Positions 1-64,000 of a stretch of DNA of 64,000 nucleotides are shown here, one piece after another. Each line of letters starts with the position of its first letter. Position 1 is the stretch's first letter. The stretch comes from Bacteroidota bacterium. GTDB taxonomy: Bacteria > Bacteroidota > Bacteroidia > Palsa-965. Under the pieces are notes generated by a model. That model had not been told where the DNA came from, searched no databases, and worked only from the letters and a program-made list of their open reading frames with translations. The translations under genes were made by a program, and so were the position numbers. The stretch lies in the NCBI GenBank assembly GCA_016194975.1, contig JACQAM010000003.1, forward strand, positions 186,001 to 250,000, in the 5' to 3' direction.

Positions 1-724
1 TCACATCAAGATAAGTGGTGTCTGACATACGTGTAATGGTGATGCCTGCTGCGCTTGCCCGAAAAGCTTTTTCAAATTTCTCTTCACTTTCCTGCAACTC
101 CCGGATCTTTTTTTCGAGTTCAGCTGTTCGCTCCGCAACTTTCTGTTCCAGCTTTTCATTCATCGTGCGAATTTCCTCTTCTGCATTTTTCCTTTCAGTG
201 ATGTCGCGGAAATTCGACACGAGCGCACGAACATCTTTATTGTGCAGCATATTTGTGATGAATCCTTCTGTCCAGATATAATGACCATCCTTATGTTGCA
301 GGCGGTGTGTACTGTGAACTGATTGTCCGGGATTGGCTACAGCTTCGTTGAATATTTTCAGCAACCGTTCACGATCATCAGGATGCATGAAAGAAAATCC
401 TGGAATTTCCTTTCGCTCTTCCAGTGTCCATCCGAGCATTCTTTCTGTTGAAGGGCTCTGGTATAAAGGCATCCCCCTGCTATCGTTGAGCGTGATCGCA
501 TCGTAATTATTTTCAATCAGCGTGCGGAAACGCCCTTCATTTTTTCTGAGTTCATCTGTTCGTTCGGCGATTCTGTTTTCAAGATCGGCTTTCAATCGCG
601 GCCATTCATCTTCAGCATTTTTCCGGTTTCTCATTTCATTGATCAATAAAATCGCCAGAGTAACGCAAAGCACTACCAGAATAATGCAGAATGTAAATTG
701 AAAATTGAATTCCAGAACTATCAT
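1..724 (-). CDS. PAS-domain sensor protein, C-terminus beyond window edge
   Basis: The gene starts at the ATG at 724 and runs off the left edge, leaving 241 codons. A membrane segment (residues about 10-28, FCIILVVLCVTLAILL) is followed by a charged coiled coil (35-64), a PAS domain (about 65-178, opening FRTLIENNYDAI and closing with a PAC-like FRDITERKNAEEE), a second coiled coil (180-216) and the start of a second PAS domain (FEKAFRASAAGITITR). This is the input half of a membrane-anchored signalling protein. The output domain is not visible. A histidine kinase is the commonest partner for this layout, but a cyclase or phosphatase is not excluded. Confidence 0.85.
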   Translation of the reverse strand, partial: MIVLEFNFQFTFCIILVVLCVTLAILLINEMRNRKNAEDEWPRLKADLENRIAERTDELRKNEGRFRTLIENNYDAITLNDSRGMPLYQSPSTERMLGWTLEERKEIPGFSFMHPDDRERLLKIFNEAVANPGQSVHSTHRLQHKDGHYIWTEGFITNMLHNKDVRALVSNFRDITERKNAEEEIRTMNEKLEQKVAERTAELEKKIRELQESEEKFEKAFRASAAGITITRMSDTTYLDV

Positions 725-1023
725 CTGTCAATGAGTATTTGACGGGTTTGAATTACCAGGACCGATGATGTGCGGTTTAGCGCTACAATAAGATATTATT
801 ACAAAACTAATGTAATTTACTATTTTAATGTTATCATTTATTTTAATTTATTATTTCGAAGTGTGTTTTTGAATTAATGCTACAATTTAATCGATTATTT
901 ATAAATTATTGGTTAACGGCCTGTCTTTATTCTTCGATATCCTGCGCCTGCTCTCCTATACGGAAAATTTTATGGCCCGATATCCGGTCATTTGTCTCCG
1001 AAGTTTTTTTTCAACTTCGCACA

Positions 1024-1728
1024 ATGAAATATTACACATCGCCTCTCCTTCGAACTACTCATGCTTTTTTCACGCGTCATGGTGGAGTTTCTCCTCAACC
1101 ATTCGATTCACTCAACTTCGGGGGAAGCGATGACGATCCCGGAAATATTTCGGAGAACAGGAAACGGGCATTGCTTCATGCAGGAATGGATCCGGAAAAT
1201 GTGGCGCGACTCAACCAGGTTCATGGCAATGAAGTTTGTTTCGCAAAAAAAGGAAATCAAACGGGAGACGCACTTGTTACGCATGAAAAAGGAATTACAC
1301 TTGCGATCGGTGCAGCCGATTGTTACCCGATTCTTTTTCACGATGCAGAAAAAAATATCATCGGCGCTGCACATGCGGGATGGCGCGGAACACTCGCACG
1401 CGTTGCGCGGAACACGGTGATTGAGATGGAAAAACTCGGCGCCGAAAGAAAAAATATATGTGCGGCGATCGGCCCCGGAATTTCCTGTGAAAATTATGAA
1501 GTGAGCGAAGAGATCGTTCAGCAATTTCTTGACGCGGGGTTTCCGGATGAAATTCATACAGGAAAAAATCTCGATCTTCTTGCTGCTAATAAATTTGTGC
1601 TTGCTGAATGCGGAATTACCAGTGAAAATACCTGGGCATTGGAAAAATGTACAACCGGAAAAGATTTTTTTTCTTACCGGAGAGATAAAGGCAAAACGGG
1701 AAGAATGTGGGCGGTCATCATGTTATAG
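1024..1728 (+). CDS. pgeF: Peptidoglycan editing factor PgeF (YfiH/laccase-domain family)
   Basis: A 234-residue protein of the DUF152/YfiH family, usual length about 240. The family's metal-site residues are in place: H67 (NQVHGNEV), C100 (GAADCYPILFHD) and H117 (GAAHAGWRGT), followed by AAIGPGISCENYEV. Family members act on purine nucleosides, and E. coli YfiH also limits misincorporation of amino acids into peptidoglycan precursors. The frame is open back to 877, but the upstream residues do not resemble the family and the ATG at 1024 begins the conserved MKYYTSPLL, so I use that start. The gene converges on dnaX, and a large inverted repeat lies between the two. Confidence 0.9.
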   Translation: MKYYTSPLLRTTHAFFTRHGGVSPQPFDSLNFGGSDDDPGNISENRKRALLHAGMDPENVARLNQVHGNEVCFAKKGNQTGDALVTHEKGITLAIGAADCYPILFHDAEKNIIGAAHAGWRGTLARVARNTVIEMEKLGAERKNICAAIGPGISCENYEVSEEIVQQFLDAGFPDEIHTGKNLDLLAANKFVLAECGITSENTWALEKCTTGKDFFSYRRDKGKTGRMWAVIML

Positions 1729-1853
1729 TACGAAATACGAAAACTCTACTAAAAGTTACGAAATACTAATGTGTACTAAATCTGTACAGGATGAAATCGA
1801 TTTCGTATTCATCTGCATTTCGTAACTTTTAGTACCTTTTGGTATTTCGTACT
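1727..1853. repeat. Intergenic inverted repeat between convergent pgeF and dnaX
   Basis: The left arm (1727-1764) and right arm (1817-1853) are imperfect inverted copies of about 37 bp, each built from the words agtacgaaatac and actaaaagttacgaaat. Together they would form a long hairpin with a roughly 50-nt loop. It fills the space between two converging genes and overlaps the pgeF stop, so a bidirectional terminator or a mobile palindrome is plausible. Confidence 0.8.
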
Positions 1854-1854
1854 C

Positions 1855-3612
1855 CTAATACTCCACATCAAGATCGAACTGCGTCCTCAATTTATCAAGC
1901 GCCGGATTTATTTTTACAAAATGTTTGTATTTATCGGCCGACGTATAAATTTTTGAACCACTCTCGTCTTTAGTCACGATGATCTCGAGATTGAAAGAAT
2001 TATTTTTCAGCATGCGCCTCAGGTATCCCATCAATTCTGTTTTATCCTCATTGATGTTGGTCTCTGCCGCTTTGTTGAACACCGTGAAAGAAATAAGCGC
2101 TGCATTTACTTTCACCGGCTTGTTCATGGTAAGAAAAGCATAATCCGACTCTTTGCCTTTATTACGGAGAAAACCGGCGTAGGATTTCCATACTTTTTCA
2201 AGTTCTTCCTGGGAGAAATCCTGCTGAACACCACCGGTCTTTATTTCTTCCACCACCTTCTTTTCCGTCTTCTCCTGGCTGGCATTGAGCATTCCGGCAA
2301 TACTCGATGTAGCTCGAAGATTTATTTTCCGGGAAGTTGTTTGCGTTTCAGCGGGCGGCTCTGCTTCCTGTTTGTGTTGTAACACAACCGGCTGAACTTT
2401 TTCAGCTTCCGGAATATTATCAGTTAAGGGGATCGCTGCTTTCTTTTTCGGGGATCCTGCAGCGCGTGTACCAAAGATCAACTCGGGATCGTCATTTTTT
2501 TTTTCTGCAGTGGCGGTAACCCTGTTGATCGCGGTGAGCTGCATCAGGCAGAATTCAACCAGCAACCTGGGATTGCGCGAACTCCGGTAGGCCACATCGC
2601 ATTTGTTGGTGAGTCCGAGCGCGCGCAGAAGAAAATCGACGCTGCAATTCACCGATTGCACTTTGTATTTCTCACGGATATTCTGCCCCACTTCCAGCAA
2701 CTCCAGTGTCTGCTGATCTTTGCACACGAGAAGATTCCTGAAATGTTCCGCCATTCCCGAAATGAAATTATGTCCATCGAATCCATTGGAAAGAATTTCG
2801 TTGAACAACAGCAACGTTCCCGGAATATTTTCAGCAAGAAGAAGATCGACGGCTTTGAAATAATAATCATAGTCGAGCACATTCAGGTTCTCGATCACAT
2901 TTTTATAAGTGAGTTCATTTCCTGAAAAACTCACCACCTGGTCGAAAATGGAACAGGCATCCCGCAAAGCACCGTCTGCTTTCTGCGCTATGATGTGCAA
3001 TGCATCCTGTTCTGCTTTTACATTTTCATTTTTCGCAATGAACGCGAGGTGATTTGCAATATCATCGATCTGTATGCGGTTGAAATTAAAAACCTGGCAA
3101 CGTGAAAGAATAGTTGGAATGATCTTATGTCGTTCTGTTGTTGCAAGAATGAAGATCGCATACTTCGGCGGTTCTTCGAGCGTTTTCAGGAAAGCATTGA
3201 AAGCTCCTGCCGACAACATGTGCACCTCGTCGATGATATACACTTTGTACATTCCCATTTGCGGTGGAATGCGAACCTGGTCCACAAGATTCCGGATATC
3301 TTCAACACCATTGTTCGATGCAGCATCCAATTCAAACACATTCATTGTTTGTCCGCTGTTGAACGAAGTGCAATTCTCACATTTATCACACGCTTCGGTT
3401 TCTTTAGTAAGATTGGTGCAATTGATGGTCTTCGCGAGAATGCGCGCACACGTGGTCTTGCCTACGCCACGCGGGCCGCAGAATAAAAATGATTGGGCAA
3501 GATGATTATTGCGGATCGCGTTCTTCAGCGTATTGGTAATGGAAGATTGACCGACAACTGTATTGAAAGTTGCGGGGCGATACTTGCGGGCTGAGACTAC
3601 AAAATTTTCCAT
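1855..3612 (-). CDS. dnaX: DNA polymerase III subunit gamma/tau
   Basis: Clamp-loader ATPase of the replicative polymerase, 585 residues. Walker A GPRGVGKTT (46-54), the zinc cysteines C65, C75, C78 and C81, Walker B YIIDEVHML (125-133) and the sensor SRC (170-172) are all visible. Domains I-III end near residue 370. The remaining 215 residues are a charged linker and a tau-like C-terminus that ends in DLDVEY. The coding strand carries a run of ten A (2495-2504 on the plus strand) at codons 370-373. One extra A gives a stop directly after the run, and one fewer gives a stop five codons later, so a short gamma-like form may be made by slippage. The start MENFVVSARKYRP matches the family. Confidence 0.97.
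   Translation of the reverse strand: MENFVVSARKYRPATFNTVVGQSSITNTLKNAIRNNHLAQSFLFCGPRGVGKTTCARILAKTINCTNLTKETEACDKCENCTSFNSGQTMNVFELDAASNNGVEDIRNLVDQVRIPPQMGMYKVYIIDEVHMLSAGAFNAFLKTLEEPPKYAIFILATTERHKIIPTILSRCQVFNFNRIQIDDIANHLAFIAKNENVKAEQDALHIIAQKADGALRDACSIFDQVVSFSGNELTYKNVIENLNVLDYDYYFKAVDLLLAENIPGTLLLFNEILSNGFDGHNFISGMAEHFRNLLVCKDQQTLELLEVGQNIREKYKVQSVNCSVDFLLRALGLTNKCDVAYRSSRNPRLLVEFCLMQLTAINRVTATAEKKNDDPELIFGTRAAGSPKKKAAIPLTDNIPEAEKVQPVVLQHKQEAEPPAETQTTSRKINLRATSSIAGMLNASQEKTEKKVVEEIKTGGVQQDFSQEELEKVWKSYAGFLRNKGKESDYAFLTMNKPVKVNAALISFTVFNKAAETNINEDKTELMGYLRRMLKNNSFNLEIIVTKDESGSKIYTSADKYKHFVKINPALDKLRTQFDLDVEY
2495..2504 (-). promoter_or_regulatory. A10 slippage candidate in dnaX
   Basis: Ten consecutive A on the dnaX coding strand, read as GAA AAA AAA AAT (E-K-K-N, codons 370-373). 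With eleven A the next codon is TGA. With nine A the frame reads M-T-I-P-S and then TGA. Both alternative frames therefore close at once, at the boundary between the ATPase/collar core and the tau extension. Comparable A runs in other dnaX genes (E. coli ribosomal frameshift, Thermus transcriptional slippage) make the short gamma subunit. Function here is inferred. Confidence 0.6.
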
Positions 3613-3785
3613 CGGGTGATGCAGGGATGTAAAAGTAATTCAATAAGTCAGTGAAATTGTTTTTGCATCAATAAATGCCCGGATAGTTTTTCAACAAATG
3701 GAAAGATCATTGTGGAAAAATGAATGCCCCCGAAGCAAACCGAAAGTATCAGTGTAATATTTAATTGAACTTTTCTTTAGAGGCT

Positions 3786-3978
3786 GTTTAAAATTCATTT
3801 TTTGGAATTGTTATGATGCCATTTTTGTTCAGCCGAGGCGCATTTTGCAGGCCATAGTGGAGCGACTACGGCCAAGAAATGCAACCCCGCCTGCTAAAGG
3901 AAAATGGGTCGTGCGTGGGCGGGCAGGGAAGGATGGACAAAAATGGCGCATAACAAAACAGAAGGATGAAATTTAAAC
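3786..3978. repeat. Long-hairpin (MITE-like) intergenic repeat
   Basis: The 372-bp gap between dnaX and the next gene holds no gene. Instead, inverted arms of about 46 bp at 3786-3831 and 3933-3978 both read gtttaaa(a/t)ttcat...tgttatg...gccatttttgt from the outside inwards. An inner hairpin (ggccatagt/actacggcc) and the GC-rich tract ggtcgtgcgtgggcgggc lie between them. The outer end ggctgtttaaa resembles elements I recall as dispersed in Bacteroidota genomes. The right arm ends 6 bp before the ATG of the downstream gene. No transposase is present, so any movement would be in trans. Confidence 0.7.
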
Positions 3979-3984
3979 AAAATC

Positions 3985-6069
3985 ATGAAAAAAATCTACA
4001 CCCTTATCGCTACACTCACTGTGGGCACAGTGATGTCGGCACAAGCATCATTCTCCGAAGATTTTGAAAGTTATAATGTGGGCGATTATATCGGTGCTGT
4101 TTCACCTAATTGGACAACGTGGAATGGAGTTACCGGAGGAACAGAAGACACACAGGTAGAAAATCTGATGAATACCACTGTATCGGGATCTAAATCCTGT
4201 TATTGGCAGTCCGATACTTCCACGGGCGGTCCGCAGGATTGCGTTCTTCCTTTCGGCGGACAATACACTTCCGGAAATTTCACTTACCAGATGAATATTT
4301 TTGTTGAATCAGGTAAAGGCGCTTATTATAATTTCCAGGGCGCTGTTACACTCGGCAATGAATTTGCATTCGAGTGCTACATGATCCAGACCGGAACACT
4401 GATCGTTTCCAATACAAGCGGAACTTTCCTCACCGGAACTTATCCGACGAACCAATGGTTCAATATGCGCTGGGATATCAATCTCAATACAAACGTTTGG
4501 GCGCTTTACATAAATAATGTTCTGCAGGGTTCCTTCCACAATACGATCGATCATGTTGCTGCCATTGATATTTTCGCTTACAACGGAGCGAATGGTGGAA
4601 ATAATCAGGCCGGATATTATGTTGACGATGTGAGTTATGCTTACACACCTTACACACTTCCTGTGCTCAACGCCGGACTTTCTGCAATAGGTGTACTGAA
4701 TCCTGCAACGAAAACTCCGGTGAATATTACCGGCCTCGTTGGACAAACACGTCCGATGGCTGTTACTGTTCGCAATCTCGGAACTACTGCGATCACTTCA
4801 TTCGATCTTTCTTACAATTACAACAGCATCAATCATAATCAATCGGTGTCGAGTGTAAATATTCCTTCACTCGGATCACGGACTTTTGTTTTCAATTCGC
4901 CGGCGACTTTGGTTGCAGGAAATTTGCCGATGTATGCAGTGATCTCGAATGTAAATGCAATGGGTGCCGATAATGATAACAGTGATGATACCACGTGGAC
5001 GAATGCAAATATTACAACCGTTCCTGCACCGGGAAAAGTTGTAATAGGTGAAGAGGCAACCGGAACATGGTGTCCGTGGTGCGTACGCGGAACTGTTTAC
5101 ATGGATTACATGAGCAACGATTTCGACGGATACTGGGCTGGAATTGCAGTGCACAACAGTGCGAATGATCCGATGACCGTTCCTCCTTACGATGCAGGAC
5201 TTGCGTCAACTGCTTTCCCAAAAGTTTTTGTTGACCGGACTGCGCCTGTAGATCCTTCTGTTGTAGAAACCAATTTCCTCACGCGCGTTGTGATCACGCC
5301 GAAAGCAACACTCACCAATGGTGCAATGTGGAATGCAACGAACGATACGTTGAATGTTTCTCTCACTTACAATTTTCCGAATGCAATGTCGGGAACTGGT
5401 TACAAAGTTGTTTGCGTGCTCACCGAAGATTCTGTTTCAGGAACCGGCGGAACATGGAGCCAAAACAACGCGTATGCAGGTGGGGCAAACGGGCCAATGG
5501 GCGGATTCGAAGCTTTGACGAATCCTGTTCCTTACTCACAAATACAATACAATCACGTTGCACGCGCTATTTCACCTTCGTTCCTGGGCTTCGCCGGATT
5601 TCCATCATCAATAACAGCAAATCAGAATATTACTTTCGATTTCAAATTTGCTGTTCCTGCAAACTGGAATCCTGCGAAGATGCATATCATAGGAATGCTG
5701 GTGTTGCCCAGTGCAAATGTGGATAACGGTTCTGTTTCTACAGTTACACAAGCTATCTCAAACGGATTTCTGAACGGTACAACAGTTACTGGAATCACTT
5801 CTCCTGATCAGCCCGATGCAGCAGTGGAACTTTATCCGAATCCGGCAACCAACGGATCTACTAATGCAAGTGTGGTGTTAAGCAAACCGGAAAATGTTTC
5901 CATGACGATCACCGATGTTACCGGAAAAATTATTGCGCAGCGCGATTACGGAATGCTGAGCGGCGCAAATTATCTTCCGATCAACACCAGTGAATTTGCA
6001 AATGGAATTTATGTAGTTGCAGTTAAAACCGGAAGTTCAGTTACCACTTCGAAATTAATTATACAGTAA
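3985..6069 (+). CDS. Secreted Omp28-related protein with T9SS type A sorting domain
   Basis: A 694-residue secreted protein. The signal peptide is MKKIYTLIATLTVGTVMSAQA. Residues about 22-215 form a jelly-roll-like domain (FSEDFESYNVGDY...YYVDDVSY) and 220-340 a beta-sandwich. A thioredoxin-fold Omp28-type domain follows with the motif TWCPWC (C363, C366). The last 80 residues are a sorting domain (VELYPNPAT...TSKLIIQ) for export by the type IX system and cell-surface attachment. Intact CxxC suggests a redox or disulfide role on the surface; the substrate is unknown. It is followed by a strong hairpin terminator. Confidence 0.85.
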   Translation: MKKIYTLIATLTVGTVMSAQASFSEDFESYNVGDYIGAVSPNWTTWNGVTGGTEDTQVENLMNTTVSGSKSCYWQSDTSTGGPQDCVLPFGGQYTSGNFTYQMNIFVESGKGAYYNFQGAVTLGNEFAFECYMIQTGTLIVSNTSGTFLTGTYPTNQWFNMRWDINLNTNVWALYINNVLQGSFHNTIDHVAAIDIFAYNGANGGNNQAGYYVDDVSYAYTPYTLPVLNAGLSAIGVLNPATKTPVNITGLVGQTRPMAVTVRNLGTTAITSFDLSYNYNSINHNQSVSSVNIPSLGSRTFVFNSPATLVAGNLPMYAVISNVNAMGADNDNSDDTTWTNANITTVPAPGKVVIGEEATGTWCPWCVRGTVYMDYMSNDFDGYWAGIAVHNSANDPMTVPPYDAGLASTAFPKVFVDRTAPVDPSVVETNFLTRVVITPKATLTNGAMWNATNDTLNVSLTYNFPNAMSGTGYKVVCVLTEDSVSGTGGTWSQNNAYAGGANGPMGGFEALTNPVPYSQIQYNHVARAISPSFLGFAGFPSSITANQNITFDFKFAVPANWNPAKMHIIGMLVLPSANVDNGSVSTVTQAISNGFLNGTTVTGITSPDQPDAAVELYPNPATNGSTNASVVLSKPENVSMTITDVTGKIIAQRDYGMLSGANYLPINTSEFANGIYVVAVKTGSSVTTSKLIIQ

Positions 6070-6086
6070 AATAATTTTGATGAAAA

Positions 6087-6122
6087 GAAAAATCCCCGTG
6101 AGTAATCGTGGGGATTTTTTTA
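6087..6122. terminator. Rho-independent terminator, usable from both strands
   Basis: The stem aaatcccc(gtgagtaatcgt)ggggattt is flanked by A5 on one side and T7 on the other. It lies between the convergent Omp28/T9SS gene and idi and so can serve both. The same hairpin with a nearly identical loop recurs at 14354-14391. Confidence 0.9.
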
Positions 6123-6638
6123 TTTCTCTTTCATCCTTCTCAGCACCTCTTTGAAAATAAGCTGGAACCAGAGTGTAAATTCTCCCGGGTTCTTATCCAT
6201 TTCAGCAGTGATCTCTTCGGGCGATGCCCATCTCCAGTCCACCACTTCGCTCTCATTTTTTTTCGGAACAGCGTCAGATGTGCCAATGAAAACATGATCG
6301 AATTCGTGTTCGAATAATCCATCTTCCATCGGCGACATGTAAACGAAGTGAAATAATTTGGTGATGGACGTAATGATTCCCATTTCCTCTTTCAGTCTTT
6401 TCACGGCCGACTCATGCGTGAGTTCGCCCGGGCGCGGATGAGAGCAACACGTATTCGTCCACAATCCTTTCGAATGATATTTATCGAGCGCACGCCGTTG
6501 CATGAGCAATTCTCCTTTGGAATTAAAAATAAAAACAGAGTAAGCCCGGTGCAGCTTTCCTTCCTGATGAGCCTGCAACTTATCCATCGTGCCTTTCACA
6601 CGATCGTAGGTATCTACCAGCAAAACCATTTCGTTCAT
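6120..6638 (-). CDS. idi: Isopentenyl-diphosphate delta-isomerase, type I
   Basis: A 172-residue NUDIX-fold enzyme that interconverts IPP and DMAPP for isoprenoid (menaquinone, carotenoid) synthesis. It shows KLHRAYSVFIFN, the active-site cysteine region TNTCCSHP (C65), the metal-binding H67 and the acidic EEMGI helix, with EHEFDHVFIG further on. I start it at the ATG at 6638. An upstream in-frame GTG at 6647 would add three residues. It is divergent from purB with a gap of about 195 bp. Confidence 0.93.
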   Translation of the reverse strand: MNEMVLLVDTYDRVKGTMDKLQAHQEGKLHRAYSVFIFNSKGELLMQRRALDKYHSKGLWTNTCCSHPRPGELTHESAVKRLKEEMGIITSITKLFHFVYMSPMEDGLFEHEFDHVFIGTSDAVPKKNESEVVDWRWASPEEITAEMDKNPGEFTLWFQLIFKEVLRRMKEK

Positions 6639-6832
6639 ACGGTGCACCCATCATGGGAGCATAGATTAAACGAAGATAACAACCGGAGTGTTTCTCCTGT
6701 TAACACCCATTTACTTTTATCCACAACTGATTCTTAACTACTTATAGGATTCTCAATGAAAACAAAGGGAATTTCCTGTTCTTTCTATTGCTGGCTTCTT
6801 CGTAAATTCGCCTTTCTCTCTTATGAATTCCT

Positions 6833-8176
6833 ATGCATTCTGATCCGCTTTCCGCTATTTCTCCCATTGACGGCCGTTATCGACGGCAGGTGGAAGAACT
6901 CGCTGAATATTTTTCCGAACGTGCGCTTATCCGCTATCGCCTGCTCGTGGAAGCAGAATATTTTATTGCGCTCTGCAGGATTCCTCTTCCGCAACTGAAA
7001 GATGTAACGGAAAAAAATTTTGCATCCATTCGTGAAAATATTTTTCAAAACTTCAAACACGAAGATGCCGTGCGTGTGAAAGAGATTGAGAAGACCACGA
7101 ATCACGATGTGAAAGCGGTGGAATATCTCATGAAAGAAAAATTCGATGCACTGGGATTAAAGTCGCAAAAAGAATTCATTCACTTCGGACTGACCTCGCA
7201 GGACATCAATAACACGGCAACACCATTGCTGCTGAAGCAGGCGTTTGAAAATATTTTATTGCCCGAATTGAAAACAGTACTCGATGAACTCAAGCGCATG
7301 AGCATCGCGTGGGAGAATGTGCCTATGCTCGCACACACACACGGGCAGCCCGCGTCGCCCACGCGCCTGGGAAAAGAGATCGGCGTTTTCACTTCGCGCA
7401 TTGATGCGCAATTGAAATTACTGATGCAGATTCCGTTCAGCGCAAAATTCGGCGGGGCAACAGGAAATTTCAACGCACATCATGTTGCCTATCCTTCTGT
7501 GGACTGGAAAAAATTCGGTGATGAGTTCGTTGCTTCGCTTGGATTGCATCGTTCGCATCCCACCACGCAGATCGAGCATTACGATAACCTGGCAGCATTT
7601 TTCGATTCGCTGAAACGGATCAACACTATTCTCATTGATCTCTCGCGTGATGTGTGGGAATATATTTCAATGAATTATTTTAAACAGAAAATAAAAGAAG
7701 GCGAAGTGGGTTCATCGGCGATGCCGCACAAAGTGAACCCGATCGATTTTGAAAATGCAGAAGGAAATCTGGGAATTGCGAATGCATTGTTCGAACACCT
7801 GAGCGCAAAACTTCCTGTTTCAAGATTGCAACGCGATCTCACCGACTCCACCGTGCTGCGGAATATAGGCGTTCCCGTTGCGCACACAATGATCGCTTTG
7901 AAAAGCCTGCAGAAAGGTTTGGGGAAATTAATTCTCAATGAGCCGGCGCTTCATCATGATCTTGAATCAAACTGGGCCGTTGTTGCGGAAGCGATACAGA
8001 CCATTCTACGAAGGGAAGGATTTGAAAAACCATACGAATCGCTGAAAGAACTCACGAGAGGAAACGGAACGGTCACGAAAGATTCCATTCACAAATTCAT
8101 CGACGGACTGAAAATTTCGGAGCAAGTAAAAAAAGAATTGAAAAATATTTCTCCGCATAATTATACGGGGATATAG
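6833..8176 (+). CDS. purB: Adenylosuccinate lyase
   Basis: A 447-residue member of the fumarase/aspartase superfamily that catalyses two steps of purine synthesis: SAICAR to AICAR and adenylosuccinate to AMP. The family signature SSAMPHKVNPIDFE is present, as are THGQPASPTRLGKE, GLTSQDINNT and the N-terminal SAISPIDGRY. The length is normal for the long (E. coli-like) PurB form. It is transcribed alone, divergently from idi. Confidence 0.97.
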   Translation: MHSDPLSAISPIDGRYRRQVEELAEYFSERALIRYRLLVEAEYFIALCRIPLPQLKDVTEKNFASIRENIFQNFKHEDAVRVKEIEKTTNHDVKAVEYLMKEKFDALGLKSQKEFIHFGLTSQDINNTATPLLLKQAFENILLPELKTVLDELKRMSIAWENVPMLAHTHGQPASPTRLGKEIGVFTSRIDAQLKLLMQIPFSAKFGGATGNFNAHHVAYPSVDWKKFGDEFVASLGLHRSHPTTQIEHYDNLAAFFDSLKRINTILIDLSRDVWEYISMNYFKQKIKEGEVGSSAMPHKVNPIDFENAEGNLGIANALFEHLSAKLPVSRLQRDLTDSTVLRNIGVPVAHTMIALKSLQKGLGKLILNEPALHHDLESNWAVVAEAIQTILRREGFEKPYESLKELTRGNGTVTKDSIHKFIDGLKISEQVKKELKNISPHNYTGI

Positions 8177-8285
8177 GTACAGGGGTAAGTTGGTTGGAAT
8201 ATTTTTTACATGAAATCTCTATACTCAACGCCAGAATACCTCCATCCTCATTGCCCCAATAACAGGGAAATTAAACTTATGAATA

Positions 8286-8789
8286 ATGAACTCATCGGAA
8301 TTACTCAATGACTACGTGAAATACAACCTGTGGGCAAATAAACAACTCGCGGGTTTACTGAAAACGATTGATCAAACATGGATCGATAAAGAGGTGATGA
8401 GTAGTTTTCCATCGCTGAGAAAAACTGCTTTTCATATCTGGGATGCAGAATTTGTTTGGTTGTCGCGCCTGAGTGGAACTTCACCCGCTGATTTTCCCTC
8501 GAAAAAATATTCCACTGAAGTTCATCCGGCAGAATTCACCAATGGTTCACAGGAATTTCTTGCATTTATTGAAAAACAGGAAGAAAATTTTTTCTCCGCG
8601 AAAACTTCCTTTAAAACTTTCGACGGAACAGCTTACGATACTCCCAATGATCAGATCCTGATGCACATCATGAATCACAGTTCCTTTCACCGCGGACAGA
8701 TCGTGATGATGCTGCGTAATCTTGGATTCAAAGGAGAAATGCCGAGGACCGATATGATTATTTATTTCAGGGAGAACGTTCGTCAGTAG
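8286..8789 (+). CDS. DinB family protein
   Basis: A 167-residue four-helix-bundle protein. The three histidines expected to bind a metal are seen in AFHIWDAE (first) and in HIMNHSSFHRGQI (second and third). Family members are often stress-associated, and some are thiol-dependent transferases. The substrate here cannot be told. It follows purB after 109 bp with no clear terminator between them. Confidence 0.88.
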   Translation: MNSSELLNDYVKYNLWANKQLAGLLKTIDQTWIDKEVMSSFPSLRKTAFHIWDAEFVWLSRLSGTSPADFPSKKYSTEVHPAEFTNGSQEFLAFIEKQEENFFSAKTSFKTFDGTAYDTPNDQILMHIMNHSSFHRGQIVMMLRNLGFKGEMPRTDMIIYFRENVRQ

Positions 8790-8879
8790 ATTAAGTCATT
8801 GGTCATAATATTTAAACAAAATCCTGATGACAAATGCCAATGTCAATTACGAACTAAAATAAGGGGATATCTAATAGCT

Positions 8880-8975
8880 GTTTTTTTGCAACTAAGGCAC
8901 CAAGACACAAAGATTAATAAAGTTTTTCTCTTAGTGTTTCTTAGTGCCTTTGTGGCGATATATTTTTTTTAATAA
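8880..8975. repeat. Word-array inverted repeat downstream of DinB
   Basis: The left part reads aactaaggcaccaagacaca and the right part cttagtgtttcttagtgcct; these are imperfect inverted copies with T-rich ends. The word 'ctaaggcacaaag' is one I recall from intergenic DNA of many Bacteroidota. The stretch separates two genes that converge on it, so it may act as a terminator. Confidence 0.6.
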
Positions 8976-9000
8976 TTAGGTCTTTAGAGATACCCATAAT

Positions 9001-9873
9001 CTACTTCAGAATATAGTTTTTATATTCCCCCACTCTCCAGCCGGATGTTTTTTCAATCCACATCAACAAGCGCATTTTCATTCCCCATTTTTTTTTCGCC
9101 GGATCGAAATTGAATTTCCAGTTTTGTTTCTGAATTCTTTCTTTCATCACTTCCGGGTGTGTGCCATGGAATTCTGCGAGCGAATCTATTTTTGAATAAT
9201 CAAATATCCCGGCGACAGGAATATTTTTTTTCATCCATTCATCATCGTGCCACATCTTATGAAATGATTCCTGCTTGGCCTGCTGTGCCTGCGGAGGTTT
9301 CACCCAACCGTAATGGTAAACGGAAGCATCGATCTGTTTCACCAGCAACTTTGAATTATTTTTTTTGCGGAATCCCTGCGCATCACGATAAGAAACTATT
9401 TCATCATTTTTACGCACAACACGAATTTCTTTCCTGTACCATTTTCTCGAATCGCCGACATAATCATAAGAACCATAAAAATGCACATAGTTGAAAAGCA
9501 ATCCCTCCACACTTTTATCGCTTCTCCATTTTTCCATAGACATTTTTATTGCAGGATGAAATTTTTCGTGGATCACTTCATCGCCCTGTATATAAAAACA
9601 CCAGTCCGCATTTTTTGAAATTGCCCCGTACGCTTTATCCGTTTCATCTGCGAGAACGCGCCCGCCTTCGCGCAAAGAATCGTCCCACACGGTTTCAATG
9701 ATCTTTATTTTTTTATCGCCGATATTTTTTATGAGCTGCAATGTTTCATCTTCCGATTTTCCTACGGCAACGATCACTTCATCACACAAAGGCAGAATGG
9801 AACGTATCGCTTCAACGATCGGGTAATCGAACTTTATTGCATTGCAGACAATTGTAAAACCGGAGACGAACAT
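9001..9873 (-). CDS. Glycosyltransferase family 2-like protein
   Basis: A 290-residue GT-A fold protein. The N-terminus (SGFTIVCNAIKFDYPIVEAI) and IVAVGKSEDETLQLI match the nucleotide-binding half of GT2 enzymes. WCFYIQGDEVIHE contains the DxD-like acidic pair expected to hold the metal and sugar nucleotide. No membrane segment is evident. Donor and acceptor are unknown. It lies 16 bp downstream of tamL on the same strand, so the two are probably co-transcribed. Confidence 0.8.
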   Translation of the reverse strand: MFVSGFTIVCNAIKFDYPIVEAIRSILPLCDEVIVAVGKSEDETLQLIKNIGDKKIKIIETVWDDSLREGGRVLADETDKAYGAISKNADWCFYIQGDEVIHEKFHPAIKMSMEKWRSDKSVEGLLFNYVHFYGSYDYVGDSRKWYRKEIRVVRKNDEIVSYRDAQGFRKKNNSKLLVKQIDASVYHYGWVKPPQAQQAKQESFHKMWHDDEWMKKNIPVAGIFDYSKIDSLAEFHGTHPEVMKERIQKQNWKFNFDPAKKKWGMKMRLLMWIEKTSGWRVGEYKNYILK

Positions 9874-9889
9874 TTTTTTGATTCGAATT

Positions 9890-12487
9890 CTAAAAAGGAT
9901 AACCGATCCCGAAATTCAAATTACTTCCGAGTTTTCGCTGGCCGGGAATGTACCAGCGTTCACCATAAGGATAAGCAGGATCGCGGATGCGGAATGCCCA
10001 GTCGAGACGCACCACAAAAAATCCGAGATCATAACGCAAACCGAAACCGGGGCCGAATGCAAGATCATTGATGAATTTTTTCGGATCAAAATCTGCGCCG
10101 GGCCGTTGCGGATCTTTTTTCAGGATCCAGATATTTCCTCCATCGGCGAATGCTGCACCGTTGAGTGAGTTGGTGATCTTCACACGTATCTCCACATTGT
10201 ATTCGATCTGGATATCGCCGAACTGTGCATAGCGCTGATCAGAAGGCGGGAAATAAGTTCCGGGGCCCAGGCTTCTCGCTTCCCACGCACGGATACCATT
10301 CGCACCACCGCCATAAAAACTTTTTTCAAGAGGAAGCGTCGGATAATTTTTCAGTGGTAAACCGAAACCCGAAGCCATGCGGATGACGATCGCTTCATGA
10401 TCGCCCACGCGCCAGTACTTGTGAAAATCAGCGTACGCGCGCAGGTATTGCGAGAAAGGAATTCCTGCGAAATGATACGAATTATTAGAATCCAGCGGAC
10501 GGTTCGTGAGTTTGTAAATGGCGCGCATATAATTTCCGGAAGCTTCAAGATCGAGTTTAAAATAAGTGGTCCTTCTCTGGTTCGGATCTGCAGTTTGAGA
10601 ATTATATAACCAGGAATATCTTGAATCAAGAATAAAATGATCGGTGAAACGATAACGCAGCAATTGATCACTGTGCGAAAGTAATTCCGTGAGCCCGGGG
10701 CCGGGAATAACTTTAACAACATTCATTTCTACCGGGAACAATCCGAACTTATTGTATTTCTTATAGCGGAAAGTGTAACCGTAAGAAAGATTTCCGAGTG
10801 AACGATCATAATCCTGGCGTTTCTGGTAATTGAATGCCGACTGGAAAACAGTTCTTCTTTCCACAGTTTTGCGCTGATCTTCGGTCCTGTTTTTATTCAC
10901 GAGATAACTGAACGGAAAAAATTCCCGCGGAATATTCAGCGTTGCTTCCGATCCTGCAGAAACAGTATTGAACGCAAGCTGGTTGGTGGTGGAACTTCCG
11001 TGTGTATCGCCGAAAGAATGTTGCGCTTCTGTTCCTCCTTTTAAACTGATGTTGAGAATTTCTGCTCCATGAAAAACATTATTGTTCACATAAGAAAAAG
11101 ATCCGCCCATTCCGAAATTTCCGCCAGTGTTGGTCAACTCAGTTTGCGCAATGAAAGTCATCCTTTTCACGGGATATAATTTCACAAGTATATCAAGCTT
11201 GTCATTTCCTGTTTTCGATGTGTCGGGAATCATCACCGGGTCTATTACTACTTGTTTGAAAACATTCAGCCGCGTGAGTTGTCCGTAAGTCGCTTCATAA
11301 TCGCTTTGCCGGTAAAGAAGCGTGGAGTGAAATGCAATGCGCGATGCAAGAACTTCCGGTTTGAATTTCAATTGTTTTTCTATGGGGATGCCATTCCGCA
11401 TTCCTGTGTTGCGCAGAAAATAAATTTCACGGAACAAAGTGGAATCATACTGCATCGTATCTTCTTTCGTGAAACCGGTTCCTGTCATATTCTTCACAAT
11501 GATGTTGCGCACATCGAATCGCTGGTGATTGGCTTCTCCCCACGTAGTGTCGGACAAACGGAATTCCTGTTTACTGATGATGATCTTCGTGCGCACCTGA
11601 TGTGTGCCGAGCGCGGAATCATTGGAGATGCGCACATAATCTTTCGTGAAAAGATAATAGCCATCGTTGCGTAAAATGCGCGTGATGCGATCACGTTCGG
11701 CCTCCATGGTATCAATATCGAATTTCGAATTCGGTTTTACCAGGCAAACAGCAGCAGAAGTATCGGTTTGAATATCGTAAGCAATATTCGGATCACGTAT
11801 ATCCCAAACCACATTCCTGATCGTATATGGCGGTGCAGGTTTGACCAGGTAACATAGAATTGCTTTTTTCTTCCGGTTCCTCTGCATCCAGGGATAAATA
11901 AGTGTGTCGGTGACCGTGCTGTGAAAATATCCTTTGTTGTCGAGGTAAAGTGCGAGTTGTTTATTGGAGCGCGCGGTTTTCGCATCATCGATCAGTACCG
12001 GCGGCTCACCTATTTTCCAGAGGAATTCTCCAATGGTCTGGTGTTTTTTCGGAGGTTTACGCTGGTGGCCGATACTTTTCTTCGGTGTATTATCATACTT
12101 CGTTTTTCTTTTATCATAACGCAGATCGCGCCGTGTTTCTCTTTTCAGTTCGCGTGTGGAATCAACAAGATTGTGAATGTGAAGATAAAACGGGAACCCT
12201 GCTCCATTGGTGAATAATCCTTTCGTTCCAACTGCGCGGCGATGAAGAATGTGAATAAAAGAAAGTGCTTCGGGTAAATTGAAATTCACCCCGACGAGTT
12301 TCCTGTTCGGTTTCTGTTTGAGATATCCGTACAATTCATCTTTATTGATGTCCGGATCTTCGCATTTCACGATCACTTTTTTCAGCAACACACCGTGTCC
12401 GCCAATGCGCCGCGTAGTGCATTGGTAAAAAAGACAAGCACCGGCTGCGAACAGGAGGAGTAGTTTATATCGGGAAATACTGGACAA
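9890..12487 (-). CDS. tamL: TamL-type Omp85 outer-membrane assembly lipoprotein
   Basis: An 865-residue Omp85-family protein. It has an N-terminal hydrophobic segment with a cysteine (LLLLFAAGACLFYQC) as in Bacteroidota TamL lipoproteins, then POTRA-like repeats (about 30-400) and a C-terminal 16-strand barrel (GNFGMGGSFSYVNNNVFHGAE... ending LNFGIGYPF). It is expected to help insert or export outer-membrane and surface proteins, usually with a TamB partner, which is not in this window. There is no ATG near the start. TTG at 12487 precedes SSISRYKLLLL and is the only sensible start I see. It is divergent from the SpoU methyltransferase gene, a neighbour often found with tamL. Confidence 0.85.
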   Translation of the reverse strand: MSSISRYKLLLLFAAGACLFYQCTTRRIGGHGVLLKKVIVKCEDPDINKDELYGYLKQKPNRKLVGVNFNLPEALSFIHILHRRAVGTKGLFTNGAGFPFYLHIHNLVDSTRELKRETRRDLRYDKRKTKYDNTPKKSIGHQRKPPKKHQTIGEFLWKIGEPPVLIDDAKTARSNKQLALYLDNKGYFHSTVTDTLIYPWMQRNRKKKAILCYLVKPAPPYTIRNVVWDIRDPNIAYDIQTDTSAAVCLVKPNSKFDIDTMEAERDRITRILRNDGYYLFTKDYVRISNDSALGTHQVRTKIIISKQEFRLSDTTWGEANHQRFDVRNIIVKNMTGTGFTKEDTMQYDSTLFREIYFLRNTGMRNGIPIEKQLKFKPEVLASRIAFHSTLLYRQSDYEATYGQLTRLNVFKQVVIDPVMIPDTSKTGNDKLDILVKLYPVKRMTFIAQTELTNTGGNFGMGGSFSYVNNNVFHGAEILNISLKGGTEAQHSFGDTHGSSTTNQLAFNTVSAGSEATLNIPREFFPFSYLVNKNRTEDQRKTVERRTVFQSAFNYQKRQDYDRSLGNLSYGYTFRYKKYNKFGLFPVEMNVVKVIPGPGLTELLSHSDQLLRYRFTDHFILDSRYSWLYNSQTADPNQRRTTYFKLDLEASGNYMRAIYKLTNRPLDSNNSYHFAGIPFSQYLRAYADFHKYWRVGDHEAIVIRMASGFGLPLKNYPTLPLEKSFYGGGANGIRAWEARSLGPGTYFPPSDQRYAQFGDIQIEYNVEIRVKITNSLNGAAFADGGNIWILKKDPQRPGADFDPKKFINDLAFGPGFGLRYDLGFFVVRLDWAFRIRDPAYPYGERWYIPGQRKLGSNLNFGIGYPF

Positions 12488-12580
12488 TGGTTTATGCCGA
12501 ATGTTAGGCGTACATTCGCAAAGATAATGCCTCGCCGTTACGAAAGAACTTATTCCCCCGATTCCATAAGGTAAAAGCGC

Positions 12581-13363
12581 ATGCTCTCCAGATCACGTTT
12601 AACGCATTTACGTTCACTCCGGCAAAAGAAATTCCGGAACGAACAAAAATTATTTGTTGCCGAAGGAAGAAAGATTGTACCCGAGTTACTCGATTCTTCC
12701 TTTCACGTGGAAAGTGTGTATGCAACTGTTGCATGGCAAAAAGATTTTCATTTGAAACTTGAACGCGCAGACGAAGTGGTGACTGTGAATGAGGAGGAAT
12801 TATCCAGAATATCTTCACTCGTTACCGCACAAGATGTGCTCGCCGTTGCGCGCATTCCCGCGCAGGAACTCACTTCAGAAAAACTGAAAAAGAATTTCTC
12901 ACTTTATCTCGACGGAGTGCGCGATCCCGGCAATATGGGAACCCTGATCCGAATTGCCGACTGGTTCGGAATTCAGCATATTATTTGTTCACCGGATTGT
13001 GCTGATGTATGGAATCCGAAAGTGGTACAGGCGTCTATGGGATCATTGATCCGCGTTCACATTCACGAGATCCTTCCGGAAGAATTTTTCGGGAAAAACG
13101 GAATGAATATTTCGCAACATCTTCCGGTTTACGGCACTTTTCTCGAAGGAAAATCCATTTATGAAACAGATTTCGGAACAAAAGGAATAATCGTAATCGG
13201 CAATGAATCTTCGGGGATCAGGAAAGAAACGGAATCTTTCATTCAGCATCACATCACCATTCCATCATTCAGTTTGCGTGGAGAAAAACGTGCCGGACCT
13301 GAATCACTGAACGCTGCCATTGCGGCGGCTATCACGCTTTCTGAGATGAGACGCAAATGTTAA
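12581..13363 (+). CDS. TrmH/SpoU-family RNA 2'-O-methyltransferase
   Basis: A 260-residue SPOUT enzyme. The N-terminal substrate-binding domain (SLRQKKFRNEQKLFVAEG) is followed by the knotted catalytic domain with the three SpoU motifs: LDGVRDPGNMGTLIRIADWF, IVIGNESSGI and IPSFSLRGEKRAGPESLNAA. It would transfer a methyl group from SAM to a ribose 2'-OH in rRNA or tRNA. The RlmB-like layout points to 23S rRNA, but the site is not determinable. It is divergent from tamL across 93 bp. Confidence 0.9.
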   Translation: MLSRSRLTHLRSLRQKKFRNEQKLFVAEGRKIVPELLDSSFHVESVYATVAWQKDFHLKLERADEVVTVNEEELSRISSLVTAQDVLAVARIPAQELTSEKLKKNFSLYLDGVRDPGNMGTLIRIADWFGIQHIICSPDCADVWNPKVVQASMGSLIRVHIHEILPEEFFGKNGMNISQHLPVYGTFLEGKSIYETDFGTKGIIVIGNESSGIRKETESFIQHHITIPSFSLRGEKRAGPESLNAAIAAAITLSEMRRKC

Positions 13364-13489
13364 ATGCAGGCGATTGGATGAATTTTCTTAATTTTCAGTG
13401 AAATTTTTTTCAGGATCATTAAACCTTTGCCCCTCTTAACCGTCTTATATAACGCAAACCAACACTTACTCAAACAAAAACCATTTCAC

Positions 13490-14334
13490 ATGAAAGCCAA
13501 TCGTTTTATTTCTTTAGCCGTCCTCGCTTCGACGATCTCCGTTGTTGCATTTTTCGGATGCAAAAAAATGATGAAGACAATGATACTTCTGCAGCCGGAG
13601 ATAATTCATTTGCAGAAACTACTTTCAATGACGTGACTAATATTTCTGACCAGGCGGGCTGGAACGGAAGTGTGAGCAGTTACCGCATTGGTGACAACGA
13701 TGGTATTCTCACCAGTTGCGCTACCGTAACATTCGATTCACTGAACACTGCAAATGCCGACACGATCTTCATCAATTTCGGATCAACAAATTGTACCGGC
13801 AATGACGGACGTAACCGCAGGGGAGAGATCATTGTAATTTATTCCGGCCATTACCGCGATTCTGCTTCCACGCATACTATTACGTTCAATAATTATTTTG
13901 TGAATGACAATCAGGTGCTCGGAACAAAAACTGTAGTGAATAACGGACATAATGCTGCCGGACATCTCACCTACACGATCACCGTGAACGGACAGATTAT
14001 TCTTGCCAATAACGGAGGAACGATCACATGGAACAGCAATCGTGTTCGCGAATGGACCGCTGGAGAAAGCACCATGAACTGGAGCGACGATATGTATTCT
14101 ATAACCGGATCAGCAACCGGAACGGGAGCCGACGGACACAATTTCACAGTGAACATTACGAGTCCGCTCATTCGCAATATGTCTTTAGGATGCCGCAGGT
14201 ATTTTACACAGGGAACTTTCGAACTGACGCCCGATAACAAACCGATGCGTACTGTGGATTTCGGAACGGGCGCCTGCGATGATCTTGCTACCGTGACGAT
14301 CAATAATCATGTGTACACGATTCACCTGAGATAA
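13490..14334 (+). pseudogene. Secreted lipoprotein gene with an apparent frameshift in an A7 run
   Basis: A signal peptide and lipobox in one frame (MKANRFISLAVLAST... FFGCKK, start 13490) are separated by a single base from a 250-residue body in another frame (NDEDNDTSAAGDN... to HVYTIHLR, stop 14334). The shift falls in seven A at 13562-13568. Eight A would join the two into one protein of about 281 residues with an acidic stretch after the lipid-anchoring cysteine, as in surface lipoproteins of this phylum. The body looks intact and is rich in N, T and G. A sequencing error, phase variation or slippage could each explain the break. Function is unknown. Confidence 0.75.
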
Positions 14335-14353
14335 AAAATGGCTTAATCATTAA

Positions 14354-14391
14354 GAAAAATCCCCGTGAGTAATCGCGGGGATTTTTTTTTA
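14354..14391. terminator. Bidirectional terminator hairpin
   Basis: The stem aaatcccc(gtgagtaatcgc)ggggattt has A5 before and T9 after. It sits between the convergent lipoprotein and XRE genes. The loop gtgagtaatcg is the same as in the terminator at 6087-6122. Confidence 0.9.
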
Positions 14392-14760
14392 TTTGGCACG
14401 AACCGGAGTTCGTTCTTTCATCAGCCGGTGAATTTCTTTTAAATATTCATTTTCACTTCTGACGACGTCGAGTTCACGCGTCTTTAACTCGAGTTCTTTT
14501 TTGAGATCGGCAGCGGTGAAAACACTTGTTTTATTTCCGTTCTTTTCTTCTACGACCAGCGCGTTGGTGGAATAGTACTGGAAAAAATCAAAATTCAGTA
14601 CGCGCGAAATTTCGCGGAGTAATTCCGTGTCGCATGATTTTCTTTTGAATATTCCATAAATATTCTGGGGTGAAGTGCCGATGCGCCGTGCAAACTCACT
14701 TTTCGTCATTCCCACCTCTTCAAGGTGCTGACGAACTAATTTTCCGATGTGTAATGCCAT
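14389..14760 (-). CDS. XRE-family helix-turn-helix protein, paralogue 1
   Basis: A 123-residue DNA-binding protein. The HTH covers residues about 5-60 (VGMTKSEFARRIGTSPQNIY), followed by FFQYYS and a C-terminal coiled coil (AADLKKELELKTRELDVVRSE and so on) likely for dimerisation. It lies 21 bp downstream of a clear paralogue on the same strand, with which it shares domain layout and the N-terminal H-x-GKxVxxHL pattern. Targets are unknown. The short C-terminus carries no ligand domain. Confidence 0.85.
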   Translation of the reverse strand: MALHIGKLVRQHLEEVGMTKSEFARRIGTSPQNIYGIFKRKSCDTELLREISRVLNFDFFQYYSTNALVVEEKNGNKTSVFTAADLKKELELKTRELDVVRSENEYLKEIHRLMKERTPVRAK

Positions 14761-14781
14761 TAGGGTCTTTTTTAGGATGCG

Positions 14782-15231
14782 TTAATTGAAACTGAATTTT
14801 TGTTTTTTCTTTTTTATTGATGTCGCGCTGCTTTTAAATCGGGGTGATAATTGTTTTATTTTTCTTGATGCATAACCGGATGGTAAATGACTTCCATGAA
14901 TTTCACCATACAACTGAATGATCTCACGCAAATAATTATTGTGCCTTGCGATCATTTCCATTTCTTTTTCAAGCGATCCAATCTCATTCATTATTTCGCC
15001 GGAAGTTTTTTCGTTTGTTGCAGGACTGTATTCAGGATGCTGGTAAAAACTGAAAAAATCAACTCCCAGCGTTTTCGAGATCTTTGCCAGGATCTCGGTG
15101 TCCATCGACCGGCATTCCAGCAGGTGATACAACTGCCGTGGCGACTGTCCGATCTTTTTTGCAAACTCTGTTTTTTTTAATCCGTTTTGTTTGAGATGTT
15201 TTTTGATACAGTTTCCGAGGTGAAAAGACAT
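14782..15231 (-). CDS. XRE-family helix-turn-helix protein, paralogue 2
   Basis: A 149-residue paralogue of the next gene: the HTH (NGLKKTEFAKKIGQSPRQLY) is followed by VDFFSFYQHPEY, a coiled coil (GSLEKEMEMIARHNNYLREI) and a very basic tail (KIKQLSPRFKSSATSIKKKK). The lysine-rich tail is absent from its sister. Probably a two-gene operon made by tandem duplication. Likely a transcription regulator or a phage-type repressor homologue. Confidence 0.85.
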   Translation of the reverse strand: MSFHLGNCIKKHLKQNGLKKTEFAKKIGQSPRQLYHLLECRSMDTEILAKISKTLGVDFFSFYQHPEYSPATNEKTSGEIMNEIGSLEKEMEMIARHNNYLREIIQLYGEIHGSHLPSGYASRKIKQLSPRFKSSATSIKKKKQKFSFN

Positions 15232-15307
15232 TTCATGATTGTCATTCGTTACGGGGGAACAGTGGCAAATATAATATGGATTTAATTATATACATATTAA
15301 GTTGACG

Positions 15308-15347
15308 TTTTTTACAAAAAAATCCCCACCACAGGGCGGGGAAATTG
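15308..15347 (-). terminator. Terminator of pruA
   Basis: On the minus strand the sequence reads ttccccgccctgtggtgggga followed by T7. This is a GC-rich stem with a four-base loop, 16 bp past the pruA stop. Confidence 0.8.
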
Positions 15348-15362
15348 AATTTCATTGGAAAA

Positions 15363-16994
15363 TCAGTCTGCCGAGAGAAAAGGATACCTGTAGTCTGTAG
15401 GTGGAACCCATGTTTCCTTGATGGTACGCGGTGAAACCCAGCGAAGCAAATTGATCTTCGCACCGGCTTTATCATTAGTTCCCGATCCGCGTGCGCCACC
15501 GAACGGTTGTTGCCCTACAACTGCTCCGGTTGGTTTATCGTTGATGTAAAAATTTCCTGCAGCATTCGAAAGCATCTTCGTTGCTTTTTCAATCGCGTAG
15601 CGGTCCTGCGCAATGATTGCGCCCGTGAGCGCGTAAATGGAAGTGCGATCAACAAGCTTCACTGTCTCTTCGAATTTTTTATCATCGTAAACATAAACCG
15701 TGAGTACCGGCCCGAATAATTCTTCGCACATCGTTACATACATCGGATCTTTTGCGCGAATGATGGTGGGTTGAATAAAATATCCTTTGCTCTTATCGCA
15801 TTTTCCGCCGGCAATAATTTCTGCCTTGCGATCTTTCTTCGCATGATCAATGTAAGCAGCAAGTTTATTGAAAGAAGTTTCGTCAATGACTGCATTTACG
15901 AAATTGGAAAAATCTTCTGTCGGTCCCATCTTCATCGATTTCAGATCGGCAAGAACCTTTTCTTTCACTTCATTCCAGATATTTTTCGGTACGTATGCAC
16001 GCGATGCTGCAGAACATTTCTGTCCCTGGTATTCGAAAGCTCCGCGCGAAATTGCGGTGGCAACAACAGCGGGATCCGCACTGGGATGTGCGAGGATAAA
16101 ATCTTTTCCTCCTGTTTCTCCAACGATGCGCGGATAAGTTTTGTAAACGTGAATATTATTTCCGATCGTTTTCCAGATATTCTGAAAAACAGAAGTTGAT
16201 CCTGTAAAATGAATTCCGGCAAAATCGGGATGAGAAAAAATTACGTCAGCTGCATCGGGTCCGCCGGGATAAATAAGATTAATGACTCCGTCGGGCACAC
16301 CTGCTTTCGTAAAAATTTCCATGAGTACATTCGCAGCATACACAGCGGTGTTGGAAGGTTTCCACACCACCACATTTCCCATCATTGCGCAGGATGTGGG
16401 AAGATTTCCTGCAATAGCGGAGAAGTTGAAAGGAGTGAGTGCGTAAATGAATCCTTCGAGCGGCCGCCATTCGAGCCGGTTCCACATTCCGGGAGCGGAG
16501 TTGGGCTGCTCGGCATAAATTTCTGACATGTACTTTACATTGAACCTCAGAAAATCGATGATCTCACAGGCAGAATCGATTTCGGCCTGGTAAGCATTTT
16601 TACTCTGGCCGAGCATAGTTGCTGCATTCAGTTTTGCGCGATAGGGTCCGGCAATGAGATCGGCGGCTTTCAGAAAAATACTTGCGCGGTGTTCCCAGGA
16701 AAGATCAGCCCATTTTTTCTTTGCAGCCATTGCAGCGCTGATGGCGAGCTTCACATGTTTCTTATCGCTCTTATGAAAATAACCAAGCGTGTGTTTGTGA
16801 TCGTGCGGTGGCGCCATACGAACTTTATTTCCGCTCTTCACTTCTTTTCCGCCGATGTACATGGGAACTTCTATTTCTTTTGAACGCAGATTTTTTAGCA
16901 TGGCCTGCAATTCTTTTCTTTCTGCAGAACCAGGCGCATAACTTTTTATCGGTTCATTGATCGGGTTCGGGACGTGGTAGATTCCTTTCGGCAT
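15363..16994 (-). CDS. pruA: L-glutamate gamma-semialdehyde (1-pyrroline-5-carboxylate) dehydrogenase
   Basis: A 543-residue aldehyde dehydrogenase that oxidises glutamate semialdehyde to glutamate with NAD+, the second step of proline breakdown. Visible motifs are PFNFSAIAGNLP and VWKPSNTAVY (cofactor), GIHFTGSTSVFQNIWKTIG (Rossmann), IVGETGGKDF and the catalytic cysteine region YQGQKCSAASR. The ending QQPFGGARGSGTNDKAG is typical of the stand-alone PruA form. I use the ATG at 16994 (MPKGIYHVPNP). The open frame continues to 17051, but those residues do not fit the family. Confidence 0.95.
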   Translation of the reverse strand: MPKGIYHVPNPINEPIKSYAPGSAERKELQAMLKNLRSKEIEVPMYIGGKEVKSGNKVRMAPPHDHKHTLGYFHKSDKKHVKLAISAAMAAKKKWADLSWEHRASIFLKAADLIAGPYRAKLNAATMLGQSKNAYQAEIDSACEIIDFLRFNVKYMSEIYAEQPNSAPGMWNRLEWRPLEGFIYALTPFNFSAIAGNLPTSCAMMGNVVVWKPSNTAVYAANVLMEIFTKAGVPDGVINLIYPGGPDAADVIFSHPDFAGIHFTGSTSVFQNIWKTIGNNIHVYKTYPRIVGETGGKDFILAHPSADPAVVATAISRGAFEYQGQKCSAASRAYVPKNIWNEVKEKVLADLKSMKMGPTEDFSNFVNAVIDETSFNKLAAYIDHAKKDRKAEIIAGGKCDKSKGYFIQPTIIRAKDPMYVTMCEELFGPVLTVYVYDDKKFEETVKLVDRTSIYALTGAIIAQDRYAIEKATKMLSNAAGNFYINDKPTGAVVGQQPFGGARGSGTNDKAGAKINLLRWVSPRTIKETWVPPTDYRYPFLSAD

Positions 16995-17352
16995 GAGAGT
17001 GGTTTTTATAGAAGGCAAAGGTACTACGGGGGATCGAATTATCCCGAACATGTTCGGGACGAATATGCGAGTAACGAATATTTACGAGGTTTTTTTTTTG
17101 CGCAAAGTGTGAATTAAAAGTGATGCAGTGAATTTCTTAGCCCGGATAGAAGCGCTTTACCCCGCAGCGGATGGAAGTTCAATGCGCACTCACCTGGCGA
17201 GGAGTAATAGCGATAGCCGGAGCAAACTTCTTTTGAAACACTTCAGTTCTTGCTCCAAAAATCAGTTGTCAGTATCAGTTGTCAGTTGTCAGTTGTCATT
17301 AAAAAAATAAAGTAAATACGAACCACTGAAAACTGATACCGACAACTGACAA
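16995..17352. other. Gene-free gap with a structured-RNA candidate and an inverted word array
   Basis: No gene was found between pruA and the SRPBCC gene. The gap holds a T10 run at about 17090, the structured-RNA candidate at 17138-17230 and the repeat array at 17263-17355, which are listed separately. Confidence 0.7.
17138..17230 (+). ncRNA. Candidate Flavo-1-like structured RNA or dispersed repeat
   Basis: The sequence runs tagcccggatagaagcg at the left, a GC-rich middle (ccccgcagcggatgg, cctggcgaggag) and ends aatagcgatagccggagc. The ordered blocks 'AGCCC.GAT.GAAGCG' and 'AGCG.ATAGC.GGAG' are ones I recall from a recurrent noncoding element in Flavobacteria that I associate with the Flavo-1 motif. 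That match is from memory and was not tested against a covariance model. Confidence 0.4.
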
Positions 17353-17355
17353 CTA
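17263..17355. repeat. Word array 'cagttgt' with inverted copy
   Basis: Three to four head-to-tail copies of atcagttgtcagt-type words (17263-17300) face an inverted group (actgaaaactgataccgaca, 17325-17355). The two would fold into a long hairpin. The array ends at the SRPBCC stop. A related word (gaaaactgaaaactg) recurs at 20702-20727. Confidence 0.8.
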
Positions 17356-17754
17356 TTTTATGTCCGCCATTTTCTTCGAGAGCACATTGAAGAAATTCGT
17401 AAGCGGGCCAGTGACCATGGGTTTTATGAAAATAGGAATATCGCCATTGAAAATGAGTTGGCCGGTGCAGGAATTGTCGCCTGTTTTTTTTATGATGGAA
17501 TCGAGTGTGAATGTGAATGGAATTTTTCCGCCGTCGCTGGCCATTGCTACTTTTTCATGTGGAGTGGTGGAAACAATTTTCAGCGTTACCTGCGCCATTC
17601 CGCTTACTGTGAAAGAGCAGGTGTCCTTCGTGGATTTCCAGTCAGTGACTGTTGAAGGCATGAGCTTCTGAAAATTATTGAAGTCGGAGAGAAAATTAAA
17701 AACGTTCTCCTGGGAATTATTTATTGCGGTGGTGTCAGATTCTATAGTTGTCAT
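17353..17754 (-). CDS. SRPBCC-family (START/Bet v1-like) small protein
   Basis: A 133-residue helix-grip protein. It opens MTTIESDTTAINNSQENV and has the family's alternating strands (WKSTKDTCSFTVSGMAQVTL) and C-terminal helix (GPLTNFFNVLSKKMADI). Relatives bind hydrophobic ligands in a central cavity; the ligand here is unknown. The start is the ATG at 17754. The frame is open to 17844, but that part is the translation of an intergenic repeat. The gene is downstream of pyrE on the same strand. Confidence 0.8.
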   Translation of the reverse strand: MTTIESDTTAINNSQENVFNFLSDFNNFQKLMPSTVTDWKSTKDTCSFTVSGMAQVTLKIVSTTPHEKVAMASDGGKIPFTFTLDSIIKKTGDNSCTGQLIFNGDIPIFIKPMVTGPLTNFFNVLSKKMADIK

Positions 17755-17760
17755 TGGGAG

Positions 17761-17890
17761 GATTACGGATTTTGGGGAATACAGATTACAGATTACAGAT
17801 TGTTTGATTGTGAATGATGAAAAATAAATCGTGATTTTATTCATTGATCTTTCGGATCAGTAATCTGTATTCCGAAGATCTGTAATCTAC
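17761..17890. repeat. Word array 'acagatt' with inverted copy
   Basis: The left arm 17761-17803 contains gaatacagattacagattac. The right arm 17857-17890 contains the inverted form (agtaatctgtattccgaaga and tgtaatct). It separates pyrE from the SRPBCC gene and overlaps the pyrE stop region. Confidence 0.8.
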
Positions 17891-18525
17891 CCCCATCTTG
17901 CCGGATCCTTTCTCCATGCTTCCAGTGTTTCAAGATCAGATTCATTCACGAAATTATCTTTAAGCGCCTGCAGGATGAGAGAAGAATAATCACAAAGTGT
18001 GACGAGGTGAATATCATTATCACGGAAATTATCGGCAGCATTCTGAAATCCGTAAGTGAAAATGGCTGCCATTCCTTTCACTTCACATTTCGCATCGCGC
18101 AATGCTTCTACTGCTTTCAAACTGCTGCCACCCGTGGAAATAAGATCTTCAATGACCACTACAGATTGCCCTGCTTTTATTTCTCCTTCAATGATATTTC
18201 CCAATCCGTGTTTTTTCGGTTCGGGGCGAATGTAAACGAAGGGCAATCCCATTTCTTCTGCAACGAGTACGCCGTGCGCGATGGCGCCCGTGGCCACGCC
18301 TGCAATCACATCGGGTTTCGGAAAATTACTGTTGATCACCTGCACGAATTGCTGGCGGATGTAGGTGCGCACTTTAGGAAAAGAAAGTGTTTTCCTGTTA
18401 TCGCAATAAATCGGTGATTTCCATCCCGAAGCCCAGGTGAACGGTTCTTTGGGTTGAAGTTTTACGGCTTTGATTTGAAGAAGGAATTCTGCAACTTTCG
18501 CTGCTATACCTGAGTTGGTAACCAT
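17887..18525 (-). CDS. pyrE: Orotate phosphoribosyltransferase
   Basis: A 212-residue enzyme that joins orotate and PRPP to make OMP in pyrimidine synthesis. The PRPP-binding motif VVVIEDLISTGGSSLKA is clear, and PFTWASGWKSPIYCDNR and VIAGVATGAIAHG are typical of PyrE. The start is the ATG at 18525 (MVTNSGIAAKVAEFLL). The longer frame to 18570 would overlap the divergent NUDIX gene. Only 9 bp separate the two start codons, so their promoters must overlap each other's coding sequence. Confidence 0.95.
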   Translation of the reverse strand: MVTNSGIAAKVAEFLLQIKAVKLQPKEPFTWASGWKSPIYCDNRKTLSFPKVRTYIRQQFVQVINSNFPKPDVIAGVATGAIAHGVLVAEEMGLPFVYIRPEPKKHGLGNIIEGEIKAGQSVVVIEDLISTGGSSLKAVEALRDAKCEVKGMAAIFTYGFQNAADNFRDNDIHLVTLCDYSSLILQALKDNFVNESDLETLEAWRKDPARWG

Positions 18526-18534
18526 TGGCGACAA

Positions 18535-19161
18535 ATGTATAAAATCTTCATCAACAACATTCCGCTTCATATTGCTGAAAAATCGGATTCATTTTCCATT
18601 GAAAAAAATATTATTCGCTGCGAGAGTGAAAATGTAAAAGAACTTCTGGAAATAATCCGTAAAGCACACTCCGGGAATTTTTCTTACAAAAGCGCATGGT
18701 TCATAACTGGCGATCCTGAAAAAATACTCAAACAACTGAAGAAAGAATTGAAATATATAAAGGCAGCGGGTGGACGTGTAAAAAATAAAGATGGGAAAAT
18801 ATTATTCATTTTCCGCTATAACAAATGGGATCTTCCAAAAGGAAAAATTGAAAAAGGGGAAGACACGGAACAGGCAGCTATACGTGAGGTGGAAGAAGAA
18901 TGTGGCATTGCTCATCTGAAAATTACAAAGGAACTCTCCCCTACTTACCACACGTACCTCCTCAAAGGAAAAATTGTTCTCAAGAAAACTTCCTGGTTTG
19001 AAATGAAATGTGATGATGAAAGAAATTTAATTCCGCAGAAAGAAGAAGGCATCACCGATGTAAAATGGCTGGATGAAAATGAAGTGAAGAAAGCGATGGA
19101 GAATACGTATGAGTCGGTGAAGGTAGTTATGAGTGATGAGTATTGGTTATTGGGTTATTGA
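18535..19161 (+). CDS. NUDIX hydrolase
   Basis: A 208-residue protein with an N-terminal alpha/beta domain of about 80 residues and a NUDIX domain. The NUDIX box G-x5-E-x7-REVEEECG is exact (GKIEKGEDTEQAAIREVEEE followed by CGI). It would hydrolyse a nucleoside diphosphate linked to another group; the substrate is not evident. It is divergent from pyrE with a 9-bp gap. Confidence 0.9.
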   Translation: MYKIFINNIPLHIAEKSDSFSIEKNIIRCESENVKELLEIIRKAHSGNFSYKSAWFITGDPEKILKQLKKELKYIKAAGGRVKNKDGKILFIFRYNKWDLPKGKIEKGEDTEQAAIREVEEECGIAHLKITKELSPTYHTYLLKGKIVLKKTSWFEMKCDDERNLIPQKEEGITDVKWLDENEVKKAMENTYESVKVVMSDEYWLLGY

Positions 19162-19185
19162 GTTTTGGGTAATGGGGTGATGAAT
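19141..19185. repeat. Word array 'gggttattgagtt' at the NUDIX 3' end
   Basis: The sequence tattgggttattgagttttg overlaps the NUDIX stop codon and continues as gggtaatggggtg. The same word, with inverted copies, recurs at 24345-24393 and 25238-25345. This copy has no clear inverted partner. Confidence 0.55.
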
Positions 19186-19269
19186 AATGCACAATGAGCA
19201 GTCCTGAAAGTTACTTCAACGCAGGAAGAATTCCTAATTCCAAATCTCCGAATGAATCACATCACAATT

Positions 19270-20727
19270 CTATCTATCCGGCGGCTTTACAAAAGCAGGC
19301 GCTTTGGGATTCGCTATGCGGTAAAGATCATACTCAAGATCGCCGCTTGGATTATCAGCCGGGGAACGGTATAATTTTCCATCGGGATCGATGATGAATC
19401 CTGCCGGTGCAACAAATAAATTGTAATCGTCTTTTGTTTTCTGCAAATGATCGTAATACAAAAGTGTCCAGTTGTATTTCGGATTTGCTTTCAGGAATTG
19501 TTTCCACGTGTTCGTATCCTCGTCGAGACAAACACTCACGAACATAATTTTCCTGCCGTATTTTTTCTGGAGATCGCTCATGTAAACCAGTTCATCCATA
19601 GAATGCGAATTCCACGTCTGGAAAAAATAGAGGTAAACATATTTTCCTTTCAGCGTATCGAGAATATTTATTTCTCTTCCTTTTTTATCGAGCGCAATGA
19701 AATGCGGCGCTGCTGTTCCAGGTTTCAGTTTGGTGTAAAGCGCCACGATGTCGCGCGCAATGCGCCTGTGCTCGCTCACCCTGCTGCGCGTGGACGCCTG
19801 CTGCGCGATCGCGATAACGTTGCGCGGACTGAAAGCAGGATTGTCATACACTTCGAACAAACCTTTAAGCATGACGAGCTCGCGCAATGAATCATTATGC
19901 AGGTAGGGCAATCGTTTCATGGCGCCCATCAGCGAATCGTAACTCACCATGTCGTTGATCGCGTAAAGAATTCCTTCACCTTGTTTCGTCACAGAATATT
20001 TGTAGAGATAATCTTTGAAAAAATTATTGAAGAATTCCATGTACGAGGAATTGTGATAATAGATCTTTTTTCCTTCGAGATATTTTTTATCGCTGATGAT
20101 CTGGCTGTGAAAAGTTGCATCTTCAAATGAAGCGAACTGGTAATCCATCCACGGTTTGAAATACGGATTCTTTACCCATTTGTAATACTCATCCATCTGT
20201 TTCTGGAATCCGTCGATCGCCGTTGTAGAATCTTTCGTGACGAAAGCCATGTAATTTTTTTTCCAGAATTCGGTGAAATGCGAATTAAAATCATCGGCAA
20301 GAAAATTCATGTCGGTCGAATCGTCAATGAAAACCTGGATTGGAATGGTGTAATCAACATCAGGATTCACCTGCGATTTATAATCGCGATCGGGAACGAT
20401 CATTTCCACTTTTCTTCCCGGCTCACCGTAAACTGATCCGTGCACTTTTTTTACGCGTATTGTTAGATCCGAAATTTCATTCAGTTCGAAGGTGAGTGAA
20501 AATTTTCCGCTGTCGCCCACAATTCCTTCCGCCAATTTTATTTCTGTTCCCGTGATGTAATCGTCCATCATGTAAACGCCGATCACATTTCCATCGCGGC
20601 CGGGAGCCGTGCCGAATAATGTACAGGTGTTATCCGCGATCAGCATTGCGGGGAATAGCACTGCGCAGAAAATTGCAAAGCATCTGCGAAGTACCGAAGA
20701 CCGAAAACTGAAAACTGAAAACTGCAT
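19270..20727 (-). CDS. Secreted TlpA/thioredoxin-fold protein lacking the CxxC motif
   Basis: A 485-residue protein with a signal peptide (VLRRCFAIFCAVLFPAMLIA), a beta-sandwich N-domain (about 35-140, as in Bacteroidota DUF4369-type TlpA relatives), a helical linker and a C-terminal thioredoxin fold (about 345-470). Where redox members have WCxxC, this one reads FFQTWNSHSMDEL, so it has no active-site cysteines. It is probably a structural or binding protein rather than an oxidoreductase. The start is the ATG at 20727. It lies within the repeat cagttttcagttttcag, so the signal-peptide N-region MQFSVFSFRSSV is encoded by repeat DNA. Confidence 0.75.
   Translation of the reverse strand: MQFSVFSFRSSVLRRCFAIFCAVLFPAMLIADNTCTLFGTAPGRDGNVIGVYMMDDYITGTEIKLAEGIVGDSGKFSLTFELNEISDLTIRVKKVHGSVYGEPGRKVEMIVPDRDYKSQVNPDVDYTIPIQVFIDDSTDMNFLADDFNSHFTEFWKKNYMAFVTKDSTTAIDGFQKQMDEYYKWVKNPYFKPWMDYQFASFEDATFHSQIISDKKYLEGKKIYYHNSSYMEFFNNFFKDYLYKYSVTKQGEGILYAINDMVSYDSLMGAMKRLPYLHNDSLRELVMLKGLFEVYDNPAFSPRNVIAIAQQASTRSRVSEHRRIARDIVALYTKLKPGTAAPHFIALDKKGREINILDTLKGKYVYLYFFQTWNSHSMDELVYMSDLQKKYGRKIMFVSVCLDEDTNTWKQFLKANPKYNWTLLYYDHLQKTKDDYNLFVAPAGFIIDPDGKLYRSPADNPSGDLEYDLYRIANPKAPAFVKPPDR
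20702..20727. repeat. Word array 'gaaaactg' overlapping a gene start
   Basis: Three copies of gaaaactg in a row, preceded by gaagaccg. It overlaps the first codons of the TlpA-like gene and shares its word with the array at 17263-17355. Confidence 0.7.
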
Positions 20728-20753
20728 ACGACGATTATTCAAAGCACGTGCCG

Positions 20754-21215
20754 TTATTCTTTAAGATTAACTCCATCGGGAACAAAAGCAGAAGCATCGG
20801 CCCCGTTCCTCACTATATCACGCACAATCGTTGAATTTATTGCGGAAAGTTCGGGCGTCGGTAAAATAAAAATGGTCTCAATATCATCTGCCATCTTCTT
20901 GTTCATTTGCGCGATGGCTTTTTCAAATTCAAGATCGGTGGTGGTTCTCAATCCGCGTACAATGAATTTTGCTTTTTGTTTCCTGCAATAATCGATGGTC
21001 AGGCCGTTGAAGGAATCGACGACAACTTTTGATTCTCCTTTGAAAGTCTGTGAGATCCATTGCTTTCTTTTCTCCAATGGAAAATAATAAGATTTGTGGC
21101 TGTTGATGCCAATGGCAATGATCACTTTGTCGAACAGTGGCAGCACTCTTTTCACAATGGATTCGTGTCCGCGTGTGAACGGATCGAATGAACCGGGGAA
21201 GACAGCTATTTTCAT
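20754..21215 (-). CDS. coaD: Phosphopantetheine adenylyltransferase
   Basis: A 153-residue enzyme of coenzyme A synthesis (4'-phosphopantetheine + ATP to dephospho-CoA). The nucleotidyltransferase motif GSFDPFTRGHESI (TxGH) and the C-terminal NSTIVRDIVRNG are present, and the length is normal. It sits between the TlpA-like gene and rsmD on the same strand; a coaD-rsmD-DUF3822 cluster is common in this phylum. Confidence 0.96.
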   Translation of the reverse strand: MKIAVFPGSFDPFTRGHESIVKRVLPLFDKVIIAIGINSHKSYYFPLEKRKQWISQTFKGESKVVVDSFNGLTIDYCRKQKAKFIVRGLRTTTDLEFEKAIAQMNKKMADDIETIFILPTPELSAINSTIVRDIVRNGADASAFVPDGVNLKE

Positions 21216-21305
21216 TTTGGATTTTTCATTTTGGATTTTTCAATTTTCATTGGACAGGATCGCCATTAAAAATAGTAATGACCTGCACCTTGAACCTCGA
21301 ACGGT

Positions 21306-21839
21306 TTACCCGAAGATACTGAAGTTAACCTTGCCGTAAGAACGCGTTTCGAGGAGATTTTCATTGGGTGGAAACACCATGCGGGCCGAATGTTCGATGA
21401 TCAGTAATCCATTCTCATTAAGAATTTCATTTTTAAAGATCAGCTCCGGAAGTGAAACCGTTTCTTTTTGCTCGTATGGCGGATCGGCAAAAATGAGATC
21501 CCACTTCGAGAATTTTTTCCGGATGAAAACATAAGCATCCATCTTCGTGACTTTCACCTGTGGCATTTCCAGTTTCCTGGCGGTCTCTGTAATGAAACGA
21601 ACGCAGTGAAAATCGGAATCGACACTTACGATGTCCGGACATCCACGCGACGCGAGTTCGTACGTGATGTTGCCCGTGCCCGCAAAAAGATCGAGCGCTT
21701 TTGTTTTTTCGAAATCAATTCGGTTGTTCAGCAAATTGAACAAGCCTTCTTTCGCGTAATCAGTAGTAGGGCGAACCGGGAGATTCGAAGGCGCAGAAAT
21801 TTTTCTTCCTTTATGTTGACCGCCGATAATACGGATCAT
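21306..21839 (-). CDS. rsmD: 16S rRNA (guanine(966)-N(2))-methyltransferase
   Basis: A 177-residue SAM-dependent methyltransferase. The motifs are LDLFAGTGNITYEL (SAM loop) and the catalytic FADPPYEQ. The N-terminal IIGGQHKGRKIS and RPTTDYAKEGLFNLL bind the rRNA substrate. It overlaps the upstream DUF3822 gene by 4 bp (ATGA), indicating translational coupling. Confidence 0.95.
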   Translation of the reverse strand: MIRIIGGQHKGRKISAPSNLPVRPTTDYAKEGLFNLLNNRIDFEKTKALDLFAGTGNITYELASRGCPDIVSVDSDFHCVRFITETARKLEMPQVKVTKMDAYVFIRKKFSKWDLIFADPPYEQKETVSLPELIFKNEILNENGLLIIEHSARMVFPPNENLLETRSYGKVNFSIFG

Positions 21840-22705
21840 GAAAAATAAGGAAGTGAAAAAAGTGAATGAAAATAATGTGCGGGGATCTGCGAAAATCCTG
21901 CTGCGAAATTTGCACCGGCTGGCCGCGAGCCGAAACTCACATTGCGCACGTATTTGCGCGCCATGAGTGCGATCGCCGAATCATTTTCGGTTTCGCCCAC
22001 GATCTCCAGTTCCAGCTGGTCGGAATTCATTTTCAGTTGTTCGCAGGAAAAAAGCAGGTAGTAAATAAAATCTTCGCTGGTCTGGAATGAAAAAGTATTG
22101 GCGAGCAATAATTTTCCTCCTTCAGAAATAACAAGATCAAAACGCCCGGGCTGAACACTTGCAAGCGCGCGACGCTCTTTTTTATTTTTATTCACCGCAA
22201 TTGTTTTTTCGATCAGCGGCGTGAGATGATGATGCATCCTGATTCCCTTCGCTATTTTTTCCAGCGCTTTTTCCATTGGAGCATCCACGGAATAAACATT
22301 CACAGCATCTGTATTTTTCAACTCATCATGCAGCAACACATCCTTCTCTGCCGGCGGATGATTGAAAGAAAGAAATTCCTTTTGCTTTGAGCGATCATAA
22401 AATCCGGAAGGAACAAGCGTGAATCGTTCGGTGATGATCATCGCATCCGCGCGTTTGAATCCGTTGTGAAGCCATTCATGTTCTGTTGCAAGTTTTTCGA
22501 TCTGCTCAGCGAGATTTTTTTCTGAATTTATTTTTGCAAACCGATAGTGTTCGAATGCAAGGAATTCATTGGCAATATTATCGAGCACCGCAAAAGCAAA
22601 CTGGTCATCTCCCGCCTGGAGCACAAGGCAATATTTTTCGCAATGCGCCGGATCGAACTGCGGATCGGCAATAGACAGGGAAGGAGAAAATACGCGGGTT
22701 GACAT
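21836..22705 (-). CDS. DUF3822 family protein
   Basis: A 289-residue protein found in Bacteroidota next to rsmD and coaD. The N-terminus (CEKYCLVLQAGDDQFAFAVLD) and VQPGRFDLVISEGGKLLLAN suggest the actin-like/ASKHA fold assigned to the family. No function is established that I know of. It is the first gene of the group rsmD-coaD and overlaps rsmD by 4 bp. Confidence 0.85.
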   Translation of the reverse strand: MSTRVFSPSLSIADPQFDPAHCEKYCLVLQAGDDQFAFAVLDNIANEFLAFEHYRFAKINSEKNLAEQIEKLATEHEWLHNGFKRADAMIITERFTLVPSGFYDRSKQKEFLSFNHPPAEKDVLLHDELKNTDAVNVYSVDAPMEKALEKIAKGIRMHHHLTPLIEKTIAVNKNKKERRALASVQPGRFDLVISEGGKLLLANTFSFQTSEDFIYYLLFSCEQLKMNSDQLELEIVGETENDSAIALMARKYVRNVSFGSRPAGANFAAGFSQIPAHYFHSLFSLPYFS

Positions 22706-22727
22706 TGGACAGCGAAGATAAGAAAGG

Positions 22728-22920
22728 GAGGATTACAGATAGTACGGACACTACTGATTACAAATGAAAACTGATTTACGGATGAAAGTAATGAGCAAAT
22801 GGGATTGAAAAATGGGTGCGCATGACAAGAATGGTTCTGTACATTTGTTCAATCCGTAATCAGTATTCTCCATACCCGGCTGCGTCATTCCCGCCCGTAT
22901 GCGCGGGCAAGCAGGCGAGC
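22728..22920. repeat. Inverted word array plus a GC-rich palindrome between divergent genes
   Basis: Words of the type tacggac/actactgattac at 22728-22765 are matched by the inverted ccgtaatcagtattct at 22854-22870. A second unit, cattcccgcccgtatgcgcg followed by ggcaagcaggcg (22887-22920), is a GC-rich imperfect palindrome of REP type that I recall as recurrent in other bacterial genomes. No gene lies here; the gap separates DUF3822 and the helicase. Confidence 0.6.
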
Positions 22921-22943
22921 GTAAAAACCGGTAATCCTACTCA

Positions 22944-24344
22944 TTGGAATTCCATCTTGAAATATTAAAAAAACTTCCCTTCGAAGCCACCACGCGCCAG
23001 AGAGAAGCTGCACTTGAACTTGAAAAATTTCTTCTCGATCCCGATCCGCATCGCATCATGATCCTGCGCGGGTACGCGGGCACGGGCAAGACCAGTCTCG
23101 TGAGCGCGCTTGTGCATGCGTTGCCTGCAATAAAAAGAAAAAGTATTTTACTTGCACCCACCGGGCGCGCAGCAAAAGTACTCTCTTCTTATTCGGGAAA
23201 AGAAGCGTGGACCATTCACAAAAAAATTTATCGCGCTTCGGGAAATTCAGAAGGAACTTTTTTTTCTCTGCAGGCGAATCCTCACAAGAATACACTTTTC
23301 ATCATTGATGAAGCGTCCATGATCGGGCAAAGTGCCAATGAAAAAAATCTTTATCCGCAAAGTTTACTTGAAGATCTCTTCTACTACGTTTATCAGGATG
23401 AGAATTGCCGTTTACTTTTTGTCGGCGATACGGCGCAGCTTCCTCCCGTTGGTTTGAACACAAGCCCGGCCTTGAATCCGGAATACCTGAAAAAGAATTT
23501 TAAAATTCCGGTGCACATTGTGGAATTAAATGAAGTGGTGCGGCAGGAAATTGATTCCGGTGTTTTACTCAATGCAACAAATCTGCGATTGAGCATCGCT
23601 AAAGGTGAAAACTCATTGCCGAAATTCATTCTCAAAAATTATCCCGACATGATCCGCGTGAACGGGCAGGAACTGATCGAAGATATCGAAGCGAGTTACC
23701 GGAATTATGGTTACGATGAAACGATCGTGATCTGCCGTTCGAACAAGCGCGCAAATATTTACAACCAACAGATTCGCGCACGCCTGCTCTGGCGCGAAGA
23801 AGAAATTGCGGCCGGCGATCAGTTGATGATCGTTAAGAATAATTATTTCTGGCTGCCGGAAGAATCGAAAGCAGGATTTATTGCCAATGGAGATGCCGCG
23901 AAAATTATCCGCATAAAAAAATTTCATTCCATGCACGGATTCCGTTTTGCGGATATTGTTTTGCAATTGCTTGATTATCCCGATGAGCCGGAACTCGATG
24001 TGCGCATCATCCTCGATTCCATTTACACCGAAGCTTCTGCACTCACAACGGAACAGCAACAGAAACTATTTGAAAGTGTTGCTGCCGATTACGCCGATCT
24101 TTCGCGAAGCGCACGTTATAAAAAAATGAAAGAAGATCCGTGGTACAATGCGCTGCAGGTGAAATTCGGTTACGCGGTCACATGTCATAAAGCGCAGGGT
24201 GGACAATGGAAATCTGTTTTTGTGGAGCAGGGTTATCTCACCGATGAAATGATCAACACGGAATTTCTGAGATGGCTGTACACGGCTTTGACGAGGACCA
24301 CGGAGAAATTATATCTGGTTGGATTTAAAGAAGAGTTCTTTTGA
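22944..24344 (+). CDS. ATP-dependent RecD-like DNA helicase (superfamily 1)
   Basis: A 466-residue SF1B helicase, shorter than RecD2 because it lacks the long N-terminal region. Motif I ILRGYAGTGKTSLV, motif II FIIDEASMIG, motif III LLFVGDTAQLPPVG and motif VI LRWLYTALTRTTEKLYL are visible, and TCHKAQGGQWKSVFVE is the UvrD/RecD C-terminal motif. It is likely a 5'-3' helicase in repair or replication restart. No RecB or RecC partner is adjacent. The ATG at 22944 is the first good start. Confidence 0.9.
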   Translation: MEFHLEILKKLPFEATTRQREAALELEKFLLDPDPHRIMILRGYAGTGKTSLVSALVHALPAIKRKSILLAPTGRAAKVLSSYSGKEAWTIHKKIYRASGNSEGTFFSLQANPHKNTLFIIDEASMIGQSANEKNLYPQSLLEDLFYYVYQDENCRLLFVGDTAQLPPVGLNTSPALNPEYLKKNFKIPVHIVELNEVVRQEIDSGVLLNATNLRLSIAKGENSLPKFILKNYPDMIRVNGQELIEDIEASYRNYGYDETIVICRSNKRANIYNQQIRARLLWREEEIAAGDQLMIVKNNYFWLPEESKAGFIANGDAAKIIRIKKFHSMHGFRFADIVLQLLDYPDEPELDVRIILDSIYTEASALTTEQQQKLFESVAADYADLSRSARYKKMKEDPWYNALQVKFGYAVTCHKAQGGQWKSVFVEQGYLTDEMINTEFLRWLYTALTRTTEKLYLVGFKEEFF

Positions 24345-24393
24345 GTTGATTGGGTATTGGGGTTATTGAGTTAACCCAATAACCCAACACCTT
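24345..24393. repeat. Short inverted word array downstream of the helicase
   Basis: The segment ttgggtattggggttattga followed by gttaacccaataacccaaca folds into a near-perfect hairpin immediately after the helicase stop. It is a likely terminator built from the 'gggttattgagtt' word also seen at 19141 and 25238. Confidence 0.7.
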
Positions 24394-24473
24394 AATCGCA
24401 CTTAATCAATAACCACCAACACTTATCAAGGCAGGAAATATTTTTTAAAGCGGTATGGTAATTTCATTCAGTC

Positions 24474-25202
24474 ATGAAAAATTATTTCCTTCCGTTTTTC
24501 ATTTTTGCAGTACTCCTTTCAGCTTGCGCACTGCGAACGAAGAATGATCCTTCCGTCAGCGACACCACGTCTGCTTCTCATTCGCCGATCCCCAATCATG
24601 ATTTTCACTGGCAATATTTTTCTCTCAGCATGCAGGATCGAAAAGAAAAAAATGATTCGGCGTGGAGAGCGCTCAATGATTCCATTTCACTTTCAAAAAA
24701 AATAAAAGATGAAGATCTCGTCGGTTACATTCTTCCCAATCTCGACGACAGCACCCTTCTCAAAGTGATGTACGGCAGTTATAAATTCACCGACACTACG
24801 TATTGGATCGGGAGTCGTGATATCGAAAAAGAAAAAAAGAGTTATGTAAGCCGGGTTTACAGCAATCCTTACAATGGAATGATGACCGATAGGAGCGTGG
24901 ATGATATTTTCGAAATAAACGAACACGTTCGTGTGATCTTCATGAGCGGATCAATGTCCTACGCGTGGTCGCATGATTTCCGCCTCGAATCGGCGATCAT
25001 CTGCGTAAAAAATATTAGGGGCTGGAGAATTGCGGATTTTTATCGCGATAAAGACCGGATCGATCTGGCGAAACGTGAACTTGCCGGCAACAATGGCAAT
25101 GAATGGACCTTCTGTCTTTACTATGAAGAAACGGAACACAGCGCGGCCGATACTGCTTATGAAACAGTGAAGAATTATAAATTTCCGAAGGAAGAGGAAT
25201 GA
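24474..25202 (+). CDS. Hypothetical lipoprotein
   Basis: A 242-residue protein with a lipoprotein signal (FFIFAVLLSACALRTK). The rest is polar, with no domain I recognise (SMQDRKEKNDSAWRALNDSI; YKFTDTTYWIGSRDIEK). It probably sits in the periplasm or on the outer membrane. It is preceded by 129 bp after the helicase. Confidence 0.7.
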   Translation: MKNYFLPFFIFAVLLSACALRTKNDPSVSDTTSASHSPIPNHDFHWQYFSLSMQDRKEKNDSAWRALNDSISLSKKIKDEDLVGYILPNLDDSTLLKVMYGSYKFTDTTYWIGSRDIEKEKKSYVSRVYSNPYNGMMTDRSVDDIFEINEHVRVIFMSGSMSYAWSHDFRLESAIICVKNIRGWRIADFYRDKDRIDLAKRELAGNNGNEWTFCLYYEETEHSAADTAYETVKNYKFPKEEE

Positions 25203-25237
25203 TCGTGTTATTTCATTTCAGATTTTTTTCCAGCAGG

Positions 25238-25345
25238 TATTAAGTTATTGGGGTATTGAGTTATTTAGTCATCAGGTGTCCGAGTAACTCCTTAATAACT
25301 CAATAACCCAATACCTCAATACCTCAATACTTCAATACCTCACTT
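25238..25345. repeat. Word array 'ttattgagttatt' with inverted copies
   Basis: The left arm ttattggggtattgagttat and the right arm aataactcaataacccaata form a long hairpin. The right side then continues as three tandem 'cctcaatac' words. It lies in the 215-bp gap before the UMF1 transporter gene. Confidence 0.8.
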
Positions 25346-25417
25346 TCGTTGAAAACCAATTCATAACTCTGTTCCGATACCTCCCATAAAAAAATTAGTC
25401 TTGCTACATTTGAAACC

Positions 25418-27010
25418 ATGTCTGAAAAAGGAGATCCCAAAATTATTCGCGCCTGGACATTTTACGACTGGGCGAATTCCGTTTATCCACTGGTAATTTC
25501 TTCCGCCGTCTTCCCGATCTATTATGATAAGGTGACGAAGGCAGATCTCGGCGGAATGATCGATGTGTTCGGGCGGCATTTCACCAATAGCGAATTGTAT
25601 TCTTACGTGGCGGCAATTTCCTATCTGCTCGTTGCAATTTCTTCTCCTGTTCTTTCCGGCATTGCCGATTATTCCGGGAGCAAAAAAAGATTTCTCCAGT
25701 TTTTCTGTTTTCTCGGCGCAGGTTGCTGCATGTTGTTGAGTTTTTTCAGCACCACGCATATTCTCCTCAGCATGCTCGCGCTTCTTTTTGCAAGCGTCGG
25801 CTATTGGGGAAGTCTCGTTTTTTATAATGCCTATCTCCCTGAGATTGCTCCGGCAGAAGACCAGGACCGCGTAAGTGCGAAAGGATTTTCCATGGGATAC
25901 ATCGGAAGTTCGCTGCTGCTCATTCTCATTCTTGTTCTCGCCGTTTTCACGCATGTTATTCCGCAAGTGAAATATACTTTTCTTCTCGTAGGCATCTGGT
26001 GGATCGGTTTTGCGCAGATCACTTTCCGTCGCTTGCCGAAATCAAAAAGAGAAAACGAGGCTTCCAGGCGTGGAAATATTGTGACGAAAGGTTACAAAGA
26101 ACTCATGATCGTATTCCGCGATATTCTCACGCGAAAACAATTGCGCAGATTTCTCGGATCGTATTTCATGTACAACATGGGTGTGCAAACCGTAATGATC
26201 ATGGCGGTTCTCTTCGCAACGAAAGCGATCGACTGGCAATCATCCGGAGATATTGAAAATGCAATTAAGCAGGTGCAAACCGATCCGAAAAATATTTTTA
26301 CCGGCGGTTATGAAAAAATTGACACGAAAGATATTCACGGTGATGTTCTTGCCCTGATCAAATTGAACAGAAAATTGCCCGACACACTTTCTCCTGCTTC
26401 CGAAAAAACTGCGATAATAACCAACATCGGCCGGTTGCAATCTGATATTGACAAAGACGGTAAAGGCACCGGCGATCTTCGTCTGTCGGAAGGATACAAG
26501 GATTATCTCTACGAAATTTATGATGGTACTGAGAATCTCGCCGACAGTCATAAAACACAAAGTCTCATTATTTCCATCTTGCTCATCCAGTTTCTCGGAA
26601 TTGCCGGCGCCGTCATCATGTCGAGATTATCGCGCGTGGTCGGGAATTTGAAAACAATTGGTTTTGTAATTCTCCTCTGGATCATTATCTGTTTCTGCAC
26701 CTGGAAATTTGTTTACACACCAATGGGATTTTATGTTATCGCAGCAAGCGTTGGACTCGTGATGGGAGGAATTCAATCCATGTCTCGCTCCACTTATTCC
26801 AAAATGCTTCCCGAAACAGAGGACAACGCTTCCTATTTCAGTTTCTTCGATGTAAGTGAAAAAATAGGACTCGCAATCGGAACAACTACTTTCGGTTTGA
26901 TCGAAGGCGTAACCGGCGGAATAAGAAATTCTGTTTTGTCCATTGTGGTGACTTTTGTTCTCGGATTTTTACTTTTACTTCGTGTTCCGAAATCAGCAGC
27001 GGTGAGATAG
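25418..27010 (+). CDS. UMF1-family MFS transporter (Atg22-like)
   Basis: A 530-residue membrane protein of the major facilitator superfamily. The UMF1/Atg22 N-terminal signature WTFYDWANSVYPLVISSAVF is clear, and MGGIQSMSRSTYSKMLPE is the matching C-half motif. About 12 membrane segments are expected. The central loop (about residues 273-380, GDIENAIKQVQTDP to NLADSHKTQ) is a hydrophilic insertion of about 105 residues, longer than I expect for this family. The substrate is unknown; fungal Atg22 exports amino acids from vacuoles. Confidence 0.88.
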   Translation: MSEKGDPKIIRAWTFYDWANSVYPLVISSAVFPIYYDKVTKADLGGMIDVFGRHFTNSELYSYVAAISYLLVAISSPVLSGIADYSGSKKRFLQFFCFLGAGCCMLLSFFSTTHILLSMLALLFASVGYWGSLVFYNAYLPEIAPAEDQDRVSAKGFSMGYIGSSLLLILILVLAVFTHVIPQVKYTFLLVGIWWIGFAQITFRRLPKSKRENEASRRGNIVTKGYKELMIVFRDILTRKQLRRFLGSYFMYNMGVQTVMIMAVLFATKAIDWQSSGDIENAIKQVQTDPKNIFTGGYEKIDTKDIHGDVLALIKLNRKLPDTLSPASEKTAIITNIGRLQSDIDKDGKGTGDLRLSEGYKDYLYEIYDGTENLADSHKTQSLIISILLIQFLGIAGAVIMSRLSRVVGNLKTIGFVILLWIIICFCTWKFVYTPMGFYVIAASVGLVMGGIQSMSRSTYSKMLPETEDNASYFSFFDVSEKIGLAIGTTTFGLIEGVTGGIRNSVLSIVVTFVLGFLLLLRVPKSAAVR

Positions 27011-27060
27011 AATTGAAAATTCAAAATCAAAATTCTAAAATCAAAATTCCTCCCTCCCAT
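27008..27060. repeat. Word array 'aaaatcaaaatt'
   Basis: The sequence gaaaattcaaaatcaaaatt followed by ctaaaatcaaaattc is made of three near copies of one word and fills the short gap before the LutA-like gene. Confidence 0.55.
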
Positions 27061-27071
27061 CTCCATTCTAA

Positions 27072-27878
27072 ATGATAGTCGATCTTTTTATTCCTTGTTT
27101 TGTTGATCAGCTTTTTCCCGACACCGCGCTGAACATGGTGAAAGTTTTAGAGCGCGTGGGCTGTGGTGTGAATTATGATCATGAACAAACCTGTTGCGGA
27201 CAACCGGCGCATAACGCAGGTTACTGGGATCATTGCAAAGAAGTGGGAGAAAAATTCATTAAAGAATTTCAGAACGACCGTTATATTGTTTCTCCTTCTG
27301 CAACTTGCACAGGTTTCGTGAAAAATCATTACGGCGATCTTTTTCAGAATTCTGTTCTTCATAATCAGTGCAGACAGGTGCAGAAGAACATATTTGAATT
27401 TTCTGATTTTCTCGTGAATGTTTTAAAGATAACCGATCTCGGTGCGAAGATGGAAGGCGTTGCAGTCTATCATGATTCCTGCAGCGCATTGCGCGAATAT
27501 GCGCACGCGAATGATGCCCGTCTGGGCGGCGCATCCCCGTCCGTCCCCCGTCCGAATGGCTTGTCCGAGCCGGCAGGTGCGCAGGGAATTCATCGCGAGC
27601 CACGTTTGTTGCTTTCGAAAGTCCGCGGGCTCGAATTGCGGGAGATGAATCAGTGGGATGTGTGTTGCGGTTTCGGCGGAATGTTCTCCACCAAATATGA
27701 GAATCTCGCAAGCGGAATGGCACAGCAAAAATTGAAACATGCGGAAGAAGCCGGAGCAGAACTTATTATTTCCACCGATCTCAGTTGCCTGTTGCATCTC
27801 GATGGCCTCATCAAAAAACAGAATAAACAAATGAAACTGATGCACCTCGTGGATGTGCTCGTGCAGGGATGGGAATGA
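27072..27878 (+). CDS. LutA/YkgE-like (Fe-S)-binding oxidoreductase subunit
   Basis: A 268-residue protein with two CCG domains: QTCCGQPAHNAGY (C41, C42) with C9 and C79, and DVCCGFGGMF (C198, C199) with C137 and C239. In LutABC this subunit takes part in lactate oxidation; related subunits occur in GlpC and heterodisulfide reductase-like complexes. No LutB or LutC is adjacent. About 28 residues (144-171, AHANDARLGGASPSVPRPNG and onward) sit between REY and GIHREPRLLL, where relatives have a short turn. The insertion is GC- and proline-rich and looks like a translated intergenic repeat. Confidence 0.85.
   Translation: MIVDLFIPCFVDQLFPDTALNMVKVLERVGCGVNYDHEQTCCGQPAHNAGYWDHCKEVGEKFIKEFQNDRYIVSPSATCTGFVKNHYGDLFQNSVLHNQCRQVQKNIFEFSDFLVNVLKITDLGAKMEGVAVYHDSCSALREYAHANDARLGGASPSVPRPNGLSEPAGAQGIHREPRLLLSKVRGLELREMNQWDVCCGFGGMFSTKYENLASGMAQQKLKHAEEAGAELIISTDLSCLLHLDGLIKKQNKQMKLMHLVDVLVQGWE
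27501..27584. repeat. In-frame GC-rich insertion inside the LutA-like gene
   Basis: About 84 bp rich in ccgtc, ggcgg and gagccgg interrupt the conserved REY-GIHREP junction without breaking the frame. Composition differs sharply from the flanking codons. Confidence 0.55.
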
Positions 27879-28057
27879 AATTTTAGATTTTTGAATTTGG
27901 ATTGTACATTCCGGAAAACCGGGGAAACCTGTTTTTTGATTAATTTGCTCTGCTCATGCGCAACGTTTTTCACTTTGCTCTCTTCAGGTTTTTATTCCGC
28001 ATAATATTTTACCTGCCGATAAATTCATTGACAAAAATCTTCACTAATTTTATTTCC

Positions 28058-28768
28058 ATGAAAAAATTCATCTCTGCACTTTCACTTTTCACCGTCATTT
28101 TCTTTTCATTTCTTTCCTGCTCGCAACCGCAAGAAAAGAAAACGGCTTCGCTTCCACCGGTCATTCCCGACAGTCTTTTCCGAATGAAAAATATGCCGAA
28201 CACCATGCCCATGTTTAATTTCTGGTACGATCCCGATGATAATTATTCCTGCTACCAGGATTCAACTAAAAAAATAAAATTCGTTCGTCTCGATTCGGCG
28301 CAGAAGGAAAAATATCTTCTGCCGGTGATGGGCGATGTGGATAAACATTATGTGATCTCTTATGTAGATGCTTATTTTATTTCGAAACAGGATACCATGA
28401 ATGGATTCACACCCATCATCATCAAAGCTTCCGGCGATGATTATGATGAAATGATGATGTTACTGCTTGATAAAAAAGGAAACGTCGCTTCCAAACTTTC
28501 GCTTAGCGGTGGTGAATGCGGTGGCCCCGATGAGATCGGCGATTCACTGATGCTGAATTGCCCCTATCTTTTTTCCACGATGAAGAACGGAGAAGTTGAT
28601 TCCTACGTGCTGCACGTGTACGATCGCGAAAGCAAAGACAATATCACGCGCCCTTCGATTATAGATTCAGTGACATTCATTTCGAAGATCACCGGCGACG
28701 GAAAATTCGAGACTAAGAAAAAAGACAGCACACGTTACGAGCGGGTTTATAAATGGCAAAACGATTAA
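28058..28768 (+). CDS. Hypothetical lipoprotein
   Basis: A 236-residue protein with the signal MKKFISALSLFTVIFFSFLS followed by the lipobox cysteine (SCSQPQEKK). It has several acidic loops (WYDPDDNYSCYQD) and no domain I recognise. The frame is open from 27956, but the ATG at 28058 starts a standard lipoprotein signal. A hairpin follows 4 bp after the stop. Confidence 0.7.
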   Translation: MKKFISALSLFTVIFFSFLSCSQPQEKKTASLPPVIPDSLFRMKNMPNTMPMFNFWYDPDDNYSCYQDSTKKIKFVRLDSAQKEKYLLPVMGDVDKHYVISYVDAYFISKQDTMNGFTPIIIKASGDDYDEMMMLLLDKKGNVASKLSLSGGECGGPDEIGDSLMLNCPYLFSTMKNGEVDSYVLHVYDRESKDNITRPSIIDSVTFISKITGDGKFETKKKDSTRYERVYKWQND

Positions 28769-28771
28769 AAA

Positions 28772-28803
28772 CAAAATGTTCCGCAGAGCTGCAGAACATT
28801 TTG
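28772..28803 (+). terminator. Hairpin terminator candidate
   Basis: The stem caaaatgttc/gaacattttg is perfect, with an inner gcag/ctgc pair. The T tract after the stem is weak. It lies directly after the lipoprotein stop. Confidence 0.65.
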
Positions 28804-28976
28804 ATGTAGGGACACGAGGGGTTTTGTGAATGGGGTTTTCGGTGTGTCCGTGCTTGCCGCCCGAAAATTTTAAGTTCGTTTTCTGATTAAATTTAACGAA
28901 GATTGTTGCACGAAGTTTTTGTGGATTAGGGAATGGCAGAAATTACGAGCCAAAGGCAATAAACGGGCTTTTTTGT

Positions 28977-29231
28977 TCATTTTTCACCGGCCTTAAATCG
29001 CATTTGCTCATACTCACCCGCTTTTATTTCAACACCGAATTTCTCAAAATCATAAACCAGGTCGTGAACAAGATTCCGGTCGGGAAGGATCTTCACTTCA
29101 TGTTTTTCAATGATCCATTTTGTACCAAGCTGGCGGATCTCCTCGAACGATTCCATACTGTCTATCCGGAAAAAGGATCTGCCGTTGAGATATTTTCTGT
29201 AAACAGGAAATTTTATTTCGGGAACCGGCAT
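28977..29231 (-). CDS. Small conserved hypothetical protein
   Basis: An 84-residue cytoplasmic protein (KFPVYRKYLNGRSFFRIDSM; VKILPDRNLVHDLVYDFEKF). It resembles short Bacteroidota proteins of the form 'PIYRKY.NGKSFF.I....FEEI...G' that I recall as conserved but unnamed. It is divergent from the AddB-like gene. Function is unknown. Confidence 0.6.
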   Translation of the reverse strand: MPVPEIKFPVYRKYLNGRSFFRIDSMESFEEIRQLGTKWIIEKHEVKILPDRNLVHDLVYDFEKFGVEIKAGEYEQMRFKAGEK

Positions 29232-29338
29232 AAAAATAAAAGTTGAATGAAAAAAGAAAATTTCCCCGTTACAATGTGATCGATGTTGAGAGGTCTGAAT
29301 TAGCTTTGTCTTGCTTCTTCAAATGTACAGTTTATCGG

Positions 29339-32173
29339 ATGGAAAGTTTTCTTGATAAGGTCGCAGAATATATTCTCAGGATCAGCAACGGAGATCCGGG
29401 AAATACCTGCGTGGTTACTACTAACCGCCGTGCGGGACTTTTCCTTGGAAAAAAAATTGCTTCGAAAATAAAAGAGCCCGTATGGTCGCCCGACATTTAT
29501 GCGATCGAAGATCTCGTTTGGGAATTATCGGGAATGAAAAAAGCAGATCTTGCCGAACAGCTTTTTATTCTCTACGGAGTTTATCGTGATTCGGAAAAAG
29601 AAAAAGCAGAGTCGTTCGATCTTTTCTGCAAATGGGCGCCTTCCCTCCTTTCCGATTTCAACGAATGTGATGCCCATCTTGCCGATACAAAAAAACTTTT
29701 CGGAAATCTTTCCGACATAAGGAATATTGAGAACTGGAGTCTCGGACAAACGGAACTCACCGATTTTCAAAAACAATATGTGCATTTCTGGGCTTCCATC
29801 GGGAAATGGTATGGCGGATTCAGGAATGCGCTGGAAAAAAAGAAACTTGCAAATACCGGGCTTGCCTCGCGTTATGTAGCAGAAAATATTTCTTCGCTCA
29901 TTCCCGGAGACAAATGGAAAAAAATAATTTTCACCGGGTTCAATGCGCTAACGCCTGCGGAAGAAAAAATGATCACCGTTCTGCGCGGTGCCGGCCTTGC
30001 AGAAATTCTCTGGGATGCCGATCGTTATTACCTCGAAGATAAAACACAGGAAGCGGGAAAATTTCTGCGCGATCACCGGAAAAATCTTTTTGCAGCAAAG
30101 AACGGGCAACCGCAGGATTTCATTCACGTGGAAGACCATTTATCATCGTCAGAAAAAAAAATTACGGTGGCGGGCGTTGCGCGGAATGTATCGCAGGCAA
30201 AAGCGGCGGCGTGGTTCATTGACCAGGTGCCGGAAAATATCCGTTACTCGCCGGAGACCGCGATCGTTCTCGCCGACGAGAATCTTCTTCTTCCATTGCT
30301 TAATAATATTCCGGGCCATGGCCCCATCAATATCACCATGGGATTTCCATTCAGGAATATGCCGGTTGCGGGTTTTGTGAATGCCATTTTCCGCCTGCAC
30401 GAAAATGCGGACCGGTTCAATATTCATTCCCGCGAAGGAGAATTAAAATTTTATCACGCAGACCTCGAACGCATTTTCCGTCATCCTTATTTCCGTTCGC
30501 TGTGCGCCAATAAAAATATTCCGTCGGAACTTACTTCTTTTCTCACGCGAAGTAATTCCGTCTTCTGTACGCGTTCTTCTCTGGAAGAAGTTTTACAGAA
30601 AAAAAATATTTCTTCCGGTGTTCCGGAACTTTTCCTGCACACCTGGAAAAATGTGCAGGAAGCGATTTTCGCTTTTCTCCGCATCATTTCGGAACTGCGC
30701 GTTGCTTTTGCAGGGGAAGAAGAGAACAAACACGTGGAACTGGAAAATATTTTTCTGCTCTGGCAATTATTGCACCGGGTGCAAACACTTTTTTCTTCTT
30801 ACACGATGGGGCAGGATACAAAAGTTTTTCGCGCTGTGCTCGAACAGCAGATTGCCGCGGCGAGTCTTCCTTTCTATGGCGAGCCGCTGGAAGGGCTCCA
30901 GGTCATGGGATTTCTTGAAACAAGAACGCTGGATTTCAAAAATGTGGTTTTACTTTCCGCGAATGAGAATATTCTTCCTGCTGCAAAGAATAATTCCACT
31001 TTCATTATTTACGAATTGAGAAAAGCATTCGGCCTTCCCACTTTCCACGACCGCGATGCCGTGACCGCTTATAATTTTTACCGGCTCCTGCAGCGTGCAG
31101 AAAATATTTTCATCACTTATAATACAGACACGGATCTTTTCGGGAATAAAGAGAAAAGCCGTTTTGTAACGCAATTGCTGCACGAACTCCCGCTCGTTAA
31201 TAAAAAAGTAACAATTCATGAAACTGTTTTCGCTGCCGGAGATCCGGAAGGAGAAACAGTGTTTGCGCCGATCGTGATCCCGAAAGATAATGATGTGCGG
31301 AAAAAGCTGGATGCTGTTTCACAGAAAGGATTTTCTCCTTCTTCGCTCAATACTTACCTGCAATGTGCGCTCCGGTTTTATTTCCGTTACGTGGCGCACA
31401 TTAAAGAAAGCGATGATGTGGAAGAGATCATTGGTGATAACACGATGGGAACGATCATTCACCGGACACTGGAGGAATTGTACAAACCGGCACTCGGCAA
31501 AAATCTTGACACTGCTTTTTACACGCAGGCGCTTGTACGTGCGGAAGAAGTTTGCAATGCTGCATTCCGCCGTGAATTCGGATCGGAAGGATCTTCTACC
31601 GGGAAAAATTTGCTTGCGAAAAAAATTGCATTGCGTTACGTTCAGTCTTTTCTTGGAAAAGAACTGGAGAATTCTGCTTCGGAAAAATTAAAACTCGAGG
31701 GACTGGAAAAAGAACTTAAGGCAGTACTCGAGATCAACGGAAAAAAAATACTTGTAACCGGTAAAGCTGACCGCATTGACAAAAACGATTGCACCGTTCG
31801 CATCATTGATTACAAAACAGGAAAAACAGAATGGAGAGAATTAAGGTTTGAGGAAACTTCCGAACTGAAAAATGATATTCTTCTCGCGAAAAGTTTCCAG
31901 CTCATGACGTACGCATGGCTGTACAAGAAAAATAATCCGCAAACAGAAAATATTATTTCCGGAATTATTTCGTTCAGAAACCTGAAAGAAGGACTCATGC
32001 ATGTGCAGACGGCCGCCGGAGAATTGCCAGACTCTGCAATGCTCGATCAATTCGGGGAAATGCTGAAAGAAATTATCAGTGAAATCCTGGATGCTGGCAG
32101 ATCATTCGCGCAGACCCCTGAAGTGAAGCGATGCAGGAACTGCGATTATAAAAATATTTGTGGGAGGGAATGA
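29339..32173 (+). CDS. AddB-like PD-(D/E)XK nuclease family protein
   Basis: A 944-residue protein with an N-terminal helicase-like domain (VVTTNRRAGLFLGKKI; IVLADENLLLPLLN) and a C-terminal nuclease. The nuclease core reads MGTIIHRTLEELYK, VTGKADRIDK and RIIDYKTGKTEW, giving the D, D and K residues. Cysteines in SLNTYLQCALRFYFRY and CRNCDYKNIC near the end fit the Fe-S cluster of AddB-type nucleases. It probably works in double-strand-break processing, but no AddA partner is in the window. The start is the ATG at 29339 (MESFLDKVAEYI). Its last 50 bp recur at 39492-39541. Confidence 0.85.
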   Translation: MESFLDKVAEYILRISNGDPGNTCVVTTNRRAGLFLGKKIASKIKEPVWSPDIYAIEDLVWELSGMKKADLAEQLFILYGVYRDSEKEKAESFDLFCKWAPSLLSDFNECDAHLADTKKLFGNLSDIRNIENWSLGQTELTDFQKQYVHFWASIGKWYGGFRNALEKKKLANTGLASRYVAENISSLIPGDKWKKIIFTGFNALTPAEEKMITVLRGAGLAEILWDADRYYLEDKTQEAGKFLRDHRKNLFAAKNGQPQDFIHVEDHLSSSEKKITVAGVARNVSQAKAAAWFIDQVPENIRYSPETAIVLADENLLLPLLNNIPGHGPINITMGFPFRNMPVAGFVNAIFRLHENADRFNIHSREGELKFYHADLERIFRHPYFRSLCANKNIPSELTSFLTRSNSVFCTRSSLEEVLQKKNISSGVPELFLHTWKNVQEAIFAFLRIISELRVAFAGEEENKHVELENIFLLWQLLHRVQTLFSSYTMGQDTKVFRAVLEQQIAAASLPFYGEPLEGLQVMGFLETRTLDFKNVVLLSANENILPAAKNNSTFIIYELRKAFGLPTFHDRDAVTAYNFYRLLQRAENIFITYNTDTDLFGNKEKSRFVTQLLHELPLVNKKVTIHETVFAAGDPEGETVFAPIVIPKDNDVRKKLDAVSQKGFSPSSLNTYLQCALRFYFRYVAHIKESDDVEEIIGDNTMGTIIHRTLEELYKPALGKNLDTAFYTQALVRAEEVCNAAFRREFGSEGSSTGKNLLAKKIALRYVQSFLGKELENSASEKLKLEGLEKELKAVLEINGKKILVTGKADRIDKNDCTVRIIDYKTGKTEWRELRFEETSELKNDILLAKSFQLMTYAWLYKKNNPQTENIISGIISFRNLKEGLMHVQTAAGELPDSAMLDQFGEMLKEIISEILDAGRSFAQTPEVKRCRNCDYKNICGRE
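32124..32173 (+). repeat. Left copy of 50-bp duplication (3' end of AddB-like gene)
   Basis: The sequence from tgaagcgatgcaggaactgc to the stop codon of the AddB-like gene matches 39492-39541 at 46 of 50 positions, including a perfect first stretch of about 32 bp. Confidence 0.85.
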
Positions 32174-32176
32174 ATA

Positions 32177-32392
32177 TTAAAAATCGAGAATATCTTTCAA
32201 GGGAATATCAAGTGCTTTGGCAATTTCCAATAAGTAATACGCAGACGGATTGATCTTACCGTTTTCAACACGTTCTATACTCTGGGGATCTTTCCCGCAC
32301 GCGTGTGCGAGTTGAGTTTGAGAAAATCCCTTCATTTCCCTTAGTTCAACAATTCTATTGCCAAGTTTTTTCAGAAACCTCTCTTTGTTCAT
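32177..32392 (-). CDS. XRE-family HTH regulator, small
   Basis: A 71-residue protein consisting of one Cro/CI-type HTH (RIVELREMKGFSQTQLAHAC; IERVENGKINPSAYYLLEI). It is short, with no ligand or dimerisation domain, as in repressors of mobile elements or toxin systems. Its stop lies 3 bp past the AddB-like stop, so the genes converge. It is the first gene of the accessory block. Confidence 0.88.
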   Translation of the reverse strand: MNKERFLKKLGNRIVELREMKGFSQTQLAHACGKDPQSIERVENGKINPSAYYLLEIAKALDIPLKDILDF

Positions 32393-32808
32393 TGCCAGTC
32401 ATTGCAGACATCAAAGGGAGGTCAGAAGTCAAAAATTATTTTCAACGGATGCGTTGATATTCTATTTTTTTATTATGTTTGTTAACATCACAATTAGAAA
32501 CAACAGTTCAAGAAATATTTTTAATAGGATAGGCGCGCATCCCCCGCGCGGCCGATCCTGTCTCGCTTAAAACGCGGGATTCAGGGGTGACGCTAAGAAG
32601 ACCCTTTTGGCGCTCACCTGATTTTTTTTCTTTCTGATTTTTTAATCAGGATGAAACAGTAACAAAGTTCTTCCGCTTTAAAACCGGAAATGTTTGGTAG
32701 TTGACGAGGATTTTTCTCACGTGGTCGGATCGCATTTTATTAGAATTCTCACAGGCATGAATAGCTTATGCTGTTTTTGTTTGCTTTCAATAATTAAAAA
32801 TAAAACCA
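32393..32808. other. Gene-free gap with a cluster of hairpins
   Basis: No gene is seen here. The left 120 bp is AT-rich and should hold the promoter of the minus-strand XRE gene. The hairpin cluster at 32524-32660 is listed separately. The last 150 bp precede the large T9SS gene and show no clear signal. Confidence 0.6.
32524..32660 (+). ncRNA. Three consecutive hairpins, candidate small RNA or leader
   Basis: Hairpin 1 is aggataggcgcgc/gcgcggccgatcct. Hairpin 2 is caggggtgacgct/ggcgctcacctg followed by T8, a classical terminator shape. Hairpin 3 is cctgatt/aatcagg around a T-rich loop. The order stem, terminator, second terminator is what a short independent transcript would look like. No promoter was identified. 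Confidence 0.35.
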
Positions 32809-35800
32809 ATGACCCTCAAACAAAACCGATCCCGAAAAATCAGAATACACACGTATTTATTCCTGCTTGCGACAATGTTATTGTCGCCGCGAGTGAATTT
32901 CGGGCAGACCATGTCTGTTCCTTCATCTTACATCACTCTCGGACAAAACGATTCATGTTTTGCATTTACGAGTTCAAATTCTGATAACTGGTTTAAGTTT
33001 ACCGCTCCACTTTCAGCGCTTGAATTTGATCTGAGTAATACCACTTCTTCCGGTTTCGATAGCGTTGCCTTCTGGAAATCTACCGGGGGTGATATTACTT
33101 TCGTGAATTCAGGAGTGAAAACCGGCGATGAAAATACGTTAGTTGATACAGCATTATCTACCGACAGTATTTATTGGATTTATGTTCGCAAGGTTGGTAC
33201 GGTAAGTTGTACGGCGAATAATTGTATTTCCTTCAAATCGTCTTTTATGGTTGTATTTTGCGGAACAGGATGTCCGTCGGTTTTGTATGATAGCACCAAC
33301 ACGTGCGAGTTAGTTTGTAATGGTGGCTTTGAGTATAATTATTTCAATCCAACGACTCTTAATAAACTTCTTTACGCTTGTCCCTGGCAAAGGCCTGCCT
33401 TTACAGGCACCATAATTTCCACTCCGGATTATTTTTCCAGTGACGGTGGAACTCCCGTTGATATTCCATCAAATAATTTTGGCTGGCAAAATTCGTACAC
33501 AAGTAACAGCGCGTTAAGCGATAGCGGCTATGCGGGCATCCTGTGTTATTGGGGTGGCGATTCCAACAATCCTGCCGATCCTGATTATAGAGAATACGTA
33601 TCGGAGCCGTTAATCTCCAATCTGCTTGCAGGAAAACAATACAAAATTTCTTTTCGTGTAAGTCTGGCCGATAAAGCTCAATGGGGTTCAAAAAATCTCG
33701 GAGCGTATCTTTCTTCTGGAATTCTAACGCAAAACAATGCGAACTTCATCAATGTCATACCACAAGTTGTAAATTCCTCATTCATTACTGATACAATGAA
33801 TTGGGTTCTTATTAGTGGAACTTATACTGCAACAGGAACCGAATCATGGATTACAATTGGTCAATTTACTTCAGATGCGGGTTCCGTTACACATTTTCAG
33901 ACCACAGGAGTAAACGGTTCATACTACTATATAGATGATGTTAGAATTGAACCGTATCCCGATTCGATTTTCGTTTCTGTAACTCCGAATCCGGTCTGTA
34001 ACGGAGATACTGTTCGGTTGATCGCGCAAACAAATGTTGCTAACGCTTATTTTTTCACATGGCTCGCCGATCCCATTGCTACCGGAGGATTGCTGACGAA
34101 TAATAACGATACTGTTTATGCGCTTCCGGGAGATACTGAAATTTATAAATCAATAATCCATCTTCCGAATTATTACGGGTGTACTATCAACGACACGACA
34201 AAACTGATTTGGCTTCCCGGCCCGAAAAATGTAAATGCCGGAACCAACCAAACGATTTGTCTCGGAAAATCTGCGACTCTTATGGGAACGCTGCAAGGAA
34301 CATACAACACCACTTCCTGGGCGACGATGAACAATCAGATCATTTGTACAAATTGTACGACGACAGTCGTTAATCCTTCAATGACCACGCAGTATATTTT
34401 CACTGCCACAAATACTGTTACCGGATGCAGTGATACTGATCGTGTTTGGATCATTGTCAATCCGCTTCACCCAAGTATTATTCTTCCTGTCGGCGGAGCC
34501 ACCACGTGTGCAGGGTGTTTGAACTTCACAACATCTCAAAGCTATTCTGCTTACAGTTGGTCTGCGAATACTTCTAACTCTTGTGACACTTGCAGCACGT
34601 TCCAGGTTTGTTACCCGCAGAATTTTAATCAGGTGAGTGCGCCGGTTTCTGTAAGTGTAACTGATTCTAACGGTTGTATGGGAAATGCTACGATTTATGT
34701 TCCCCCGTGCTGTGTATATAAAGGTTATCTCGATTCCACAATTTCAAATGACAGCACCTCGCATCTTCTGATTTCACATCCGGGATTACTTGTTTTTAAT
34801 GTCGTAAATCAATCATGGGATGCAGTCAACAGAAATTTTTCTATCAACGGAGTTTTAGTCATTGATCAGAAAACAAGATTCATTGGCTGCGATATATGGA
34901 TGGGGCCGAATGCAAAAATTATTATTCGTTCCGGAATAAGTTTTGAGCTTACCAAACAAGGGAACAGTGTTCATCCTACGCGGCTTTACGATGGATTGTG
35001 TGGGGAAATGTGGGATGGAATTTATGTTGACGGAACAAATCCTTTATCGGAACTGAAAGTGAATAAAGGAACGACGATTGAAGATGCAATGAATGCAATC
35101 GTTTCTACGCACGGCGGAAAATTCACTGTTGATGGAAGTAGTGGTCAGGTAAAATTGAATAAGAATTACATTGCTATTCTTATTCATCCTTATAATGGCA
35201 CTCATCCGGGGACAATCCGCAACACAATAATTTCATGTGATAAAAATGGCCAGTCGGGAGCAACTGTCGGTGTGTCGAATAACAGCGCTTTTCTTGATTC
35301 ACCATTCTCGGCTTCGGTTGGATACGCTGGAATTGTCATTGACACGGTGACGAATTTCACTATTGGTGATAGTACGCTTTACAGTTACCGCAATTTATTT
35401 GAGCGCACAACTTTCGGAGTTTACGCCGTACGATCAAATACGAATGTGTGGAATAATGATTTCCGTTATTTCACCGCGCCAACGCTCGCGCACGTTGCGC
35501 CTATTGGAGGAATCGCAGTTTATGCCACGAATACTTCGTTCGGAACATCAACTAATAAACTCACGGTGGGAAGAGCCGGTACAAAAAAAGCAGCGAATAT
35601 TTTTAAGTGGAGCAGTTATGGCGTTGAAGCAACCGCAGGAATGAATTTGAGTTGCGAGCGTAACAGGTTTGATTCCTGTTACGTGATCAGCATTTATTCT
35701 TTGGCAGATTACAATCGCACCATACTTGTGAATCTTGATACACTGCACGATTGCACAGGAACGAATATCAGTTGCGTTCAAACCAACAACAGCACGATCA

Positions 35801-37347
35801 CGATTTCCAACAACGTGATAAATGAAACGGCGAATCTCATTGCAAGTAATTTCGGGCAGACCGGAATTTATTGCGCGAACGCGATGGTCGCAACCACTCA
35901 CCTTGCCATTCAAAACAACAGCATCAAAAAAATGCGAAATGGAATTTGGGTGAGCCGCGTGAACAATGCGAAGATCACTGACAACGGGCCTATTACTTTT
36001 ATTGCCGGTCAACCGTATTCGGTGGCGCTGCCTGCAACAGGAATTCACATAGACCAATGCGTAAATGCGAAAGTGAGAAATAACAGGATCAAAAATACCG
36101 GGGCAGCAGTAAACACGAACAATACTATTTATGGAATTTATATTGAGAACTGCAAGAACGATACCATCACGCAGGATTCCTGCATCAATGTCGGAAGCGG
36201 AATTTTTCTCAAGGGTTCAGATAATCCTTCCTTACTTGCCTGTAACAAACTGAAAAATTGTTTCTACGGAATTAATTTCGGCAGAGTTGGCATCATCGAC
36301 AATCCTGTTTCATTGAACGATCAGATCCTTTTTGGAACTTCTCAAATTCCAACTTCAACAGGAAATGTTTGGACAGCTTCAATTCAAACTGATCTTGGTG
36401 GAAAAATTCAACAGATAAATGGAAATGGAATTCATTGGTATTACAATCCAACCAGCCCTACTTTTGGTCAAGTGGTTTTGGGTAGTTTTTATAATAGTAA
36501 TACAAGTGTAGGTGGTGTTGATCAATGCAGCAGTTTCCTTGCACCGGCTCCTGTTGGAAATATTGCATTGAGAGATTATTTGCTTTCAGGCATCTGCAAA
36601 AATCCGAGAACTTACGACACATTATCGGATGCCTACATTTATGATGCGCAGGTTTTCGCATACAGAATGCTTCATGATAATCCAGCGTGGCTTTCATTGG
36701 GAACAAGCGACGATGTTTACTATCAGAATTTCATGAACACCATGTTTAAATCAAACATCGAATATCTTGCTTATGCTGAAGATGCAATAGCTGCCGAAGA
36801 TTATTCAACTGCGGATGCTTATGTTGCAGCAGTACAAAGTTACGATCCGCAAACGCTGAGCATATTTGATCGCAACCGCGCAACTGTGATGCGTGTGTTT
36901 CTCAATACCTGGGCGAATGACGATTTCAATTTGTCTGACGCAGATCAAGGCACGCTTTATAACATTGCGAAACAGGGAATGATTTCCGGTGGAATGGGTG
37001 TAACTGATGCAAGAAATATGTTGGAAATAGAAATTCACGACAGCAGTAATGTTCGTGTTGCTTATCAACCGATTGAAAATTCTCAGGAAATAGCCGTAAG
37101 TCATGTGTTTCCGAATCCTACAACAGGAAAGTTTTCTTTTAACCTTGACCTTCCTGATGGACAAGACGGGCAAATGAATCTGTATGATCTCACAGGAAGG
37201 AGAGTCGCGGCATGGCAATTGGTAGGTGGCATTAGAACTTACACGTTTGATGCATCAAATCTGCCAAGCGGAACGTATATCTATTCCGTGATTTGTAACG
37301 GCGTTGCTATTTCAACAGGCCGATTGGTGATAATAAGACAAGAGTAA
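32809..37347 (+). CDS. Large secreted T9SS cargo protein with beta-helix region
   Basis: A 1512-residue protein. The signal peptide (KIRIHTYLFLLATMLLSPRV, N-FGQ) is followed by a beta-sandwich (about 35-160), a second domain opening CNGGFEYNYFNP and ending YYIDDVRIEPYP (about 170-385), and Ig/PKD-like segments (390-620). A right-handed parallel beta-helix follows (about 640-1170; repeated N-N-x-I-x-N turns such as TISNNVINET and AIQNNSIKKMRNGIWV). The C-terminal sorting domain starts VSHVFPNPTTGKFSF and ends GRLVIIRQE. It is a surface or released protein. The beta-helix suggests glycan binding or cleavage, but no catalytic residues could be assigned. Confidence 0.85.
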   Translation: MTLKQNRSRKIRIHTYLFLLATMLLSPRVNFGQTMSVPSSYITLGQNDSCFAFTSSNSDNWFKFTAPLSALEFDLSNTTSSGFDSVAFWKSTGGDITFVNSGVKTGDENTLVDTALSTDSIYWIYVRKVGTVSCTANNCISFKSSFMVVFCGTGCPSVLYDSTNTCELVCNGGFEYNYFNPTTLNKLLYACPWQRPAFTGTIISTPDYFSSDGGTPVDIPSNNFGWQNSYTSNSALSDSGYAGILCYWGGDSNNPADPDYREYVSEPLISNLLAGKQYKISFRVSLADKAQWGSKNLGAYLSSGILTQNNANFINVIPQVVNSSFITDTMNWVLISGTYTATGTESWITIGQFTSDAGSVTHFQTTGVNGSYYYIDDVRIEPYPDSIFVSVTPNPVCNGDTVRLIAQTNVANAYFFTWLADPIATGGLLTNNNDTVYALPGDTEIYKSIIHLPNYYGCTINDTTKLIWLPGPKNVNAGTNQTICLGKSATLMGTLQGTYNTTSWATMNNQIICTNCTTTVVNPSMTTQYIFTATNTVTGCSDTDRVWIIVNPLHPSIILPVGGATTCAGCLNFTTSQSYSAYSWSANTSNSCDTCSTFQVCYPQNFNQVSAPVSVSVTDSNGCMGNATIYVPPCCVYKGYLDSTISNDSTSHLLISHPGLLVFNVVNQSWDAVNRNFSINGVLVIDQKTRFIGCDIWMGPNAKIIIRSGISFELTKQGNSVHPTRLYDGLCGEMWDGIYVDGTNPLSELKVNKGTTIEDAMNAIVSTHGGKFTVDGSSGQVKLNKNYIAILIHPYNGTHPGTIRNTIISCDKNGQSGATVGVSNNSAFLDSPFSASVGYAGIVIDTVTNFTIGDSTLYSYRNLFERTTFGVYAVRSNTNVWNNDFRYFTAPTLAHVAPIGGIAVYATNTSFGTSTNKLTVGRAGTKKAANIFKWSSYGVEATAGMNLSCERNRFDSCYVISIYSLADYNRTILVNLDTLHDCTGTNISCVQTNNSTITISNNVINETANLIASNFGQTGIYCANAMVATTHLAIQNNSIKKMRNGIWVSRVNNAKITDNGPITFIAGQPYSVALPATGIHIDQCVNAKVRNNRIKNTGAAVNTNNTIYGIYIENCKNDTITQDSCINVGSGIFLKGSDNPSLLACNKLKNCFYGINFGRVGIIDNPVSLNDQILFGTSQIPTSTGNVWTASIQTDLGGKIQQINGNGIHWYYNPTSPTFGQVVLGSFYNSNTSVGGVDQCSSFLAPAPVGNIALRDYLLSGICKNPRTYDTLSDAYIYDAQVFAYRMLHDNPAWLSLGTSDDVYYQNFMNTMFKSNIEYLAYAEDAIAAEDYSTADAYVAAVQSYDPQTLSIFDRNRATVMRVFLNTWANDDFNLSDADQGTLYNIAKQGMISGGMGVTDARNMLEIEIHDSSNVRVAYQPIENSQEIAVSHVFPNPTTGKFSFNLDLPDGQDGQMNLYDLTGRRVAAWQLVGGIRTYTFDASNLPSGTYIYSVICNGVAISTGRLVIIRQE

Positions 37348-37355
37348 AACAGAGT

Positions 37356-37392
37356 CCCGCCCTTTTCATTTTGAGAAAAGGGCGGAATTTCT
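37356..37392 (+). terminator. Hairpin terminator after the large T9SS gene
   Basis: The stem ccgcccttttc/gagaaaagggcgg with a short loop is followed by aatttctt. It lies 9 bp after the stop. A degraded copy (cccgcctttgtt...gagggcag) precedes the second small cargo gene. Confidence 0.8.
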
Positions 37393-37400
37393 TAAATTTA
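37370..37400 (+). promoter_or_regulatory. Candidate Bacteroidota-type promoter overlapping the terminator
   Basis: TTTG (37370-37373), a 19-nt spacer and TAAATTTA (37393-37400) match the TTTG-N19-TAnnTTTG consensus except for the last base. The -7 box is only 4 bp from the ATG, so a transcript from here would be leaderless. The TTTG is not conserved at this spacing in the paralogue, so support is weak. Confidence 0.3.
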
Positions 37401-37404
37401 TTAA

Positions 37405-38370
37405 ATGAGAAAAGTTTTACTTGTTTGTTTTTTATTCTCTGCATCCGTTATGAATGCGCAGATGAATCTTGTTCCAAATGGAGATTTTGAGGATTCGGTA
37501 ATCTGTACAATGAGTAGCGGAGTAATGCCCGCTAACTGGTATCCTCCTTCATTTGGAAGTCCTGATTATTATGGCATTTATACTACGATAGCAGGTTGCA
37601 CGTTGGCGAATACATTTTGGGGGGGGGGGGGGATTCCTTTTGGCTATGGTTATCAGTGGCCACACTCAGGAACTCATTACGCAGGCTTTAATTCAGGAAT
37701 GAACGGACGAGAATACATGGCTGTCAAACTTGCAGATAGTTTGATGCCCGGAAAAAAATACTGTTTGGAATTTTACGTTTCATTGACTGAAAATTCGCAG
37801 ATGTCAAGCGATGGCTTAGGAATTAGTCTTAGTAATGATTCGATTCATTATTATCAGTATGGAGCAAGTCCTGTCCCAGGTTTAGTTTTTACCGCTGGCA
37901 ATCCAACAGGAAATCAGTTGGCTGATACTACAAATTGGATGATGGTTAGAGACAGTTTTATTGCTGTTGGGGGAGAAAAGTATCTCATGTTCGGCAATAT
38001 TAGATCAGATGCCCAAACCACTTTTGCTCCAACTGGAGTGACATCAGGAAATCCTTGCTACTACTACGTTGATGACATTTCTTTGTTCTTCTGCGATTCT
38101 ATTGACAGCGTTGTAGAACCTGTTTATTCTTCCTTCACTTTATTTCCGAATCCGTCTTCAGGCAATTTTCAGTTGACCGGAAATTTTCCCGCGGATGCAG
38201 TGTTTCATGTTTATGATTTGTTGGGGCAAGAAGTTTCTGAACCTGTTGAAATGCCAGAAGGAAATAAATCGGTTTCTGTTTCATTAAATCTTGCAGATGG
38301 AATTTATTTTTACAGAATTATTTCGGGGAAAGAGATTTTGCATGAGGAGAAAATCGTGATCGTGAAATAA
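37405..38370 (+). CDS. T9SS cargo protein with 14-G tract, paralogue A
   Basis: A 321-residue secreted protein. The signal peptide MRKVLLVCFLFSASVMNAQ leads into a jelly-roll-like domain (NLVPNGDFE at the start, YYYVDDISLFFC at the end) and a sorting domain (FTLFPNPSSGNFQL ... HEEKIVIVK). The central region carries fourteen consecutive G (37619-37632, read F-W-G-G-G-G-I). A change of one G would shift the frame before the sorting domain, so the gene may switch on and off. The first 86 bp and a 69-bp part of the 3' end are identical to the next cargo gene, while the middle differs. Confidence 0.82.
   Translation: MRKVLLVCFLFSASVMNAQMNLVPNGDFEDSVICTMSSGVMPANWYPPSFGSPDYYGIYTTIAGCTLANTFWGGGGIPFGYGYQWPHSGTHYAGFNSGMNGREYMAVKLADSLMPGKKYCLEFYVSLTENSQMSSDGLGISLSNDSIHYYQYGASPVPGLVFTAGNPTGNQLADTTNWMMVRDSFIAVGGEKYLMFGNIRSDAQTTFAPTGVTSGNPCYYYVDDISLFFCDSIDSVVEPVYSSFTLFPNPSSGNFQLTGNFPADAVFHVYDLLGQEVSEPVEMPEGNKSVSVSLNLADGIYFYRIISGKEILHEEKIVIVK
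37619..37632 (+). repeat. G14 homopolymer within a coding sequence
   Basis: Fourteen consecutive G lie about one fifth of the way into the cargo gene. Such tracts slip readily during replication. The frame shown is the open one. Confidence 0.9.
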
Positions 38371-38402
38371 TATTTTTCGGGTTCATTTTTTTAGAAAATC
38401 TC

Positions 38403-38451
38403 GGGACGGTTACTAGAAACGAATCGGCTCATCATTATCAGACAGGAATAA
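38403..38451 (+). pseudogene. Relic of a T9SS sorting-domain 3' end
   Basis: In one frame the segment reads GRLLETNRLIIIRQE followed by a stop, and no gene leads into it (a stop lies just upstream). The large cargo gene ends GRLVIIRQE. This looks like the last codons of a lost paralogue of that gene, followed by a degraded copy of its terminator and then cargo paralogue B. The relic is short, so the call rests on the match and on the repeated gene order. Confidence 0.6.
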
Positions 38452-38517
38452 ATGAATATCCCGCCTTTGTTCTAAAACGAAGTCGAAGAATGAGGGCAGA
38501 TTTCTTAAATTTATTAA

Positions 38518-39462
38518 ATGAGAAAAGTTTTACTTGTTTGTTTTTTATTCTCTGCATCCGTTATGAATGCGCAGATGAATCTTGTACCTAACGGAGATTT
38601 TGAAACTCTAAGTAGTTGTCCTAATAATCAAGGAGAGTTGAATTTTGCAACACCGTGGTTTCAACCAGGGGGGTCCTCGCCTGATCTATATAATACTTGT
38701 GCACTTGTGAACTCAATGGCCATCCCACAAAATTGGACGGGGTTCCAAATGCCTCATTCTGGAAATGGATATGCGGGCTTCGCTGCTTTTGCTTATAACT
38801 ATGGTGATAATGTGAGAGAGTATATTGAAGTAAAATTGAGTGATACATTGGTGCAGGGAAAAAATTATTGCATTGAATTTTATATATCATTTGCAGATAG
38901 CTCTTTTTGGGCTGTTAATAGAGTTGGCGCATTATTATCCACACAACAGATAACTCAGACTCTCAATGACACAATTACTGCAACGCCGCAAATTGAGTAT
39001 TCTTCAGTGACAGTCATACAAGACACAGTCAACTGGATAAGAATTTCAGGAATTTATTTATCGGGGGGAGGAGAAAAATATCTCACGATAGGTAATTTTT
39101 ATCCGGATGATCAAACAGATACTTTGGGTAATTTGGGACCTAATCATTGGTGTTACTTTTATATAGATGATGTATCGGTTATTGATTGTGGCTGGTCAGG
39201 AATTCAATTTTATTCTTCTGAATTATTCAATATTTCACCCAATCCCTCCAATGGAAATTTTCAGCTTTCTGGTGTTTTTCCGTCACAGTCAGAAATTCAT
39301 TTTTATAATCTGCTCGGAGAGGAAGTTGAAAAAACTATTTCTATTCCCGAAGGGAATCAAACCATTCCTTTGGAATTAAATCTTGCAGATGGAATTTATT
39401 TTTACAGAATTATTTCGGGGAAAGAGATTTTGCATGAGGAGAAGATTGTGATTGTGAAATAA
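38518..39462 (+). CDS. T9SS cargo protein, paralogue B
   Basis: A 314-residue secreted protein with the same signal peptide as paralogue A at DNA level, a related but divergent middle (NLVPNGDFETLSSCPNNQGE; CYFYIDDVSVIDC) and a sorting domain (LFNISPNPSNGNFQL ... HEEKIVIVK). Where paralogue A has G14 this region has no long homopolymer. Identical ends around a variable core suggest exchange of middles or recent gene conversion of the ends. Role unknown; the jelly-roll-like core suggests ligand or glycan binding. Confidence 0.82.
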   Translation: MRKVLLVCFLFSASVMNAQMNLVPNGDFETLSSCPNNQGELNFATPWFQPGGSSPDLYNTCALVNSMAIPQNWTGFQMPHSGNGYAGFAAFAYNYGDNVREYIEVKLSDTLVQGKNYCIEFYISFADSSFWAVNRVGALLSTQQITQTLNDTITATPQIEYSSVTVIQDTVNWIRISGIYLSGGGEKYLTIGNFYPDDQTDTLGNLGPNHWCYFYIDDVSVIDCGWSGIQFYSSELFNISPNPSNGNFQLSGVFPSQSEIHFYNLLGEEVEKTISIPEGNQTIPLELNLADGIYFYRIISGKEILHEEKIVIVK

Positions 39463-39491
39463 TACAACCTCGTCTTTTACATTTTTTTGAT

Positions 39492-39541
39492 TGAAGCGAT
39501 GCAGGAACTGCGATTATAAAAAAATCTGCGGGAGAGAATGA
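39492..39541 (+). repeat. Right copy of 50-bp duplication, relic of AddB-like 3' end
   Basis: It encodes KRCRNCDYKKICGRE and a stop, versus KRCRNCDYKNICGRE at 32126-32173. Three of the four differences are synonymous. Its stop codon directly abuts the stop of the minus-strand TPR-SpoIIE gene. This is the layout expected if the AddB-like gene once ended here and the block between was inserted later. Confidence 0.8.
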
Positions 39542-41743
39542 TCACACCCTCACTCCCACTACACAAACATCATCCACCTGCTCCGCGCTTCCTTTCCATT
39601 CGAGAAAAGCGTTCTCTATTTTCTCTCCCTGTTCTTTCATTGGTAAACCACTCACGGAAACCAGCAACTGTCCGAATTTTTTTGCGAGAAATTTCTTCCC
39701 CGTTTTCTCACCGAACTGGTCGGCGTAACCATCGGAAGATATCCAGCATTCGAAATTTTCTTCCATTTTAATTTCATGTTGCTCGAATGGAGGCCCATCC
39801 GTCTTTTTTTCGCCGGCTATGGAATAACGATCGCCGCGAATGGAATGAAATCCGTTTTTATCAGAATAATAGAACGGGCGTGACGCCCCGGAAAATAATA
39901 TTGTCCCCGCTTTTTTATCGATGCACACCAGCGCAACGTCCATTCCATCGCGCGTGTCGCGCGCACTTGCATCCTTGTTCAGCGAATTGATCACGAGCAC
40001 ATGAAGCTTCCCGAGAATATCAGACGGATCATGCATTTCATTTTCCTCGATGATCTTATTCAGCATGTTCAATCCAACTACGGAAACCAATGCACCCGGA
40101 ACTCCGTGCCCTGTGCAATCGGCAACAGCCACATAAATTCTTTCTGCTTTTTTTGCCATCCAGTAAAAATCGCCGCTCACAATATCTCTCGGGCGATTGA
40201 AAATAAAATAGTCGCTGCAGTTTTCTTTCAGAATTTTTTCATCGGGAAGAACGGATTGCTGTATCCTGCGCGCGTACGTGATGCTGTCGGTGATATCTTT
40301 ATTTTTTTCTGCGATGATCTTATTCTGCCCGGCGAGCATTTTATTCGTTTTCTTTTTCTGCCTGTTGCTCCGCAGCACGATAAGGATCACGAACAAAAGC
40401 AGCAAAGATCCTGCAGTGAGCCCGTAATTGAAAACTTTTTCTTTCTCTTTGTCCTTCTGCAATAATTCCTGTTCCTTCTGCAACATATCGATCGTGCTTT
40501 GTTTTTTTGTCGATTCATATTTCACTTCCAGTTCATCTACCTGGCGCATGCTTTCACTTTTATAAACGGAATCATTAAGCGAAACCCGTTCGCGGAGCGT
40601 ATTCAGTGCATCTTTATATCGTCCTGCATTTTCGTAGATGTCAACATAAGCACCAAGAATAGAAAGACGAAAACCGGGAACAGAAAACGCATTGTTTATT
40701 TTTTTCGCGTCTTCCATCAACGCGAGCGCAGAATCATTTTTGCCGGCGAGACTTAACCCTGTTGCAAAATTGCAGGTGAAATCAAGTTTGTGGTCATCGT
40801 CGATGTAAGCGGAAAGATCCATTGACTTCCTGTAAAACTCAAGCGCCTTTGCTGCATTTTTCTGGGCGTAGTAAACATTGCCGATATTATTAAAACATTC
40901 CGCCATTCCCGCTGAATCGTTCAACTCTTCTCTTATTTTCAATGACCGATCGTAGGAGTAAACTGCGCTGTCGAATTTCTGCAATTCATAATACGCAATG
41001 CCCATACTGTTCACATTACCTGCCTGCATCCTGAGATTTCCTGTTTCCGTTTCCAACAAATCTACTTTCATAAAAAACTCCAGCGCTTTTTCCGGTTTGT
41101 TCATGTCGATGTAGGTGTTGCCGATATTCACAAGCGTATTCGCAATTGAATTTTTATTTCCTTCTTTTTCCTTCAATGGTAATGCACGAAAATAATATTC
41201 CAGCGATTTTTTGTACTCCCCTTTCGCTTCGTAAATGGAACCGAGATTGCTCATCGTGGCAGCCATGCCGGATGAATCATGCAACTCTTCACGGATAAAC
41301 AATGCGTCATTGTAATCATCGAGCGCATCCGATAATTTATTTTTCATTTTCGCCACGCTTCCGAGATTGTTGAGCACATTCCCCTGCAGAAAACGAAGGT
41401 TCGATGATTTGGCCAGCTTCAATGCATCATAAAAATATTTCTGCGCCGAATCTGCATCTCCATTAACGACGAGGAAAACATTCCCGACAGAAACAAGCGC
41501 CATCCCTTTTTTGTAATCATCATCAACGCGTGCAGAGAGAGTCATTGCTTCCCGCGCATACTTCATGCTTTTTTCACCATCGAGGTTCAATTCGAATTTT
41601 GCCAGTGAAAGAAGGCGTGTAAGACGTAAAGAATCGTCCGACTTCTGCGCGAGCAGCTTCTCAAGACTGTCGGCTTTGTTTTTCTGCGCATCAAGAGTGA
41701 TGGCAGCCAATAACAAAATGAAAAAAAATAAGTGGCGTAACAT
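39542..41743 (-). CDS. TPR sensor with SpoIIE (PP2C) phosphatase output
   Basis: A 733-residue protein: signal peptide (LFFFILLLAAITLDAQ), about eight TPR repeats (roughly 40-380; AATMSNLGSIYEAKGEYKKS, NTLVNIGNTYIDMNKPEKA), a membrane segment (about 440-458, LTAGSLLLLFVILIVL), a coiled coil and a cytoplasmic SpoIIE domain (about 500-731). The phosphatase motifs are GDFYWMAKK, VAVADCTGHGVPGALVS, DGMDVALVCID and SSDGYADQFG. It probably dephosphorylates an anti-sigma-factor antagonist or similar target in response to a periplasmic signal. A homologous output domain is in the gene at 59076. Confidence 0.9.
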   Translation of the reverse strand: MLRHLFFFILLLAAITLDAQKNKADSLEKLLAQKSDDSLRLTRLLSLAKFELNLDGEKSMKYAREAMTLSARVDDDYKKGMALVSVGNVFLVVNGDADSAQKYFYDALKLAKSSNLRFLQGNVLNNLGSVAKMKNKLSDALDDYNDALFIREELHDSSGMAATMSNLGSIYEAKGEYKKSLEYYFRALPLKEKEGNKNSIANTLVNIGNTYIDMNKPEKALEFFMKVDLLETETGNLRMQAGNVNSMGIAYYELQKFDSAVYSYDRSLKIREELNDSAGMAECFNNIGNVYYAQKNAAKALEFYRKSMDLSAYIDDDHKLDFTCNFATGLSLAGKNDSALALMEDAKKINNAFSVPGFRLSILGAYVDIYENAGRYKDALNTLRERVSLNDSVYKSESMRQVDELEVKYESTKKQSTIDMLQKEQELLQKDKEKEKVFNYGLTAGSLLLLFVILIVLRSNRQKKKTNKMLAGQNKIIAEKNKDITDSITYARRIQQSVLPDEKILKENCSDYFIFNRPRDIVSGDFYWMAKKAERIYVAVADCTGHGVPGALVSVVGLNMLNKIIEENEMHDPSDILGKLHVLVINSLNKDASARDTRDGMDVALVCIDKKAGTILFSGASRPFYYSDKNGFHSIRGDRYSIAGEKKTDGPPFEQHEIKMEENFECWISSDGYADQFGEKTGKKFLAKKFGQLLVSVSGLPMKEQGEKIENAFLEWKGSAEQVDDVCVVGVRV

Positions 41744-41898
41744 TGGAACGATGTTTCAAAATTAGAATAAATATGATGAGGGCTAATGAAGAATTGCAGT
41801 GCGATAGCGGCTCCGTTTGATAGTATTCTTCATCCCGCAGGGGCTCTCGATACAAACTGAACTACAATTCTCCATGCCTAAAAAGATAACTTTGTCTC

Positions 41899-43734
41899 AT
41901 GTTTTATTCCTCGCTGGAAGATTGCCTCAATGACCTGGAAAAACACGGGCACCTGGTGCGTGTGAAAGAAGAAGTGGATCCTCATCTCGAAATGGCCGCC
42001 ATTCATCTGCGCGTGCATGCAGCGGGAGGGCCGGCATTGCTTTTTGAAAATGTGAAAGGAACAAAGTTCCGCGCTGCCTCCAATATTTTCGGAACGAAAG
42101 AACGTGTAGAATTTATTTTCCGAGGAACAATGGATAAAGTAAAAGAACTGATCCGCCTGCGGAAAGATCCGATGGAAGCGCTGCGGCATCCGTTCAGAAA
42201 TATAAGCGCAGGATTTTCTGCAATGAAAGCGGTCCCTGAAAAAACAAATTCACTTCCTTCTCTTTACCACGAAATAAAAATTTCCGATCTGCCGCAGATC
42301 AAACACTGGCCGCAAGACGGAGGAGCGTTCATCACGCTGCCGATCGTTTACACCGAAGACATAGATCAGCCCGGCATTATGCATTCGAATGTGGGCATGT
42401 ACAGAATTCAATTGAGTGGAAACGAATATTTGCAGGACAAAGAAGTGGGTTTGCATTATCAATTGCATCGCGGTATTGGCGTTCACCAGTCGAAATGCAA
42501 TGCGAAAGGAATTCCGATGAAAGTTTCTGTGTTCGCAGGTGGCCCGCCTTCGCTTTCATTTGCTGCCGTGATGCCTTTGCCCGAAGGAATTTCTGAACTG
42601 ACTTTTGCGGGAGTACTCGGCGGAAGAAAAGTCCGCTATGGAATGAAAGATGATTTTACAATTCTTGGCGACGTGGATTTTGTGATCACCGGGGAGGTTT
42701 ACACCGGAGAAAATAAAAACGAAGGCCCGTTCGGCGATCACTTCGGTTATTACAGCATGAAGCATCCTTTCCCCGTGATGCGCGTGCATAAAGTGTGGCA
42801 CAAAAAAAATGCGATCTGGCCATTCACCGTTGTGGGCCGTCCGCCGCAGGAAGACACGCTATTCGGCATGCTCGTGCATGAGCTCGCGGGTAATGCGCTC
42901 GCAGATGAAATTCCCGGATTGCATTCGGTGAATGCCGTGGATGCTGCCGGTGTTCATCCCCTGCTCCTTGCTTTGGGAAGTGAACGTTACACGCCTTACC
43001 TCAAAGAAAAAATTCCTTCAGAAATTCTCACCATCGCCAATCACATTCTCGGAAGCGGGCAACTTTCATTAGCAAAATATCTTTTTATCACAGCGAAAGA
43101 GGAGGATAAAAATATTGACACAAAAAATATTCCTGCCTTTTTCCGCCATGTGCTGGAGCGCACCGATCTCACACGCGACATACATTTTCACACGCACACG
43201 AGCATTGACACACTCGACTACAGCGGAACAGGACTGAATACCGGATCGAAAGTAGTTCTTGCCGCTGCGGGGGAAAAAAGAAGAACGCTCAGTGAAAATA
43301 TTCCATCGTTGAATTTACCCGTTGGATTTACTGAAATGAAATTGATCCTTCCCGGAATTATCTGCTTGCAAAGCCCTCCGCATTCCGGAAATGAAAATGC
43401 AGAAAAAGAAATTTCAGGCCTTGCTTCGGCGCTTTCTTCGCAGAAAGAAAAACTTTCCGGCGTGATGATGATCGTGCTGTGCGATAATGTGAATTTCACA
43501 ACGGCTTCACTGAACAACTGGCTATGGGCCACTTTCACGAAGAGTAATCCATCGCACGACATTTACGGCGTTGATTCGTTCACCGAACATAAACACTGGG
43601 GTTGCCGCGGGCCACTTATCATTGATTCCCGCACAAAAAAACACCATGCACCCGCACTTGAAAAAGATCCTGCAATAGAAAAGAAAATTGAACGTTTATT
43701 TGTGGAAGGCGGATCGCTGAAAAAATTCGCCTGA
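41899..43734 (+). CDS. UbiD-family decarboxylase
   Basis: A 611-residue prenylated-FMN-dependent decarboxylase. The N-domain opens MFYSSLEDCLNDLEKHGHLV. HYQLHRGIGVHQSKCNAKG and EVYTGENKNEGPFGDHFGYY contain the metal/cofactor and catalytic region, and VVGRPPQEDTLFGMLVHELA the acidic residues that follow. Length and sequence fit the menaquinone/ubiquinone branch (4-hydroxy-3-polyprenylbenzoate decarboxylase-like). The phylum uses menaquinone, so a quinone role is likely but unproven. The partner UbiX is not in the window. Confidence 0.9.
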   Translation: MFYSSLEDCLNDLEKHGHLVRVKEEVDPHLEMAAIHLRVHAAGGPALLFENVKGTKFRAASNIFGTKERVEFIFRGTMDKVKELIRLRKDPMEALRHPFRNISAGFSAMKAVPEKTNSLPSLYHEIKISDLPQIKHWPQDGGAFITLPIVYTEDIDQPGIMHSNVGMYRIQLSGNEYLQDKEVGLHYQLHRGIGVHQSKCNAKGIPMKVSVFAGGPPSLSFAAVMPLPEGISELTFAGVLGGRKVRYGMKDDFTILGDVDFVITGEVYTGENKNEGPFGDHFGYYSMKHPFPVMRVHKVWHKKNAIWPFTVVGRPPQEDTLFGMLVHELAGNALADEIPGLHSVNAVDAAGVHPLLLALGSERYTPYLKEKIPSEILTIANHILGSGQLSLAKYLFITAKEEDKNIDTKNIPAFFRHVLERTDLTRDIHFHTHTSIDTLDYSGTGLNTGSKVVLAAAGEKRRTLSENIPSLNLPVGFTEMKLILPGIICLQSPPHSGNENAEKEISGLASALSSQKEKLSGVMMIVLCDNVNFTTASLNNWLWATFTKSNPSHDIYGVDSFTEHKHWGCRGPLIIDSRTKKHHAPALEKDPAIEKKIERLFVEGGSLKKFA

Positions 43735-43783
43735 TACGGTAAATGCATTATGAAAAATGTGGCTTCGGTGCATCCTGTAGAGT

Positions 43784-43801
43784 CCACCGATTAATCGGTG
43801 G
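43784..43801. repeat. Perfect 18-bp palindrome
   Basis: ccaccgattaatcggtgg, flanked by agt and gctatg, lies in the 202-bp gap between ubiD and the M48 gene. It could be a terminator stem without a T tract, an operator, or part of a dispersed repeat. Confidence 0.7.
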
Positions 43802-43936
43802 GCTATGAATCAGATCTTATGAAAATAATTTTAAGTTGGCGTCTTAATAATTCACAACAACAATGGCCGACGTATAACTATTTCCCTCGTTCTTCGTTCA
43901 ATTCATTAACTTAGGTACTTCATAAAACGCTCCCCC

Positions 43937-46282
43937 ATGCGCAGATTTGCTCTCTCCATCATGATCGTGTTGTCGGCTTACGTGTCGAACGCGCAGAACA
44001 TTCTTCCATTACAGCCAAACGGGCCCATTCCTGTTTTTTATCGTTGTGCCAGCCATACACTCGTCGATCAGCAGATCGCGCAGCGTAAAGCGAATGGCGA
44101 TCCGCCAACAGAAATGGAACAGGAATTCATGCGGGAGATGAGTTATTATTCGCAGCAAAGATTTTTCTCCGGCTTCGTGCTTTACAATGATTCACTCAGC
44201 AATTATGTACAGAAAGTTGGCGATGAAGTGCTGAAGAATGATTCGGTAACCAGGAGCCAGCTTCACTTTTACGTTTACAAATCTGCCGATCCGAATGCCT
44301 ACACTTCTGCAACCGGAACTATTCTTATTACAGTAGGGCTTCTCGCGCAATTGGAGAACGAAGCGCAACTTGCTTTTATTCTTTGCCACGAGATCACGCA
44401 CTATCGCAATGAACACATGCTGAAAGGTTATCTCAATCGCGAAGAATTAAAAAACAAAGACAACACTCCTTATTATCTCCTGCAGAGTTCCGCACTTTCT
44501 TATAATCAGGAACAGGAACTGGAAGCCGACATGCAGGGATTTCAATTGTTCATGCAATCGTCTTACAGTAAAAAAGAAGCGCTCCGTTCTTTCGATGTAC
44601 TCGAGTATGCGAATTTTCCATTCGATGATGTTCCGTTCGACACCACGTTCTTCAACATGGATTACATAAAAATTCCTGCCGGCTATTATGAAAAAAATGT
44701 AGACCCGATCTACACCGATGATAATTACAACGACGTGGGAAGCACGCACCCGAATGTGCGCAAGCGCAGGATGGCGCTCATGACCGTGCTTGACACAGTG
44801 AAAAATAAAGACGGAAAACTTTTTGTTGTTTCTAAAAATGAATTTCTCTCTACGCGCGAACTTTCCCGTTACGAGATCTGCCGCCTTTATCTCGAGGATC
44901 GCGATTATCCGAATGCGATCTACGCTTCTTACATGATGCTGCAGAAACATCCAGATGATATTTATTTCAAAAAAATAATCGGGCGTTCACTTTACAATCT
45001 TGCAGCTTACGAGCAAAGCGGAAAATCAACTTACAATCCGTATGACTGGTGGGGCGGATTATTCGGCGAATCGTATGGCGGAAAATATTCTGCGCTGCTC
45101 CGCGCCGGTTACTACGGAATTCCGGATACCAAAGATTATCCCGGCGAACAGCAGCAACTCTACAGTTTATTCCACGCAATGGATCCGGATGAACTCACTT
45201 GCCTGGCGCTCGCCTACAACTGGAAAATTCATCGCGCCGATATGGGCGATTCACTGCAGCTTACGCTATGCGACAGTTTATTTTCCATGCTCGTGAATAA
45301 TCAGAATCTTCATTACTCTTATTTTTCGAAGATCACTCCCGAAGAAGCGAAAGGACAATTGAAACAAGATTCGCTCGACCGCGCGCAGGAAACCGGTGAA
45401 ACGGGCGATTCGAAATTCTCCCGTCTTGATAAATTCAAACTCTCTTCTGAAAAAGAAAAATTCACCAAGTTCGCTTTCGTGGAATTGCTGAAAGATTCTG
45501 ATTTCGTGCATCGCTTCGAATATTATACCGATCACCGGCGGGCGCTCGTAGATTATGTAGATCCCGATTCTTATGACACGCCTTCGAAGAAAGAACAGAA
45601 AAAAGAAGACGCCGATGAAAAATTGTACGGTTATGGAATCAACCGCGTCATTGTTGCCGGCCCCGATTTTGAAGAGTATCACCAGAAAGATCGTGACGAT
45701 GATCCCGAACAGGATTTTACGTTGAGCGAGAACGGGCAAACGAATATGACGAATGTGATCAATACCGCAGCGACGGATAATGGGGTGCAGGCGGTGGTGT
45801 TGAATCCGTTTACGATGGATTCTGTAAATGGCGATCAGTTCGATGATCTTGCGATGCTCAATGAATGGTTCTATGAAAAACTTGAGCACGGCGATAATAA
45901 TTATGCGTGGACAGTGAACAACCAGGCGCAGGCCGACAGCATTTCGAAAAAATACAACACGCGTTATGTGATGTTCACTGCTGTAGAAACAAATTATTAC
46001 AAACGAATTCAGCATCCGTTCTGGTACGGCGTTTCCTGCCTGGCAATTGTTCCGGCAGTACGCGCATTTATTCCGCGGAATAAATATTATTATGATGTGG
46101 CTTTACTCGATCTTAAAACGGGAGAAGTAATTTATGTTGATCACCAGGCGGAGACAAAAGGAAAAGAGAAAGAAGTGACGGCTAATTATTACAACAAACT
46201 TTTTGCAAAAATGGTGAAGCCGAAAAAACCGGTGGAGAAAAAGAAAACAAGCGAGGAAGCGGAAAAAGAAAGAGGGATGTAG
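43937..46282 (+). CDS. M48-family metallopeptidase with large C-terminal region, paralogue 1
   Basis: A 781-residue protein with a signal peptide (FALSIMIVLSAYVSNAQ). The zinc motif HEITH (151-155) and downstream QEQELEADMQGF (third ligand) define an M48 protease, as in BepA/Loi-type periplasmic proteases. Residues 260-780 are helical, then alpha/beta, ending in a segment shared with its paralogue (FIPRNKYYYDVALLDLKTGE). A role in outer-membrane protein quality control is plausible. It lies in inverted orientation to the paralogue at 50793-53105, with an accessory block between them. Confidence 0.87.
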   Translation: MRRFALSIMIVLSAYVSNAQNILPLQPNGPIPVFYRCASHTLVDQQIAQRKANGDPPTEMEQEFMREMSYYSQQRFFSGFVLYNDSLSNYVQKVGDEVLKNDSVTRSQLHFYVYKSADPNAYTSATGTILITVGLLAQLENEAQLAFILCHEITHYRNEHMLKGYLNREELKNKDNTPYYLLQSSALSYNQEQELEADMQGFQLFMQSSYSKKEALRSFDVLEYANFPFDDVPFDTTFFNMDYIKIPAGYYEKNVDPIYTDDNYNDVGSTHPNVRKRRMALMTVLDTVKNKDGKLFVVSKNEFLSTRELSRYEICRLYLEDRDYPNAIYASYMMLQKHPDDIYFKKIIGRSLYNLAAYEQSGKSTYNPYDWWGGLFGESYGGKYSALLRAGYYGIPDTKDYPGEQQQLYSLFHAMDPDELTCLALAYNWKIHRADMGDSLQLTLCDSLFSMLVNNQNLHYSYFSKITPEEAKGQLKQDSLDRAQETGETGDSKFSRLDKFKLSSEKEKFTKFAFVELLKDSDFVHRFEYYTDHRRALVDYVDPDSYDTPSKKEQKKEDADEKLYGYGINRVIVAGPDFEEYHQKDRDDDPEQDFTLSENGQTNMTNVINTAATDNGVQAVVLNPFTMDSVNGDQFDDLAMLNEWFYEKLEHGDNNYAWTVNNQAQADSISKKYNTRYVMFTAVETNYYKRIQHPFWYGVSCLAIVPAVRAFIPRNKYYYDVALLDLKTGEVIYVDHQAETKGKEKEVTANYYNKLFAKMVKPKKPVEKKKTSEEAEKERGM

Positions 46283-46410
46283 TTTTGGATTTGGGGTTTT
46301 AGATTTTGGGTTTTGAAATTCAGTTTATTTTTCTCTAAGATCATCAGTCCGATTGAAAAACTGAAGTTGAATAAATGAAAAACAAGACCCAATTTTCGAA
46401 AATCAAAACC
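46283..46410. repeat. Word array 'ggttttagattttggg' with partial inverted copies
   Basis: The sequence gatttggggttttagatttt (plus gggttttgaaattc) after the protease stop is followed at 46385-46410 by the roughly inverted gacccaattttcgaaaatca and aaacc. It marks the left boundary of the accessory block. Confidence 0.55.
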
Positions 46411-46477
46411 GTGGTTATCCTATCAATTGAAGGATTTATTAAAGGGTTTTGGGTCAAAAAACCGGGGATATAAACGA

Positions 46478-46484
46478 GTTAGGC
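46478..46484 (+). promoter_or_regulatory. Core recombination-type site GTTAGGC before cassette ORF 1
   Basis: GTTAGGC fits the integron core consensus GTTRRRY and is the exact inverse of GCCTAAC at 46979-46985, the first arm of the following attC-like site. A cassette cut after the G at both ends would carry matching arms. Confidence 0.5.
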
Positions 46485-46495
46485 GTAAGTTTAAA

Positions 46496-46984
46496 ATGAC
46501 AACCAGACAATTAAATAATATTTCGACACTGAGAACTCTAAACAAGTTCACTAACGAATATTATTTGGAAATCGCTATAGATGGAAAATCGTTAGACGTA
46601 ATTCTCAATGAGACTTACCCCGAAGACAATATGCTTGGACTTGTTCCTACTCTGCTTCATTGGTTGGAAAATGAGAATGAGCGTAAAGTGACTTGGGACA
46701 AAATAATTCCTCAAGACAACGATACTGTTATTTCACCAATATTAATGTGTTCAGACGACCTGGACTTTTGGTGTACAATTATAGTTGCTGAGTCAAAATG
46801 CATTGACGATAAAATAATTTGGTGGAGGCTAGGTTCAGACGACTCAGAAAGAGGCTTTCATCCGGAAACCGTAGGTCAAAAAGTAAACTGGTTTGACAAA
46901 ATTGGACCATTCGTTTTTGACAAGCAACAGTTTATAGACTGCGTTAACCAATTTAGACAAGAGTTAGAAAAAACCAACGCCTAA
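46496..46984 (+). CDS. Hypothetical protein, probable gene-cassette ORF 1
   Basis: A 162-residue cytoplasmic protein (MTTRQLNNISTLRTLNKFTN; PILMCSDDLDFWCTIIVAES). It is acidic and tryptophan-rich with no signal peptide. The pattern resembles small immunity-like proteins, but I cannot name a family. The frame is open from 46427; I use the ATG at 46496, which lies 12 bp after the core site GTTAGGC. The stop TAA is embedded in GCCTAAC, the start of the attC-like element. Both are usual for integron cassette genes. Confidence 0.7.
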   Translation: MTTRQLNNISTLRTLNKFTNEYYLEIAIDGKSLDVILNETYPEDNMLGLVPTLLHWLENENERKVTWDKIIPQDNDTVISPILMCSDDLDFWCTIIVAESKCIDDKIIWWRLGSDDSERGFHPETVGQKVNWFDKIGPFVFDKQQFIDCVNQFRQELEKTNA

Positions 46985-47109
46985 CACGGGGCAATTGCGT
47001 CAGCGGGCGGACGAGGGAATAAAAACATTGAGCAATAAATAAACTTGGGTGCGTTTAGACAGGTGAAGCTCCGAAAGCCCGCCGAACGCAAGCCCCGAAA
47101 CCGTTAGCA
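46979..47109 (+). repeat. attC-like recombination site 1
   Basis: Outer arms GCCTAAC (46979) and GTTAGCA (47103) enclose inner arms taacacggggcaattgcgtc (with agcgggcgg) and agcccgccgaacgcaagccc (with cgaaacc). The order TAAC..GGGGC..GCGT..GCGGGC on one side is matched by its reverse complement on the other, with spacers. Length of about 130 bp fits an attC. The imperfect-hairpin layout with unpaired bases is characteristic. Confidence 0.65.
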
Positions 47110-47152
47110 GTAATTTTTATTAATATAATATCTATTCAAAAACTTATCCGGA

Positions 47153-48091
47153 GTGAAGAACATTGAGGAGAAATTTAAGAATTCAACGCAGCAAAATTTT
47201 GATGCTGTTCAGAAAACATTCGCTCAACTGCTACAAAGTATGCGTGTTGCTTCCAACAATGGCTATCGGAATATTTTTAATTCAAACAGCTGGGGATCTA
47301 ATTATCACAAGTTGACAATTGAAGAATTGTTCTTTATGAACATGTCTGACACAGAAATCTTAACAATCTTAAATATTTCTATTTACAATTCCGTTATCAA
47401 AAAGGATTACAGCATTCTTTTAGATGGCATTTTTACTTATTCTAGATTAAGATTTTTTAGCCGAGCCTATCTTTCTGGAACAAATGATTGGACGGCTGTC
47501 GAGAGTTTAATTGTAGGCGATAAAGAATTACTGTCTTTAAATTACCCGAAAACTTTGACTTTGGAAAATGATAACTATGACCACTTTTATTTAATCAGCC
47601 GAAATCTATTGAGGACAATATTATTTAATAAAGATTGGAAAACGCAAACTCTTCAGCAATATTCAGAGCTATCAAATACAGTTTCTGGAAAATTTGATAT
47701 TTCATTTTTAAATTATTTGTACGGCTTATTAACATATAATCATGCACTTTGTAAGACTTCATTTGAACAAATGGAACAATTATACAATAAATGTCAATGG
47801 TTAGGCAGAGGTTGGTATCGTCAGGCTGACTTAACAAAACAATTACCAATATTTTTACTAGGTGCTATTCAATTAATAAAATACACAGACTCAAATTTTG
47901 AGGTTAACATAAAGAACGACTGGTTAAAAAATGCAGAAGAATTTATTCGTGAAAATAAAAATTATAAACCAAAACTTGCTTTCGAATTTGTCGATGAACT
48001 AAACTTTCTGAATGAAATTTTGACTGCCAGCTTCACCTCATTTTATTCACAATACAGGTATAAAATTGTAACTGAAATAAAAAACAACTGA
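47153..48091 (+). CDS. Hypothetical protein, probable gene-cassette ORF 2
   Basis: A 312-residue, largely helical protein rich in N, Y, K and L (KNSTQQNFDAVQKTFAQLLQ; RTILFNKDWKTQTLQQYSEL). It has no signal peptide and no recognised domain. GTG at 47153 is the start; no better ATG was seen upstream within the cassette. The gene is visibly more AT-rich than its neighbours, in keeping with transfer. It lies between attC-like sites 1 and 2. Confidence 0.65.
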   Translation: MKNIEEKFKNSTQQNFDAVQKTFAQLLQSMRVASNNGYRNIFNSNSWGSNYHKLTIEELFFMNMSDTEILTILNISIYNSVIKKDYSILLDGIFTYSRLRFFSRAYLSGTNDWTAVESLIVGDKELLSLNYPKTLTLENDNYDHFYLISRNLLRTILFNKDWKTQTLQQYSELSNTVSGKFDISFLNYLYGLLTYNHALCKTSFEQMEQLYNKCQWLGRGWYRQADLTKQLPIFLLGAIQLIKYTDSNFEVNIKNDWLKNAEEFIRENKNYKPKLAFEFVDELNFLNEILTASFTSFYSQYRYKIVTEIKNN

Positions 48092-48094
48092 TAA

Positions 48095-48250
48095 CAGCGG
48101 TGATCGTTGCCCGCCCCGGTTTGGGTCGGGCAGGCACAACTTCCCTTTTCAAAAAATAATTCTCCTATTCTGCTGAATATTGCGTCTCGCCCCCGCTCCA
48201 CAAAAGTTCACAACACAATTTTTTCTGTTAATGACAAACGGAAAATATTT
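48095..48250. repeat. Duplicated intergenic segment, copy 1
   Basis: About 155 bp from agcggtgatcgttgcccgcc to gacaaacggaaaatatttt. It matches 49213-49392 closely except for one extra palindrome unit in the second copy and a divergent 20-bp patch in the middle. Confidence 0.85.
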
Positions 48251-48440
48251 TCCAGCGAAAAACAATGTTCATAATGAACAAAAAAATGTTCATCGTCTTC
48301 TGAATTCCATTTCTCCTCATCTCCATCGCCACCACTTTTATTTTTCTCTCGTGGTAGTTCATATATTTTTTGAGATTGTACGCAATTACGGCGCCAATCA
48401 TGAACTTGTTCGCGTTTTTAATTCCTCTGTAGTGGTAGCT
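48228..48440 (-). pseudogene. Transposase C-terminal remnant (IS1182/IS4-like)
   Basis: The minus strand reads YHYRGIKNANKFMIGAVIAY followed by NLKKYMNYHERK and about 35 further residues to a stop. 'RGI..ANK.....A.AYNLKKY' is the usual C-terminal end of DDE transposases of the IS1182/IS5-like groups in this phylum. The catalytic part is absent, so this is a fragment. Confidence 0.6.
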
Positions 48441-48578
48441 TGACAGATGGTGCTTCGAAAGCCCCGCCTTCGGCAAGCTGCAAAACGTTAGCGGCAAGCA
48501 TGCGACAACTGCAAGATGATGACTATCATCACAACCTATGACCAATATCAATTTTGATATTTCTTATTCTAATTACTA

Positions 48579-49163
48579 TTGGAACTATATCTAATATATT
48601 ATGACAATGAATTAATTACAAAAAACTTTTTACTAAAAATATTTATTACTGCTATTCTTTTCTTTCCGCTTTTTGTTTGGAGCCAGGAAGCACCCAATAA
48701 AGGTGTAAAAGCTGGTTGGGCAATGAATATTGGTGCGGGGGTTATGTTTGGAGGAAACCTCGGAATTCAAATTGAAAATCAAATTCTTTTAAAAGAAAAA
48801 CTTCGGCTTTCTCCTTTTGTTTCAGCTGGAGTTGGAGAAGGTGGAACTGATCCCATCACCTCTAAAAAATATTATTGGTTCGGATACGCTGCTGGTGCAA
48901 ATCTTGAATATGGAAAAAAACACAGGATAATTTTAGGCTCTCATTTTGTAGGGAATAATCTTATTGAAAATTCTAATGCAGTAAAAAAGAATTTCTTTGG
49001 TGGACTTTCGTTTATTCTTGGCTATAAAGGGACTGCCGATTTTGGTTTGATATGGCAAGTATATATCGGAGATCTTTATTCGCCTGATGATGATCCCTTT
49101 TCAGCCAATAAAAAATACGAGCATAGATCTCAGGTTGGGATTGGGCTCGGTTACAAATTTTAG
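48579..49163 (+). CDS. Outer-membrane beta-barrel-like protein, probable gene-cassette ORF 3
   Basis: A 194-residue protein with a hydrophobic N-terminus (FLLKIFITAILFFPLFVWSQ) followed by alternating strands (AMNIGAGVMFGGNLGIQIEN; FVSAGVGEG) and a C-terminal GYKF typical of barrels. It is probably a small outer-membrane protein. No in-frame ATG exists upstream; TTG at 48579 is the first available start, and the true start or a small sequence error is uncertain. It follows the core site GTTAGCGGC at 48487. Confidence 0.6.
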   Translation: MELYLIYYDNELITKNFLLKIFITAILFFPLFVWSQEAPNKGVKAGWAMNIGAGVMFGGNLGIQIENQILLKEKLRLSPFVSAGVGEGGTDPITSKKYYWFGYAAGANLEYGKKHRIILGSHFVGNNLIENSNAVKKNFFGGLSFILGYKGTADFGLIWQVYIGDLYSPDDDPFSANKKYEHRSQVGIGLGYKF

Positions 49164-49500
49164 CTCTAAGCGACCAAGACAAATTTATATAGACAAGAAT
49201 GCCAGCCACTAACAGCAGTGGCCGTTGCCCGCCCCGGTTTGGGTCGGGCAGGCCCGCCCCGGTTTGGGGCGGGCAGGCACAACTTCCCTTTTCAAAAAAT
49301 AATTCTCCTATTCGCCCGAATAGCGCAACTCATTCCCGCTCCAGAAAAGTTCACAACACAATTTTTTCTGTTAATGGCAAACGGAAAATATTTTTATATA
49401 AAGCAAGAAAAATCTCCCCATTCTCATATTCAAACAGCTAATCGAATTCAAAGTGAGACCGGCACTTTGATTCGTTGTTTCGTTTTCGTAAATTTATATC
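49164..49500. other. Gene-free gap with half attC-like site and duplicated segment
   Basis: No gene is seen in these 337 bp. They hold GCCACTAAC (49205-49213), eight of nine bases inverse to GTTAGCGGC at 48487, then copy 2 of the duplicated segment. No second arm of an attC was found, so the third site looks truncated. Confidence 0.6.
49213..49392. repeat. Duplicated intergenic segment, copy 2
   Basis: It matches 48095-48250. The GC-rich palindrome gcccgccccggtttggg(t)cg is present twice in tandem here (49227-49278) and once in copy 1. Without it the underlying sequence would read cagtggccgttgcacaac in both copies, suggesting that the palindrome was inserted. Confidence 0.85.
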
Positions 49501-49743
49501 ATGAAAAACATAAAAGATTTCATTACTATTGACCCGGAGACGATGGGAGGTCAACCTGTTTTTAAAGGTACTCGTGTCCCGATTGAAACACTTTTCGATC
49601 ATCTTGAAGAGGGAGTTTCGCTTGATGAATTCCTCGCTGATTTTGATACGGTCTCAAAAGACCAGGCTATTGCGGTTATGGAAATCGCAAGTAAGTTACT
49701 TTCCTCTTCCAAAATCAGTGAACTATATGCTTCTGTTGCTTGA
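49501..49743 (+). CDS. DUF433 domain protein, putative antitoxin
   Basis: An 80-residue protein with the DUF433 pattern ITIDPETMGGQPVFKGTRVP and a winged-helix-like C-terminus (SLDEFLADFDTVSKDQAIAV). DUF433 proteins are commonly the DNA-binding antitoxin partner of DUF5615 PIN-like toxins. It overlaps the next gene by 17 bp, so the two are translated together. Confidence 0.88.
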   Translation: MKNIKDFITIDPETMGGQPVFKGTRVPIETLFDHLEEGVSLDEFLADFDTVSKDQAIAVMEIASKLLSSSKISELYASVA

Positions 49744-50047
49744 CGAAAATCTTCCAAAGAAACTCAAGAATGATTTTCCAGGTCATGAAGTTTTTTCGAT
49801 AAAAGAACACGGGTGGAACGGTTTGAAAAATGGCATTCTCATGCAAAAACTTATTGAAAACAAATTCTCAGCTTTAATCACCTTCGATAAGAATCTTCAG
49901 CACCAACAAAATTTCAAGAAGTATCCAATTACTGTATTTGTTCTTAGCGCACGAATCAATAAGTATTCTGTACTAACGAAATTGTCTCCTCAAATTCTCG
50001 ACCATCTTAGTCGACCTTTATTGCCTGGCCCGGTTGAAATAAAATAA
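49727..50047 (+). CDS. DUF5615 PIN-like protein, putative toxin
   Basis: A 106-residue protein that starts MLLLLDENLPKKL, where D-E-N is the first acidic site of the Mut7-C/PIN-like fold, and continues SALITFDKNLQHQQNF with the second acidic site. It is probably a ribonuclease toxin controlled by the upstream DUF433 protein. Start is the ATG at 49727. It lies at the right edge of the accessory block. Confidence 0.85.
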   Translation: MLLLLDENLPKKLKNDFPGHEVFSIKEHGWNGLKNGILMQKLIENKFSALITFDKNLQHQQNFKKYPITVFVLSARINKYSVLTKLSPQILDHLSRPLLPGPVEIK

Positions 50048-50142
50048 GTTGTTTTCTCCTGACACCAGTGACAGTTGCATAACTCCAGAAAAAAATCTGT
50101 AAAAACCAACTTCTCACTTTTTCTTCTCCCATTATCCCATTA

Positions 50143-50796
50143 TCAAATCAACAGTGCCACTCCGAAGAACACAGAAAAATATTCCTTGAACGCTGTGCGG
50201 CGGTGAATGTAATTGCTCTCATCCACTTTTCCGAGATTGAGTACCGGGTAACCAAAACGAAGTCCTGTATTCGCAACAAGATGATCCCAGAAAACTCCCT
50301 GCGTTCCGAATGCAACATGCAGCATAAGATCGTTCGAACTTTTCGGCATGAGTTCCGGGCTGTAATAATAATGGTTCTTCGTAGAATCGGAAGCAGAGAA
50401 CGTACTCATTGCGTAACTCAAACTCACATCATAGAATTTTCCGATCGGTGCAATTCCTCCGCGGTCTGCGCGGAATGTGCGCACACAAACTCCGAATTGT
50501 TTTGCATGAATAACATCGCCGGCAGCGAGTGAACTGAAATAAAGTTCATTGTTCTTCAGCGACCACATATTATAAAAAACGCCCACCTGCATTCTGCGCG
50601 CAACAATGCAATTCACATTGGCGCCATACTGCACATCGTAGTGCAATGCAAAATCTTTTGCAGAAGTATAGAACGGCGCATAACTTCCTTCCATGCCGAT
50701 GATGATGCGATGGCCGAGATAACCACCGGTTCCCGGAGTTGCATCAACTGTTATCACTGAAGATGCAATGAATAATGTGAAGAAAAACTTTTTCAT
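50143..50796 (-). CDS. Hypothetical outer-membrane barrel-like protein
   Basis: A 217-residue protein with a signal peptide (KKFFFTLFIASSVITVDATP) and alternating strands (GHRIIIGMEGSYAPFYTS; RRMQVGVFYNMWSL; EYFSVFFGVALLI at the C-terminus). It is likely a small outer-membrane barrel. The start overlaps the stop of the M48 protease by 4 bp (ATGA), so it is co-translated with that gene and may be its partner or substrate. Confidence 0.7.
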   Translation of the reverse strand: MKKFFFTLFIASSVITVDATPGTGGYLGHRIIIGMEGSYAPFYTSAKDFALHYDVQYGANVNCIVARRMQVGVFYNMWSLKNNELYFSSLAAGDVIHAKQFGVCVRTFRADRGGIAPIGKFYDVSLSYAMSTFSASDSTKNHYYYSPELMPKSSNDLMLHVAFGTQGVFWDHLVANTGLRFGYPVLNLGKVDESNYIHRRTAFKEYFSVFFGVALLI

Positions 50797-53105
50797 TTTT
50801 TATCCTCCTTCTTCGGTTTTGATAATTGACGGATGAGATCGAACACGTGAAGTTTCATCCGGTCCTTCGTTGCTTTTTGATTTGTCATTTGTGTTTTCTG
50901 AACGAAGACCGGTTTGCCGGTGGAAACATCGTACACAATGGAATAATAATAAACATCTTCGCGCGGCGTGATCAGGCGATAAACCGTATGCGGCAATAAT
51001 GGAAGCGCAACAAGTTCGAGCGCGCGCACTACGTATCCGCCGCGCTTCTGCCTGTACGTGTAGTACGCCGACCACATAAAATAATTCGTTCCGTATTTTT
51101 GCGCAATGGCGTGCATGTCTTCCATCGGGTAAGGAAGAATCTGGTTGTCGCCATACTGGTCGCGCTGTTCGAACCATTCGCTGGCAACAAGCAGGTCATT
51201 CAGTTTTCCCACGCTTGTAGAATCGAGTCCGTTCCCATCGAGAAATTCTATTTGCATTCCGCATTTATCGGCGCTCGACTGCATCTCTTTGAGCAGATCC
51301 GCTTTTCCTTCGAGCGATTTCATTACATCCACATCCGAATTCTCATCCTTATCGGAATAAGCAACGAAGATCGGGTTCACTGCAATTATTTTGGAAATTC
51401 CCTGCGGCGCAGTAAATCTTTCTTCCCGCTCTTTTTCTAATTTACTTTGCGCCCTGCCGCTTTTTTCATCGTAGAGTGAATCGGCAATTACAAGACTGTC
51501 GGCGTAATTGCTTGCCCAGCGATACAACTGCACAAAACCGGAATCTTTCATTTCATTGAGAAAAGCAAATTGCCAGTAATGAAAATGCTGTATCGAATCT
51601 TTATCCATGTGATCGAGCGCCACACGATATCTTTCTGTAGGCGTATCTGTTTTTATTTTTTTTGCAAGCGCTGTATCTTTTTTTGCATTATCGCCAAGCG
51701 CAATGAACAAGCTGTCTGTTTTTGCAAAATCCTTGAAGCGGATATCATTCTTCACCGCGAGTTCACGTGCAATTCCCTGGCACCAGGTGTAAATATCTTT
51801 GTCATCAGGATATTTGAGATGTGCCTGCCACGCATAGTCGAGCACCATCACATTCCATCCCGTCGCATCTGTTTTATTCACGAATGCAGTGAGCCGTCCC
51901 TGTTCACCAATTACTTTATCATCTTCTGCCGACATGCTGAACCATGCCTGGAATAAAGCAGCGAGATCGCTGAAATCGTAAGCACGATTTTTCTCAATGA
52001 CTTCCGCGTAGAGCGCACGCACCATTTCGCGCGTGAGGTAATGATTGTCGGGATAACTTTTCTGATCCACGTAATCAGCATAAATGGATTGCGTCCATTC
52101 ACCGTCCGAAATATGTTCATCACATTCTTCGAAGCGCGCCATCTCTTTTATTTTGTAAAACATTTCGGAAGAAACCAGGAAGTAAACGCCTGTTGTGTCC
52201 TTCGGATCCAGCTTGGAAAATTTTTTCACGATTGCTTTTCTTCTTTTGTAAACGCTCGGGTGAGTCGCCAGATCATCATCTTCATCTTCGTCCTGCGGTT
52301 TGATCGCCTTCACCGTGTCGACCTGAAATCTCGAAGGAAAAAGAAGATAATATGTTTCGAAAAAATTTTTAGAAAAAGAAGTATCGCTGAAAGGCGCATC
52401 GGCAAGAGCGAGAATATCGAAAGCAGCAATAGCAGCATGCGGATCGTAATTTGAATTCACGAGTAATTCAAATCCTTCTTCGTCCGCCTGCGATTCCTGG
52501 CTGCGCGCGTAACGGTGGCGCTTGAGATAACGATTTTCAAAAGTAGTTTCTTCGTATTTCCCGATACCGTTCTGCGCTTTTACTCCTTCCTGATATCCCT
52601 GCAAAACGTGATGCCGTTTGAAGTGGATTATTTCGTGCGCGAGCACATACGCGAGTTCCGCCTCATTCTGCAAACGCGTGAGCAATCCAACGGTGACAAA
52701 GATCACGCCCTGGTCGGTGGTGAACGCATTCACTGCTGAAGAACGTAAAACATAAAACGTAATTTTCTTTCTCAGTTCCGGATCCTGCTTGAGCAAAAGA
52801 GAATCGGCAACGCGGTTCACATACATACCGAGCGTATCATTCACCAGCACCGTTCCGCTGAAACGAAGCTGATCAATGGAATAATTATTCTGAAGATAGA
52901 ATTGTTGTTCCGCCTTCTGTTCTTTCTGGTCGTCGGTGCTGATCTTCTGTATATCCTGCTCGTACTTTTCTGCAGTGGAAGTGAGAAAATCTTTCGGGAG
53001 CGGCCCGTTGGATCTCGCCGGTTTGTAATTATCCATGTTCGGATGTTGTGCGAACAGGAGAACCGGAAAACAAAGAACGGACGCAATTTGAGAGAGTCGT
53101 TTCAT
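50793..53105 (-). CDS. M48-family metallopeptidase with large C-terminal region, paralogue 2
   Basis: A 770-residue protein with a signal peptide (RLSQIASVLCFPVLLFAQ). The zinc motif is HEIIH (157-161), and SQESQADEEGFELL supplies the third ligand. The C-terminal part ends LITPREDVYYYSIVYDVSTG, matching the end of paralogue 1. The start is the ATG at 53105; the frame is open to 53165 but that part is not signal-like. The product is a periplasmic or outer-membrane-associated protease with an unknown target. Confidence 0.87.
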   Translation of the reverse strand: MKRLSQIASVLCFPVLLFAQHPNMDNYKPARSNGPLPKDFLTSTAEKYEQDIQKISTDDQKEQKAEQQFYLQNNYSIDQLRFSGTVLVNDTLGMYVNRVADSLLLKQDPELRKKITFYVLRSSAVNAFTTDQGVIFVTVGLLTRLQNEAELAYVLAHEIIHFKRHHVLQGYQEGVKAQNGIGKYEETTFENRYLKRHRYARSQESQADEEGFELLVNSNYDPHAAIAAFDILALADAPFSDTSFSKNFFETYYLLFPSRFQVDTVKAIKPQDEDEDDDLATHPSVYKRRKAIVKKFSKLDPKDTTGVYFLVSSEMFYKIKEMARFEECDEHISDGEWTQSIYADYVDQKSYPDNHYLTREMVRALYAEVIEKNRAYDFSDLAALFQAWFSMSAEDDKVIGEQGRLTAFVNKTDATGWNVMVLDYAWQAHLKYPDDKDIYTWCQGIARELAVKNDIRFKDFAKTDSLFIALGDNAKKDTALAKKIKTDTPTERYRVALDHMDKDSIQHFHYWQFAFLNEMKDSGFVQLYRWASNYADSLVIADSLYDEKSGRAQSKLEKEREERFTAPQGISKIIAVNPIFVAYSDKDENSDVDVMKSLEGKADLLKEMQSSADKCGMQIEFLDGNGLDSTSVGKLNDLLVASEWFEQRDQYGDNQILPYPMEDMHAIAQKYGTNYFMWSAYYTYRQKRGGYVVRALELVALPLLPHTVYRLITPREDVYYYSIVYDVSTGKPVFVQKTQMTNQKATKDRMKLHVFDLIRQLSKPKKEDKK

Positions 53106-53276
53106 AGTTTCAAAGTTACATGCAATGTACTGTTTTAATAATCCAATTTTGATTAAAAGTGACAAAAAAAACAGAACGTATATTCACTTGTTAAAAAAAC
53201 AGGGACGGTTGTCCTGCAAACATGTATTCCAATGAACGGATTCTGTTTCTTTATAGTGGAATTCAGTTATAGCAAT

Positions 53277-56036
53277 ATGAAATTCATCTTCCCGAGAAAT
53301 TTTTTAGCCCTGATTTTTGTTTGCCTTTTGCTAACTACTTTTTCACCCGCACAGGCGCTTCACCGCGCGCAGAACGCAGCGCATTGTTCTTATGGATTGA
53401 AAAACGATAAGGAAGAATGGGTTTTGCAGCCAAACTATGCCAGCATCGATTACAGCAGCAGTAAACTCGGCGTTACCGGCTGGTGGATCATTTCGGGCGA
53501 TGGAATAAAATATGGCCTTGCCGATGATGAAGGAAAAATTATTTTCCAGCCGTTGTTTAATAATGTAATACTTGAATTTAATCCTGCTCAGAAAAATATT
53601 TTTGATCCGCCGCCGCCGCCCTACATTAATGCAGACAGCACTATCAGCGTGAGTAAAGTGTCGGAAATTTCGAACCAGGCAAACAGAATGAATATTTATT
53701 ACGAAGGAGAAGAACACGTGGGATTGGCCGATTCTTCCGGAAAAATTCTCTGCCCTCCGCGTTATGCCTATATGCAATTTGAAAATGAGAAAAGTAATTA
53801 CGCGAGTATCCTTGTTAAGGATTTGAAAACAGGGAATTCCCTCAGCGGTTACATGGACAAGCACGGAAATGAAGCAGTAAAGCCCGAATGGAAAATAATT
53901 TCTCCTGAAGGAAAAAAAGGTGTTTGGGTGAGCAACGGAATAAAAACCGGTTTTGTAAACTGGAATGGAAAATTCCACAGCGAAGAAATAGTTTACGCCG
54001 GATCCAGCGATTTATACTTCGGCGACTTTACAAATTACAGTACGGAAAGAATTTTCATCGGCTACTGGAAGAACAGGATAGGACTGATGGATGGAAACGG
54101 AAAAATAGTTTTTCGCCCCATGATCGATTCACTCGGGCAATGGCTCCCTGCGAACATTTGTATTTACAAGTCGAATGGAAAATACGGCATCGTGAACACG
54201 CGCGGAAAAATAATGATCGATGGTTGTGATAGCATACAACCCTTCACGCAGATGCCGATGGACGATTATTATTTTTATGCCGATCCGGTGTCATGGAAGA
54301 ATGTATTGTGTTTTGTAAATGGAAAGTGCGGTGCGTTCAATGATTCGGCCGGCCTTGTCGTGAAAATAGATTTTGTGAATGGAGGATGGATCGATGACGC
54401 GCACGGATTTTTCTGGGGCGAGAAAAACGGCAAAGTGATTTTCGCAAAAATAAACGGGAAGAAAACGATCTGCACTTCACCGGGGAATATGCTCGCATCA
54501 CTTAAAAGTTATGACCTGGATATTTTTAATTTCCCCATGCGCGTGAGCGGCCCGCAAGGCATGTTGCTTATTGATGAGAATGGAAATATTCTTCAGCGAT
54601 GGAATTTTTCATTGGGAGATAGGGTGGACAATGCCTCTTATTTCCGCATCAGCTCCGCCACCGGTGTTGGAATTTTTGATGGCGATAATGATTTTCTCGT
54701 TGCTCCGCCAATCTTTATGCGATCGGGTTCCGGTGGAAGCGGCGAGGAAACTTCAGATGCCTTTTACGTGGAAACTTACAGTGGAAATTTCGGGGAATAT
54801 TCCGCATCCGGAAAACTGATCATCGATACGGGTTACGTTTCGTTGAGTGATGACGATTATCCTTCGTTCGTGCACGTGGGCCAGCGCACCGATCACAACT
54901 GGGATCTGATCGACAGCACTGGAAAAATTATTGCGCAAAGTGAAGAAGAAATTCTTCGTGTTCCGGAAACGCGCCGCGTGATCATTACCATTGATCAGCA
55001 GGAAAAAATATTTGATCTTGATTCGAACAAAATAGTTTGTGAAGGAAATTACACACGCTTAATTCCACTGCATGATGAATTTTACATTGTGTATGATGAA
55101 GACGCGGGCAAGCAGGGATTGATGAACAACGTGGGTGAAATGATCCTGCCCATGGAATACAACGAGATCATTGGTCCGTTCGATGGAATTTTCCGCGTGA
55201 GTAACGATCTCGGTGACGGCGTTATTGACCAGGATGGAAATTTTATCATTCCTATAAGTGATAAGAGCTGGGCTTTGCTGCCGCAGAATATGGATACGAT
55301 TTTCGATTTTCACATTTTCGATACCGGCGATCACGAAAACAATATTGATTTTGCTGACGATAAATTTGCTTCGCTTAATGATATTGATTGGAAAAAATGC
55401 AAAGACGGAATGTGTGAAGCGGCGAATTATCACGCAGCTAAAAATCGATTGATCGACTGGTTAGTGCAGGGCGATAAAACCGATGATCATTTTGAGAATA
55501 ATTTTTATTTCGCCCCGGTGAATCTCGAAGAGCCGGAAGAATATTATGATGACGAGGAGATATGGGTGATAGACGAAACTGCTTCAGTAAAAGAGGTGAC
55601 TGCTTTTTCATTTACGATAACGGATTACGTCACCGCCGATGAAGGCGCCGGAGAAGATAAATTCGATTGCACCAATTACAGGATTTACAATGGAAATCTC
55701 GATACGCTGAAACTGCAGGATATTTTTGACGTGGGAAAAAATTATGCGGCACTCAACGATTCCATTCACGCCCGCGCCTATATGGATAATTCCGACATGG
55801 ATAATTCCGATAAAGAGATCATGTTCAACTGCAGCAACCCGGATGTACTATTACCCGATTATTTTATCATTGGCAACAAGGGCATCACTTTCATTTATGT
55901 AAACCAGAATGAAGAATCACAAAACGATCACCTCATTGATAATCTTGTTTACGCCGGTTTTACCTGGAATGAACTTGCGCCTTACCTGAATAAAAATTTT
56001 GCTTCCATCGTGGCAAAAGATAGAACTGAGAGATGA
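53277..56036 (+). CDS. WG-repeat-containing secreted protein
   Basis: A 919-residue protein with a signal peptide (NFLALIFVCLLLTTFSPAQA). Many WG-type repeats of about 30-40 residues follow (YGLADDEGKIIFQPLFN, IGLMDGNGKIVFRPMID, YGIVNTRGKIMIDGCDS, QGLMNNVGEMILPMEYN). The last 250 residues are acidic and non-repetitive. WG repeats are thought to form beta-rich binding surfaces. There is no sorting domain, so export probably ends in the periplasm. Start is the ATG at 53277. Confidence 0.85.
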   Translation: MKFIFPRNFLALIFVCLLLTTFSPAQALHRAQNAAHCSYGLKNDKEEWVLQPNYASIDYSSSKLGVTGWWIISGDGIKYGLADDEGKIIFQPLFNNVILEFNPAQKNIFDPPPPPYINADSTISVSKVSEISNQANRMNIYYEGEEHVGLADSSGKILCPPRYAYMQFENEKSNYASILVKDLKTGNSLSGYMDKHGNEAVKPEWKIISPEGKKGVWVSNGIKTGFVNWNGKFHSEEIVYAGSSDLYFGDFTNYSTERIFIGYWKNRIGLMDGNGKIVFRPMIDSLGQWLPANICIYKSNGKYGIVNTRGKIMIDGCDSIQPFTQMPMDDYYFYADPVSWKNVLCFVNGKCGAFNDSAGLVVKIDFVNGGWIDDAHGFFWGEKNGKVIFAKINGKKTICTSPGNMLASLKSYDLDIFNFPMRVSGPQGMLLIDENGNILQRWNFSLGDRVDNASYFRISSATGVGIFDGDNDFLVAPPIFMRSGSGGSGEETSDAFYVETYSGNFGEYSASGKLIIDTGYVSLSDDDYPSFVHVGQRTDHNWDLIDSTGKIIAQSEEEILRVPETRRVIITIDQQEKIFDLDSNKIVCEGNYTRLIPLHDEFYIVYDEDAGKQGLMNNVGEMILPMEYNEIIGPFDGIFRVSNDLGDGVIDQDGNFIIPISDKSWALLPQNMDTIFDFHIFDTGDHENNIDFADDKFASLNDIDWKKCKDGMCEAANYHAAKNRLIDWLVQGDKTDDHFENNFYFAPVNLEEPEEYYDDEEIWVIDETASVKEVTAFSFTITDYVTADEGAGEDKFDCTNYRIYNGNLDTLKLQDIFDVGKNYAALNDSIHARAYMDNSDMDNSDKEIMFNCSNPDVLLPDYFIIGNKGITFIYVNQNEESQNDHLIDNLVYAGFTWNELAPYLNKNFASIVAKDRTER

Positions 56037-56110
56037 GAAATGAGAATTGAGAACTGAGAACTTAGAGATGAGAACTTAGATATCGACTCGAAACTCTAAA
56101 CTCACTACAT
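56031..56110. repeat. Word array 'gagaactgaga'
   Basis: The stretch gagatgagaaatgagaattg, agaactgagaacttagagat and gagaacttag continues into cgaaactctaaactcac. Near copies of one 8-11 bp word are present with a poor inverted partner. It separates the WG-repeat gene from the AhpD-like gene. Confidence 0.6.
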
Positions 56111-56136
56111 TCGCGCAACAAACCAAAACAACAATC

Positions 56137-56757
56137 ATGACTTTTATTCAGACAGGGATTCCACAAGCGGGAATTGTTGAACTTTTATTTTACAAGGGCC
56201 CAACCGGGAAAGCGCTTTCCAAACTGGCACATACTATTCTCCGCGGCCCTTCTTCACTTTCTCCCGGCGAACGGGAACTCATTGCTTCTTATGTTTCTTA
56301 TCTCAATCAATGTGAATTCTGTCATCGGTCACATACTGCTGCAGCCAATGAACTCATTGGTGATACGGGCAAAATTGCTTCCTGCATTCGTGAGAATATC
56401 GACACTGCTCCTGTTTCAGAAAAAATGAAATGCCTTCTGCGGATTGCAGGAAAAGTGCAGAAGAGCGGGAAAGAAGTCACGGAAGAACTTATTGACGCTG
56501 CGAAAAAAGCCGGCGCCACAGAAGAAGAATTGCACGATACTGTTCTTGTTGCCGCGGCCTTCTGCATGTACAACCGTTATGTTGACGGGCTGCGTACTTC
56601 TCTTCCTGAAAACACCGATGATTACATTGACGCCGGGAAACGCCTTGCAAAAAAAGGATATAAATATCCTCCTTCATTCCTGCTCTGGATGGTGCGCCGC
56701 ATCCTGCGAAAAGATCCTCCGCAATTGAAGGAACGGCCGCAGAATAATTCATTCTGA
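56137..56757 (+). CDS. AhpD-like carboxymuconolactone decarboxylase family protein
   Basis: A 206-residue helical protein. YLNQCEFCHRSHTAAA gives the redox C59-x2-C62-x3-H66 of AhpD-type peroxidase-related enzymes. It is likely a thiol-dependent peroxidase or a disulfide reductant; the substrate is unknown. No ahpC is adjacent. The C-terminal tail (SFLLWMVRRILRKDPPQLKE) is basic. Confidence 0.85.
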   Translation: MTFIQTGIPQAGIVELLFYKGPTGKALSKLAHTILRGPSSLSPGERELIASYVSYLNQCEFCHRSHTAAANELIGDTGKIASCIRENIDTAPVSEKMKCLLRIAGKVQKSGKEVTEELIDAAKKAGATEEELHDTVLVAAAFCMYNRYVDGLRTSLPENTDDYIDAGKRLAKKGYKYPPSFLLWMVRRILRKDPPQLKERPQNNSF

Positions 56758-56786
56758 ACACGCTTCTTTTTCGTATTTTAGATGCT

Positions 56787-56817
56787 GTTTAAGATTTATC
56801 TTCCGAAATTCTTAAAC
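56787..56817. repeat. Minimal copy of the gtttaa terminal hairpin
   Basis: gtttaagatttatcttccga followed by aattcttaaac is a hairpin whose outer end (gatgctgtttaag) resembles the end of the long-hairpin repeat at 3786-3978. Both lie shortly upstream of a T9SS cargo gene. Confidence 0.5.
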
Positions 56818-56848
56818 ATTCTACAACGTTGCTCAAAAAAGTAACCCG

Positions 56849-58978
56849 ATGAAAAAATTCCTGCTGTTTCCATTTTTGTTTTTCTCCCTTCACATTTTTG
56901 CAAATTCAGGCGGCCCCGACGGGTACGGCTACACATGGAAAGACAGCAATGCACCCGGTGGGCCTTCTTTCAACTGGTGGGACATCACCAGCACAGGGAC
57001 GCCTGTAACAGGATTGGGTGATGATAATTTTGTGGGGCCGATCCAGGTTGGTTTTCAGTTTCAATATTACTGGTACACGGAAAGTAAAGTGTGGGTGGGC
57101 TCAAATGGTTATATAGAATTTGGCCCGGGAAATCTCGCTGCTAATTTCGATCCTATTCCAACGCCGACAGGAGTGAATAATTACATTGGCGGAATGATCA
57201 ACGACATGACTTTCCTGGGCGCAGGAAATCCGGGAAGAGTTTATTATAAAGCAACCGTCGATTCTTTCTGCGTTGAATTTTTTGATGTTCCAAACTGGGA
57301 TCCCAATTCGCCGGGATACAATCTCACGAGCAATAATACATTCGAGATCATTCTCAGCAAAGCCGATTCTACCATCACTGTAAATTTCATGACAGATGTA
57401 GGAAGTTCGTACAGCAATTTCACCAGCGGAATTGAGAACAGCATCGGTAATTTCGGATTGCAGCCGCTTAACTGGCAACCACCGAATCCGAATTACACGA
57501 TCAGGTATTATTATCCACCCACTGCGCTTTCCATTACCGACGGAGGTGTTGACTGGAACGATGCCGATGGCGACGGAGGAATTTTTCTTGCGAATAACGG
57601 TTCGCCTTATTCTATGTTTACGCAGATCGCAAATCACGGCAACCAGAGTTTAAGCCCGATGAACGTAAACGGAAAAATTAAAGTTCCACCGAGTAATATT
57701 TTTGTGAATACAAATACTACTTCACTTGCTCTCACTCCCGGCCAGGCGCAGATCATTAATTTCCCCGGTACATTTTCCCCTACTACTACAGGTACGCGCG
57801 AATTTGTAACAACGATCTCCGGTATTGCAGGCGACACCATCAATGTGAATGATTCCATTATACAGGAAGTTGTGGTGGTTGATACTACTCAGGTTTCTGT
57901 GCGATTGAATTACACCAACAACAATACAGATCCGATACAAGGTTCTATTTCCTGGGCAGGTGGCGCCGGCGGCGTTGGAGTTTATATCAAACCACCAACT
58001 TATCCTGCCAGAATTCTCAGTACACATTTTGTTTGTGCATTCGCTCCATTTTCAGGAACTGCTTTCTATGCAAAAATTTATGCCGATAACGGGCCGAACG
58101 GAAGTCCCGGAACTTTGCTCGACTCCGTTGCAGTGCAGGGTGTGAATGTTTCTGCTAATGCGGTGACGCTGGTTCCGGTTTCAAATTACATTGTTCTGCT
58201 GAGTGGTGGAATTTATGTGAACTGGGATATGGCAAATGCAAATTGTGCGATTGCACAGGATCTCACTCCGCCATTTTCGAGACAGACGTATGAAACTTTT
58301 CAGAATATCTGGTCCACGTACCGCGATTACCAGACTTCCGATTTTTTCATTGGCGCCGATTACCAGTGTTCTGTTCCTGAAGATGTGGGAGTTTCCAGTA
58401 TTGTAAACCCGTTGAACAATGCAACTTTCAATCAGACGAACGTGAGTTGTTATATTAAAAATTATGGAACTGCTCCCGACAATTATAACATCCAGGTGAA
58501 TTACAAACTGAATAACAATGTCAGTATTGTTTCACAACCTTATACCGGCGCTGTTATTTCTCCCGGCGATTCTGTTCTTTTCAATTTCACTACGCCACTT
58601 GTTGCACCTTATAGCGGAGGAGATATTCTTTATGTGTGGACTTCGAAAACTTCAGATGTAAATCACAGCAATGATACTGCACAGGTGAATGTAAATCTTG
58701 TAGGCGTGGAAGAACACGTGAAGTTGGAAGGGCTTTCCGTTTACCCGATCCCTGCGAATGAAAAAATAAATTTCCGTTTCGATGATGGAACAGATGGAGC
58801 TTCACTGATCACGATCACCGATATTGAAGGAAAAACTGTTTGCACAAAAGAAATTGTGCGTGAAATGCCCGGTGGAATTTACACGCTGGATGTTTCTGCA
58901 CTGAAACCCGGAACTTATTTTTATTCCGTTCGTACCGCAGACACCAATGGCCGCGGTAAATTTATTCTTACACGGTAA
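56849..58978 (+). CDS. Secreted protein with T9SS type A sorting domain
   Basis: A 709-residue protein. The signal peptide is KKFLLFPFLFFSLHIFANSG. An N-terminal beta-sandwich (about 25-220; YYWYTESKVWVGSNGYIEFG) resembles domains seen in Bacteroidota surface proteins, followed by Ig/CARDB-like domains (230-360 and 495-620) and a sorting domain (LSVYPIPANEKINFRFDDG ... GRGKFILTR). It is surface-exposed and of unknown function. The gene is isolated; the next gene is a SpoIIE phosphatase. Confidence 0.83.
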   Translation: MKKFLLFPFLFFSLHIFANSGGPDGYGYTWKDSNAPGGPSFNWWDITSTGTPVTGLGDDNFVGPIQVGFQFQYYWYTESKVWVGSNGYIEFGPGNLAANFDPIPTPTGVNNYIGGMINDMTFLGAGNPGRVYYKATVDSFCVEFFDVPNWDPNSPGYNLTSNNTFEIILSKADSTITVNFMTDVGSSYSNFTSGIENSIGNFGLQPLNWQPPNPNYTIRYYYPPTALSITDGGVDWNDADGDGGIFLANNGSPYSMFTQIANHGNQSLSPMNVNGKIKVPPSNIFVNTNTTSLALTPGQAQIINFPGTFSPTTTGTREFVTTISGIAGDTINVNDSIIQEVVVVDTTQVSVRLNYTNNNTDPIQGSISWAGGAGGVGVYIKPPTYPARILSTHFVCAFAPFSGTAFYAKIYADNGPNGSPGTLLDSVAVQGVNVSANAVTLVPVSNYIVLLSGGIYVNWDMANANCAIAQDLTPPFSRQTYETFQNIWSTYRDYQTSDFFIGADYQCSVPEDVGVSSIVNPLNNATFNQTNVSCYIKNYGTAPDNYNIQVNYKLNNNVSIVSQPYTGAVISPGDSVLFNFTTPLVAPYSGGDILYVWTSKTSDVNHSNDTAQVNVNLVGVEEHVKLEGLSVYPIPANEKINFRFDDGTDGASLITITDIEGKTVCTKEIVREMPGGIYTLDVSALKPGTYFYSVRTADTNGRGKFILTR

Positions 58979-59075
58979 TTTTTTTCGGGTGATTCCGGAT
59001 GGCGTGAAAGAATTCTTCCCTGTTAATTGCCTGCATTCGGGTATCTTTGTTTCTGTATAATTTTCTTTTTTTTTC

Positions 59076-61400
59076 ATGAAGATCGGCGTCAAACTCACGC
59101 TCACATTTTTCCTGGTCGCAATGACTACGATGGTGATTATCGGTGTCATCTCCTTTCGCAAAAGTAAAGCTGCGCTTACCAAAGACACTTATAATAATCT
59201 TCTCGCTGTAAGAGAAACAAAAGAAGATCAGCTGGAAGATTATTTCAGCCAGTTGGATCACCAGGTGCATTCTTATTCTGACGATCCTACTGTAATTGCA
59301 GCTGCCCGCGCATTGAGCAACGGATTCAACGCGATCGATTCCGATCTGCAAATGAATGACGAGAGGATGGTGCCGATCAATAAGAGTCTCTCCGATTATT
59401 ACCAGCACGAATTTCTTCCGCGACTGAACAAGAATCTGAAAAAGAAAGCTACCGAATCGGAAATTTCCAATCCACTCCGGAACGGCCGTATCCTTCAATC
59501 GGAATTCATCGCAACCAATCCGCAGGAAGCAGATAATAAATGCAAATTAGCCGATGCCGGAGATGGAAGTTCATATTCGGCAGCACATAAACAATATCAC
59601 AACTTTTTCAGGAATATCCAGGAGCATTTCGGATACCACGATGTTTATCTTGTCGATAGTAAAACAGGTGTGATTATTTATTCTGTTGAGAAAGAGATCG
59701 ACTTCGGAACTTCGCTCATCGACGGGCCTTTCAAAAACACAAACCTTGCGAATGTGTTCAAGACGGCAAATAATTCAACAGCCCTCGACACTGCTTTTTT
59801 TGCTGACTTCAAACCTTACCGTCCTGCTTTTGATGAACCAAATGCTTTCATCGCCACGACAATCTACGACGGATCAGAAAAGATAGGTGTTCTTATTTTC
59901 AGTATGCCTCTAGATGAGATCAACGATATAATGACCAACGACAGGAATTGGGATGAAGTGGGGCTCGGGGAAACAGGCGAAGGATTTATTGTCGGAGATG
60001 ATTTTAAAACAAGAAATCAAAGCCGCTTGCTCATGCAGGACAGCGCGACATTTTTCAGCGTGATGAAAGAGGACAGCACTCCCGAAGATATTATTCAAAC
60101 CATGCGCAGCTTCAACACTTCAATAGGAATGCAGACAGTACATACCACCGGTGTCGACAGCGGACTCGCGGGAAAAGACGGACTCGCCGTTTATGATAAT
60201 TACCGTCACAGGAAAGTATTTTCTTCGTACGGGCCAATAGATGTGGAAGGGGTACACTGGATGCTTTCGTTCGAGATCAATCAGGATGAAGCACTGGAAA
60301 ATGTTTATGAATTGAGAAAGCAGATCATCCTCGCATCTTCTGTCTTCCTCTTGTTCATCGCACTTATTTCTTTTATTTTAGGAAGACAGATCACCAAACC
60401 GATTACACTTCTTACAGAAGATGCGTCTGAATTAGCGACAGGAAATTTTGATGTCGAGATAAAGATCAAGCGCAAAGATGAGATCGGAATTCTCGCTGTA
60501 GGATTCAAAAAAATGCAGGTGACGATCAGGAAGATGATTGAAGAGTTACGTCACATCAACGCAAACCTCGAACAGAAAGTGGAAGAACGCACCGAAGAGA
60601 TCAATAATGCAAAAGCAATTCTCGAGCACAAGAACAAAGAAATTCTCGACTCCATCAATTATGCCTTGCGTTTGCAGACCGCCATTCTTCCTCCGGTAGA
60701 AAAACTCAACGCGATCCTCGATGATTCGTTTGTGCTTTTCAAACCAAAAGATATTGTCTCCGGCGATTTTTACTGGATGAAAAAAATGGAACACCACTTG
60801 TTGATTGCCGCCGTAGATTGCACAGGCCATGGCGTGCCCGGCGCGCTCGTGAGCATGGTGGGCTCGAGTGCGCTCGACCGTTGCGTGGGAGAATTTCATC
60901 TTGCAAAACCTTCCGACATCCTCGACAAATTGCGCGAACTCGTTATTGCTACATTCGAAACGAAAGATCATGATGTGAAAGACGGGATGGACATTGCGAT
61001 GGTGAGCATCCGTTACAACAAAGAAAAAACAAAAGCGACGGTGGAATATTCCGGTGCAAATAATCCGCTGTGGCTGAAACGAAAAAATTCTGAAGAGATA
61101 GAAGAAACAAAAGCGGATAAACAACCGATCGGTGTTTTTGATTTCGGAAAACCTTTTACCAATCACACGGTAGAAGTACACAAAGGAGATTGCATTTATC
61201 TTTTCACCGACGGCTATGCCGACCAGTTCGGCGGGCCGGCAGGAAAAAAATTCCGTTACAAAACTTTAAAAAACCTGTTGCAGAATATTTCAAACGAACC
61301 GATGAGTGTGCAGGGGAAAAAACTCGATGAAGCGTTTGAACAATGGAGAGGAGAACTCAGCCAGATCGATGATGTGTGCGTGATAGGAGTCAGAATTTAA
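59076..61400 (+). CDS. Membrane sensor with HAMP and SpoIIE phosphatase domains
   Basis: A 774-residue protein: a first membrane segment (7-26, LTLTFFLVAMTTMVIIGVIS), a large periplasmic sensor region (about 30-410, dCache-like, including the YRHRKVFSSYGPIDVEGVHW pattern), a second membrane segment (415-437, IILASSVFLLFIALISFILG), HAMP (about 438-490, KPITLLTEDASELATGNFDV), a coiled coil and the SpoIIE domain (about 545-772; GDFYWMKKM, VDCTGHGVPGALVSMVG, DGMDIAMVSIRY, FTDGYADQFGG). It senses an extracellular ligand and likely dephosphorylates a partner in a partner-switch pathway. The output domain closely matches the gene at 39542. Confidence 0.92.
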   Translation: MKIGVKLTLTFFLVAMTTMVIIGVISFRKSKAALTKDTYNNLLAVRETKEDQLEDYFSQLDHQVHSYSDDPTVIAAARALSNGFNAIDSDLQMNDERMVPINKSLSDYYQHEFLPRLNKNLKKKATESEISNPLRNGRILQSEFIATNPQEADNKCKLADAGDGSSYSAAHKQYHNFFRNIQEHFGYHDVYLVDSKTGVIIYSVEKEIDFGTSLIDGPFKNTNLANVFKTANNSTALDTAFFADFKPYRPAFDEPNAFIATTIYDGSEKIGVLIFSMPLDEINDIMTNDRNWDEVGLGETGEGFIVGDDFKTRNQSRLLMQDSATFFSVMKEDSTPEDIIQTMRSFNTSIGMQTVHTTGVDSGLAGKDGLAVYDNYRHRKVFSSYGPIDVEGVHWMLSFEINQDEALENVYELRKQIILASSVFLLFIALISFILGRQITKPITLLTEDASELATGNFDVEIKIKRKDEIGILAVGFKKMQVTIRKMIEELRHINANLEQKVEERTEEINNAKAILEHKNKEILDSINYALRLQTAILPPVEKLNAILDDSFVLFKPKDIVSGDFYWMKKMEHHLLIAAVDCTGHGVPGALVSMVGSSALDRCVGEFHLAKPSDILDKLRELVIATFETKDHDVKDGMDIAMVSIRYNKEKTKATVEYSGANNPLWLKRKNSEEIEETKADKQPIGVFDFGKPFTNHTVEVHKGDCIYLFTDGYADQFGGPAGKKFRYKTLKNLLQNISNEPMSVQGKKLDEAFEQWRGELSQIDDVCVIGVRI

Positions 61401-61433
61401 GATTCAGGATCCTGATTTGAAATTCCTATTTTC

Positions 61434-61470
61434 CAAAAAAAATCCTGCTCGTCATGAACAGGATTTTTCT
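61434..61470. terminator. Bidirectional terminator between phosphatase and amt
   Basis: aaaaaatcctg(ctcgtcatgaa)caggatttttct: a stem with A tract before and T tract after, between two convergent genes. Confidence 0.85.
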
Positions 61471-61487
61471 TTCATCAGAATATTATT

Positions 61488-62801
61488 TCAATACGCTCCA
61501 TCATCATACGCTTTCTCTCCGTGCAGCGAAATATCGAGTCCTGCATCTTCTTCCTGCGGCGTTGCTTTCACACGCACCACGAGATTGATCAGGAAAAGTA
61601 CCGCGTAGGTGAACACGAACGCATACACGCACGCGCCTCCAACTGCTGCAACTTGTTTAAGGAAGAAATGAGAATTGCCGCCTTGCACTAACCAGCCGAC
61701 AGAATTTTTCAGAACAAGACCATTGCCGTCTTTAACGTAGATACTTCCATTCATAATTTTATTTGCAAAAAGTCCGAGCATAATTGTTCCGATCGCACCA
61801 CCTACTCCATGCACGCCCCACACATCGAGCGCATCGTCCCATTTCTTTTTTGTTTTCAGCATCACTGCGCAATAGCAAATAAGTCCTGCTGCGAACCCGA
61901 TGATCATTGCTGCTTTTAAAGAAACAAATCCGGATGCGGGAGTGATCGTTGCCAATCCGGCAACAGCCCCTGTCATGAATGCAACGAACTTCGGTTTTTT
62001 CTCGCGGTACCAATCGATGAACAACCACGTCATTCCCGCAACGGCTGCAGCACAATGTGTGTTCAGGAATGCGAGGCCTGTAACTGAATCAACATTCAAT
62101 TCGCTTCCTGCGTTGAAACCAAACCAACCGAACCAGAGTAAACCTGTGCCGATCGCGATAAGAGGAATACTGTTTGCAACGGTTGTTGTATTTCTTCTTT
62201 TGCCAACGTAAAAAACAGCAGCGAGTGCGCCGAATCCCGCTGTTGCATGCACTACAATTCCGCCGGCGAAATCAAGAACGCCATGCTGCGCAAGAATTCC
62301 GTTGCCCCAGATCATGTGCGCAAAGGGATAGTAAACGAACAACTGCCACAACACAAGAAAAATTAAATATGCTTTGAACGTAACACGTTTTTTAAATGCG
62401 CCGGTGATAAGCGCAGGTGTGATGATCGCAAACATCAACTGGTATGCGATGAAAACAAATTCAGGAATATCTTTATTTCCGGGGAAAGGAGTTCCGGGCC
62501 CGACGTTGTTCAGAAAACATTTATTCAGATTACCAATGAAACCTCCGAGCAGATCGGTAGGAATAAATTTTGTATCGCCAAGATCATTCGGATTAAAATG
62601 CGCTCCGCTGAAACAAAGTGAATACCCGCAGATGTACCACATGATGGTGGTGACGCCAAGAGCGACAAAACTCTGGAACATTACGCCGACCAGGTTTTTC
62701 TTACCGGAAAGTCCTCCGTAGAAAAATGCTAATCCTGGTGTCATGAGCATTACAAGCGCTGTAGCAACGATCATGAATGCTGTTGTACCGGTGTTGAACA
62801 T
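61488..62801 (-). CDS. amt: Ammonium transporter (Amt/Mep/Rh family)
   Basis: A 437-residue channel with 11 expected membrane segments. LTPGLAFFYGG-like MTPGLAFFYGGLSGKKN, GGIVVHATAGFGALAAVF and VWGVHGVGGAIGTIMLG (twin histidines of the pore) are seen. It moves ammonium into the cell for assimilation. No GlnB-type PII gene is in the window. It follows a porin gene on the same strand by 45 bp. Confidence 0.96.
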   Translation of the reverse strand: MFNTGTTAFMIVATALVMLMTPGLAFFYGGLSGKKNLVGVMFQSFVALGVTTIMWYICGYSLCFSGAHFNPNDLGDTKFIPTDLLGGFIGNLNKCFLNNVGPGTPFPGNKDIPEFVFIAYQLMFAIITPALITGAFKKRVTFKAYLIFLVLWQLFVYYPFAHMIWGNGILAQHGVLDFAGGIVVHATAGFGALAAVFYVGKRRNTTTVANSIPLIAIGTGLLWFGWFGFNAGSELNVDSVTGLAFLNTHCAAAVAGMTWLFIDWYREKKPKFVAFMTGAVAGLATITPASGFVSLKAAMIIGFAAGLICYCAVMLKTKKKWDDALDVWGVHGVGGAIGTIMLGLFANKIMNGSIYVKDGNGLVLKNSVGWLVQGGNSHFFLKQVAAVGGACVYAFVFTYAVLFLINLVVRVKATPQEEDAGLDISLHGEKAYDDGAY

Positions 62802-62846
62802 GTTTTTAGATTTAAGTGAATACTATTTTTTATTGTGATTGGAATT

Positions 62847-63980
62847 TTAAAATGAAATTCCCATGTTAATTAATAGTTCTGTGCGCGTGGAAACATCTTT
62901 CCCGTTCGTGTAGAATATTTTCTGCCATTGATCCATAGAGATCTCTCTTACTTCGGCGCGGAGGTAAGAATTCTCCGTGGGTTTGTATTCGACGCCCACT
63001 GTAGTTCCCCATAATTTATATCCTGTAACATTCCCTTCCCAGTCAATAAAACGTGTTGACATGAAGCCACTCGGATCCTGGAAAATTTCTCCGCGTGTAT
63101 AAACAGAACTTGATTTGCAGCATTGGTATTTAAAACTCATAACACCGCTTCCCATCATACCCGGTTTTTTTGAAATATAAGAGAATGAATTTTTCTGGTA
63201 ACAGAAATCTCCGCCAACCTGAATTTTCATTTTTTTGTATTGATAATTGAAAAATAAATTCTGGTGAATGCGCAAATGAGAGATCGTATCGCCCGTTGGA
63301 GAATCGTCGCCGATGTAGTTACTGTAACCGAAACTTCCTTTATCATCCGCCATAGTGTAATTCGCGAGCATGCCAAAAGATTTTTTATGGTTATTGTCTT
63401 CATACATGTTGTAACCATTCAACGCATAAAAATAAAGTGCAAGTTTTTCGCAGGGATTATAATTCAAACGAACACCGCTTTCATAATACGGTTCATAAAA
63501 AGTATTCACAGAAACAGAGCTGCAGATATTTTCTTTCGGCAATAAACCTTCTGTTCCGAAATGCGTTCTGAAAAATCCGGCATCGATCCAGAGTTTGCTG
63601 CAGAGGCGTATCCCGGCGTGCGCCTCCATAATGGGATTGAAAACAGGTGACCAGGCACTGCGGGCAATATCTCCGAAATGGAGAGAAACAATTCCTCTTG
63701 TTTTTTCTCCGTCGTATTGCGCGGTTATCATAGCTGTGTTCAATCCGAATGTTTTGCTGCGCGGAGAAATGGAAGGAAATTGCTGATCCTTATTATCACC
63801 CACCGAATCGGTGTAATACGCATAGTAGGCATCCACGTATCCGCTCACTTTGATGGCAGGTTCTGTTTTAGCAACGGTATCTGTTACCGAAAGCTGCGCG
63901 GATAAATTGAAACTGAATAATAGTAAAGAAATAAAAAGCAGGATGAAGTAATTTTTCCTGAAATGCAGATGTACAATCAT
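62847..63980 (-). CDS. Outer-membrane beta-barrel porin-like protein, OmpL-like
   Basis: A 377-residue protein with a signal peptide (ILLFISLLLFSFNLSAQ) and a barrel of alternating strands (KVSGYVDAYYAYYTDSVGDN; VEYKPTENSYLRAEVREISM) ending in aromatic F (ELLINMGISF). It fits the putative beta-barrel porin-2 (OmpL-like) group of Bacteroidota. It lies upstream of amt in the same orientation, so both may serve ammonium uptake across the two membranes. Confidence 0.8.
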   Translation of the reverse strand: MIVHLHFRKNYFILLFISLLLFSFNLSAQLSVTDTVAKTEPAIKVSGYVDAYYAYYTDSVGDNKDQQFPSISPRSKTFGLNTAMITAQYDGEKTRGIVSLHFGDIARSAWSPVFNPIMEAHAGIRLCSKLWIDAGFFRTHFGTEGLLPKENICSSVSVNTFYEPYYESGVRLNYNPCEKLALYFYALNGYNMYEDNNHKKSFGMLANYTMADDKGSFGYSNYIGDDSPTGDTISHLRIHQNLFFNYQYKKMKIQVGGDFCYQKNSFSYISKKPGMMGSGVMSFKYQCCKSSSVYTRGEIFQDPSGFMSTRFIDWEGNVTGYKLWGTTVGVEYKPTENSYLRAEVREISMDQWQKIFYTNGKDVSTRTELLINMGISF

Positions 63981-64000
63981 TGGGAGCGGTGAATGATTAT

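Follow-up and report, generated by a model that had tools for sequence, protein, structure and literature searches.

A fourteen-guanine tract in a type IX cargo gene of a Bacteroidota bacterium as a candidate slipped-strand switch

The locus and its encoded protein

We analyzed a 64-kb stretch of a Bacteroidota genome (this whole stretch is hereafter called the window), in which a gene for a cargo protein of the type IX secretion system (T9SS) carries an unbroken run of 14 G residues (G14). The features of the locus are listed in Table 1. Direct reading of the sequence gave exactly the tract position reported in the first-pass annotation, and its placement in the second fifth of the gene also holds, since G14 occupies codons 72–76 of the 321-aa reading frame. 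G14 is the sole run of G or C of at least seven within the window. Its length far exceeds chance: under a first-order Markov model, runs of at least 14 are expected 4e-5 times per window and 0.003 times per 4.1-Mb genome. Four successive GGG codons are moreover unlikely to reflect codon choice alone, because GGG makes up 10.9% of the glycine codons in the window. By frame arithmetic alone, G12, G13, G15 and G16 each lead to a stop at codons 94–99 and to a product without the C-terminal domain, and G11 and G17 (±3) retain this domain. The earlier claim that any length change other than a multiple of three removes the sorting domain was thus borne out for changes of −2, −1, +1 and +2. The neighboring tandem paralogue had rightly been described as tract-free, its longest G runs being 6.

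Table 1. Features of the G14 locus in the window, and the second tract family of the same genome (G000; positions of the latter are given as contig:position).
Feature	Position	Strand	Remarks
T9SS cargo gene, upstream	32809..37347	+	1512 aa; contains a copy of the NLVPNxxFE domain
Perfect 11-bp inverted repeat	37357..37385	+	CCGCCCTTTTC / GAAAAGGGCGG; read directly from the sequence
5' direct repeat	37387..37490	+	104 nt, 97%, partner 38500-38603; leader, start and signal-peptide region
T9SS cargo gene with G14 tract	37405..38370	+	321 aa; now in frame (ON)
N-terminal 'NLVPNxxFE' domain	37459..38100	+	predicted beta-sandwich; structure model, Foldseek, VIA-align
G14 tract	37619..37632	+	proposed slippage switch; end of TGG (Trp72), then four GGG codons (Gly73-76)
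3' direct repeat	38134..38372	+	239 nt, 75%, partner 39226-39464; spans the sorting domain
T9SS type A sorting domain	38140..38361	+	C-terminal, residues 246-319; PF18962, TIGR04183
Tandem paralogue	38518..39462	+	314-aa T9SS cargo, about 50% identical
Five-copy C-tract family	G000 C1:1018, C1:11610, C8:116, C12:157904, C22:261145		L111-L115, L311-L322

The sorting domain of the tract protein scored above the curated cut-offs of both PF18962 (E 3.6e-9) and TIGR04183 (E 1.4e-10). The genome of the window also encodes the T9SS translocon protein SprA (2617.8 bits, 2479-aa frame) and at least 150 T9SS cargo genes. In the predicted model, the protein starts with ATGAGAAAAG and forms a helix at residues 2–14, followed by AQMNLVPN; a putative Sec signal peptide is seen in MRKVLLVCFLFSASVMNAQ. 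The model of the NLVPNxxFE-domain protein (mean pLDDT 82.5) suggests a beta-sandwich fold for the domain, similar to that of CBM4/16/22 modules and also to the gingipain cleaved-adhesin domain; Pfam has no name for this domain. A Foldseek match was obtained at an E-value of about 1e-5, and alignment with VIA-align gave Z 12.8 (rmsd 2.8, 135 aligned residues) for CBM16-1 (3oea) and Z 11.5 for the Kgp K2 adhesin. The likeness to CBM4, CBM16 and CBM22 modules lies in the N-terminal fold (Z up to 12.8), but the tract protein differs from them in staying below the Pfam cut-offs: the window protein matched no CBM family above these cut-offs, and one of 36 relatives reached CBM_4_9 with a sub-threshold E-value of 0.007. 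A PDB sequence search matched the sorting domain alone. Gingipain/Kgp cleaved-adhesin cargo has the beta-sandwich (Z 11.2–11.5) and the C-terminal T9SS domain in common with the tract protein; however, the latter is devoid of a protease domain and unrelated by Pfam, and its gene contains an intragenic poly-G. Judged by the fold, the NLVPNxxFE domain may bind glycans, and the protein is presumably displayed on the cell surface or released. The residues encoded by the tract fall within a loop of the predicted model (residues 66–78, pLDDT<50), and a low-confidence loop of this type would be the kind of site that tolerates polyglycine.

The inverted repeat lies between the stop of the upstream cargo gene and the start of the tract gene, and its position suggests a terminator- or attenuator-like element. 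Downstream of the tandem pair, a gene on the opposite strand (39542-41743) faces the cargo cluster. It encodes a 733-aa protein which, by appearance only, combines TPR-like repeats with a C-terminal SpoIIE/PP2C-like phosphatase-type sequence.

Long tracts in the same genome and genus

Pattern searches over the 4.1-Mb genome of the window identified four runs of G or C of at least 9, two of which exceed 10 (G14 and a G13). The G13 tract (contig C7, 9432-9444) is the second-longest of the genome and is in frame. Its carrier is 41% identical to the tract gene, is the next-closest paralogue after the tandem copy, and also has a large cargo gene immediately upstream. Both tracts encode the same loop, with TFWGGGGIP in the window and AHWGGGGYN on contig C7. 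A G10 tract on contig C22 is likewise in frame, in a gene for a 494-aa cargo protein with a T9SS domain. The fourth tract, a run of nine C on contig C1, lies in the signal-peptide region of a gene from a different exported-type family. All four tracts are therefore in genes for predicted exported proteins, and three of the four carriers have a confirmed T9SS domain (p 0.001–0.007, given that cargo makes up 6.6–12.5% of the genome). The stricter statement that all four reside in T9SS cargo was rejected, as Pfam and NCBIfam identified no sorting domain in the gene on contig C1. The genome also encodes MutL, so slippage could be damped. Mismatch repair is, however, also kept in other bacteria that switch by simple sequence repeats (SSRs).

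A second set of tracts was found in a five-copy family of exported type, in which a C-tract begins 10 nt past the A of the start codon, within the signal peptide. Two copies carry C7 and are ON; the other three carry C8, C8 and C9 and are OFF. All three OFF copies have long downstream frames, which in two of them lack an upstream start. It should be noted that most copies of this family sit at contig ends. Another genome of the genus (G001) has a matching start-codon arrangement, with C9 ON and C10 OFF, the frame of C10 being worked out by hand. No T9SS domain was detected with Pfam and NCBIfam in two copies from the genome of the window. These genes point to the use of slippage loci in the genus. 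A related gene in the same genome (G000 C16:205646; L069, L321) carries a G8 run in the 5' leader, some 27 nt before its start, and this run could affect the initiation of transcription or translation.

Homologues of the window gene from the same genus contain no tract, and no G run of five or more was found in these genes. The W-GGG motif is nonetheless kept in them, encoded as TGG GGC GGC GGG or TGG GGC GGC GGT. Since the homologues spell this motif with GGC codons and GGG is scarce, the homopolymer is a feature of the DNA rather than of the protein. Across whole genomes of the genus, only 3 of about 26 tracts of at least 9 are in cargo genes; as such tracts mostly lie outside cargo, we propose no genome-wide cargo rule for all species. 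Several other genomes also have tracts of this length outside surface genes. The enrichment described below applies to the NLVPNxxFE domain family, and not to the whole genome of every species. In one genome (G005), two neighboring genes for large T9SS cargo proteins (C123:5508 and C123:11504; L245) each contain a G9 run with identical flanks.

Recurrence of tracts and of ON and OFF alleles across the class

Members of the NLVPNxxFE domain family were gathered from the named genomes plus 149 genomes of the class; after deduplication, 249 coding sequences of the domain remained (174 kb). The family ran up to 20 or more paralogues per genome. As a control we used 441 kb of coding DNA, consisting of 93 kb from the rest of the same genes and 348 kb of other ORFs; counts from flanking DNA were set aside in favor of this coding control because the flanks contained overlapping loci. 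The density of G runs in the domain falls geometrically for lengths 3 to 8 (579, 147, 33, 6.9, 1.7 and 1.15 per 100 kb) and then climbs to 4.6 per 100 kb at lengths of at least 9. Nine G or C runs of at least 9 were present in the 174 kb of domain DNA versus none in the control, and synonymous shuffling predicted 0.73 such runs in the domain. For a spread of the nine runs in proportion to sequence length, the p-value was about 1e-5, or 1.4e-4 when the two copies from the genome of the window were excluded. Most family members are tract-free (9 of 199 anchored copies carry a tract). The tract sites vary by lineage, from 17 to 85 residues past NLVPN, and these differing positions imply that tracts arose repeatedly. 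Upstream of one gene of the NLVPNxxFE cargo family (L193, JAUICI010000089.1, position 1789), an intergenic G9 run was observed that could be a promoter-spacing switch.

Ten domain genes were found with a tract of at least 9, five in frame and five out of frame; this comparison runs across species, with one genome per species, and the window gene itself is ON. The ON genes are those with G14 in the window and G13 in the same genome, L188 (G10), L371 (C9) and L401 (G12 and G9). The OFF genes are L284 (G10), L301/L416 (G10), L185 (G13), L359/L409 (G9) and L404 (G10). The downstream frames of the OFF genes are intact (123–285 aa), and Pfam confirmed that the one in L404 includes the sorting domain. 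Among copies anchored at the mature N-terminus, the frame is broken in 4 of 9 with a tract versus 3 of 190 without one (Fisher p 6.5e-5). The clearest replicate is the 2.7-Mb genome G017, which is unrelated to that of the window: it has exactly two runs of at least 9, both in NLVPNxxFE-family paralogues, in the same loop and OFF. Two apparent frameshifts (L147 and L168) were rejected as adjacent genes or shifted match boundaries. The gene L401 (G118 C182:1-1500) is a single domain gene in which both of the long tracts are in frame.

Proposed switching and alternative explanations

We consider it probable (about 0.77), from these sequence comparisons, that G14 is a simple-sequence contingency locus for slipped-strand phase variation of a CBM-like T9SS surface protein. 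The first-pass annotation had proposed phase variation as a candidate role. This reading is now supported by the G13 paralogue, the domain enrichment, the coexistence of ON and OFF alleles and the C-tract family, switching itself being our interpretation of these patterns. Slipped-strand mispairing during replication would change the number of G residues. At 14, or at lengths differing from it by three, the ribosome would cross a flexible polyglycine loop and produce the full CBM-like protein, which its T9SS sorting domain would direct to export, followed by display or release. Any other length would bring a stop within about 25 codons and leave no sortable protein. The population would then be a heritable and reversible mix of cells that are ON or OFF for this surface protein, and the G13 paralogue would switch independently. 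Because the T9SS sorting signal is C-terminal, any upstream frameshift also blocks export, which would make type IX cargo well suited to this type of switching. The rate and reversibility of slippage, surface location, glycan binding and a benefit of the switch are all elements that we infer.

The tract could instead be the outcome of a mutational ratchet, in which the W-GGG loop seeds TGGGG..., slippage and codon drift lengthen the run, and a disordered loop tolerates it with no role in switching. The conservation of W-GGG in homologues, the low-confidence, disordered loop of the model, and the fact that the G14 and G13 tracts equal the loop length of homologues, with no net expansion, all fit this explanation. 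Yet homologues encode the same peptide with GGC codons, in other species the tracts have arisen elsewhere in the protein, at sites that lack a W-GGG motif, nine long runs were seen against the 0.73 expected by synonymous shuffling, and so unstable a run in a constantly needed gene would face counter-selection; we regard the ratchet as unlikely. The OFF copies might also be ordinary decaying pseudogenes in which the tract is merely a mutation hot spot without selected switching, as large paralogue families with fast turnover tolerate gene loss. Decay of this kind sits poorly with OFF copies that show no second lesion and keep their downstream frames of 123–285 aa, and with the rarity of broken copies among those without a tract (3 of 190), which makes it a quite unlikely account.

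An error of assembly or sequencing, such that the true tract length differs or the poly-G stems from the instrument, has to be weighed since the assembly is a draft (28 contigs) and homopolymers are error-prone. We judge this very improbable: unique flanks on either side of the tract continue one reading frame, G14 and G13 are both exactly in frame, the long runs are limited to particular gene families rather than genome-wide, and the pattern recurs in assemblies of unrelated projects. An error of ±1 would alter the ON/OFF call alone and leave a long tract in place. With transcriptional or ribosomal slippage at the poly-G run, a single DNA length could in principle give both the full-length and the truncated protein in constant proportions, and copies in the OFF frame would then still give some protein. 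Homopolymer runs can indeed cause polymerase slippage, as reviewed for A/T runs (PMC3711429). Long G runs are, however, classically DNA contingency loci, and both in-frame and out-of-frame states were found in the DNA; such recoding therefore has a very low probability in our view.

Slipped-strand phase variation at poly-G and poly-C contingency loci occurs in Campylobacter, Helicobacter, Neisseria and Treponema (PMC11868660). The loci of these genera resemble the present ones in having a G tract of at least 9 in an ORF for a surface or secreted protein, truncation by ±1 changes, and homologues in both frames. The window case, a proposed switch, differs from Campylobacter-type loci in its Bacteroidota host, in secretion by the T9SS and in an essential C-terminal signal. 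In Bacteroidota, phase variation by DNA inversion has been described for the capsule promoters of B. fragilis and for invertible SusC/SusD genes (cited in PMC11868660). These systems belong to the same phylum and also diversify the surface repertoire, but they act by recombination whereas slippage is proposed here. A 2025 review frames phase variation in Bacteroides as inversion (PMC11868660); in a term search of this review, neither secretion systems nor Flavobacteria came up. Our literature search, which covered homopolymers, Bacteroidetes and the T9SS in connection with phase variation, returned no described case in T9SS cargo, which agrees with the initial remark that this use is not known to be described, although absence from the literature searched is no proof of absence. 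The locus is probably an established kind of switch in a setting that is new, as that literature describes no slippage switch in T9SS cargo.

We give roughly even odds to a broader view, namely that environmental Bacteroidota repeatedly and independently evolve poly-G loci in CBM-like T9SS cargo, along with start-codon C-tract loci in another exported family, so that each cell would present a stochastic surface combination, which would amount to a 'phasome' of the type IX secretome built on SSRs. Were type IX cargo to switch by slippage, the large secretome of the phylum (at least 150 cargo genes in the genome of the window) would be partly stochastic, which would bear on variation in attachment, in glycan use and in exposure to phages and grazers. 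The main known form of phase variation in Bacteroidota is DNA inversion.

As a separate observation, the tandem paralogues of the window are alike at both their 5' and 3' ends, a repeat layout that would permit a recombinational swap of their middles.

Follow-up and report, generated by a model that had tools for sequence, protein, structure and literature searches.

A short cassette array in a Bacteroidota genome and a candidate integron lineage whose integrase lacks the I2 insert

Chromosomal integrons comprise an integrase gene adjacent to attI and tandem, mostly single-gene cassettes with attC hairpins, follow the R''/R' logic with crossover between G and TT, and draw on cassettes common to distant hosts; all these features recur in the lineage described here, whose integrase is the sister of IntI in our trees. 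A specific insertion, called essential for integron function, is incompletely conserved in an integron-like subgroup of tyrosine recombinases (Smyshlyaev 2021; PMC8138268). The I2 insert is reported to be necessary for cassette capture by IntI, and acquisition of the I2 helix is regarded as the event that created integrons (PMC7790495). Two or more attC sites that lie within 4 kb of DNA and lack a neighboring integrase are termed a CALIN; such clusters can form through loss, through off-target insertion or through rearrangement (PMC8618304). An attC screen of the chromosomes of 20 phyla yielded models for 11 taxa, Bacteroidota not among them (PMC8352920), and in another study Bacteroidetes were represented by In0, from an earlier study, and one complete integron, from Salinibacter (PMC9024848). 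In the open-access literature, preprints excluded, we found no earlier description of the lineage.

Anatomy of the array and its attC-like sites

The window analyzed here is the whole stretch of 64,000 nucleotides of a Bacteroidota contig. A sequence-only reading had described, at 46478-49213, an integron-like cassette array without an integrase, and we find the cores, and the inverse ends of all three intervals, at the positions it gave. The array and its parts are as follows.

46466..46480, plus strand: attI-like core, GGATATAAACGA followed by GTT, the left boundary of the array; contains the 14-mer GATATAAACGAGTT (46467-46480)
46478..47103, plus strand: cassette 1, running from the TT of GTTAGGCGT to the G that precedes the next TT; start and end self-match over 9 bases
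46496..46984, plus strand: ORF1, 162 aa from ATG, with its stop inside attC-like site 1
46979..47109, plus strand: attC-like site 1, with R'' GCCTAAC, inner arms, an apex of about 55 nt and R' GTTAGCA
47103..48487, plus strand: cassette 2, start/end self-match 8/9
47153..48091, plus strand: ORF2, 312 aa, without a significant family match
48088..48493, plus strand: attC-like site 2, split by an IS remnant into halves at 48088-48115 (left) and 48448-48493 (right)
48110..48440, minus strand: 3'-end remnant of a DDE_Tnp_1_6 (IS1182-like) transposase, a repeat of the genome directly behind R''-like half-sites
48487..49213, plus strand: cassette 3, incomplete at its right end, start/end self-match 8/9
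48579..49163, plus strand: ORF3, 194 aa, without a significant family match
49207..49390, plus strand: third attC-like site, left half only, with a second copy of the IS remnant

The core GTTAGGCGT at 46478 is the inverse of 46977-46985 over nine contiguous bases, GTTAGCAGT at 47103 matches the inverse of ACTGATAAC at 48086-48094 in 8/9 positions, and GTTAGCGGC at 48487 matches that of GCCACTAAC at 49205-49213, again in 8/9; each of the three intervals holds one ORF. The ORF1 stop (TAA) falls within the first site, the inner arms of which are complete and imperfect (CGGGGC/GCCCCG, TTGCGT/ACGCAA and GCGGGC/GCCCGC), both as had been read from the sequence. The observation stands, with amendments for the later sites. 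Site 1 is intact; the half-sites of site 2 stand about 350 bp apart, with the 3' end of a DDE transposase pseudogene in antisense between them, and do not make up a compact attC; and the third site consists of a left half followed by the IS-remnant repeat, with no R' partner found, so that cassette 3 is unbounded on the right.

Sites 2 and 3 have a common left half, different from that of site 1, and this left half together with the transposase 3' end recurs behind at least eight other ORFs of the genome. The family assignment of the transposase (PF13751, E=1.5e-12) was made on a longer copy in contig C26. Copies of the repeat lie at 48110-48440 and 49225-49390 of the window, and further ones at C23:248860, C26:13649, C17:9177, C24:13712, C24:10172, C12:11779, C23:321580 and C23:322560; the decayed DDE_Tnp_1_6 3' end repeatedly adjoins attC-like left half-sites (NNNYAACAGCRGTGRCCGTTGCCCGCCC). 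It looks as if the element targeted, or travelled with, attC sites.

Measured against the CALIN definition, the window holds one intact site (by our own model), one interrupted site and one half-site. It resembles CALINs in having attC-like sites and no integrase nearby, but differs from them in that the cognate recombinase, which is of another type, is encoded elsewhere in the genome and in that a single site is intact. A search of the window for cores of the GTTRRRN type gave no convincing site, which shows why canonical patterns fail here, and Rfam gave no match.

The attC-like family and the ends of its cassettes

Nine sites, from the genus and the family, were assembled from DNA resembling site 1 and used to build a covariance model. 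Site 1 itself, for which an attC covariance model had been proposed as a check, scores 105.7 bits (cmsearch, 46977-47110), a value that is partly circular because site 1 is one of the nine. Matches were found in 251 of 395 sampled genomes of the class (E ≤ 0.01 per genome), about 4 of which could be due to chance; given that no more than 8 candidates per genome were scored, site counts are lower bounds. Many of the copies are single and scattered across the genomes. The stem covaries: 91% of cells are paired, double changes occur in 20 of 23 pairs, and the score is 0.505 versus ≤0.057 when slid, in an alignment that was fitted to the model structure; covariation is also seen in a set not fitted to the model.

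The canonical consensus is rare, with GTTRRRY in 18 of 263 R' boxes and RYYYAAC in 16 of 263 R'' boxes; unlike in chromosomal integrons, the boxes of this lineage are conserved just as GTTR/YAAC. A classical intI scoring over the curated cut-off is present in one of the 395 genomes (G150:C40:3592-4530, L035, about 53% identity to IntI1). These counts bear on the reading of the window locus as an orphan CALIN of a classical integron, with intI lost or residing in another host and only ordinary IntI moving the cassettes. CALINs devoid of intI are known, with loss, off-target insertion and rearrangement as their routes (PMC8618304), and the genome studied here has no classical IntI; but sites in 251 genomes as opposed to one intI, few canonical boxes, and arrays headed by a different recombinase with an attI of its own (see below) make this origin highly improbable.

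At one locus on the minus strand (L030), three consecutive sites delimit cassettes whose first ten bases are in each case the exact inverse of the cassette's own end (GTTAGGGGGC/GCCCCCTAAC and GTTAGCTGTA/TACAGCTAAC). To quantify such self-matching, we took cassettes lying between neighboring same-strand sites and set the seven bases past their opening GTT against the inverse of their end. Across 76 cassettes, the mean match was 5.91/7, versus 3.11 for the two arms of a single site and 3.13 for shuffled partners (maximum 3.55 in 1000 shuffles); for 61 cassettes at loci chosen by the recombinase, the respective values were 5.52/7, 3.20 and 3.07. The two sets are not wholly disjoint and a few genomes may recur under different names; one of the seven compared bases is paired within the site by the model, which biases against the result. 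Cassette starts thus match their own ends and not the other arm of the site, the pattern that circularised cassettes require, and given that these 76 and 61 other cassettes lie far above the shuffles, the self-match in the window exceeds chance as well.

A recombinase of the lineage, its attI and its arrays

The description 'without an integrase' is correct as regards the locus and a classical IntI, but not as regards the genome. A genome-wide search for intI, which had been recommended, gave no match to TIGR02249 over the cut-off; contig C21, however, encodes the lineage's own integrase beside an attI. Weak matches to this profile in array-bearing genomes adjoin the arrays, and the representative of the family is C21:96-1220 (minus strand). 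This protein scores 195 bits and the A set's first member 206, both below the TIGR02249 cut-off of 265; against the XerA-type profile NF040815 (cut-off 220) they score 215, again below the cut-off, and 222, respectively. Every one of the 35 A-set members has a match to each of these two NCBIfam profiles (within the set, scores were set against cut-offs for the first member only).

The A-type recombinases (about 345-395 aa) begin with a small alpha/beta domain, followed by a core-binding domain that is SAM-like and by the catalytic domain. In the alignment, the insert of about 37 residues (I2) that is present in IntI1 and in the G150 IntI is missing from both the A type and a second, B type; the absence of I2 and the additional N-terminal domain distinguish the integrase of this lineage from those of chromosomal integrons. 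The closest solved structures are XerA and IntI4, with Z scores of 24.6 and 20.9 for entries 4a8e and 5hxy, respectively, which stand for XerA and other simple tyrosine recombinases. The lineage resembles these in nearest structure and in the absence of I2; it differs from XerA/Xer in its tie to cassette arrays and its grouping with IntI in the tree, and from Xer in possessing the N-terminal domain. In a tree with few rows per family and an arbitrary root, the A type, the B type and IntI fall together, opposite Xer/XerA (support 97/97); a larger tree recovers the same split (99/97), but with one long-branch row labelled Xer on the other side. Types A and B form the sister group of IntI with support 91/93, again with few rows and an arbitrary root.

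In the N-terminal domain, the predicted order of elements is beta-beta-alpha-beta-beta-alpha. A fold search with the whole protein lists recombinases and hardly tests this domain; a Foldseek search with the domain gave nothing significant, the top row being the SMARCAL1 HARP domain (4o66, E=0.81). The related-looking DUF5710 was matched in 10 of the 35 A-set members (best E=0.021). That the domain might be HARP-like is only a hunch.

Arrays and recombinase genes are found together. AttC-like sites are present in 71 of the 74 genomes with a close homologue of the recombinase (E ≤ 1e-90; 74 of 395, counted by hand from the list) versus 180 of the 321 others (Fisher p=1e-12, with genomes taken as independent). 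Given these 180 site-bearing genomes without a close recombinase, other enzymes (the B type or remoter homologues) or orphan arrays must be common. We further collected 80 loci from named genomes, including cultured Flavobacterium, Algoriphagus and Pelobium, on the basis of the recombinase alone. All 104 attC matches at these loci are on the recombinase strand and 103 are downstream of the gene; 37 of the 80 loci have such sites, and many of the remainder end shortly past the gene. At 26 of the 33 loci where the distance could be measured, the first cassette starts 67-133 bp past the recombinase stop, mostly at 90-102 bp, and is preceded by a conserved attI that consists of an inverted repeat and TATAAACAA followed by GTTA. 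The attI sequence probably also sets the lineage apart from chromosomal integrons. A further difference from these integrons lies in gene orientation: the A type is co-directional with its array and the B type (L084, L149 and L150) divergent to its own, which has a distinct core, TTGCGTATATTTGAAA followed by GTTA. Two dispersed arrays in one genome (G003) begin at this B-type core.

Cassettes are also shared among hosts. A 1,435-bp mercury-resistance (mer) cassette occurs in the arrays of six genomes at 93-98% identity, with differing neighbors and with exact ends (a G followed by TTAGTGGC at the start, ACG or CCG before TT at the end) that are common to different families; the F. denitrificans copy occupies the first position, next to attI. 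As read from one copy, it encodes an ArsR-type regulator, a MerT-HMA protein and a small cysteine-rich protein.

Alternatively, the hairpins might act at the RNA level, as terminators of scattered genes or as stability elements in their 3' UTRs, with the recombinase incidental, and indeed they are stable, lie behind ORFs and often occur as scattered single copies. Such elements, however, would leave unexplained why the bases beside the hairpin agree with the opposite end of the gene and not with the second arm, why a cassette common to several families ends exactly at G/TT, and why the strand and position of the sites are fixed relative to the recombinase and attI is conserved; we disfavor this possibility as extremely remote.

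Origin of the window array and the status of I2

The cassette-array interpretation is upheld by the covariance model, the self-match statistics, the cassettes common to different genomes and the accessory nature of the insert. Relatives do not carry these ORFs as fixed, collinear genes, the outcome that would have spoken against an array: in the genus, the flanking M48 pair and ORF217 are retained, the content of the interval differs and the cassette ORFs are absent. The two M48-type peptidase genes (43937-46282 and 50793-53165) are large, convergent, mutually related and conserved in the genus, with variable content between them. Directly behind the array (49501-50047), a DUF433 gene overlaps a DUF5615/PIN-like gene, likely a toxin-antitoxin pair.

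ORF1 has no Pfam or NCBIfam match; its homologues occur in two of 384 other genomes of the class (L284 and L285), none within the genus, and neither has an attC-like site or self-matching ends. ORF2 has no homologue in 374 other genomes sampled. The suggestion to look for the same cassettes in other contexts thus brought no support, as neither ORF1 nor ORF2 was found as a cassette outside the window in the sampled genomes of the class.

Elsewhere in the genome, C21 stops exactly at the boundary of attI and GTT, as do contigs of other genomes (L164, L168, L169, L200 and L235), and the same 141 bp open C26, where a self-matching cassette (139-857) with a site at 849-982 follows the overlap. An overlap of length k at the crossover base is consistent with a branch of the assembly graph at this point, which would imply that the sequenced cells differed in their first cassette. 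Farther along this contig, a HigB/HigA-like toxin-antitoxin pair (G000:C26:14330-14915, L017) forms a cassette from GTTAGTAACG to an attC-like site that resembles window site 1 in its left half (93% identity) but not in its right half. The 14-mer GATATAAACGAGTT occurs exactly three times in the genome: at the window edge (46467-46480), at C21:1-14 and, in the overlap of C21, at C26:128-141. Given this edge, the differing intervals of the relatives and the rarity of ORF1 and ORF2, the array appears to be an accessory one at an attI-like secondary site.

The same core at both places would also be expected if the window array were a piece that rearrangement had moved out of the C21/C26 array, or out of another integron since lost, with no insertion in trans. 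A degraded integron does exist at C23:247955-248146, where the last 31 recombinase codons (68% identity), attI and one or more cassettes are retained; upstream of 46466, by contrast, there is no recombinase remnant, and the attI inverted repeat is absent beyond the 14-bp core. We consider such a fragment possible but rather unlikely. Given that the integrase on C21 adjoins an attI with a 14-bp core identical to the window edge, the locus is probably a CALIN-like satellite of a non-classical integron rather than the orphan of a lost intI.

Very probably, then, the window holds a short mobile-cassette array of a Bacteroidota integron lineage missed by current criteria, presumably a satellite inserted in trans and later damaged by a transposase remnant. 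The sequences show the anatomy, the co-location, the boundaries and the sharing of cassettes, from which catalysis, the choice of strand and integration in trans are inferred. The enzyme would insert a circularised cassette into attI or attC, with the joint between G and TT, and the long hairpin, given its covariation, suggests that attC is used as a folded single strand. In this genome, the enzyme is encoded on C21 and its array carried on in C26; the satellite would have begun by integration at the attI-like site between the two conserved M48-peptidase genes, and the transposase remnant would later have damaged the subsequent attC sites of the window. Against this scenario stand the single intact attC-like site of the array, the failure to find ORF1 and ORF2 as cassettes beyond the window, a boundary without the attI inverted repeat past the 14-bp core, and the reported necessity of I2 for cassette capture by IntI (PMC7790495).

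The lineage appears to be widespread in Bacteroidota, with an integrase that lacks the extra helix thought to be needed by all integron integrases. Whether a large, unrecognised lineage takes up cassettes as folded single strands with no I2 helix, perhaps by means of an N-terminal fork-binding (HARP-like) domain, either as a pre-I2 relic or as a second solution to single-strand recombination, is a proposition for which we see the case as evenly balanced. An I2-less sister clade on intact attI/attC arrays makes the claim that I2 marks the origin of integrons (PMC7790495) directly testable, and a search that relies on I2 or on GTTRRRY cores can overlook a pool of cassettes common among Bacteroidota, cultured Flavobacterium and Algoriphagus included.
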